Below are positions 1 through 32,012 of a DNA stretch of 32,012 nucleotides, piece after piece; within the stretch, counting starts at the first letter, position 1; each line of letters begins with the position of its first letter. Origin of the DNA: Bacteroidota bacterium. GTDB lineage: Bacteria; Bacteroidota; Bacteroidia; CAILMK01. The notes under the pieces are model-generated. The model saw only the letters and a program-made list of their open reading frames with translations, ran no database searches and was not told the origin of the DNA. Position numbers and translations under genes: made by a program. Location of the stretch: contig JAPLCZ010000239.1 of assembly GCA_026391915.1 (NCBI GenBank), forward strand, positions 1 through 32,012, read 5' to 3'.

Positions 1-1637
1 CTATCTGCAATAAAGCGCACCACGCTAAGGTCATGGCTTATGAAAATATAGGTAAGCTTGAGCTCTGTTTTTAGTTGGGTAAGCAGGTTGAGTACCTGCG
101 CCTGCACCGATACATCAAGGGCAGAAACGGACTCATCACAAATAATAAACTTAGGGTTTACTGCCAGAGAACGGGCTATGCAAATGCGCTGGCGTTGCCC
201 ACCAGAAAACTCATGCGGATAGCGGTTGTAGTGGTTAGGTGATAGCCCCACTTTCTCCAAAAGCTCCATGACTTTTTGTTTGCGTTCTTTGTTAGTATTG
301 TGCAGCTTATGCACTATCATAGGCTCCAAAATAGCATAGCCAATTGTCATCCGCGGGTTGAGGGAAGAGTATGGGTCTTGGAAAATAATCTGCATATTTT
401 TGCGCATTTTGCGCATGGGTTCTCTCTCCAAATTGCGGATGTTGATGCCATCAAAAATTACTTCGCCGTGGGTGGGTTCCACCAAACGTAAAATGCTTCT
501 GCCAAGGGTAGTTTTTCCGCAACCGGATTCCCCTACCAATCCCAAAACCTCCCCGGGATACACTTGCAGGCTCACATCATCCACGGCTTTTACGTAATCT
601 TTCACACCACCAAAAAGCCCCTTTTTTATAGGAAACCAAGTGCTCAGGTTATTGACTTTTAAGATGGGTTCTGCGGCGTAGATAGTCTGTTGTTTGGCTT
701 CTCTCTCCCCCACTTTTATTTCCCTTTCGCTTAAAACTTCTGCAATAGTTTTAGTAGATTCACTCATGCTGCCATCAGCATTTTCTACCATAAAATCTTT
801 TAGCGTAGGCAGGCTGCTGAGGCGGCGACTTACAGGTGGGCGGCAAGCCAAAAGCCCTTTGGTATAGGGGTGTTGGGGGTTATTGAAAATATCTTTTACA
901 GTGCCCTGTTCCACGATTTTCCCTTTGTACATCACTAAAATTCTATCTGCAATTTCTGCTATCACACCAAGATCATGCGTGATAAAAAGCATACTCATAA
1001 TGTGTTGGGTTTGCAGCCCTTTCATCAAATCCAGAATTGTGCGTTGCACTGTTACATCCAACGCGGTGGTAGGCTCATCTGCAATTAATATCCTGGGTGT
1101 GCAAGCCATCCCCATAGCAATCATCACTCGCTGCTTTTGCCCACCAGAAAGTTGATGAGGGTAGCTATCCAACATTTGTTCTGGGCGTGGGAGTTTTACT
1201 TCATTAAAGAGCTCAAAAGTTTTTTGACGTGCCTCCTTTTTACTAAGGTTGGTATGCGCCAGCAAAGCCTCCATCACCTGATAGCCGCAAGTGAGTACGG
1301 GGTTAAGGGAGGTCATGGGTTCCTGAAAAATCATGGCGATTTCATTGCCTCTGTAGTGTCGCATTTCTTTGTCAGGCAAAGCAAGAAGATTTACTTTGTC
1401 CCATGACTTTTTGGTATAAATAATTTCACCTGAAGAAACATCGGCAGGTGGAGTGCGCAACAGCCGCATAATAGAAAGTGAGGTAACAGATTTCCCTGAA
1501 CCAGATTCCCCAACAATGCCCAAAGTTTCGCCCTCATGCAACTGAAAGCTGATACCATCAACCGCAGTTGCCCAGCCCTCTTCTGTTTTGAAGCGGGTGG
1601 TGAGATTCTTAATTTCCAGTATTGAGGTGGAGGGCAT
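1..1637 (-). CDS. Oligo/dipeptide ABC transporter ATPase, two fused nucleotide-binding domains (3' end outside window)
   Basis: This cytoplasmic protein should power uptake of peptides or similar solutes through a DppBC/OppBC-type permease. Two complete ABC ATPase modules lie in tandem, as in the E. coli YejF/GsiA type (DppD and DppF fused). Module 1 has Walker A GESGSGKS at residues 43-50, signature LSGGQ near 163 and Walker B LIADEP followed by TTALD. Module 2 has Walker A GESGCGKT at 369-376, signature FSGGQ near 474 and ICDES followed by VSALD. The oligopeptide linker with HPYTKGLL lies between them. The frame is open for 545 codons and leaves the window at base 1, so only the extreme C-terminus is missing. 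The ATG at 1637 lies 30 bases after the PorE-like gene and may be co-transcribed with it. No permease or binding protein is in view, so the substrate is unknown. Confidence 0.93.
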   Translation of the reverse strand, partial: MPSTSILEIKNLTTRFKTEEGWATAVDGISFQLHEGETLGIVGESGSGKSVTSLSIMRLLRTPPADVSSGEIIYTKKSWDKVNLLALPDKEMRHYRGNEIAMIFQEPMTSLNPVLTCGYQVMEALLAHTNLSKKEARQKTFELFNEVKLPRPEQMLDSYPHQLSGGQKQRVMIAMGMACTPRILIADEPTTALDVTVQRTILDLMKGLQTQHIMSMLFITHDLGVIAEIADRILVMYKGKIVEQGTVKDIFNNPQHPYTKGLLACRPPVSRRLSSLPTLKDFMVENADGSMSESTKTIAEVLSEREIKVGEREAKQQTIYAAEPILKVNNLSTWFPIKKGLFGGVKDYVKAVDDVSLQVYPGEVLGLVGESGCGKTTLGRSILRLVEPTHGEVIFDGINIRNLEREPMRKMRKNMQIIFQDPYSSLNPRMTIGYAILEPMIVHKLHNTNKERKQKVMELLEKVGLSPNHYNRYPHEFSGGQRQRICIARSLAVNPKFIICDESVSALDVSVQAQVLNLLTQLKTELKLTYIFISHDLSVVRFIAD

Positions 1638-1667
1638 ATTAGGGTGCAATTTATTGAAGATATTGTG

Positions 1668-3644
1668 CTATTCAATAATTTTTAATTCGGTGCGGCGGTT
1701 TTCTGCTTTTCCTTTTTCTGTGGTGTTTTCTGCTATGGGTTGGGCATCACCATAGCCTGTAAACTTCATGCGAGTAGTTGGAATTTTCCCAGTATTCAAT
1801 AAATAATCATATACCGATTTTGCCCTGTTTTCTGAGAGAGTTTTGTTGTGGTCTTGCTGACCGGTATTATCCGTATGCCCACTAATTTCAATCTTGATTT
1901 GGGGATTGGTTTTCAGGAAATCAATCATGCGATTTAGCTCCAATGCAGAGGCGTTTTCCAACTCATAAGAATCTGTTTTAAAGAAGATATTTTTCAGCGT
2001 AATCTTAACTCCCGCTTTTAAGGGTTGCAGTGGCACATCATGTATGTAAGGCTCTATTTGCACATAATTTTTTAGTGGGATGTTATCAGAGTAAAACAAA
2101 TATCCCTTGGCTTTTACGTTGAGTAAATAATCTTTCCCTTCCGGCAACGCAATCAAAAAACTCCCTGAATTCCCGGTTGTATATTTAATCAAAGTTTTAC
2201 CTGTTGATAGGTCAGCAATTTCTAAAACTGCTGCTAAATTTTTCTTGGTTTCTGCATCAAATACTTTCCCTTTTAGGTAGGTAACAGGGCTAGGGCGTGC
2301 TGTCTTTGGCAAGGTGAAATAATACAAATCATTGCCGCCAATATGGTTTGGGCCAGAGCCTGAAGTGTAGTAGGCAAACTCACCTTTTCTATCCACCACT
2401 AAGCCTGTTTCTTCAGTATAAGTATTTATAGGGTAGCCAATATTAACCGCCGAATCCCAATTGCCGTCAGCGTTTTTTCTGGCAATAAAAATATCTGCTG
2501 CGCCCATGCCGGGTAGCCCGTTGGAACTGAAATAAAGCGTTTGATTATCCGTATGAATATAGGGTGACTGCTCATTGCCGGCAGTGTTTATTTTGCCACC
2601 AAGATTTACGGGTTGAGAGAAATTCCAATCCTCATCACGGGTGGTTGACCATAAGTCCATTCCGCCTTTCCCGCCAGGGCGGTTGGAGACAAAATAAATG
2701 GTTTTGCCATCATAAGAAATGCGTGGTTGTGATTCAAAATTATTGGTGTTGATGGGCGCACCCATATTCTGTGGGCTGTCCCATTTCCCATCATGATTTA
2801 CGGAAATATAGAGGTCGCATGAACCAAAACCGTCCTCCCTATTGCAGGCCGTAAAAATTAAAAAACTTCCATCAGGTGAAACAGAAAGCGCACCCTCATT
2901 CATCTCCGTATTTACCTTAGGAACATCCATAGCAGGTTGCCATTTGCCGTCCTTTTTTATAGAGAATAATATGTCCTCATTAAACTGCCCCGTGTTCATC
3001 TTTAGTTTCTCTTTTTCCTTCTGATTTTCAGTCAAAGGCTTCCACCTTGTGAAGTACATGGTCTCTTCATCCACAGTAAAAGAAGGAGGAAATTCATTGT
3101 ATTTTGTGTTCACTGCATCACCCATATTAATGGGGGTAAATGGCACAGGATGATTCATGAGATAGATGGGGAATTTGAGCTTCTCAATCCTATCTTCTAC
3201 AAAGGTTTTTTGCTTAACAGTTGTGGTAGGGAAACACAATAAATTTTTATAGAGTTTTGTTGCCTCAAAATACTCCCCTTTGTTAAAACTCATGGAGGCA
3301 AGATTCAGCGTAGCAGAAGTATTTTGGCTATCCATTTTCATCAAATCCAGATATTCTTTTTTCTGCAAATCTTCCTGATTGCTGATGCGGTAAATATCTG
3401 CCGTCAACACATAAGGTTCAGGATATTTCGGGTCTTCCTTTTTCGCCTTTTCGCAGTAGATGAGGGCTTTTTTGTAGTCTTTGGCTAAGGCATATCCAAA
3501 AGCTTTTTTGTAGCAATCTGTAGCTTTGTCACTGGCTTTATAGCTGCCCAATTGCGCATAAGAATTACATGCTGCCATGCAAAAAATAAAAGCAGCCACG
3601 GCTGCTTTTATTACTGTAATTTTTATGTGCTTTGTGCCCACCAT
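1668..3644 (-). CDS. PorE-like periplasmic OmpA-family protein (TPR, PD40 propeller, regulatory domain, OmpA C-domain)
   Basis: Length is 658 aa. An N-terminal signal segment ends in a possible lipobox (MAAC, then NSYAQ), which suggests a lipoprotein. Residues about 35-150 form TPR-like helices. About 180-450 carry PD40/WD40-like blades with repeated SPDG, YDGKTIYF and LYFSSNG motifs. About 460-545 resemble a carboxypeptidase regulatory domain, starting at YLKGKVFD. About 548-658 are an OmpA peptidoglycan-binding domain with SGHTDNTG, LSENRAKSV and NRRTELK. The same domain order and nearly the same length are known for PorE, which tethers the type IX secretion machinery to peptidoglycan in Porphyromonas. 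The family has paralogues, so PorE itself is an inference from architecture. The start lies 3 bases after the DUF4468 gene, so the two are very likely co-transcribed. Confidence 0.8.
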   Translation of the reverse strand: MVGTKHIKITVIKAAVAAFIFCMAACNSYAQLGSYKASDKATDCYKKAFGYALAKDYKKALIYCEKAKKEDPKYPEPYVLTADIYRISNQEDLQKKEYLDLMKMDSQNTSATLNLASMSFNKGEYFEATKLYKNLLCFPTTTVKQKTFVEDRIEKLKFPIYLMNHPVPFTPINMGDAVNTKYNEFPPSFTVDEETMYFTRWKPLTENQKEKEKLKMNTGQFNEDILFSIKKDGKWQPAMDVPKVNTEMNEGALSVSPDGSFLIFTACNREDGFGSCDLYISVNHDGKWDSPQNMGAPINTNNFESQPRISYDGKTIYFVSNRPGGKGGMDLWSTTRDEDWNFSQPVNLGGKINTAGNEQSPYIHTDNQTLYFSSNGLPGMGAADIFIARKNADGNWDSAVNIGYPINTYTEETGLVVDRKGEFAYYTSGSGPNHIGGNDLYYFTLPKTARPSPVTYLKGKVFDAETKKNLAAVLEIADLSTGKTLIKYTTGNSGSFLIALPEGKDYLLNVKAKGYLFYSDNIPLKNYVQIEPYIHDVPLQPLKAGVKITLKNIFFKTDSYELENASALELNRMIDFLKTNPQIKIEISGHTDNTGQQDHNKTLSENRAKSVYDYLLNTGKIPTTRMKFTGYGDAQPIAENTTEKGKAENRRTELKIIE

Positions 3645-3647
3645 TTT

Positions 3648-4202
3648 CTACCAATCTTCTTTCACCTGCACCTTGTCCGATGACATATTTTCTTTCAACA
3701 TTCCAATCAGTTTGCGGATGTCTTTATCTACAAATTCCATCTTCTCAGGGAGGCGGTCCGAGGGGTTATGCTGGGTAGGCATATTCCATTTTTCCATGCT
3801 CTTTTTAAAACCCCCTTCATCAATGTGGAACTCCACAAAATCGTATTTGTATTTGCCATCTTTAAACCCAAGATTGAGTTTATAAATTATCTTATTAAAC
3901 ATCACATCTTGGCTGCCCACTTTTAGGATTACCTGTGTAGTACATTTCAATTGTAATTGTCCGTTTTCCTTATCGTTTAAAATGATTTTGTTATCCGCCT
4001 GTTTGTACATGGCATGGATGGCTTTTATGCCGCGTTCATAGAGTTTGTCTTTGTTGGTGCCGGGTAGTTGCACCACCTCGCTGTAAGTGTAAATTTTCTT
4101 TTCAGCATCATAGGGCATAGTGGGTTTTTCCTCGTCTTTCTTTTGAGAAAAAGCAGCAAGAGAAATTAAAATAAAACTAAGGAGTAGAGATGTTTTCTTC
4201 AT
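3648..4202 (-). CDS. Exported DUF4468 (TBP-like fold) protein
   Basis: The ATG at 4202 gives 184 aa beginning MKKTSLLLSF, a clear signal peptide ending near AAFSQ. A longer start at 4262 would put 20 hydrophilic residues ahead of the signal and is unlikely. After the signal, the segment from MPYDAEKKIYTYSEVVQLPG through the LYERGIKAI helix and the paired strands (GQLQLKCTTQVIL, IIYKLNLGFKDGKYKY) matches the pattern of DUF4468, a Bacteroidota-specific domain with a TBP-like fold. Its biochemical role is unknown. It sits between tyrS (62 bases upstream) and the PorE-like gene (3 bases downstream), so an envelope function shared with that neighbour is plausible but inferred. Confidence 0.75.
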   Translation of the reverse strand: MKKTSLLLSFILISLAAFSQKKDEEKPTMPYDAEKKIYTYSEVVQLPGTNKDKLYERGIKAIHAMYKQADNKIILNDKENGQLQLKCTTQVILKVGSQDVMFNKIIYKLNLGFKDGKYKYDFVEFHIDEGGFKKSMEKWNMPTQHNPSDRLPEKMEFVDKDIRKLIGMLKENMSSDKVQVKEDW

Positions 4203-4264
4203 TTGAGAAATTGATTTTTGTTTTTGTGATTTTACAATTTTACTGCCATGGGCTGCGCACAAAA

Positions 4265-5536
4265 TTAAACAGCTTTCACCAGAAAATAGTTTTTCTTTCC
4301 TTTTTGGATGATGAGGTATTTTCCATTCAGCAATTTTGCGGTTGGTACTGCATCCTCCAAAGTAATTTTTTCTTTGTTGATGCTCATAGCATTCTCCTGC
4401 AAACTGCGCCTTGCCTCCCCTTTGGATGGAAATATCCCCGTTGCCACTGCCAAAAATTCCGTCATTTCCATTCCTTTGATGGCATCTTTATTTACCTCAA
4501 ACATGGGTACGCCATCAAAAATATCTAGGATTTCTTCCTCTGTTAAAGCCGCTAAACTTTCAGTAGTTGATTTGCCAAAAAGGATTTCTGAGGCCTCCAC
4601 AGCTCTGTTAAAATCCGCCTCATTATGCACCCTGATGGTGATTTCTTTTGCCAGTTCTTTTTGCAACAAACGCAGGTGAGGCGCAGTTGTGTGTTCCGCC
4701 TCCAACGCCTCAACTTCCGCTTTGGTTTTCAAAGAAAATATCCTAATGTAATTGGATACATCACTATCCGAAGCATTCAACCAAAACTGATAAAACTTAT
4801 AGGGCGAAGTGCGTTTTGCATCTAGCCACACATTGCCGCCTTCGGATTTACCGAACTTAGTACCATCCGCTTTTTTGATGAGGGGTGTGGTAAGCGCAAA
4901 GGCTTCTCCGCTGTCTTTTCTGCGGATAAGTTCAGTACCCGTAACAATATTTCCCCATTGGTCACTACCACCCATTTGGAGTTTGATGTTATGGTTTTTC
5001 CAGAGGTAATAAAAATCATAGCCCTGCACCAATTGGTAACTAAATTCTGTGAAGCTCATCCCCGTTTCCAACCTTGATTGCACCGAATCTTTCGCCATCA
5101 TATAGTTGATGGGGATATGTTTTCCCACATCTCTTATAAAATCCAAAAAGGTAAAATCCTTAAACCAATCATAGTTATTTACTATCACTGCGCTGTTTTC
5201 TCCGCAGTTAAAATCAAGGAATTTCTCTAGTTGCGCCTGCTGACATTTGAGGTTATGTTGAAGTGTTTCTTCATTCAAAAAATTGCGTTCTGCGCTTTTG
5301 CCAGAGGGGTCACCTACCATGCCTGTGGCGCCACCCACCAAAGCAAAAGGTTTATGCCCGCAGCGCTGGAAATGCATCAGCGTCATTACTTGCACAAGGT
5401 TGCCCACCCCCAACGAATCGGCGGTAGGGTCAAACCCAATATAGCCGCACACCATTTCCTTTTTCAGCAACTCCTCAGTGCCGGGGATATGGTCATGCAA
5501 CATCCCACGCCAGCGCAATTCTTCAATAAAATCCAT
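4265..5536 (-). CDS. tyrS: Tyrosyl-tRNA synthetase
   Basis: This cytoplasmic enzyme charges tRNA-Tyr using tyrosine and ATP. It is 423 aa from the chosen ATG, normal for bacterial TyrS. Visible landmarks are [16 protein letters not shown] (the HIGH-type region), [28 protein letters not shown], the KMSKS-type loop written here as KFGKS (227-231), and a C-terminal S4-like RNA-binding segment ending [11 protein letters not shown]. The reading frame extends upstream to an ATG at 5593, but a strong promoter match lies at 5564-5593, so the ATG at 5536 ([11 protein letters not shown]) is preferred. This gene probably leads the cluster continuing into the DUF4468, PorE-like and ABC genes. Confidence 0.97.
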
Positions 5537-5563
5537 CTTTATTTTTTTCCGTATTGATTGCTG

Positions 5564-5593
5564 CAAAAGTAGGGAAGAACTCATAGTGAACAA
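5564..5593 (-). promoter_or_regulatory. Predicted Bacteroidota promoter for tyrS
   Basis: Read on the minus strand, TTG at 5593-5591 is followed by 19 bases and then TACTTTTG (5571-5564), which fits the TTG/TAnnTTTG consensus of Bacteroidota sigma factors. The tyrS ATG lies 27 bases further on. The placement argues against the longer upstream start at 5593. Confidence 0.6.
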
Positions 5594-5619
5594 TGAATAG
5601 TGAATAATGAATAGTGATG
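5592..5619. repeat. Two tandem copies of a 14-bp AATGAATAGTGA-type unit
   Basis: AATGAATAGTGAAT (5592-5605) is followed directly by AATGAATAGTGATG (5606-5619). A degenerate partial copy, CATAGTGAAC, lies just before. The array touches the -33 element of the tyrS promoter and separates tyrS from the divergent nuclease gene. Confidence 0.7.
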
Positions 5620-5667
5620 GGGGGCTGCAAGGTATATAAAGCGAGTTATTACAGAAAAGTATTTGCT

Positions 5668-5675
5668 TATTTTTG
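5668..5675 (+). promoter_or_regulatory. Possible -7 element for the dual-nuclease gene
   Basis: TATTTTTG matches TAnnTTTG and lies 34 bases before the ATG at 5710. No convincing TTG is found 17-23 bases upstream, so the match is partial. Confidence 0.3.
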
Positions 5676-5709
5676 CGATGAAAACAAGAGAATTTAATTT
5701 GTTTAAAGA

Positions 5710-7620
5710 ATGAGATTACAAGAAAAGTATAAAATTATAGGGCAATATATAGAAGGGAATTTTATGTTTTTCATTTGTGAGACTATGATTTTACTTCTTC
5801 TGTTATTCTTAATAATTTATATTAGATGGAGAAGGAAGCAATTGATTTCAGCTATTGAAGTAACTAAATATTTTGATAATCACTTAAATGAAAATGGAAA
5901 TAACCCACCATTAAGGAAAACCTATCAAATCAAAAAAGATAAGAAGGGAGTGCAAAATGGAATTAATAACACATCTGAAAAAACAAAAGATATTATAGGG
6001 AGAGGAAGGGACTCAGAAAAAACAAACGTAACGACTAACGACAAAAATGAGAGCAAGAATGATGTGACAATGGATAAACAAGCTAAACAAAAAGTAAATT
6101 CTACATTGTTCCTATCAAATGATGTAAGTGTTAAAATTATTAAGTCCGTTCCAGAATCAGAAAACTCAAAGCCTAAAAAAATTGGATATAAACCCAATAA
6201 TAAATTTCTCCAAAGTGAACAATACTCTTATGCTGCCGTAAAAATGCCATTAGAAGATAGTTTAATTAAATTGTCACGTAAAGGGAGGTCTAATAAAAAA
6301 GGATATACAGAGGATGGATTTTTCAGAACTCTCAAGGAACATTTTAAGGGTAAATTTAGTGTATTCAATGACAGACATATCCCGACAAAGAATGGAAGAG
6401 TTTATGAACCAGATTTTGTACTTTCAAATATAAAAAACAGTAAGAATATCTATATAAATACTGAAATTGATGAGCCATATGAAGGTGGTAAGAAGGCACC
6501 AACTCACTGTATAGGTAAAGACAATATTAGAGATGATTTTTTTACGAAAAGAGGATGGATTGTAATCCGCTTTGCAGAAATCCAAGTTCACCAAGAACCT
6601 GATAATTGTTGTGCTTTAATTGCAAAAGTAATCGCATCTATTGATGAAACATTTAGCTCCGAATTACTTCTTCAATCCAATCCAATGTCAGTTAGACAAT
6701 GGAGCAGTTCACAAGCAAGAAAGTGGGTGGGAATAAAATATAGGGAAGGATATTTAAACATAGCAGACTTTGAAAATAGACCAAATGAAATTGCCAAATA
6801 CATAGTCAAAGAATCAATAGCTGACCAACTAGTAGAGGGAAGTATTTCTGTATTGGATTCCAAAGATAAAAGTGAAATTAAAAAAGCCCCAAATATTGAG
6901 ACAAAAAACCATTCTATAAATAAAGTCGAAAGAGAAGAAGTGTTATCATCTGATGATATAAAACACAGGATTCATGTTAAAGACAAATCCAATACTATTT
7001 CAGCACGACAACTTGTCGATAAGTTCTTCCCGAAATTTGATGTTAATTTATCTGTTGAAATAGCTGCTTACGAAAAAGGAGTTTCTAGGGAAATAATTCT
7101 TAAAGAATGGGATAACGTAGCTGAGAAAGGGATTGATATGCATGAGACAATTCGTAGTTTTTTTGCTGGTAATGATTATGAAATAAATACACCAGAAATC
7201 AGGTATTTTTTGGCGTTTTTAGAAGACCATAATTCTTTAAAGCCATATAAATTCAATTTGAATATTTTTGATAAAGACCTGCTTATTGAAGGAATAATAG
7301 ATATGATATTTGAAAAGGAAGACGGGTCTCTTCATATGTTTGATTGGGAAAGAAGTAATAAAATTGTTACCCCGGGGAGTATTATAAATAACAATGGAGG
7401 TAATGGATTAAAGCGGCTTTCACACTTAAAAGACAATGAATATAATAAGCATTGCTTACAACAAAACATCTATAAACACATTATAGAAAAGTACGGTTTT
7501 AAGATTGCTTCAATGAACTTGTTGATACTTCATCAATCATACAAAACTTATATAGAAGTAAGAATTCCTGATATGGAAAGAGAAGTAGAATACATTTTTG
7601 AAAACAGGTTTAAACTTTAG
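5710..7620 (+). CDS. Membrane-anchored protein with two PD-(D/E)XK nuclease-like domains
   Basis: 636 aa; no family name is recognised. Residues 18-38 form one hydrophobic helix followed by RWRRK, so the bulk should face the cytoplasm. Residues about 60-180 are a Lys/Asn/Glu-rich, probably disordered linker. Domain 1 (about 190-310) resembles DUF559/Vsr-like endonuclease folds: EPDFVL with D235, NTEIDEPYE with E252 and D254, then D271, R274 and GWIVIRFAE (282-290). Domain 2 (about 445-630) resembles RecB/Cas4-type nucleases: GIDMH (474-478), IDMIF with D531, DWERSNK with D545, and QQNIY (584-588). In domain 2 the usual catalytic Lys after D-[YW] is Glu547, so its activity is doubtful. The gene is AT-rich, stands alone in its direction between housekeeping genes and ends at a strong terminator, suggesting an accessory gene. 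A defence or DNA-processing role is inference. ATG 5764 is an alternative start that would leave the helix intact. Confidence 0.75.
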
Positions 7621-7704
7621 CACCTCCACCCTCATTGTTATTATCACCTACATGCTGTTCAGAAAATAAGCTGTTGGTAAAACCACCGCACCGTTCACAA
7701 AATA

Positions 7705-7734
7705 AAAGACCTCCCCAATTGGGGAGGTCTTTTT
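7705..7734. terminator. Perfect bidirectional intrinsic terminator
   Basis: The two 15-base arms (AAAAGACCTCCCCAA and its exact complement) form a perfect palindrome with a GC-rich core. It has A-runs on one side and T-runs on the other, so it can end transcription from both directions. It lies between the convergent dual-nuclease gene (stop 7620) and the lipoprotein gene (stop 7756). Confidence 0.88.
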
Positions 7735-7755
7735 ATTTATTAAGTATGGCTGAAT

Positions 7756-8517
7756 TTATTTACAGCTATACTCCATAGTATAAACTATAGAAATGCCATT
7801 GGTTGTTTCGGTGATTTTGGTGGGATTGCCATCTGTATTGTACTCAAAGGTTCTGGTAGTTGTGGTGCTGCCAAAGGGGTGGCTTCCATAATTATTGGGG
7901 CTAAAGAATTCAACACCGGGGGCAGAGGCTGTGTATAAAAATCCTTTGCCAGGATTGTTTTTACCATCATACCCACTATAGGTAGTAGTTGTAGAAGTGC
8001 TATTATCTTTAGTTGTTAAAACATTGCCGTTGCCATCGGTAGTATAATCAATAGAAGATAATGCTGTAGGGCTGCCGGGTTGGAAGATTTCAGCTTTGGT
8101 TATTCTGCTACCATTATAAGAGTAGCTACAGTAAGAGGTCTCAATAAATTTATCTGATGATTGGTCATAATCAAAAATATGAACCTTGGAGACATTGCTT
8201 CCGCTATACTCAAGGGTGATATAATTTAGCACCTTGCCATTTGGGTCTTGGTCGCTGATTTTGCTAGGGTTACTACCGTTGTATTCATACGCAGTATAGC
8301 TGGTTACAATACCTGAGTTATCATAAAATTGAACTTTGCTAATATGGTTATTGCCATCAATAGTTGATCTGATAAATGGTTTGCCATCAATTTTCATGAC
8401 GTTAACAACACACTTTTTTGCAGGTGTGGTTGTGGTGTCAGCTTTTTTGGTGCAAGCAGTAATGATAATACCAGCAAGCAGCATGAGAGAGAGTGTAGTG
8501 GTGATAAGTTTTTTCAT
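7756..8517 (-). CDS. Lipoprotein with YD-like (RHS-type) repeats
   Basis: 253 aa. A signal peptide of MKKLITTTLSLMLLAG type leads to a lipobox around ITAC, with Cys22 the likely lipidated residue, followed by a Thr/Lys-rich spacer. The body is made of repeating strand units with the patterns YNGSxPSKI, YSGSNVSKV, YNGSRITKA, YTTDGNGNV and YNTDGNPTKI. These resemble YD/RHS-type repeats common in Bacteroidota surface lipoproteins. No catalytic motif is visible and the function is unknown. A near-consensus TACCTTCG (8549-8542) lies 24 bases upstream of the ATG. The gene is isolated between a terminator downstream and a repeat block upstream. Confidence 0.8.
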   Translation of the reverse strand: MKKLITTTLSLMLLAGIIITACTKKADTTTTPAKKCVVNVMKIDGKPFIRSTIDGNNHISKVQFYDNSGIVTSYTAYEYNGSNPSKISDQDPNGKVLNYITLEYSGSNVSKVHIFDYDQSSDKFIETSYCSYSYNGSRITKAEIFQPGSPTALSSIDYTTDGNGNVLTTKDNSTSTTTTYSGYDGKNNPGKGFLYTASAPGVEFFSPNNYGSHPFGSTTTTRTFEYNTDGNPTKITETTNGISIVYTMEYSCK

Positions 8518-8561
8518 ATTTGTTTTGTTTGAATTTTAAAGCGAAGGTATAAAGAAGATTT

Positions 8562-8755
8562 GACCTCACCTAAATCCTCTCCAAAAGACCTCACCCCAAC
8601 CCCTCTCCAAAGGAGAGGGTCAAGAATTACCCCTAAATCCCCTAAAGGGGACTTGCTCTCCGATGTTGATTTGTTTGGATTTTGGAAGATTTGTTTTTCA
8701 ATAATTACCACTAATTTCTGATGAGGTTAAAGCCCCCTTTAGGGGGTTGGGGGTA
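8562..8755. repeat. Block of palindromic intergenic repeats
   Basis: The block holds GACCTCACC motifs at 8562 and 8587. A hairpin with 8-base arms, CCCTCTCC and GGAGAGGG, lies at 8601-8619. CCCC-TAAA-GGGG lies near 8646-8657, and another C-run/G-run palindrome near 8731-8752. The 36 bases at 8584-8619 recur identically at 29551-29586. A small minus-strand frame across it (8514-8711) is made of the repeat and is not considered a gene. Confidence 0.75.
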
Positions 8756-8770
8756 TGTAGTTAAATCCTC

Positions 8771-9535
8771 CTACAAAAACATCACATCCTCATCCTTCAC
8801 GGGTTCTTGTTGGAGGAAGCATTGATAAATCCTAGCTACGGTGAGGGTATCCTTTTCGCAGTATTTTTTGATGCGTTCCAAATCCTTTTCCTCATAATAA
8901 ACTCTTGCCACATCTTTACCTGAAATATCATCTTTGGGGGATGGGATGCCTAAGCAAGCAGCCAATAATTTAAGAGAGGTTTTTTCTTTTTGGTCACCGA
9001 ATTTCCAGAGTTCCATGGTATCCAAAAGGTGCTTATTGTTCCAACTTTTGGTGCCTGCAATGTTGAGCATATCCGGCAATTCCATCCTGTGAATCATTAT
9101 GCGGCGGGCAAGGAAGGGGAAGTCAAATTCTATCCCGTTATGCCCACACATATAGTATTTAGGGGCATCATAAGGCCTCTTGCTATTGAGGGCTTGCGCC
9201 GACTCAGTATATTTTTTATCCAAAAGATTTTTAAACTCTGTGAGGATAGCTTTTTCGTCATCACCATAAAAGGATTTTACACGAAAAGTATTGCCATTAA
9301 AAAAGCCCACAGAGATGCAAATCACTTTAGCAAACTCAGAAGGGATGCCCGCCCAGATTTTATAAAGTTCGGGGTCAGTTTCCTCTTTGCTCATATCCTT
9401 ATAGCGGTAGGTTTTGTTATGCCAAAGCTCCTTAAAATCTTCCGGCAATTCCTCATAACTGCTGTACTGAGGCACAGTTTCAATATCCAGAAAAAGGATG
9501 TTGTTGAGGTGTGCAGATTCGGGGATGCTTCTCAT
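8771..9535 (-). CDS. DEDDy-type 3'-5' exonuclease (PolB-like / DnaQ fold)
   Basis: 254 aa, cytoplasmic, predicted to remove nucleotides from DNA 3' ends. All four metal-ligand motifs of the DEDDy superfamily are visible: D17-I-E19 in FLDIET, D138 in GHNGIEFDFPFL, and Y225 with D229 in YCEKD. The overall pattern matches the predicted 3'-5' exonuclease family related to the PolB proofreading domain. No polymerase domain is attached. It starts 44 bases after the aldehyde dehydrogenase stop. A TAAGTTTG match (9582-9575) overlaps that stop and could give it a separate promoter. The substrate (repair, tRNA trimming or other) cannot be told from sequence. Confidence 0.87.
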   Translation of the reverse strand: MRSIPESAHLNNILFLDIETVPQYSSYEELPEDFKELWHNKTYRYKDMSKEETDPELYKIWAGIPSEFAKVICISVGFFNGNTFRVKSFYGDDEKAILTEFKNLLDKKYTESAQALNSKRPYDAPKYYMCGHNGIEFDFPFLARRIMIHRMELPDMLNIAGTKSWNNKHLLDTMELWKFGDQKEKTSLKLLAACLGIPSPKDDISGKDVARVYYEEKDLERIKKYCEKDTLTVARIYQCFLQQEPVKDEDVMFL

Positions 9536-9579
9536 GGGGTTCTTTTATAATTTCAAATTCTGAATTTCAAATTTCAAAC

Positions 9580-11109
9580 TTAAATATCAAAACTAATCCC
9601 CTGCGCCAAAGGCAAAGAAGTTCCGTAATTGATAGTGTTGGTTTGGCGGCGCATATAGGCTTTCCAGCTATCAGAGCCGGACTCCCTGCCGCCGCCTGTT
9701 TCTTTTTCTCCGCCAAAAGCACCACCTATTTCCGCACCCGAAGTGCCTATGTTTATGTTGGCAATTCCACAGTCGGAACCAGATGCAGAAAGGAAGCGCT
9801 GCGCCTCCCGCATATTCATGGTGAAGATAGAAGAAGATAACCCCTGCCTTACCTCATTTTGTATGCTGAGTGCCTCATCAAAACTTGAATATTTCATGAG
9901 GTAGAGGATGGGCGCAAAGGTTTCTTCATGCACAATTTTATAGTCGTGTTTTACGGCAGCAATAGTAGGTTTTACATAGCAACCTGAGTCAAACTCACCA
10001 CCACTCAAAACCTCAGCGCCACAAAGAATTTCGCCTCCTTGTTTCCTGATTTCTTCTAAAGCATTTTGATAAATCTCAACAGCAGCTTTGTCAATCAACG
10101 GGCCTACAAGTGTGCCTGCCGTTAATGGATTTCCTATTTTTATTTGTTGATAGGCAGCCAAAAGTTTTGCGGTAAATTCTTCATAAATATCTTCATGAAT
10201 AATCAACCTGCGTGTGGAAGTGCACCTTTGCCCGGCAGTACCTGCTGCCCCAAAAACCACAGCACGCAATGCCATATCCTGTTCCGCACTTTGGGTAATG
10301 ATGATGGCATTATTGCCACCCAACTCCAGCAAACTTCTGCCTAATCTTTCGGCAACTACAGGCGCAACTTTCTTACCCATGCGCACACTTCCTGTAGCGG
10401 AAATCAGTGGGATGCGACTATCCGCACACATCAATTCTCCTATTTTATAATCACCATTAATGAGGGAGAAAATCCCCTCTGGTAAATTGTTTTCTTTTAA
10501 GACTTCCGCCACAATATTCTGCACTGCAATAGCTGAGAGGGGCGTTTTTTCGGATGGCTTCCAGATGGATACATCACCGCAAACGGCGGCAAGCATAGCA
10601 TTCCAAGCCCACACTGCCACAGGAAAATTGAAGGCAGAAATAATCCCTACAATCCCTAGGGGGTGCCACTGCTCCAGCATTTGGTGTTGTGGTCTTTCAC
10701 TGGCAATGGTGAGCCCATAAAGTTGGCGTGAAAGCCCCACGGCAAAATCGCAGATGTCAATCATCTCTTGCACTTCTCCCAAACCTTCTTGCTCAATTTT
10801 ACCCATTTCATAACTCACCAATTTGCCAAGAGGCGCTTTTTGTTGGCGAAGTTTATCACCTATCTGCCTCACAATTTCGCCACGGCGGGGTGCTGGAATT
10901 TCCCGCCAAACTAAAAATGCTTCTTGCGATTTATGGATGATATTATGGTAAGTAGCTTCATCAGTAATCCCTACTTTGCCAATCAAATTTCCATCAACCG
11001 GTGAGTAGGATTCTATATGCCCAGCATTAGAATTTATCCATTGTTGCCCAGTGGAGGAACCACTATTTTCGGTTTGTAATTTTAGTTTTTGGAGGAAAGA
11101 AGTATCCAT
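9580..11109 (-). CDS. Aldehyde dehydrogenase, ALDH7 (aminoadipate-semialdehyde type)
   Basis: 509 aa, the usual length for NAD(P)-dependent aldehyde dehydrogenases. The N-terminal half has HPLGIVGIISAFNFPVAVWAWN and IWKPSEKTPLSA for cofactor binding. The catalytic general base lies in LELGGNN (E262) and the nucleophile in GQRCTSTRR (C296). The C-terminal block with SGAEIGGAFGGEKETGGGRE, SDSWKAYMRR and INYGTSLPLAQGI is diagnostic of the ALDH7/antiquitin branch, which oxidises alpha-aminoadipate semialdehyde in lysine breakdown. No other lysine-degradation gene is nearby, so the physiological substrate is inferred from the family. TACCTTTG at 11140-11133, 23 bases before the ATG, is a candidate -7 element. 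Confidence 0.93.
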   Translation of the reverse strand: MDTSFLQKLKLQTENSGSSTGQQWINSNAGHIESYSPVDGNLIGKVGITDEATYHNIIHKSQEAFLVWREIPAPRRGEIVRQIGDKLRQQKAPLGKLVSYEMGKIEQEGLGEVQEMIDICDFAVGLSRQLYGLTIASERPQHQMLEQWHPLGIVGIISAFNFPVAVWAWNAMLAAVCGDVSIWKPSEKTPLSAIAVQNIVAEVLKENNLPEGIFSLINGDYKIGELMCADSRIPLISATGSVRMGKKVAPVVAERLGRSLLELGGNNAIIITQSAEQDMALRAVVFGAAGTAGQRCTSTRRLIIHEDIYEEFTAKLLAAYQQIKIGNPLTAGTLVGPLIDKAAVEIYQNALEEIRKQGGEILCGAEVLSGGEFDSGCYVKPTIAAVKHDYKIVHEETFAPILYLMKYSSFDEALSIQNEVRQGLSSSIFTMNMREAQRFLSASGSDCGIANINIGTSGAEIGGAFGGEKETGGGRESGSDSWKAYMRRQTNTINYGTSLPLAQGISFDI

Positions 11110-11249
11110 GATTTAATGAGATTATTAGGTGGCAAAGGTAGCAAGAAGAGTTAGGAAAGTTTGTTCAATCCTGACAGTGTTTTGTGAGTTTACATGCCGC
11201 ACAATAAATAATTCTTAGATGGTATAAAGAAACCTAATATATTTGCAAT

Positions 11250-12002
11250 ATGAAGGCTTCAATTCTATGTGTTTGTCTTGTTCTAAGCTCTATACTTTAT
11301 GGACAAAGAAAGTTACAAATCGGCTTACACATTAATCCAGTTGTTAATTATCTACAGTTACCCAAATATGATGGTAATGACATTTTTGATTATAACCTTG
11401 TATACTTTGACTACAAGGATTCAAAAATAGGAATTAATACAGGTCTTGAATTTGATAATTCACTTGATAGCAATTTAGGGTTTAAAATAAATCCTTCAGT
11501 GATTTATCAATCAATGGAATTCACCCAATCAAGATTTCCAAATAATCATGAGATTAAAGGGATTATTCATAATGAAATAGGATATCTTAATTTCCAAATT
11601 CCTATTCTCATTTACAAAAAAATGGATATTGGGAACAAAAAATCACAAGTTAAAATTGGGGCAGGATTTAGTCTTAATATGGCTCATTTTAATAATGATA
11701 TAGTTCAATGGGATTTAATTGTTGATACTAATTTGCTTTCAGTGAGTTTGCTTGGCAAAGAGAATAAAGAATTTACCTTTAATTCATCAGGTATAGCGTT
11801 CATAAGTTATAATCAAAAATTAGAAAAGTATGGTGCCTTTGAGGTCGGCATTTCATTTCATCAGTTATTTGGCGGTATGCCTAAATATGATTATCAACTT
11901 CAAGTAAATGAGAAAAAACCGTATTCAATGTTAATATCACCTAGAATATCTTATCTAAGCTATGACATGATATTCTATTTTGGTAAACATCATTCTCACT
12001 AA
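11250..12002 (+). CDS. Outer-membrane beta-barrel protein (PorT-like), unknown function
   Basis: 250 aa. A signal peptide (MKASILCVCLVLSSILYGQ) is followed by alternating-hydrophobicity strands typical of the small outer-membrane barrels found in Bacteroidota: GLHINPVVNYL, GINTGLEF, GFKINPSVIYQ, YLNFQIPILIYK, QVKIGAGFSLNM, AFEVGISFHQLFGG and LISPRISYLSYDMIFYFG. No plug or binding motif is visible. It is more AT-rich than the minus-strand genes around it and stands alone in its direction. TATATTTG (11238-11245) lies only 4 bases before the ATG, which would imply a near-leaderless transcript if it is the true -7 element. Confidence 0.75.
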   Translation: MKASILCVCLVLSSILYGQRKLQIGLHINPVVNYLQLPKYDGNDIFDYNLVYFDYKDSKIGINTGLEFDNSLDSNLGFKINPSVIYQSMEFTQSRFPNNHEIKGIIHNEIGYLNFQIPILIYKKMDIGNKKSQVKIGAGFSLNMAHFNNDIVQWDLIVDTNLLSVSLLGKENKEFTFNSSGIAFISYNQKLEKYGAFEVGISFHQLFGGMPKYDYQLQVNEKKPYSMLISPRISYLSYDMIFYFGKHHSH

Positions 12003-12035
12003 TTGCCAATTTGCTGCCTTGTAATCCTCTCCCCA

Positions 12036-14087
12036 CTAAAACCCAATATTCATCTGCAACTTAAACTCCGTTTTGTGGGGGGCATTTATTAAATCATTGC
12101 CGCTACCAATGGTGTTTTGGTTGAGGTATTCTGTACGGGTGGCTTTGGCGTAGAGCTTAATTTTTCTGTTGATTTTATAGGAAACCACTGCATAGTATTT
12201 CATCCCTTGCCCAGAAAAAGAAGGGATGGAAAATACAAAAGGCATATCATCCTCGTAAGCATAAATTCTTGCGTTATAATCGTTGATGTCAAACAAATAA
12301 TAGCGGGCTGTGATGCTATATCTTTTCTTCATGGGCTGCCACGCCACACCCTGATAACCCAAGAACCCATGCCCAACAGTTGCAGTAGTTTTTTCACTGT
12401 AAAAAACCGACTCAACTCTTGATTGCAATGTCCATTCTGGTGAGGGTTTAAAATGAATTTCAGCACGCATACTTTGGCGGAGATTGGTTTGCAGTTGCAC
12501 CTCGGTATTATTGTAGGAGGAAGAAATATTATGTTCTTTTTCTTCCCGCTTAAACCGCAGGTTTAAAGAGAATTTTTTGTTGGGGATATAGAGAAAATCT
12601 ATCAAGGCATCTTTGCCAATAGTACCTGGAGAACTCACCAGATATTTGAGCCACGGGAAAGAATAAGCATCAAAATAGCCATTGAAAATAAACTGTGGTT
12701 TGGGCTTCCATTGCATCCCGATATAAGTTCCTTTTTCGTTGGTATTATCTGTGGCTTCACTAAAGCCATTTGAGTAAGGAGCAAAATATCCAGCCGAATA
12801 ATTCCTGTTAATAATACTTGCCTGTAAGGTTGGATGAAGGCTAATCAGCGCACCATTGATGGTGGCATAAGAACCCAAAACTCCAGCAGCAGTTTCTCCA
12901 AAGAAATAGATATTGCGGAAAAGGTAACGGTAATTAACCCCCACATTATAAAAGTTTTTGCCAGAGAATCTATAACTCTTAACCCCTGAATCTTTGGCGG
13001 GTTGAAACGGTATGCCATAGCTGCCATACATTGCAGAAACTCCCACTTTAAACATGCCTTTTGTATAGGATAAATCACCACCGGTGAGGAACTCATTGAG
13101 TTGATGTTTTGTTGCCAACTCTGCCGTGGTGCGGTGGTAGCCACTTTGGTAAATGCTGCTAAAATAATCGTCTTTTGTGGTGAGGGTATCCTGATTGAAA
13201 ATGTTGGCGTCAATCTTTTTATAAGAGAAAAATTGCGTGAGAGCAACTGATTTCCCCAGGGCTAAAGTATAAGCGCCGCCCCGCATAAATCTATATTCTC
13301 CTGCTGATTTATAAGGCAACAATCCGCTAGCATCTCTGAGGACATTCGTAGCATCAGCGGTTTTGGAAGGTGCAAATCCTGTCCACAAAACAAGCCCTTG
13401 TCCGGTTTGCATTTGGAAATCACCAACAGCAATTTTGCGTATGAGTTTTTTGCCAGTATAAAACAGATGCGCTGAATAAAAATCAAAGCCCTGTTTTTGG
13501 CTTCCCTTAAAGAATTCTTCGCCCTCATCTTTATCCGCAGTGATGCCGGCACTCAGCCGTGTGCTTGCCACAAAATTGTATTTCCCGTAAAGGTGAAATG
13601 GAGAGCCGGGGTATTTTCCATTGGTGTAGCCAGCAGGGGTTTCGGCAAGTTTTACGGTTCTTAAAATGATATTGTTATAGCCATGTTTCACCTCATCCCA
13701 GAAAGGCTTTTCCAGTTGTTCATCCACAGAAATAAAAGGCAAGATTCTCTCAATATCTTCTAACTCAAAACCATCGATACTTTGGAGTTCTAAAGTAGAA
13801 ATCAGTTTGCCGTTTTCTGCAATATGTGCCAGTAAATTATTGATTTGGATTTGTGTGAGAAGAAACAATTTTGAGAGCTCCTCACGGCTTGCAGTATTGA
13901 GGTCAATAGGGTTATCATAAAGCCCCTCAAGCTGGGTTTGTAAATCCGTAAAATCAGCAGATGCATCAATGGATTGGGCGTACTGCTCAATAGTTTTTTT
14001 GATGCGTTCCTCTTTGGTTTCCTGCGCAAAAAGAGTAGCACTCATCAGCAGAAATGCAAGAAGTATTTTGCAGCCTACTGATTTCAT
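12036..14087 (-). CDS. Helix-hairpin-helix protein fused to an outer-membrane beta-barrel
   Basis: 683 aa. Signal peptide about 1-21 (ending TLFAQ). Residues about 58-122 carry paired helix-hairpin-helix motifs of ComEA type (NPIDLNTASREEL, then LQSIDGFELEDIERILPFI), a fold that normally binds DNA without sequence preference. From about 140 to the end there are many amphipathic strands with aromatic edges (LYGKYNFVAS, YYAVVSYKINRKIKLYAKATRTEYL), ending in a barrel-like FKLQMNIGF. Export plus a DNA-binding fold suggests a periplasmic domain hung from an outer-membrane barrel. The start overlaps the stop of the PorV-like gene by ATGA, so translation is likely coupled. A role in DNA uptake is a guess; the HhH could instead contact protein. 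Confidence 0.82.
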   Translation of the reverse strand: MKSVGCKILLAFLLMSATLFAQETKEERIKKTIEQYAQSIDASADFTDLQTQLEGLYDNPIDLNTASREELSKLFLLTQIQINNLLAHIAENGKLISTLELQSIDGFELEDIERILPFISVDEQLEKPFWDEVKHGYNNIILRTVKLAETPAGYTNGKYPGSPFHLYGKYNFVASTRLSAGITADKDEGEEFFKGSQKQGFDFYSAHLFYTGKKLIRKIAVGDFQMQTGQGLVLWTGFAPSKTADATNVLRDASGLLPYKSAGEYRFMRGGAYTLALGKSVALTQFFSYKKIDANIFNQDTLTTKDDYFSSIYQSGYHRTTAELATKHQLNEFLTGGDLSYTKGMFKVGVSAMYGSYGIPFQPAKDSGVKSYRFSGKNFYNVGVNYRYLFRNIYFFGETAAGVLGSYATINGALISLHPTLQASIINRNYSAGYFAPYSNGFSEATDNTNEKGTYIGMQWKPKPQFIFNGYFDAYSFPWLKYLVSSPGTIGKDALIDFLYIPNKKFSLNLRFKREEKEHNISSSYNNTEVQLQTNLRQSMRAEIHFKPSPEWTLQSRVESVFYSEKTTATVGHGFLGYQGVAWQPMKKRYSITARYYLFDINDYNARIYAYEDDMPFVFSIPSFSGQGMKYYAVVSYKINRKIKLYAKATRTEYLNQNTIGSGNDLINAPHKTEFKLQMNIGF

Positions 14088-14905
14088 TTTTGGTCTTTAA
14101 TATATTCCAGACTCACATCTGGCGAAGCGCCTAAAACTTCATAAACGCCAAAGCCAATATGCAGTTTTACGCCTTGATAAATTACCCCTAAACCAAAAGA
14201 ATACACCATAGGGTTGGTGCGGACCCCCAATTGTAATTCTACATTTTTAGTGGGTACGTATTCTACGCCTCCACGCAAACTCAAAGGCTTATTGAGTTGC
14301 TGAGAAACTTCCGTAATCAGTATTACATTTTTTGAAATATCTTTTTTTGCAGATGCCCTTAAAATGGTGGGCAATCTTTCATCCTGATAAGAGATAATTT
14401 TTGCCGGTGCAGGGTTCCAAATGTTTAAACCCACCGCCAAAGTTTGGGTAGGATAATAGTTAAATCCCAACTCACCAATGCCAGTAATCTGGCTGCCATA
14501 ATAATCTATTTTGGTATGAAGAACATGCATCCCAACACCCGCAGAGATTTGTTTACTTAATTTCAATCCGTAGCTCAGCGTTATGTTTTGTTGGGTATAA
14601 TATTTACTAATCCCAAACTGATAAAGCCCCGCCCCCAATACCCCCGATTTGCCTAAAGGAATGGCAAAAGCCAATGCCCCGTTAGAAAGTTCACGCACAT
14701 TAAAACGCCTCTCCGTCCACACACCAGCTCTGAAATTTTTCACCTGACCTAATGCTGCAGGAGTATTGGTGCTTGCCCAAACATCCTCCAATAAAATACT
14801 ACAACCACCAAGAGATTGCGCCCTGCCACCCGCCATATATGGGCTTTGGCAAAAAGCATTTGAACCAAAAAGTAGAAATAGAAAAGCCGTTAGAAATAAC
14901 TTCAT
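14084..14905 (-). CDS. PorV/PorQ-like outer-membrane barrel protein
   Basis: 273 aa with a signal peptide ending NAFCQ. The mature start, MAGGRAQSLGGCSILLEDVWASTNTPAALG, matches the conserved N-terminus of the PorV/PorQ/UPF0164 branch of FadL-like barrels, where G-R-A and an N-P-A-like turn are typical. The remainder is repeated beta strands (AFAIPLGKSGVLGAGLYQF, ELQLGVRTNPMVYSFGLGVIY). It is shorter than characterised PorV proteins, so it is better treated as a relative than as PorV itself. It ends within the start codon of the HhH-barrel gene (14084-14087), indicating a coupled pair that may work together in the outer membrane. Confidence 0.78.
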   Translation of the reverse strand: MKLFLTAFLFLLFGSNAFCQSPYMAGGRAQSLGGCSILLEDVWASTNTPAALGQVKNFRAGVWTERRFNVRELSNGALAFAIPLGKSGVLGAGLYQFGISKYYTQQNITLSYGLKLSKQISAGVGMHVLHTKIDYYGSQITGIGELGFNYYPTQTLAVGLNIWNPAPAKIISYQDERLPTILRASAKKDISKNVILITEVSQQLNKPLSLRGGVEYVPTKNVELQLGVRTNPMVYSFGLGVIYQGVKLHIGFGVYEVLGASPDVSLEYIKDQK

Positions 14906-14916
14906 AAAAGAATGCT

Positions 14917-14924
14917 CAAACCTA
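14917..14924 (-). promoter_or_regulatory. Possible -7 element before the PorV-like gene
   Basis: On the minus strand this reads TAGGTTTG, a TAnnTTTG match ending 11 bases before the ATG at 14905. No clear TTG was found at the expected distance. It lies in the 54-base gap after udk, where an internal promoter of the operon could sit. Confidence 0.3.
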
Positions 14925-14959
14925 AGAAAAGAAATTGGGATAGTAGAATTAAATTACTA

Positions 14960-15586
14960 TTACCTCAGCTTCGCCGCAATATGATTAGCAATAATCTCCA
15001 CCCCTTTATCATAAGAATAATTATTGGTGATGATGATGTCCGACTCATCACGGAAGGGGAGTAAATATCTTCTGTAAGCAGGCCATACATGATTATGCCA
15101 TTGATGCAAAATTATATCAGCGGGGATGCCACGTTCATTTTCATCACGGTTTAGGCGGCGCATAAATTTTATATCATCTCTGGCATCCACAAAAATTTTG
15201 AGATTGAGGAGTTGATTAATCTTTTCAAAATAAAAAATAAAAAGCCCCTCCACCACAATTATGGGTGCAGGTAATAGAGAAATTTGTTCAGGGTTTTTAT
15301 TGGGATTATTAAAAACGTATTCGGTAATTTTTATTTCATTACCTGCTATTAAAGTTTTTACATCATGGATGAATCTTGCCTCATCAATGGCGGTGGGGAG
15401 GTCATAATTTTCAATTCCCTTTTCATCTTTTTGTTGTTGATGCAAAGGCTTATAAAAATCATCTTGAGAAATTATACAAACCTCATCAGTAGTAAACTTT
15501 GCACGTATAGCATTAAGGATAGATGTCTTTCCGGAACTGCTGCCGCCTGCTATACCAATGATGTAAGGTTCTGTGTGAAGCTTCAT
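14960..15586 (-). CDS. udk: Uridine kinase
   Basis: Cytoplasmic P-loop kinase that phosphorylates uridine and cytidine in pyrimidine salvage. It is 208 aa from the chosen ATG, normal for Udk. Walker A is GGSSSGKT at residues 14-21. ISQDDFYKPL, the ENYDLPTAID segment, IIVVEGLFIF, and DIKFMRRLNRDENERG with R residues for phosphate contact all fit the uridine kinase family. The frame extends to an ATG at 15622, but that start would overlap hepT by 32 bases. ATG 15586 (MKLHTEPYIIGIAGG) lies 4 bases after the hepT stop and begins directly at the conserved fold. Confidence 0.92.
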   Translation of the reverse strand: MKLHTEPYIIGIAGGSSSGKTSILNAIRAKFTTDEVCIISQDDFYKPLHQQQKDEKGIENYDLPTAIDEARFIHDVKTLIAGNEIKITEYVFNNPNKNPEQISLLPAPIIVVEGLFIFYFEKINQLLNLKIFVDARDDIKFMRRLNRDENERGIPADIILHQWHNHVWPAYRRYLLPFRDESDIIITNNYSYDKGVEIIANHIAAKLR

Positions 15587-15590
15587 TGGA

Positions 15591-15950
15591 TTATTTCCCC
15601 TTTTCCGTTTTAATAATTTCAACCAAATCCTCTTTAACTTTAGAAATACCTTTGGTTGCTATTTCCCAAATTACTTCATAATCTATCCCAAAATATTCAT
15701 GAGATATTTGGTTTCTTAGGCCATACATTTTCTTCCATGGCACTAAAGGATATTTGTTTTTAATTTCTATTGGAACTTTATTAGCAGCCTCACCAATTAC
15801 TTCAAAGTTCCTTATCACAGCATCCACAACCATATAATTTTGTTTGAACTTTATAAACTCCAAACCAATGATATATTCCTCTATTCTTTGCATTGAGAGT
15901 ACCATATCTTCAAGATATAAAATATAGTTTCTACCGGCTCCCTCAGACAT
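15591..15950 (-). CDS. hepT: HepT-like HEPN toxin (DUF86)
   Basis: 119 aa all-helical protein of the HEPN/DUF86 family, predicted RNase toxin of a type VII toxin-antitoxin pair. The defining R-x4-H-x-Y motif is present as R79-NQIS-H84-E-Y86. The family core NFEVIGEAANKVP and the LRNQISHEYFGID block are intact, so the toxin looks functional. In characterised systems the partner nucleotidyltransferase silences the toxin by adding AMP to the tyrosine of this motif. The gene overlaps mntA by 8 bases upstream and is followed after 4 bases by udk, so the module is embedded in a housekeeping operon. Confidence 0.9.
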   Translation of the reverse strand: MSEGAGRNYILYLEDMVLSMQRIEEYIIGLEFIKFKQNYMVVDAVIRNFEVIGEAANKVPIEIKNKYPLVPWKKMYGLRNQISHEYFGIDYEVIWEIATKGISKVKEDLVEIIKTEKGK

Positions 15951-16233
15951 ATTTTACCTGATTAAGGATGGTATCCTTTAATTGAATTCTCAGGGCATTA
16001 ATACTTACCAAATCCACCTTAAGTTTTAACTCCTTTTCCAGCAATTCCTGCAAATCAAAAAACTCCCAACCAATGGGTTTTTTGAACTCAACCAATATAT
16101 CAATATCCGAATCTTGAGTTTGTTGGTTTCTAGCATAAGAACCAAAATAACCTATCCTGTTTACATGGAATTTTGAAGCTAGTTCAGGTTTCAAACCCAA
16201 AAGTGTTTTTTCTATTTCTGATTGTTGAAGCAT
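15943..16233 (-). CDS. mntA: MntA-like minimal nucleotidyltransferase antitoxin
   Basis: 96 aa, one domain. The nucleotidyltransferase signature G-S-x10-D-x-D is exact: G31, S32, D43 and D45 in GSYARNQQTQDSDID. Further on, DLQELLEKELKLKVDLVS carries the late acidic residue of the active site. This is the usual antitoxin partner of HepT and should modify and neutralise it. It starts 23 bases after purC, and its 3' end overlaps hepT by 8 bases, consistent with coupled expression. TACCTTCG, a near-consensus -7 element, sits a few bases before the ATG, so the pair may also have its own promoter. Confidence 0.9.
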   Translation of the reverse strand: MLQQSEIEKTLLGLKPELASKFHVNRIGYFGSYARNQQTQDSDIDILVEFKKPIGWEFFDLQELLEKELKLKVDLVSINALRIQLKDTILNQVKYV

Positions 16234-16256
16234 GAAACGAAGGTAAAAGATTTTAA

Positions 16257-17207
16257 CTACAATTCCTCTAAAGCGTTTTCTATTATCACTTGCAATGCCT
16301 CTTGTGGTGCAATGCCATTTGGTGAAAACTCATAGCCCATTATGTTTTTAAAAAGCTCAGAATATCTTTTGCTGATGCTTGCCACCACATCTGGGGACAT
16401 ATCTGGCATTTGCTGCCCATCCTTACCCTGAAAACCGTTTTCCATCAACCATTCGCGTACAAATTCTTTGGAGAGTTGCTTGGGCGTAATGCCATCCCGT
16501 ACAAATCCATCAAAACCATTTTTATAGAAATAGCGTGAGGAGTCAGGCGTATGTATTTCATCAATCAACATTATTTTTCCATTTCTTATCCCGAATTCAT
16601 ATTTAGTATCAGCCAATATTAACCCTTGTTTGGCGGCGTAATCATTACCCGCTTTGTAGAGATTACGGGTATAGGTTTCCAGTTTTTCATACACCTCTTT
16701 GCTTACAATTCCTTGGGCAATAATATCCTCTTTGCTGATGTCTTCATCATGCCCCTCCTGCGCCTTGGTGGAGGGCGTAATAATAGGTTCTGCAAAAGCC
16801 TGATACGGTAACATTCCATCTGGCATTGGTACCCCGCAAAGCATCCGTTTACCAAGATTATATTCCCGCAAAGCATGGCCACAAAGGAAACCCCGAATCA
16901 CCATTTCAATGGGTAGCGCCTCGCATTTATAACCAATAGCCACACGGGGTTCAGGAGATTTTAGCAACCAATTAGGAACAATATCTTTTGTAAGTTCCAA
17001 AAAATGCGCTGCAATGGTAGTGAGTATTGCCCCCTTATATGGGATAGGCTCCGGCAATATGCAATCAAAAGCAGAGATGCGGTCAGAGGCAATTAGTACC
17101 ATATAATCATTGCCAATGCTATAAACATCCCGCACTTTGCCGCGGTAAAAAGCGGTTTGGTTTTTAAAATTAAAATCTGTTTTGTTGATGGTAGCTGTAT
17201 TACTCAT
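16257..17207 (-). CDS. purC: Phosphoribosylaminoimidazole-succinocarboxamide (SAICAR) synthase
   Basis: Cytoplasmic ATP-dependent ligase of de novo purine synthesis, joining CAIR and aspartate. It is 316 aa from the chosen ATG, the long form seen in many Bacteroidota and eukaryote-like PurC proteins. Landmarks are FYRGKVRDVYSIG, LIASDRISAFD, PEPRVAIGYKCEALPIEMVIRG, the LADTKYEFG motif and LIDEIHTPDSSRY. ATG 17207 (MSNTATINKTDF) overlaps the last 8 bases of phoH, which suggests coupling. The in-frame ATG at 17237 would add ten residues inside phoH and is less likely. Confidence 0.96.
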   Translation of the reverse strand: MSNTATINKTDFNFKNQTAFYRGKVRDVYSIGNDYMVLIASDRISAFDCILPEPIPYKGAILTTIAAHFLELTKDIVPNWLLKSPEPRVAIGYKCEALPIEMVIRGFLCGHALREYNLGKRMLCGVPMPDGMLPYQAFAEPIITPSTKAQEGHDEDISKEDIIAQGIVSKEVYEKLETYTRNLYKAGNDYAAKQGLILADTKYEFGIRNGKIMLIDEIHTPDSSRYFYKNGFDGFVRDGITPKQLSKEFVREWLMENGFQGKDGQQMPDMSPDVVASISKRYSELFKNIMGYEFSPNGIAPQEALQVIIENALEEL

Positions 17208-18159
17208 TCTCCATTTGTTTAAATTTTTCGTAAGCATTAACTATATCCTTTACCAACTTATGGCGCACTACATCTTTCACGCTTAGCTCAACAATGCTTA
17301 TCCCCTCAATCTCTTTGAGAATATGAATACTGCTTAGCAAACCTGATTGCGATTTACGCGGCAAATCTATCTGTGTTAAATCACCAGTTATAATAAATTT
17401 TGCATTAGGCCCCATGCGTGTGAGGAACATTTTAAGTTGTGTATGCGTGGCATTTTGCGCTTCATCAAGAATTACAAATGCATTATTGAGAGTGCGCCCC
17501 CGCATAAAGGCAAGTGGCGCTACTTCTATAATTCTGTTATCCATATATTGATGGATTTTATCCGCCGGCAACATATCATCCAGCGCATCATAAAGTGGGC
17601 GGAGGTATGGGTCAATTTTATCTTTTAAATCACCTGGTAAAAACCCAAGATTTTCCCCCGCCTCTACCGCAGGGCGGGTGAGGATAATCCGTTTCACTTC
17701 CTTCCTTTTTAATGCCCGCACCGCAATAGCTACTGAGGTATAAGTTTTACCCGTACCTGCAGGGCCAATGGCGAATATCAAATCATTTTTTTCTGCTTCC
17801 TGAATCAATTTTAGCTGATTGGCAGTGCGCGCTTTGATGGGTTGTCCATCCACACCTATCATAATAAACCCTTCTTCGCGGGGCTCATCAACCGTTGCAG
17901 TTGGCGCATTATTCCCAAGGATGTCCAAGAGTTTATCTTCGGGTAAATTAGTGTTGCGCACAATGTGGTTTACCATGAGTTGGATTTTAGCAGCAAGAAT
18001 TTGCGCCTCCTTCTCTTCTCCTTTTATAAAAATTTCATTGCCACGTGCAATTACTTTTAGTTTTGGATACGCGCTTTGTATCAAACGCAGGTTTTGATTA
18101 TTGATTCCCAAAATTTCTATGGGGTGCACATCATCAAGGCGGATTTTTAGTTCATTCAT
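17200..18159 (-). CDS. phoH: PhoH family ATPase
   Basis: 319 aa, the standard length of PhoH-like proteins. Residues about 1-75 form a small KH-like N-terminal region (IEILGINNQNLRLIQSAYPKL), followed by GVDGQPIKARTANQ. Walker A is GPAGTGKT (132-139), Walker B is FVILDEAQNAT (D232, E233), and the RPAVEAGENLGFLPGDL and ITGDLTQIDLPRKSQSGL blocks are conserved. The family is a cytoplasmic ATPase, probably RNA-related, and often phosphate- or stress-linked. It is the first gene of the run phoH-purC-mntA-hepT-udk and its stop overlaps the purC start. Confidence 0.95.
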   Translation of the reverse strand: MNELKIRLDDVHPIEILGINNQNLRLIQSAYPKLKVIARGNEIFIKGEEKEAQILAAKIQLMVNHIVRNTNLPEDKLLDILGNNAPTATVDEPREEGFIMIGVDGQPIKARTANQLKLIQEAEKNDLIFAIGPAGTGKTYTSVAIAVRALKRKEVKRIILTRPAVEAGENLGFLPGDLKDKIDPYLRPLYDALDDMLPADKIHQYMDNRIIEVAPLAFMRGRTLNNAFVILDEAQNATHTQLKMFLTRMGPNAKFIITGDLTQIDLPRKSQSGLLSSIHILKEIEGISIVELSVKDVVRHKLVKDIVNAYEKFKQMENE

Positions 18160-18473
18160 TATGTTAAATGCGGGTTTTAATTCTTTGGCAATTTAGGGGA
18201 AACTATTTGGAAAATGGAAGGGGTGAAAATTTGAAATTTTGGAAAGCTAACCACCAAAGTAAAAAAAACAAACCATCAAACAGATTTTTTTACTATATTA
18301 TATTTACAAAAATTATACGGAAAATAAATATTGCCTTTAGTGAATCTCATATTACTATTATACTTAATATTGAACCCGTAAAAATCTAGAAACTCCCCTA
18401 TGAAAATGCCCTCCATATCTTACTTAAGATTTAATAAAACAAAAGTAATCTCTTTACTTTTAGGAGAACGCAT

Positions 18474-18497
18474 ACCTACTACCTACTACCTACTACC
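18474..18497. repeat. ACCTACT heptamer microsatellite
   Basis: Three perfect tandem copies of ACCTACT plus three further bases. It lies in the phoH/18817 spacer and could be length-variable. Confidence 0.85.
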
Positions 18498-18600
18498 GTA
18501 GTTGGAGAATCAAAATCTCTTTTCTTAAAGGTTTTAAAAAGTTTATCACCTCCCAAATACTTTTGGCGGTGGGGGGAATTATTTATAAAACCTCACGTAC

Positions 18601-18747
18601 AAATATCTTTGGAGGTTGTGCAGGAAATTTGGGTTACCATACAAATATTCTTAGAGGGGTTACAAAACATCTTGGAGGTTAAATTAATATTCTTAGAGGG
18701 GTTACAAATTATTTGGGAGGTTGAAAAAATATTCTTGGAGGTTAAAT
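18601..18747. repeat. Seven imperfect 21-bp iterons with a GGAGG-like core
   Basis: Units start at 18601, 18622, 18643, 18664, 18685, 18706 and 18727. The approximate consensus is AAATATTCTTGGAGGTTAAA. Units 3 and 5 share TATTCTTAGAGGGGTTAC and units 4 and 7 share CTTGGAGGTTAAAT, pointing to duplication of a 42-bp pair. The period is two DNA helical turns. Unit 6 contains TATTTGGGAGG, the exact complement of 18549-18559. The array ends 69 bases before the 18817 ATG. Confidence 0.8.
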
Positions 18748-18816
18748 TTTTTGTAAAACCCGCAAAACAGCTCAAAAACACACAAACATACTTAAAACAA
18801 CTTAAAAACAAACATT

Positions 18817-19437
18817 ATGAATCAAGATTTTATCCCTGCCAGAGAAGCCGCGTTTAGAACATGGCTCTCAGAATTTAAGACTAACATTGGTACACTGGGT
18901 GTGCAACTGGGTATGCTACCCAATGAGGTTACAGATACCCAAGCCGACTGCGATGAAATGATTGCAGCTATTGATTTTGCCTCTGCCCAAAAAACAGCGG
19001 CAAAAAATGCTAACACCACCAAAAAGCAAAAGAAAGTTACCAAAACCGAAATACTGCGCACCCTTGCGGCAAGGCTAAAAACCAGCCCCAACTACACAGC
19101 ACAGCATGGCACTACCCTAAAAATTATTGGCGTGGCAAGCAATGTTGATATCAATACTTTAACCATTGATTTTACCCTTACTGCTATAGGCAATGGCAGG
19201 GTAGAAATTGAATTTAATAAGCCCGGCGGCATTGATGGCGTAAACGTATATAGCCGCTTAAAAGGAGGCAATGGCAACTGGACTTTGGTAGCACTTGATA
19301 ACTACAGCCCATACGTGGATACCCGCCCAATAACCTCCCCAACCGCCCCCGAAATACGCGAATATGCCCTACGCCCAGTAATGCATGATGCAGAAGTTGG
19401 GTTGTTGAGTGGGATTAAAGAAATTGTGGTATTGTAG
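18817..19437 (+). CDS. Conserved-type hypothetical protein, helical N-terminus with FN3-like C-terminus
   Basis: 206 aa, no signal peptide. The N-terminal ~75 residues are helical (IPAREAAFRTWLSEFKTNIG, then an Ala-rich helix), followed by a Lys/Thr-rich stretch around 65-75. The C-terminal half, about 100-206, reads as beta strands like a fibronectin type III or related sandwich: RVEIEFNKPGGIDGVNVYSRL, NWTLVALDNYSPYVDTRP and EIREYALRPVMHDAEVGLLSG. Similar-looking proteins occur in Bacteroidota without an assigned function, so the product is unknown. It follows the 21-bp iteron array, which may regulate it. Confidence 0.7.
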   Translation: MNQDFIPAREAAFRTWLSEFKTNIGTLGVQLGMLPNEVTDTQADCDEMIAAIDFASAQKTAAKNANTTKKQKKVTKTEILRTLAARLKTSPNYTAQHGTTLKIIGVASNVDINTLTIDFTLTAIGNGRVEIEFNKPGGIDGVNVYSRLKGGNGNWTLVALDNYSPYVDTRPITSPTAPEIREYALRPVMHDAEVGLLSGIKEIVVL

Positions 19438-19459
19438 GTACATATTAAATCTATCTTTG
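19432..19459 (+). promoter_or_regulatory. Predicted promoter for the 19628 gene
   Basis: TTG at 19432-19434, 17 bases, then TATCTTTG at 19452-19459 fits the Bacteroidota consensus. It would give a leader of about 160 bases before the ATG at 19628, and it overlaps the 3' end of the 18817 gene. Confidence 0.4.
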
Positions 19460-19510
19460 TGATTTATAATGTTCAGAAATGCAAAGTTTACATCAACCCA
19501 ACCGCACATC

Positions 19511-19552
19511 AAGTTATAAACTTGCCCTTAGAACTCACAAGACACAGTCTTG
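19511..19552. repeat. Two small inverted repeats in the 5' leader
   Basis: AAGTT-ATA-AACTT (19511-19523) and CAAGAC-ACA-GTCTTG (19538-19552) are perfect short hairpins in the region between the predicted promoter and the 19628 gene. The second is followed by a GC-rich run. They could be part of a dispersed repeat or leader structure; no known RNA family is recognised. Confidence 0.5.
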
Positions 19553-19627
19553 CGAGGGCGGGTAATGTCCCTGCTAATGTACAGAACTATATCCAATTCA
19601 TAGGATATCAAATATTCGCTTATACCG

Positions 19628-21193
19628 ATGCAAAAAAAGCCAGACCTTAGAGATTATATATTTCTATTTGGATTATTATTTTCTTTTGGGTTAGAGGCAC
19701 AGGATACAACCACCGCATGGATGAGAAACTATGGGGGAAATAAGGCTGACCAATTTTCAACTTCTGTGCTGGCAACTAAGGATAGCGGTTATATCTTCTT
19801 AAATAGTACTAATGGAACAGATAGTAATGTTGCCTCAATATATGGAAGCGGAGATGATGATTTGTGGGTTGTAAAGACTGATAAAAAAGGTATTATAGAA
19901 TGGGAAAAAAATTACGGATGTTCCGTTGATGATTTACCCGCCAATATTTTATTAACCCAAGACAGTTGTTATCTAATATCTGGAACTGTAGATAAGAATG
20001 ACAGTGATGTTACTATTTCAAAAGGTGGATATGATATATGGCTAGCCAAGATAGATAGAAATGGAAAATTACTTTGGGAAAAATCTTATGGAGGAAGTGA
20101 TATTGAGCAAATTTTTAAAATAATCAATACCCCTTTTGACAGTGGTTATATTTTCACAGGATATACTCTATCCAATAATAAAGATGTAAAAAGTAATAAA
20201 GGAGGGGGTGATATTTGGGTAGTTAAATTAGATAAAAACGGAAAAATATTATGGCAGAAAACATATGGGGGGAGTGATTATGATGAACCAAATGATATTA
20301 TACAAACCCCAGAAGACGGAGGCTATTTAGTTTGCGGCAGAACTCGTTCTGCCGATGGTGATATCAAAGCCAATATTGGTGACGATGATGGCTTTATACT
20401 TAAATTAGATAAAAAAGGGGGGGTAATATGGGAAAAAAACTACGGTAGTAATGAGGCTGACGTCCTTGAAGCAATTATTAGAATGCCTGATACTTCGTAC
20501 ATTTTAACAGGTTATAAAAAATATAGTTTTACTTTAACATCAGGGGATTTGTGGGTATTGAAAATTAAAAATAAATCGACAGTTGTATTTGATAGAAAGT
20601 TTGGTGGCAGTAACTCAGAAGGAGCACATTGCATAGTAGCAACAAATGATTCAGGCGTTCTTATAGGCGGTTGGACTGAATCTCACGATGGGGATGTAAC
20701 TGGAGCATATAATCAGTATAGTACTGTCGGTTGGATATTAAGTGTTAGCAAATCTGGCGCGCTGAAATGGCAAAAAATAGTTGGTGATACATCTAAATTT
20801 AGTAAAACATTGTTAAACTCTGTAGCAGTTACTTTGGATAACGGATTTATCTTTTCAGGATTAAATCAAACAGGCATTAATGCACTTGCCTTAAAACTAA
20901 AAGGAAATAAAATAATAACAGGTATGGAAGAAAGGCAGATACAGGCTCAGAATAAAGAATTAGTAATTTACCCCAACCCCGCCCAAGGCATATTCACCTT
21001 AAACTTAAGCACACCCCAAAGTGGTAAAATAGAAATAACCAATACCCTTGGGCAAAGTATATATACCCAAACTATAAAAGAAGAAAGCACAGCTACTATA
21101 GATTTAAGTAAGCAGGCTAAAGGGGTGTATATTGTAGAATTAATAATTAATAATGAAGAATTAAGAATTTATAAGAAGGTGGTGGTGGAGTAA
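19628..21193 (+). CDS. T9SS-exported protein with WxKxYGG repeats and type A sorting domain
   Basis: 521 aa. A signal-like segment (FLFGLLFSFGLEAQ) precedes about seven units of roughly 55-60 residues. Each unit has W-x-K-x-Y/F-G-G followed by D/E-rich and SGYIFTG-type strands (WEKSYGGSD, WQKTYGGSD, WEKNYGSNE). These look like delta-60/propeller-type repeats. Residues about 448-521 form a T9SS type A C-terminal sorting domain: VIYPNPAQGIFTLNLS, IEITNTLGQSIYTQTI, IDLSKQAKGVYIVELI and a basic last strand. The protein should cross the outer membrane by type IX secretion and end up at the surface or released. The repeats may fold as a propeller; no enzyme motif is visible. Confidence 0.87.
   Translation: MQKKPDLRDYIFLFGLLFSFGLEAQDTTTAWMRNYGGNKADQFSTSVLATKDSGYIFLNSTNGTDSNVASIYGSGDDDLWVVKTDKKGIIEWEKNYGCSVDDLPANILLTQDSCYLISGTVDKNDSDVTISKGGYDIWLAKIDRNGKLLWEKSYGGSDIEQIFKIINTPFDSGYIFTGYTLSNNKDVKSNKGGGDIWVVKLDKNGKILWQKTYGGSDYDEPNDIIQTPEDGGYLVCGRTRSADGDIKANIGDDDGFILKLDKKGGVIWEKNYGSNEADVLEAIIRMPDTSYILTGYKKYSFTLTSGDLWVLKIKNKSTVVFDRKFGGSNSEGAHCIVATNDSGVLIGGWTESHDGDVTGAYNQYSTVGWILSVSKSGALKWQKIVGDTSKFSKTLLNSVAVTLDNGFIFSGLNQTGINALALKLKGNKIITGMEERQIQAQNKELVIYPNPAQGIFTLNLSTPQSGKIEITNTLGQSIYTQTIKEESTATIDLSKQAKGVYIVELIINNEELRIYKKVVVE
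21139..21172. repeat. AT-rich TTAATAAT minisatellite inside the sorting domain
   Basis: AATTAATAATTAATAATGAAG and the following AATTAAGAATT form a short AT-rich repeat that encodes the INNEELRI part of the last sorting-domain strand. Confidence 0.5.
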
Positions 21194-21234
21194 AAGATTA
21201 GTTCTTTTTTACATTTTCACATTTTCAAATTGCT

Positions 21235-21849
21235 TTACCCCGTTTTCTTAAAGCTTAGTTTGCTTTCTGCGCCTTTCATCAGGCGTTGGATATTGGCTTT
21301 GTGTTTTAGGGTTATTAATGTGGCAATAAACACTGCCACGCCCAGCACAATGGGTGTGTAAAAATAGAAAAAGAAATTTAAACCCATATACACCATCATG
21401 GCTATGATGGAGCCAAAAGAAACATATTTGGTAAGGTAAACAATGGCTACAAACACCAGCACCATTGCCAAGCCATACCAAGGTTGGTAGGCGAGTATTG
21501 CACCAAATGCGGTAGCCACGCCTTTGCCTCCTTTAAACTTTAAAAAGATAGAAAATGTATGCCCAATAGTAGTGCTAAGGGCTGCTAATGCTTGCACATC
21601 CAGGGCATCCAACCCATTTGTTTTTATAAGGTATGGGGCAAGCAAAACCGGGAGAAATCCTTTTGCCATATCAAGCACTAAAACGATAATTCCGGCTTTA
21701 GCGCCAAGGGTGCGGAGGGCATTGGTAGCACCGGGGTTTCCGCTGCCTTGGTTTCGGATATCTACTTTAAAAAAAACATTGCCAATAAATACCGAAAAGG
21801 GGATGGCGCCAACTAAATAACAGAGGATGTATGGGAGGAATGGGGTCAT
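21235..21849 (-). CDS. plsY: Glycerol-3-phosphate acyltransferase PlsY
   Basis: 204 aa, with about five membrane helices. It transfers acyl groups from acyl-phosphate to glycerol-3-phosphate in the inner membrane, the first step of phospholipid synthesis. The three conserved loops are visible: GSGNPGATNALRTLG, the histidine-bearing GHTFSIFLKFKGGKGVATAFG, and the later TLITLKHKANIQRL. The N-terminus (LPYILCYLVGAIPFSVFIG) matches the family start. It is on the same strand as, and downstream of, the large split gene, but the 119-base gap contains a palindromic repeat, so a shared transcript is uncertain. Confidence 0.95.
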   Translation of the reverse strand: MTPFLPYILCYLVGAIPFSVFIGNVFFKVDIRNQGSGNPGATNALRTLGAKAGIIVLVLDMAKGFLPVLLAPYLIKTNGLDALDVQALAALSTTIGHTFSIFLKFKGGKGVATAFGAILAYQPWYGLAMVLVFVAIVYLTKYVSFGSIIAMMVYMGLNFFFYFYTPIVLGVAVFIATLITLKHKANIQRLMKGAESKLSFKKTG

Positions 21850-21883
21850 TTTATTAATCTTTTAATGTAGAGATAAGTGGTTT

Positions 21884-21955
21884 GTCATTCCGTAGGAAGC
21901 TTCCCTCTTTAATGATATTTAGTTCTATTGCGAGGAAAGTTTCTTTCAGAATGAC
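21884..21955. repeat. Long imperfect palindrome (24-base arms)
   Basis: The arms at 21884-21907 and 21932-21955 begin GTCATTC and end GAATGAC. They match at 19 of 24 positions when folded, with most mismatches able to form G-U pairs in RNA. This resembles dispersed REP-like elements seen between genes in Bacteroidota. It lies between the stop of the large gene (21969) and the start of plsY (21849) and may act as an RNA hairpin or terminator. Confidence 0.65.
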
Positions 21956-21968
21956 GAAAGCTTTTTTA

Positions 21969-24900
21969 CTATTCGCCGTCATCTTTTTCATCTGCTTTTT
22001 TCTTTTCCTCTTCCGCCTTTTTCTTTTCTTCTTTTTCGCGTTTCTTTCTTTCTTGTTTGGTCTCCACTTTAGGCTCTTCTTTTTTGCTGTCGTCTTTTAT
22101 GGTTTCATCTTTTTTACCATCTGTTTCCACAGCATTATCTTTCTTCTCCTCGGTCTTTTTCTCCTCTTCCTTTTTTAATTCTGCCGCCTTCTTTTCCTCT
22201 TCTTTCTTGAGGTCTGCAGCTTTCTTTTCTTCATCCATTAACTTCTTGGCTTCCTCATCTGCTTTCTTCTTTTCTTCTTTTTCGCGTTTCTTTTTCTCTT
22301 TAGCAGTTTCTTTCGGCGCCTCTGTAGTAGTAGAGTCTTTTACAGTTTCTTCTTTCTTTTCTTCTACTTTTTTATCCTCAGTTTTTTTGTCTTCTTCCTT
22401 ATTTAAATCTGCGGCTTTTTTCTCTTCATCTGCTTTTTTCTTGGCTTCTTCTTCCGCCTTTTTCTTTTCTTCTTTTTCGCGTTTCTTTCTCTCTTTATTG
22501 GTTTCCTTTGGCACTTCCGTGGTGGTAGAGTCTTTTACCATTTCCTCCTTTTTTTCTTCAATCTTTTTGGGTTCCTCTTTCTTCTCTTCGGTTTTAATTT
22601 CTTCTTCTTTCTTAGGCTCTACTTTTTTCTTTATAGGATCTCCATTTTCATCGTATTCTTCTTCAGTATCATCACTTTTTACACCACCTAGTTTTTCCTT
22701 TTTAGGGTCATTGGAGAAAAACATATCCAGATCTTTGGCTTTAAATTTCATTACGCCATCCACCGTTTCCTGCTCTAAACTAAAGCTGCCCTTGCTGTTC
22801 TTTTCCAACTTGCCCTGTATCTCTTTTATCTTATCCACGTATGCCATTTCATTACCCAAATAATAGAGTGTTCTGTTAACAAATTTAAAGTAATGATAAT
22901 TTTCATTAAGGGTTTCCAACAGCATCCCAAAAGTGCTTTGGGTTTCGGTTTGTTTTACGGCAATCATCCCATTCAGAGATTTATTGATGGGTGCTTTTTT
23001 AATGGTAGCCAAGCCAATAGGGCCTTCGGAGAAAAACCCTCCTGCGCTATCAGAGAAAACCATGTTTACGGAGCTGAAAACAAACATCCTGTTGGCTGCA
23101 TCTGCAGAGGCAATGTATTTATAAGATGAGAGTTCATTAATGATTTTTTCTCTGTCCTTTTTCTCTTTCATCATCAATACAAAAGCATTGTAGGTAGCAG
23201 GCGTGATACCTGTAATTTCACCCATGGTGTAGGAGGTCATTAGTATGTTATCAGAAATCAATTTTGTGATGTCATCATTCCAAGGAAAGTTGACAATCAT
23301 TGCCACATTAAAGTTGTGCTTATTATCCGTGAGCCTTTGGGTAAAACTTCCTGCAGATTTAATCTCTACCTTCTTCCCAAATTTACCTCCGAATTTATAT
23401 TCACCCTCAGTGTAAACTTCTCCATCTTGTTCTTGTAACTGGAAAGTATTGCCACCAACAAACATGGGTATTTCAGTAGTGGGCGGTATAAGTTTTCTGC
23501 GTTCACCAAGTATAAATAGTTTTTGTTTTTCGTCATAGGTAAATAATCCAGATGTGCTAAAAACTTCCCTATCTGTTGGGTGTATTTTTTTACCAAAAAG
23601 GAGACTATACATCTTCCATTTGCCATCACGGTTATTGAGATATGTGCCGGTAAAAAGCTCTTTATTATCTTCTCCAAACGCCTTAGGGAAATCATACAAC
23701 ACATTTTTAGCATCAATAGTATCTGATGTTTTTACCCATGCGGTACGCAATTGCGGGTAACTATGTTCCGGCATTATGCTGCCATTAAACCAAAGATTTT
23801 TTTCTTCTGACTCAAGTGTAACTGCACCTTTAAAAAGTATTTTTGGCCACACATGGAAGTGTTGGGTATCACGGATAGTAGCTACTGCCTCTGTGGTATT
23901 ATCCTCTGTTGTGTGGATGTCATTAAAAAGTATTTTTATAGAGTCATCATTTTTATCAACATAATTATAAGTACCAAACCCGGTGTATTTATTTTTAGAG
24001 AAAATGTTTACTGTTGCATGATGAATTCTGTGATACCTATTAGTTGCATTTGCTATAATTACGGCATCAACAATGGTTTTAATAACGCCCTCTTTTTGTA
24101 CTGTTATTGACCTATCATTGGTAGCAATTTTAGCATCTGCAATTTCCAATTCTGGTACTTCAAAAGCTTTTAAATTCAGGCTATCCAATTTGTATCTTGC
24201 CTTGGCAGAGGTGAACTGTAAATTCTCTTGGGTTGGATTATCCGATTTAAAATAGGCGTCCTTTTCATTTTGTGAAGCAGTTCGTTCAAAGTTAATTTCC
24301 TTCTCTTTTAAATCATAGGTAAAGCTATTAAGCGTGGTAGAAAATTGCTGTGATGGCAGTTTAACTTTAGTAGTATCGCTATTGGTATTGAACTTAGCAA
24401 AATCCTTTTTCAAATCAAGATTTGCATTAACGCCATTAGTCATCAATGCATATTTTTTTGAGGCATCTGATTTAATAATCAAGTTACCATCTTTGGTGAT
24501 GATGTTATCCGGTTTAAAAGCAAAATTTTGAGATTGCAACTGTATATTTTGATAGTTGGTAATCCCCTTACCCACCAATTCTACAGGGGTTAGCACAAAG
24601 CTCCCTTGGAAAATAACTTTGTCCTTATAAATCTGTATGGGCTCTTTGCGTTTGAACACAAACATGCTATCAGCATATGGCAACCAATGATTATATACAC
24701 TCTTCCCATCCACAGGTGGATATAGTCCGCCTGCAATTTCAGGGATGTTAAAAACATCAGCATTGGTATTCATAGAGTCCGGAAAGAAAACAAAATCCTG
24801 AGAGGTGGTATGGGAAACAAGGTAGTCGGTTTTTCCATTGCCATGCAGTCCTTTATTAGAGAGAAGATATTTCCCAAACCCTTTTCCTTTTCCTCTGTAT

Positions 24901-25022
24901 AGTGCATAGCCTTCTGTGGGGGCTTCTTTAATAAACCCAAGAGAATAATCAGGCTGAATGGTTAAATCATATTTGATATCCGGAAGAATACCCGCGGAAA
25001 CAAAAGTACCCGGAAACTTCAA
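21969..25022 (-). CDS. Second part of a split large exported protein, Lys/Glu-rich tail
   Basis: 1017 codons in exactly the same frame as the gene at 25023-27194, separated from it only by one TGA. The frame reopens with TTG, no ATG occurs until residue 84, and there is no signal peptide, so independent expression as an envelope protein is unlikely. Residues 1 to about 750 are strand-rich with patterns such as KFPGTFVSAGILPDIKYDL, FTYDLKEKEINFERTA and AIVNFPWNDDITKLIS; no known domain is recognised. The last ~260 residues are almost entirely K/E/D/A with REKEEKKKAEEEAKK units and look like extended coiled coil or disordered tail. This is probably the C-terminal part of a 1741-codon gene with a nonsense mutation, a sequence error or stop readthrough. 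Confidence 0.7.
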   Translation of the reverse strand: MKFPGTFVSAGILPDIKYDLTIQPDYSLGFIKEAPTEGYALYRGKGKGFGKYLLSNKGLHGNGKTDYLVSHTTSQDFVFFPDSMNTNADVFNIPEIAGGLYPPVDGKSVYNHWLPYADSMFVFKRKEPIQIYKDKVIFQGSFVLTPVELVGKGITNYQNIQLQSQNFAFKPDNIITKDGNLIIKSDASKKYALMTNGVNANLDLKKDFAKFNTNSDTTKVKLPSQQFSTTLNSFTYDLKEKEINFERTASQNEKDAYFKSDNPTQENLQFTSAKARYKLDSLNLKAFEVPELEIADAKIATNDRSITVQKEGVIKTIVDAVIIANATNRYHRIHHATVNIFSKNKYTGFGTYNYVDKNDDSIKILFNDIHTTEDNTTEAVATIRDTQHFHVWPKILFKGAVTLESEEKNLWFNGSIMPEHSYPQLRTAWVKTSDTIDAKNVLYDFPKAFGEDNKELFTGTYLNNRDGKWKMYSLLFGKKIHPTDREVFSTSGLFTYDEKQKLFILGERRKLIPPTTEIPMFVGGNTFQLQEQDGEVYTEGEYKFGGKFGKKVEIKSAGSFTQRLTDNKHNFNVAMIVNFPWNDDITKLISDNILMTSYTMGEITGITPATYNAFVLMMKEKKDREKIINELSSYKYIASADAANRMFVFSSVNMVFSDSAGGFFSEGPIGLATIKKAPINKSLNGMIAVKQTETQSTFGMLLETLNENYHYFKFVNRTLYYLGNEMAYVDKIKEIQGKLEKNSKGSFSLEQETVDGVMKFKAKDLDMFFSNDPKKEKLGGVKSDDTEEEYDENGDPIKKKVEPKKEEEIKTEEKKEEPKKIEEKKEEMVKDSTTTEVPKETNKERKKREKEEKKKAEEEAKKKADEEKKAADLNKEEDKKTEDKKVEEKKEETVKDSTTTEAPKETAKEKKKREKEEKKKADEEAKKLMDEEKKAADLKKEEEKKAAELKKEEEKKTEEKKDNAVETDGKKDETIKDDSKKEEPKVETKQERKKREKEEKKKAEEEKKKADEKDDGE
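21997..22560. repeat. 195-bp duplicated units in the K/E-rich coding tail
   Basis: Two units offset by 195 bp (about 22170-22365 and 22365-22560, 65 codons) each encode VKDSTTTE, PKET, KKREKEEKKKA and EEKKAADL in the same order. A third, partial unit at about 21997-22062 encodes ERKKREKEEKKKAEEE. Unit boundaries are approximate. Confidence 0.75.
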
Positions 25023-25025
25023 TCA
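25023..25025 (-). other. In-frame TGA interrupting a 1741-codon reading frame
   Basis: The codon order on the minus strand is GCA GAA TGA TTG AAG TTT, with the frame open for 723 codons before and 1017 codons after. Protein character continues smoothly across it (IENLDHFTAE, stop, LKFPGTFVSAGI). Confidence 0.85.
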
Positions 25026-27194
25026 TTCTGCTGTAAAATGGTCAAGATTTTCTATTACAAACGGGTCTATACGAAAGAAAAAACTATCCTTTAAATACAC
25101 CCCGCCATAGATACTTTTTTTATCATAATACACATAAGATTCTTTGGTACACCTAAAAATAGGATACTCTATATATGGCTTTTTGCCTGACTTATTATTG
25201 CCTTTATCAATGTATAAAAAGCCTGTAATTTTTTGGATGGTATTCTGGATGTCATGCATCTCAATCTCATTTCCTTTATCATCAAACTCGGGGAATTTAA
25301 ATTTTAATGAGTCAATATTATCCAGATTAATTTTGAAAGAATCATAATCAAAATACATCCCGTTGCCCCAAAAATTAAACCTGCCACTATGCACCATTCC
25401 ATTAAAAACCATGTCACGATTTTTTAAAAATTTTACCGTTTTATTTAATGGAATAATATAGGTTTGTTGGGAGTCACTAAGCTTAATAAGGCTTACCCCA
25501 AGCACTGTAAGCTCTTTGGTATTCATATCATAAACACCATTAGGCCTGCCAGATAAATTGGAGATAAATTTAATAACATCAAAGTCTTCTCCTTTGTTGG
25601 CAGCCCTTTCATAATGGGCTAATTTATTTTTTTGGGTTACTGTTTTCCCATCAATATCATAAAAAATATAACCCTCCCTACTCAGCAAAATAAGCAGTGC
25701 AAGCATATTATCTGGGGTATTGCCAAAGTAGCCAGCAACTGCATCAATAGTGGCAGTGTTGCTACCGTTTTTATCAAAGAAATTTTTAAGTTTGGTGATA
25801 GGGTTATAGTCCAAAATCCCCTGCAACTGCAACATCTTGTCAATGTTAAAAAAGTTGGAAGACTCAAAAGAAATATCCTTAGGTGTATTGGAGATGGATT
25901 TCAAATTCATTTTGGTGGAGTCCAAATCCCAGATAATATTATCTGGTGAAAACTCCAGCTGATGATAACTGTTAAAGAATGGGCTTGCAAAAACGCCCTC
26001 ATCTTTACGCGCCATGGTTAGCCTCCTGGTCTTTTCATTATAGTTGAAAATACATTGCGGATGATAAATGGAATCTCCATCACCAATGTAAATTGTTATT
26101 GATGCCTTTGAAGAAACCAATTTATCTTTTGCAATCACAAAAGAACGTGCTAGGGCTTTTACAGTTAGTTTACCATTAGAAAAAACCGTTACCATTGCCC
26201 TTGTACTATCCGCACTTTTACCAATAATCTGTGCACCCTCTAAACTAAAGCCCCCATAATAATTTATGTTTTGAAATACGTTGTTCAACTTAAATACATT
26301 TTGGTAAGAGCTAAACCTTGGGTAGCTTGCCTTTTCTCCTTGGAAGGTAGCCGTAACCTTATCAGAAAATCTTCCTAAAACCGGGGTTTTAAAAAGTGAA
26401 GGATAGGTAAGTTCAGCTGAGTCCGAACTATAATCAGAAGTCCGTAAATCAAAGTAATATTTCTTCAACTTAACGGATGCTTTTTCTCTCCCAAAACCAA
26501 CCCTAGCCCAGTATACATTTCCACCAGTACCTCGCCATTTGTTTGTGTTGATGTAATAGATGCCTGATGTTGTATAGATGCTCATGGTATCAGCCCTGCT
26601 ATAGAGTTGCAAATCTGTAGCACTGAAAGTTATGGTAGGTTCTTTTTTAAATTCTAAAAGATATGCGTTGCTGCTCACTCTCCATTTTTTGCCGCCATTG
26701 TCTGCCAATATCTGGTCTTGGAACAAACTAAACATAGACTCGTTAAACCCTCTGAATTCCTTTTTTTGTTTCTCAATAATTTGCCCCAACACCTCGCTAT
26801 AAGCGTTAAAAATATCCGATGAAAGTTTCTTATTTTTAATCATCAAAATATTATTAAAATACCCCTGAAAATCCGGGTAAGGGCGCATTTTAACTTTCAA
26901 CATTTTGTTGCAAATAGCAATTATTTGTTGTTGTTCATCCAAAGAAAATCCACCTGTTTTCCATTTATCTAAAAAATCAAACATGGATTTTTTTGCATCA
27001 TCCACTGCTACTTCTGTAAAAAAGGTTTTTATCTCTTTTACAAACGCAGCGGTATCTGTGCTAAATTCTTTAAGAATCTTCCTCTCCACTTTGGGTTCAT
27101 CATTAGCATTTGTTCTTAGGATAGGTTTGTTTTGTGAGAATCCAGCAAAAAACAAAAAGGACAGAAACGAAATGAGAAGTATTTTCTTAATCAT
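25023..27194 (-). CDS. First part of a split large exported protein, unknown function
   Basis: 723 aa, signal peptide MIKKILLISFLSFLFFAGFSQ. Residues about 40-165 are helical (EIKTFFTEVAVDDAKKSMFDF, EVLGQIIEKQKKEF). Thereafter strand-rich sequence dominates (IYTTSGIYYINTNKWRG, YYFDLRTSDYSSDSAELTYPSLFKTPVLG, GGFSLEGAQIIGKSADS), with a short helical insert around 470-540 (TIDAVAGYFGNTPDNMLALLILLSREGYIFYD). The repeated strand-turn pattern resembles large periplasmic or outer-membrane-associated proteins of Bacteroidota, but no named family is recognised. The frame ends at a TGA after FTAE and continues in the same frame downstream. The signal peptide sits only on this piece, so the intact product would be a roughly 1741-residue exported protein. 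Confidence 0.75.
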   Translation of the reverse strand: MIKKILLISFLSFLFFAGFSQNKPILRTNANDEPKVERKILKEFSTDTAAFVKEIKTFFTEVAVDDAKKSMFDFLDKWKTGGFSLDEQQQIIAICNKMLKVKMRPYPDFQGYFNNILMIKNKKLSSDIFNAYSEVLGQIIEKQKKEFRGFNESMFSLFQDQILADNGGKKWRVSSNAYLLEFKKEPTITFSATDLQLYSRADTMSIYTTSGIYYINTNKWRGTGGNVYWARVGFGREKASVKLKKYYFDLRTSDYSSDSAELTYPSLFKTPVLGRFSDKVTATFQGEKASYPRFSSYQNVFKLNNVFQNINYYGGFSLEGAQIIGKSADSTRAMVTVFSNGKLTVKALARSFVIAKDKLVSSKASITIYIGDGDSIYHPQCIFNYNEKTRRLTMARKDEGVFASPFFNSYHQLEFSPDNIIWDLDSTKMNLKSISNTPKDISFESSNFFNIDKMLQLQGILDYNPITKLKNFFDKNGSNTATIDAVAGYFGNTPDNMLALLILLSREGYIFYDIDGKTVTQKNKLAHYERAANKGEDFDVIKFISNLSGRPNGVYDMNTKELTVLGVSLIKLSDSQQTYIIPLNKTVKFLKNRDMVFNGMVHSGRFNFWGNGMYFDYDSFKINLDNIDSLKFKFPEFDDKGNEIEMHDIQNTIQKITGFLYIDKGNNKSGKKPYIEYPIFRCTKESYVYYDKKSIYGGVYLKDSFFFRIDPFVIENLDHFTAE

Positions 27195-27320
27195 AAATAG
27201 AGAGAGGTTGTAGTAATATTTTTTTTGATACGTCTATCAGCGCAGCAAATTACTACATTTTAAAAAACGAATAAATAATAATTATTGACAAGGATTTTGA
27301 ATCCCAAAAAACAGATGCTT

Positions 27321-27992
27321 TTACAGCCCCTTCATTAGCCTGCAAACCCTTACGCCATCTGCAGTTTGTACTTTAACAAAGTAGATTCCTTTGCTGAAAT
27401 TTTCAAGGTTGAGGTGCTCTGCATAGCCTTGATTTTTCAAAAGTATTCTGCCTGATAAATCTGAAATTGATATGCTTTCAATCTTCTCAGAAGCAGGTGC
27501 AGTGATATAAATCCCCTCTGAAAATGGGTTAGGATAAACTTTAATTAAGTCTGTTGAATTGCCTAATTCTTCAACCAAAGTAACAGTTCTATTTACCCTG
27601 AATTCATTGGTGGGTGCTACCTGCAAGCCATTACCGGTTGGCCACACAATCACTATAGTATTAAGGTTAAAACTCTTTTTATTTTTGATGATAACATTAC
27701 CCGTAACTAAAGCGCTATCCTTTGCTTTTATAAAATGAAAATCAGCCTTACTATTACTTACCACGCCACTATCTGCCAAAAACATAAGGTTGGTAACCAC
27801 ATAAACTATGGCATCCTTGGCGCTATCCGTATTGATGATGGTGTACTGAACATTTACTGTATCACCCGTACTAAGTGTAGTAAGTGGGGTATTAATTTTT
27901 AATCCGCAGCTTTGGCAAAGCTTTAATGTTTGGGCATTGGCAGCACCCATTACAATAAAGGAAATAAGGATGGCAGTGAGTAGTTTCTTCAT
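27321..27992 (-). CDS. Small T9SS cargo protein with type A sorting domain
   Basis: 223 aa with signal peptide MKKLLTAILISFIVMGAANAQ. Residues about 22-140 form an immunoglobulin-like or CARDB-like beta domain (LKINTPLTTLSTGDTVNVQYTIINTDSAKDAIVYVV, NVIIKNKKSFNLNTIVIVWP) with two cysteines near the start (CQSC) that may bind or pair. Residues about 148-223 are a T9SS sorting domain: LIKVYPNPFSEGIYI, IESISISDLSGRILL, LNLENFSKGIYFVKVQT and a basic terminal strand. It should be secreted by type IX secretion. It is divergent from the 28086 gene. Confidence 0.85.
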   Translation of the reverse strand: MKKLLTAILISFIVMGAANAQTLKLCQSCGLKINTPLTTLSTGDTVNVQYTIINTDSAKDAIVYVVTNLMFLADSGVVSNSKADFHFIKAKDSALVTGNVIIKNKKSFNLNTIVIVWPTGNGLQVAPTNEFRVNRTVTLVEELGNSTDLIKVYPNPFSEGIYITAPASEKIESISISDLSGRILLKNQGYAEHLNLENFSKGIYFVKVQTADGVRVCRLMKGL

Positions 27993-28019
27993 TAGGTTGA
28001 AAAATTTTATGTAAAACTA

Positions 28020-28051
28020 TTGCTAATAATTACAAACACAAAGTAAATTTG
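28020..28051 (+). promoter_or_regulatory. Predicted Bacteroidota promoter for the 28086 gene
   Basis: TTG (28020-28022), 21 bases, TAAATTTG (28044-28051). The ATG lies 34 bases downstream. Spacing and both elements fit the TTG/TAnnTTTG consensus. Confidence 0.55.
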
Positions 28052-28085
28052 TTTTTTTTCTTACGCACTTAAGCCAAAATATTTT

Positions 28086-29552
28086 ATGGATATCCTCAAT
28101 CAGGTGATAGCCCTTATGGGCAGAAAGGAAGTTAAAAACTTTAAAATATATGCAGGGAGGGCATTTATTGGGGAACAAAGAAAAGACCTAATGCTCTTTG
28201 ATTTCATACGTGAGAAAGGAGAGAATTATACCGATGATGATGCCTTTAAAAAACTCTATCAAGGCGAAAACAAAAATGCTTTCTACAGAATTAAGAATAG
28301 ATTGCTAGATGATATTAACACCGGAATTTTTTTGCAGGAGTATGGCGACAATGATATTATGCTTGCTTTTTTCTGGACAGCTTTAGGCTTTTATTACCAG
28401 GGGAAAAACCAAAACAAACCCGCCCTTTTTCATTTTAAAAAAGCTGAAAAAAAAGCTTTGCATATAGAGAACTATGGATTGCTTGATATCATCTATGCAC
28501 GCCTGATTCGTATTTCGCAAGAGGTGTATAATGAGAACCCTGAAAAATATCTGGAGAAAAGAAAACACAACCGCAGTCTCTTTAATAAAATGAGTGACCT
28601 TGATGATATCTTGGAAGCTGCCGAATACAGAATGAAAGTCTCGCAAAACCTCTCAACTTCTGATTCTGTGCAGGAGCTTTTGAAAATTACTATTGATGAT
28701 TACACTACTGATGAAGAACTAAAGGATAGCCCTAAGCTCCAGATTAAATTATACCAAGTGGTGAGTAGAATTCTTGCGCAAAAACAAGATTACATTTCCC
28801 TTGAAAATTATTTGATTGAAACCTTTGAAAGCCTCACCGAAAAACACTTTTTTAATAAGGCAAATCACTCAATAAAACTGGATATGATTTCATGGATTGC
28901 CAACACCCTTTTTGCCAACAAAAAATACAAACCAAGTTTGGAGTACGCAGAAAACCTGCATACCGAAATGGAAAAATTTGATAACGCCTTCTATGACCGC
29001 TTTGAGTTTTTCTACTATAATATATTAGTGATTAACTACTCAGCCATTAACCCAGAAAAGGCAATTGAGATTTTGCTTGACCTCACCCAAAAGAGCAAGA
29101 TGAAAAAAATCTCCGGCAATGGGGTGTTTGTTTACCTTAATCTTTCTTTGCTGTATTACCACAAAAGGGATTTTAAAAATGCCCTTAAATACATCACCAA
29201 GCTTTATAGTTTTGAGGGCTACACTGCCACCGATGCCCTCTTTAAACTGCGCATAAACCTTGGCGAATTAATGATGCGCTTTGATACCGGAGAAAAAGAC
29301 ATTATGGAGTACCGCTTAAAGCAAGTTGATAAATTTATGGCAACGCTGCCTAAAGATATAAAACATACCTGGGAGAAAAATTTTGCAGAGGTTTTATCCC
29401 TTATGGCAAACGAACCCAATTATTTAAAACACCAAGGTTTTAAGGACAAAGTAAAAAAAGCTTTAAAAGTATTGGATGATGAACAGGCAGGGCAGAGTTT
29501 CTTATTTGATTATGGTAAATGGCTAAAGGAAAAGGCGAAGATGGGGAACTAA
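28086..29552 (+). CDS. Cytoplasmic TPR-like helical protein, unknown function
   Basis: 488 aa, no signal peptide or membrane helix. The sequence is helical throughout, with TPR-like pairs: LGFYYQGKNQNKPALFHFKKAEKKAL, IANTLFANKKYKPSLEYAENL, LSLLYYHKRDFKNALKYITKLYSF. The N-terminal ~75 residues (MDILNQVIALMGRKEVKNFKIY, then FYRIKNRLLDDINTGIF) look like a separate helical domain that could recognise a partner. It resembles Bacteroidota-specific helical scaffold proteins of unknown role; the function is not assigned. It is preceded by a good promoter match and followed by a palindromic repeat that may end transcription. Confidence 0.75.
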   Translation: MDILNQVIALMGRKEVKNFKIYAGRAFIGEQRKDLMLFDFIREKGENYTDDDAFKKLYQGENKNAFYRIKNRLLDDINTGIFLQEYGDNDIMLAFFWTALGFYYQGKNQNKPALFHFKKAEKKALHIENYGLLDIIYARLIRISQEVYNENPEKYLEKRKHNRSLFNKMSDLDDILEAAEYRMKVSQNLSTSDSVQELLKITIDDYTTDEELKDSPKLQIKLYQVVSRILAQKQDYISLENYLIETFESLTEKHFFNKANHSIKLDMISWIANTLFANKKYKPSLEYAENLHTEMEKFDNAFYDRFEFFYYNILVINYSAINPEKAIEILLDLTQKSKMKKISGNGVFVYLNLSLLYYHKRDFKNALKYITKLYSFEGYTATDALFKLRINLGELMMRFDTGEKDIMEYRLKQVDKFMATLPKDIKHTWEKNFAEVLSLMANEPNYLKHQGFKDKVKKALKVLDDEQAGQSFLFDYGKWLKEKAKMGN

Positions 29553-29612
29553 AGACCTCACCCCAACCCCTCTCCAAAGGAGAGGGGCAAGTCCTTCTCC
29601 TTTGGAGAAGGA
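29551..29612. repeat. Palindromic repeat, second copy, with two hairpins
   Basis: Bases 29551-29586 are identical to 8584-8619. Hairpin 1 is CCCCTCTCC-AAA-GGAGAGGGG (29567-29587). Hairpin 2 is TCCTTCTCC-TTT-GGAGAAGGA (29592-29612). It starts at the stop codon of the 28086 gene and may serve as its terminator. Confidence 0.8.
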
Positions 29613-29744
29613 TTTAGGATGAGATCTTACCCAAGTAAGAAATCTCCCCCATAAACCAACCCAAAACACCTTTGAAAGCAATAATGCTGTTTTTGCCGCG
29701 TAACGAATACACCAAATAACGATTTACCTATTTAACAGCACCAA

Positions 29745-29752
29745 TACCTTTG
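29745..29752 (+). promoter_or_regulatory. Possible -7 element for the PKD gene
   Basis: TACCTTTG matches TAnnTTTG, 24 bases before the ATG at 29777. No exact TTG is seen at the expected upstream distance. Confidence 0.4.
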
Positions 29753-29776
29753 ACCCATAAACTTAATAACACAAAT

Positions 29777-32012
29777 ATGAAAAACACAACACACAACTTT
29801 TTTAAGAACGCAATAATGCTTTGCGCATTTGCTTTCTTTATGATTTCTGCCACCAATGTACAGGCAGGCTTTTGCAAAGCAAAGTTCACTTATTCTACTT
29901 CGGGCTTAATAGTTAGTTTTAAGGATACCTCCACCGCAAGCTCAACAGCAACCTACTACTGGGATTTTGGGGATGGAAATGGCTCTAATTCTAAAAGCCC
30001 AACGCATACTTACAGTTATTCTTCTACTTTCACGGTCTGGTTAAAAATAATAGACTCCAAAAATTCTTGCTCTGATTCAATTTCCCAAACTATAGTTTTA
30101 CAGAAATGCACTAAAAAAGCCTCCTTTAAATATTATATTTCTGGGTTAAAAGTTGTTTTTACCAATACAAGTACATCAGGCACAAGAACGCGCTATAATT
30201 GGGCTTTTGGAGATGGTAGTACTTCTAACTTAAAAAACCCTATACATACATACTCAAAGGCAGGGTCATACAATCCATACTTAATAATCTATGACTCTTT
30301 AACAGGTTGTTCAAGTATTGATACTAGTCACTACTATACCCTTTCTAAAACAACATCAAATTGTAAGGCAGGCTTCTCTTATACCACCCCCGGCTTAGCT
30401 GTTTATTTTATTGACAGCAGTGTTACTGGAGGATTCACAAAAAAATACTTATGGAAATTTGGGGATGGCGGCACTGCTACCTCACAAGACCCAACACATA
30501 CGTACTCCAAAGTAGGGACTTATAAAGTAACACTACACATCTCTGATAGTACCTGCAATGACTCCATAACAAAAACTATTGTTGTAAAAGCTTGCCAAGC
30601 TTATTACACCTACTATGCTCAGGATAAGAAAGTCTATTTTACCAATAAAAGTTCCTCTGTTTTATATAGTTATTGGACTTTTGGCGATGGCACAACAAGC
30701 ACAGTTAACACCCCTACCCACACTTACGCCAAAGCGGGAACTTATACTGTTTGCCTGATGATAAGCGGGCTTTGCTATGATACTTTTTGTTCTACAGTTA
30801 CAGTTTCTTGTCAGGCTTCATTTAAGACTATTACAAATGGAAAACTGGCAACTTTTCAGGCGGACACTATTGGTAACTCTTCTCACGCATACTACGGATG
30901 GCTTTTTGGTGACATCACGGGTTGGTCTCCTAATATTACAAAAAACGATTCTCATACCTATGCCAAAAACGGAAGCTATCGTGTATGCTTATTTGTATAT
31001 GACAGCAATGGCTATGGAAGTTGCAATGCAAATTTGTGTGACTCAGTTAAGATTTCCAGCAGCACAACCTGTAAAGCATATTTTAAAGATGGGGCCGCAG
31101 GAATATATCATTGGTTTGCTGCTGATTCTACGGGTAATTCATCTAATGCAAAATATACTTGGAGTTTTGGGGATGGTAAAAGCGCTTCTGGGCAAAATGT
31201 GTATCACCCCTATGCGAAAAATGGAACTTATACCGTTTGCCTAACAGTGAATGACAGCTCATCTTCTGGAAAATGCACTTCTAGTTATTGTGACAACACT
31301 ATACTTGTATCTCATCACTGCACAGCAAGAGTTTCTAATATGACAAGATATGGAACATTCACGTACAACTTTGAAGCGGATACAATCTTAAACTCCCCTT
31401 ATACAAAGTACATTTGGAACTTTGGAGATGGCAAAAGTGCTACTGGGCAAAATGTTTGGCATGTTTATGCAAAAGACGGTATGCATAAGTCAACCCTAAC
31501 TGTTATAGATAACGCAAATGCATGCAAAGATTCTATTACCGATAGCTTTCTTTATTATTCCACACACTTCTACGTAAGCGGCAACATATACCTTGGTAGC
31601 ACAAGCACCACTGCAGACTACGGATATGTTTACCTCATACAATATAACCCTATTGATAGCAGTCTAAAAAGAGTGGATAGCACCGCCTTTGCGCCATCCA
31701 ATAATGGTACATATTACTTTAGCAATGTGCCCAAAGGTAAATATTTAGTGAAAGCATTTTTGGCACCCAAATCTGCTTACCATGATGACTATCTGCCTAC
31801 CTACCATGATTCTTCCCTTACTTGGAGTGGCGCTGACTCTGTAAATGTGGATAGCAGCGTTGCCTATGTGGATGTATATTTACGTGCCGGCAGCAATGGC
31901 ACCGGCCCGGGCTTTATTGGCGGCAAAGTAACGCAAGGAGCTAACAAAAAAGCCGGCGACCCACTTGATAATATTGAAGTAATATTAATGGATGCCAACA
32001 ACAGGCCTTATA
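29777..32012 (+). CDS. Large PKD-repeat surface protein (3' end outside window)
   Basis: The frame is open for 745 codons and leaves the window. A signal peptide of about 30 residues (AIMLCAFAFFMISATNVQA) precedes seven PKD domains at about 33-110, 111-195, 196-272, 273-343, 345-431, 432-514 and 515-590. Most have the hallmark WxFGDG followed by HTY-x-K-x-G-x-Y. The fifth is degenerate (WLFGDITGW). Each repeat opens with a C-x-A/K motif. A transthyretin-like regulatory domain follows (about 598-705: VSGNIYLGS, NNGTYYFSNVPKGKYLVKAF), and another begins near 713 (FIGGKVTQG). Such proteins are usually adhesins or cell-surface cargo of type IX secretion with a C-terminal sorting domain, which would lie outside the window. 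Its start is supported by a TACCTTTG element. Confidence 0.88.
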   Translation, partial: MKNTTHNFFKNAIMLCAFAFFMISATNVQAGFCKAKFTYSTSGLIVSFKDTSTASSTATYYWDFGDGNGSNSKSPTHTYSYSSTFTVWLKIIDSKNSCSDSISQTIVLQKCTKKASFKYYISGLKVVFTNTSTSGTRTRYNWAFGDGSTSNLKNPIHTYSKAGSYNPYLIIYDSLTGCSSIDTSHYYTLSKTTSNCKAGFSYTTPGLAVYFIDSSVTGGFTKKYLWKFGDGGTATSQDPTHTYSKVGTYKVTLHISDSTCNDSITKTIVVKACQAYYTYYAQDKKVYFTNKSSSVLYSYWTFGDGTTSTVNTPTHTYAKAGTYTVCLMISGLCYDTFCSTVTVSCQASFKTITNGKLATFQADTIGNSSHAYYGWLFGDITGWSPNITKNDSHTYAKNGSYRVCLFVYDSNGYGSCNANLCDSVKISSSTTCKAYFKDGAAGIYHWFAADSTGNSSNAKYTWSFGDGKSASGQNVYHPYAKNGTYTVCLTVNDSSSSGKCTSSYCDNTILVSHHCTARVSNMTRYGTFTYNFEADTILNSPYTKYIWNFGDGKSATGQNVWHVYAKDGMHKSTLTVIDNANACKDSITDSFLYYSTHFYVSGNIYLGSTSTTADYGYVYLIQYNPIDSSLKRVDSTAFAPSNNGTYYFSNVPKGKYLVKAFLAPKSAYHDDYLPTYHDSSLTWSGADSVNVDSSVAYVDVYLRAGSNGTGPGFIGGKVTQGANKKAGDPLDNIEVILMDANNRPY

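Follow-up and report, generated by a model that had tools for sequence, protein, structure and literature searches.

A candidate membrane-tethered dual-nuclease gene in a Bacteroidota genome, one member of a patchily distributed family

The dual-nuclease gene and its genomic setting

The window (the whole stretch of DNA analysed, 32,012 nucleotides) is the entire contig JAPLCZ010000239.1 of a Bacteroidota bacterium with a 3.3 Mb genome (assembly GCA_026391915.1). The list of open reading frames (ORF) of the window contains a 636-amino-acid frame with an ATG start that stays open for 636 codons (Table 1). The original prediction, made from the sequence alone, described one transmembrane (TM) helix, a charged linker and two different PD-(D/E)XK-type domains in a single chain; the ORF, the hydropathy profile, the AF2 models and the Foldseek matches all agree with this layout. 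Every residue that it named is present as well (D235, E252, D254, R274, H478, D531, D545, Q584 and Y588), and so is Glu547 at the place of a lysine. The TM segment recurs in L061 and L062, the nearest full-length relatives, and the RWRRK stretch that follows it would place the C-terminal part in the cytoplasm by the positive-inside rule. Together, TM segment and positive flank fit an inner-membrane topology with cytoplasmic nuclease domains.

Table 1. Features of the dual-nuclease locus (positions in the window; residues of the 636-aa protein).
Feature	Positions	Strand	Basis
Candidate membrane-tethered dual-nuclease gene	5710..7620	+	ORF; most of the chain is homologous to 73 two-domain proteins
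TM helix, residues 18-38, followed by RWRRK	5761..5823	+	Hydrophobic, Kyte-Doolittle 2.85 over 19 aa
Charged low-complexity linker, residues ~44-149	5839..6156	+	Sequence; poor conservation, variable length among relatives
DUF559/Vsr-like PD-(D/E)XK domain with helical tail (including W331), residues 150-360 (domain 1)	6157..6789	+	Weak Pfam DUF559 match; 3hrl profile match; AF2
Domain 1 putative catalytic D235, E252, D254; also H266, R274	6412-6414, 6463-6465, 6469-6471 (D235, E252, D254)	+	
RecB/MGME1-like exonuclease domain, residues 405-636, predicted inactive (domain 2)	6922..7617	+	phrog_298 matches of relatives; Foldseek MGME1; conservation outlier
Domain 2 kept residues H478, D531, D545	7141-7143, 7300-7302, 7342-7344	+	
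Domain 2 changed residues T475I, E482R, K547E	7153-7155 (E482R), 7348-7350 (K547E)	+	
Hairpin resembling an intrinsic terminator, flanked on each side by T/A runs; the adjoining genes are convergent	7704..7735	.	Read from sequence AAAAGACCTCCCCAATTGGGGAGGTCTTTTT

The genes on either side are encoded on the opposite strand and seem ordinary; the dual-nuclease gene is transcribed alone, in agreement with the predicted isolation. According to Pfam, tyrS (TyrRS) and DUF4468 and OmpA genes lie upstream, and genes for a lipoprotein, a PolB-type exonuclease and an aldehyde dehydrogenase (ALDH) lie downstream on the opposite strand. None of the neighbours is a defence gene. There is also no helicase gene beside it, and we found no homologue of the relatives' partner helicase (see below) elsewhere in the genome. 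The gene is AT-rich, as predicted (GC 0.306; whole window, 0.382), but not uniquely so, since the ORF at 11250-12002 has a GC content of 0.291. Further along the window, two big adjacent minus-strand ORFs (21969-27194; 1017 and 723 aa) have no Pfam match, and a strong AT skew is seen within their region, near 22000-23000.

We found no copy of the dual-nuclease gene in any of the 11 further genomes of its order, and a match of any kind in 12 of 395 genomes of the class. In the six relatives whose tyrS region was examined, a DUF4468 and/or an OmpA gene is kept on one side of tyrS, and none of the genes on the window's other side (dual nuclease, lipoprotein, exonuclease, ALDH) stands beside it. 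Synteny with the relatives at tyrS thus ends at the dual-nuclease gene, which points to an accessory gene at a synteny breakpoint; its absence from the order, its rarity in the class and its low GC content argue in the same direction.

A DUF559/Vsr-like first domain

Domain 1 scored 17.1 bits with the Pfam DUF559 model (PF04480), below the gathering cut-off of 20.6, and its profile matched the PDB entry 3hrl, an endonuclease-like protein, with an E-value of 0.0014. The AF2 model (pLDDT 94.7) places a strand (236-240) beside D235 and a second strand (247-254) that carries E252 and D254. A Foldseek search with this model gave no match below an E-value of 0.001: the best was an R2 retrotransposon protein (0.009), followed by Bax1, Can2 and BamHI, and MunI and MGME1 were also matched. 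As judged from the model, these individually weak matches appear to be largely PD-(D/E)XK (restriction-endonuclease-like) nucleases, and the check for such a fold by structure prediction failed for neither domain of the protein.

D235, E252, D254 and R274 show little or no variation across 81 domain 1 homologues, and the window protein keeps 30 of the 31 near-invariant residues, with one changed. The presence and conservation of the residues picked out by the original prediction is far beyond chance. Proteins with a similar DUF559-like core (H1-H20), annotated as hypothetical, are also common on large plasmids of cyanobacteria.

A second domain of MGME1-like descent with a probably lost active site

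The second domain of the relatives matches the phrog_298 exonuclease profile with E-values of 1e-24 or better, and comparison of domain 2 with viral exonucleases gave matches down to 6e-16. Its AF2 model is closest to MGME1 in Foldseek (5zyu; E-value 1.2e-7, probability 1.00, TM-score about 0.6), followed by AdnAB, EXO5 and Cas4. The call of a RecB/Cas4-like domain therefore holds for the RecB family but not for Cas4 proper: NCBIfam and PADLOC Cas4 matches fell far under their cut-offs, and the fold of MGME1 and phage exonucleases is closer. The domain 2 model has a pLDDT of 91.2, but most sequences in the alignments behind both AF2 models came from intact relatives, and the models are therefore no proof that the altered domain 2 of the window protein folds well. 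One further relative of domain 2 is encoded in a 642-kb uncultured phage genome (LR756502.1, 565363-565956).

Among 76 domain 2 homologues, H478, D531 and D545 never vary, and Q584 hardly does. The residue at position 547 is a lysine in 74 of 75 two-domain relatives; it is isoleucine in the relative L114 and glutamate (codon GAA) in the window protein. This is one of nine changes that the window protein carries among 34 near-invariant domain 2 residues (T475, E482, K547 and six more), the most of any member, and with nine conserved positions altered we rejected a sequencing error as the source of E547. The bias towards domain 2 is also visible in overall identity. Identity between the window protein and its nearest relatives (L060 from Emticicia aquatica, L061 and L062) is 65% for domain 1 and 45-47% for domain 2, whereas other pairs at comparable domain 1 identity average 0.61 in domain 2 (sd 0.07). 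L114 has the same bias, with 7 of 35 positions changed in domain 2 against 0 of 30 in domain 1.

Glu547 aligns with K253 of MGME1, and the K253A point mutant of MGME1 has lost all tested nucleolytic activities (PMC4222359). Given the K547E replacement, the changes at 9 of 34 positions and the essential role of K253 in MGME1, we predict domain 2 of the window protein to be inactive. It is probably a pseudo-nuclease, a RecB/MGME1-like member by descent whose sequence lacks the catalytic D-x-K lysine, and the suggestion that a domain with Glu547 may no longer cut is thus supported for this copy. In two lineages, those of the window protein and of L114, it seems that the second activity has gone while the first has been retained.

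Distribution and composition of the family

Scans of genome contigs and viral contigs with the single protein found no relatives, and alignment-based scans found 317 in the former and 4 in the latter. We kept 80 loci of the 317; 73 of these encode both domains. They are mostly from Bacteroidota, with a patchy distribution (Emticicia, Hymenobacter, Flavobacterium, Algoriphagus, Pedobacter, Prevotella/Xylanibacter, Chlorobiaceae MAGs and others). In the tree the window protein sits on a long terminal branch (0.78) in a clade with L060-L067.

The original prediction knew of no system with this architecture. With at least 73 fused homologues the window protein is not a one-off; still, no Pfam, NCBIfam, PHROGs or PADLOC model describes the two-nuclease fusion. 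A single-sequence search of the PDB with the window protein gave no match, and in the literature on DUF559, helicases and phage defence we found no matching system and no paper on the fusion. A sub-threshold PADLOC fragment of DpdC (E-value 0.006) falls in the linker and is absent from the sub-0.01 hits of three relatives; we rejected it as noise.

The part ahead of the nuclease domains varies among relatives. It can hold a VWA domain (L131), a metallo-beta-lactamase domain (L110), WG repeats (L126) or an SH3 domain (L112), the pattern one would expect if a constant effector were fitted with variable sensors, and L064-L066 have a signal-peptide-like start with the TM segment further in.

Several other arrangements were seen. 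L005 and L125 have the same N-terminal half and DUF559-like domain, with a WYL domain replacing the MGME1-like domain, and this type adjoins a PDC-S68-type RecD-like helicase; L120, L123 and L127 are also without the motifs of the second domain. Each domain exists separately, too. A TM-anchored DUF559-like protein of ~210-240 aa with a single domain is found in 7 of 8 genomes of one family (L057:9055-9702, L037, L039, L040), one copy lying directly after ruvA, and a stand-alone MGME1-like gene (~250 aa) is found in 14 of 15 genomes of another, streamlined family (1.0-1.6 Mb; L053-L056, L019-L032, L134-L135), in a recurring gene context and often directly before a glycosylase-like gene.

Two forms of the family and their gene neighbourhoods

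Neighbour clustering revealed a sole recurrent partner: at 28 loci an SF1 helicase of the UPF1/DNA2 type (~610 aa) is encoded directly downstream in the same direction, usually 0-3 bp away. The absence of a helicase noted by the original prediction is thus true of the window copy but not of the family. Most helicase-linked members have no TM segment and begin with a 60-aa domain common to the phage family phrog_28651; this domain makes up residues 1-60 in most cytosolic members among L071-L094. TM segment and helicase occur together at 6 loci, the TM segment alone at 31, the helicase alone at 21 and neither at 5 (Fisher p 3.7e-7 for exclusion). The tree shows just two helicase changes and six TM changes, and with only two helicase gains or losses we dropped the exclusion as an independent statistic. 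The split follows the tree and therefore describes clades, and is no proof of functional exchange. The family has two main forms: a solitary one, usually membrane-anchored, that includes the window clade, in which no member has the helicase; and a mostly cytosolic one with the SF1 helicase downstream.

Type I restriction genes lie near 6 of the 28 helicase-linked loci. The nuclease-helicase pair stands between hsdS and hsdR at L073, L080, L081 and L092, and hsdM and hsdS flank L071 and L072; L050 is preceded by a type I hsdM-S-R system. A reverse transcriptase is encoded upstream of L074 and L084; at L074 (copy G079) it is UG19 with its RTas1465 partner, and L084 is preceded by this pair too. 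Of 112 genes neighbouring solitary members (raw counts), a minority are restriction-modification (RM), GmrSD, AriA-type ATPase, reverse transcriptase or phage integrase genes. Homologues at a fixed housekeeping locus had been named at the outset as a finding against a defence role: most homologues are not at such a locus, and two small subclades are, one beside pyruvate kinase (L108/L117) and one beside a histidine kinase in Prevotella/Xylanibacter (L136/L137/L139).

Proposed function and alternatives

From the ORF, the TM segment, the predicted domain folds, the homologue set, the helicase linkage and the loss of conserved residues, we propose a nuclease activity, an inner-membrane topology, an anti-phage role and a target as follows. 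The window gene may be an accessory, probably defence, gene for a membrane-tethered nuclease against incoming DNA, a reading to which we give a probability of about one half. The inner-membrane-anchored cytoplasmic protein would cut invading DNA near the membrane with its DUF559/Vsr-like domain, and the tether would limit cutting to DNA entering the cell, sparing the chromosome, as in SNIPE, a membrane-bound anti-phage nuclease with one N-terminal TM segment and a cytoplasmic nuclease, whose TM deletion is toxic (PMC13190303). In the family, the MGME1-like exonuclease would digest whatever ends or single strands the first cut leaves; in the window copy, the decayed domain 2 would probably persist in a structural or DNA-binding role. 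For the other main branch, the operon-linked SF1 helicase would usually replace the tether and present DNA to the same two nucleases.

The defence part of this reading draws on the type I RM and reverse transcriptase neighbours of the relatives, on the exchanged N-terminal modules and on the SNIPE precedent. The patchy distribution adds to its plausibility, but the window gene itself lacks a defence neighbour.

The main rival is a membrane-associated nuclease of DNA repair or uptake, which would trim or cut the cell's own damaged DNA or incoming DNA (in repair, recombination or natural transformation) and not phage DNA specifically. The near-universal single-domain genes suggest DNA maintenance, both the TM-anchored DUF559-like one (7/8 genomes, one copy beside ruvA) and the MGME1-like one (14/15 streamlined genomes, often by a glycosylase-like gene), MGME1 itself is a DNA-maintenance exonuclease (PMC4222359), and some fused subclades occupy the stable loci described above. 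The fused form, however, is patchy and absent from the rest of the order, it is found with RM, reverse transcriptase and integrase genes, and its N-terminal modules are swapped; a housekeeping enzyme losing one catalytic domain while the other is still constrained would also be unexpected. We therefore regard a repair or uptake role as unlikely.

It is less probable still that the protein is an abortive-infection or toxin effector, in which the tether would keep an indiscriminate nuclease inactive until a signal frees it against the cell's own DNA. The exchangeable, sensor-like N-terminal modules of the relatives and the toxicity of TM-less SNIPE (PMC13190303) would suit such an effector, but the helicase is the only recurrent neighbour, and we saw no recurrent antitoxin, cyclase or protease partner. 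Least probable is a degenerate gene whose domain 2 is eroding as function was lost since transfer, as the long terminal branch and the nine changed domain 2 positions might suggest, since the 636 codons hold no stop or frameshift, domain 1 keeps its conserved residues almost completely, and decay is confined to one domain, in L114 alike.

Returning to the tethered anti-DNA nuclease, we suggest tentatively, and at somewhat less than even odds, that the window protein belongs to a Bacteroidota family, so far uncatalogued, for defence against DNA. Its dual-nuclease effector would be used in either of two ways, membrane-tethered with exchangeable sensors or cytosolic with a dedicated SF1 helicase, and the tethered form could lose the second nuclease and reuse it as a non-cutting domain.

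Membrane-tethered nucleases that hit phage DNA at entry have been newly described (SNIPE, 2026; PMC13190303). In such systems position, not sequence, separates self from non-self. If the proposal is true, there would be a second family, unrelated and made of different nucleases, and the strategy would have arisen more than once. As the effector also exists in a helicase-coupled form, the family could serve to test whether tether and helicase are interchangeable in directing a dangerous nuclease, and the window copy, with one domain apparently off, offers a natural experiment on which nuclease matters.

Comparison with known systems

Domain 1 resembles the C-terminal part of the DUF559/Vsr-like endonucleases (PF04480; 3hrl), but has its own EIDEPY signature and helical tail, and its type is usually membrane-anchored in Bacteroidota. 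The domain 2 family shares its fold and H...D...DWK motif with MGME1 and the phage RecB-like exonucleases (phrog_298); here, in contrast, a membrane anchor and another nuclease belong to the same chain, and the window copy is without the lysine and without the HxxIE glutamate.

Like the two-gene nuclease-helicase defence systems Hachiman (HamAB, PMC12278908) and Gabija, 28 relatives have adjacent nuclease and helicase genes; they differ in their helicase, SF1 of the UPF1/DNA2 type, and in their two-domain nuclease, and no helicase accompanies the window copy. The protein resembles SNIPE in its single N-terminal TM segment, its variable N-terminal region, its predicted cytoplasmic DNA-binding and nuclease parts and its solitary gene, as well as in having a minority of homologues without the TM segment and with other N-termini. 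SNIPE, however, combines DUF4041 with GIY-YIG where the window protein has two PD-(D/E)XK-type domains, and no link to a tape-measure protein or ManYZ is known for the dual-nuclease protein. Membership of SNIPE was excluded, as the Pfam scan of the window protein gave neither DUF4041 nor GIY-YIG and the fold of domain 2 is that of MGME1. The best reading, by analogy, is that the protein may act like SNIPE without being a SNIPE homologue: a tethered nuclease and a nuclease-helicase pair are already known kinds of system, and the fusion is a new combination.

Follow-up and report, generated by a model that had tools for sequence, protein, structure and literature searches.

Is a long gene that is interrupted by a single stop codon still one gene, and if so, what is the stop? 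This question is raised by a locus on the minus strand of the window (the whole stretch of DNA analysed, 32,012 nucleotides from a draft genome of a Bacteroidota bacterium), where a lone in-frame TGA lies between two frames of 723 and 1,017 codons that share the same phase. The original prediction described this arrangement, including the absence of any ATG for 83 codons after the stop, and it was confirmed by the list of open reading frames (ORFs) and by direct reading of the letters. The translation holds no other stop within the 1,741 codons. The features of the locus are collected in Table 1.

Table 1. Coordinates of the interrupted gene and its parts within the window.
Feature	Position	Strand	Description and basis
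Gene part 1	25026..27194	-	First 723 codons: signal peptide followed by a helical and then a beta-taco (Lpt-like) region; ORF, homology to the N-terminal half of the undivided protein of relatives, model
Interrupting in-frame TGA	25023..25025	-	Read directly; sense codon at the same column in relatives
Gene part 2	21969..25022	-	Remaining 1,017 codons, same frame, TAG end; ORF, homology to the C-terminal half in relatives
Conserved part of second half	22725..25022	-	About codons 725-1490, second beta-taco region; alignments, model, Lpt matches
C-terminal tail, Lys/Glu-rich	21972..22724	-	Beyond the part common to the nearest relatives; translation
Probable signal peptide	27132..27194	-	First 21 codons; translation, by eye
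TTG right after stop	25020..25022	-	Only nearby in-frame restart candidate; ordinary internal codon column in relatives

GC content at third positions is 0.351 in the first half and 0.354 in the second, and when the bases of the second frame were shuffled, it stayed open to its end in none of 2,000 trials. The prediction that the first frame carries a signal peptide and the second does not agrees with our inspection by eye, and the predicted model of the first half has a helix at residues 2-16, in the stretch assigned by eye to the signal peptide. As a TTG adjoins the TGA, a mechanical ORF caller places the start of the second frame at this codon; for its use as a restart we found no evidence, and it is listed as a candidate. 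The source genome contains one copy of the gene, so there is no intact duplicate to cover for the split one. As a separate observation, the Lys/Glu-rich tail comprises about 250 residues and is absent from the nearest relatives, which align only to about query codon 1490.

Comparison with relatives, which had been suggested as a check of the original prediction, gave a clear picture of the family. The search set consisted of 100 genomes, that is, the source genome and 99 relatives (the raw tally of 88/100 counts the source genome itself). By hand count, the second half was matched in 87 of the 99 relatives, with 12 lacking a match, and in 81 of these 87 the frame was open over 1,435 codons or more (hand count from the table of matches). 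The family is thus a single exported protein, about 1,500 residues long. The remaining six comprise one gene cut by a contig end (G046), three with shorter frames of 1,347, 1,266, and 1,059 codons (G062, G082, and G095, respectively), and two copies in single-contig genomes, L129 (G091) and L130 (G067), which are broken by frameshifts at positions unlike that of the TGA described here. At the column of the TGA, no stop occurs in any of 29 loci fetched first, 20 refetched with more flank, or 80 from a named collection. These three sets overlap. Of the 80 named-collection loci, 72 reach at least 650 residues upstream and at least 600 downstream of the site; in the remaining eight, the frame begins at the end of its contig. 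The residue at this column is mostly glycine (13 of 20 in the refetched set, with four Ala and one each of Arg, Lys, and Thr; 53 of 80 in the named collection). With no stop in 29/29, 20/20, and 80/80 loci, the family is one continuous protein and, as far as the aligned sequences go, the TGA is private to the source genome among the relatives examined. Identity to the nearest relatives is only about 51%, so no close strain is among the comparison genomes. In the relative G003, a full-length gene is accompanied by a second piece, 145 residues of the C-terminal part (contig 287, 5585-6022; 46% identical).

If the stop had long been in place, the second half might be expected to show it. However, no second stop or frame change was found in its 1,017 codons. 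In the absence of constraint, a neutral divergence of 0.7-2% would suffice for a 95% chance of a second lesion, the range reflecting the assumed indel rate. In a rate test run without L072 (a gene cut by a contig end), the tree branch leading to the window was 0.41 for the second half, versus 0.53 and 0.56 for the nearest relatives; for the first half it was 0.47, versus 0.47 and 0.42. The lack of both a second lesion and an acceleration of the second half suggests a stop that is very recent, a strain variant, or an error in the consensus. Taken by itself, this lack of decay and acceleration would not distinguish a very young mutation or a strain variant from an error in the consensus or from readthrough.

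Several readings must therefore be weighed, beginning with those in which the TGA is not an ordinary stop. A genome-wide change of code, with UGA standing for an amino acid (tables 4 or 25), would account for a frame that is open through the TGA. The original prediction had judged this unlikely because other genes in the window end in TGA, an argument that holds for the ORF at 14084..14905, whose end overlaps the next gene's start, but for only this one of the 19 other ORFs checked. The judgement itself has become firmer: release factor 2 is present (prfB, 470 bits vs a cut-off of 370), no tRNA with a UCA anticodon is among those found by ARAGORN in 30 tRNA loci, and TGA ends 16 of 268 ORFs in a sample covering 12.5% of the genome (412,194 bases, 17,322 of which are masked). 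No other TGA split was seen among seven candidates in this sample, which are described below. Within the reach of these checks, a changed code is refuted, and we give it practically no credence. Selenocysteine insertion was likewise considered and rejected, since no SelB match exceeded the cut-off (genome completeness 95.6%) and those below it resemble other translation GTPases. A less drastic possibility is readthrough, in which UGA is decoded at some rate by the near-cognate tRNA-Trp or through another mechanism, giving mostly the short product and some full-length protein. In its favour, the second half has neither decayed nor accelerated, TGA is the rarest stop in the sample (TAA ends 166 ORFs and TAG 86), and in-frame stops in prokaryotic genes under purifying selection have been called widespread (Belinky et al. 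2021, PMC7918605). However, the same authors find such stops short-lived, and the stop described here is not conserved, being absent from every relative examined. The type of tRNA-Trp reported to decode UGA has a CCA anticodon and an anticodon stem of 4 bp (PMC13092985). That system resembles the present case in having a UGA inside a frame, but the tRNA-Trp of the source genome, also with anticodon CCA, has a stem of five pairs including one G-U (by eye), only one site is involved here, and the relatives have mostly Gly rather than Trp at that site. We thus regard readthrough as improbable. In sum, recoding at the TGA has no support, and of the causes originally listed, a recent nonsense mutation or strain variant and an error are kept, while readthrough lacks positive evidence.

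The other two alternatives accept the stop but give the gene a different history. The position of the TTG directly after the TGA might suggest two separate genes, with the start of the second at this TTG or at a later ATG. Yet the relatives have one frame, and none of those examined encodes two separate proteins with a conserved start for the second. In addition, inspection by eye shows no signal peptide in the second half, which begins in the middle of the homology, with conserved residues within a few codons of the stop, and the broken copies in two other genomes break elsewhere, by frameshift. The two-gene reading is rejected on the single frame of the relatives, and we consider it very improbable. 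An old pseudogene in the course of decay would agree with the interruption of the only copy. It is contradicted by the lack of further lesions and by a second half that is not accelerated, and we find it scarcely more credible than a changed code.

The quality of the assembly bears on whether the TGA exists in the cell at all. The draft consists of 325 contigs, and the single EF-Tu gene in it is disrupted by an internal deletion together with a frame change (L108 3817-4954, G000 contig 87): one piece corresponds to positions 1-121 of the family profile and the other, in a different frame, to positions 137-394. EF-Tu is full-length in 18 of 20 relatives. A living cell cannot do without EF-Tu, yet the only copy is broken, so at least one lesion in the consensus is probably false, and the EF-Tu break is probably an error of consensus or assembly. 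On the other side stands the search of the 412-kb sample for genes split in the same frame with a distant ATG. Of the seven candidates obtained, the TGA-split gene is the only one that resembles a true split; each of the remaining six appears to consist of two distinct genes lying side by side. In four of them the sides match different families (FAD monooxygenase and MnmC2, glycosyl transferase 4 and DprA, PanB and an RluA-type protein, and LUD and an LpxH-like protein). In the fifth, a restriction specificity subunit is paired with a protein whose match is weak (26.9 bits, short of the cut-off of 33.8), and the sixth pairs a four-helix protein with a sigma-factor-like frame. With only one real split among seven candidates, base errors that make stops are infrequent in the sample, which weakens the case for an error.

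We therefore consider it highly probable that the TGA is a recent or spurious nonsense change in the gene for one continuous exported protein, and that no recoding takes place. A true recent mutation or a strain variant has about an even chance, and an error, either a base error or a mixed-strain call in the consensus, somewhat less than an even one; we lean slightly toward the former. If the TGA is in the DNA of the cell, it would be very young or a strain variant and would work as a plain stop. Translation would then end after residue 723 with the release of a shortened, exported N-terminal half. Apart from traces arising from near-cognate readthrough, the C-terminal half would remain unmade, and the protein would in effect be knocked out. 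If the TGA is absent from the DNA of the cell, it would be a base error or a mixed-strain call in the consensus.

A nonsense change of this kind is ordinary. In-frame stops in bacterial genes are described as widespread, short-lived, and in part artefacts; as a guard against the latter, Belinky et al. studied stops that at least two genomes share (Belinky et al. 2021, PMC7918605). The isolated nonsense substitutions reported there resemble the present case: one in-frame stop lies in a constrained gene that is otherwise intact, and it is expected to be short-lived. The TGA described here differs in being found in one draft genome only and would fail the two-genome filter stated in that work. 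A literature search on stop codons in draft assemblies returned no paper that matched all terms. The case serves as a caution that a single draft genome can display a split gene without recoding.

Its possible importance lies in the gene that was hit, that is, a member of a conserved exported family without a named domain, whose predicted fold is like that of proteins carrying LPS across the periplasm. Neither half has a family match in Pfam or NCBIfam. Pfam matches at E values up to 0.1, taken over 46 members of each half, gave nothing above chance, and OstA, OstA_2, LptC, and LptD_2 were absent among them. Among PDB sequences there was no match of weight; one at E 0.064, to a piece of a transcription factor, was taken as chance. 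The predicted structures gave more. The two halves were folded apart with AlphaFold2, and the mean pLDDT was 90.2 for the first half and 89.8 for the second. A first look with Foldseek pointed to Lpt proteins for both halves. For the first half, the best 18 structural matches listed were to LptD, LptA, and LptC, with Z scores of 9.9-12.0 over about 120-150 residues and rmsd of 2.6-4.1; for the second half, the best 19 listed were likewise Lpt proteins, with Z scores of 8.9-13.6, the top one (13.6) extending over 151 residues with rmsd 2.8. Each half is thus predicted to hold at least one beta-taco stretch of the LptA/LptC/LptD type.

The likeness to the Lpt beta-taco proteins (LptA, LptC, and the periplasmic part of LptD) lies in the predicted fold of a stretch in each half, with Z about 9-14 and rmsd mostly about 3. 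The family differs from them in being far longer and in having no sequence match of weight to Pfam, NCBIfam, or PDB. Separate OstA_2 and LptD_2 genes are present elsewhere in the source genome. From the modelled fold, a role in the passage of LPS or lipids would be a guess. We raise as a tentative and rather doubtful possibility that this Bacteroidota-wide family of exported proteins (about 1,500 residues, with Lpt-like stretches) is undescribed and that its members may provide LPS or other lipids with a periplasmic bridge or scaffold made of a single chain, next to the products of the ordinary OstA_2 and LptD_2 genes. If so, the TGA would cut such a chain mid-way. No published description of the family was found in a search with few terms and partial coverage of the literature, judged by titles and the openings of abstracts.

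The locus had also been called the gene of a key envelope protein. This is plausible, given the export of the protein, its presence in 87 of 99 relatives, and its Lpt-like predicted fold, but the 12 relatives without a match mean that the family is not established as indispensable. In the neighbourhood of the split gene, two proteins with type IX secretion sorting domains are encoded, at 27321-27992 and 19628-21193 of the window.
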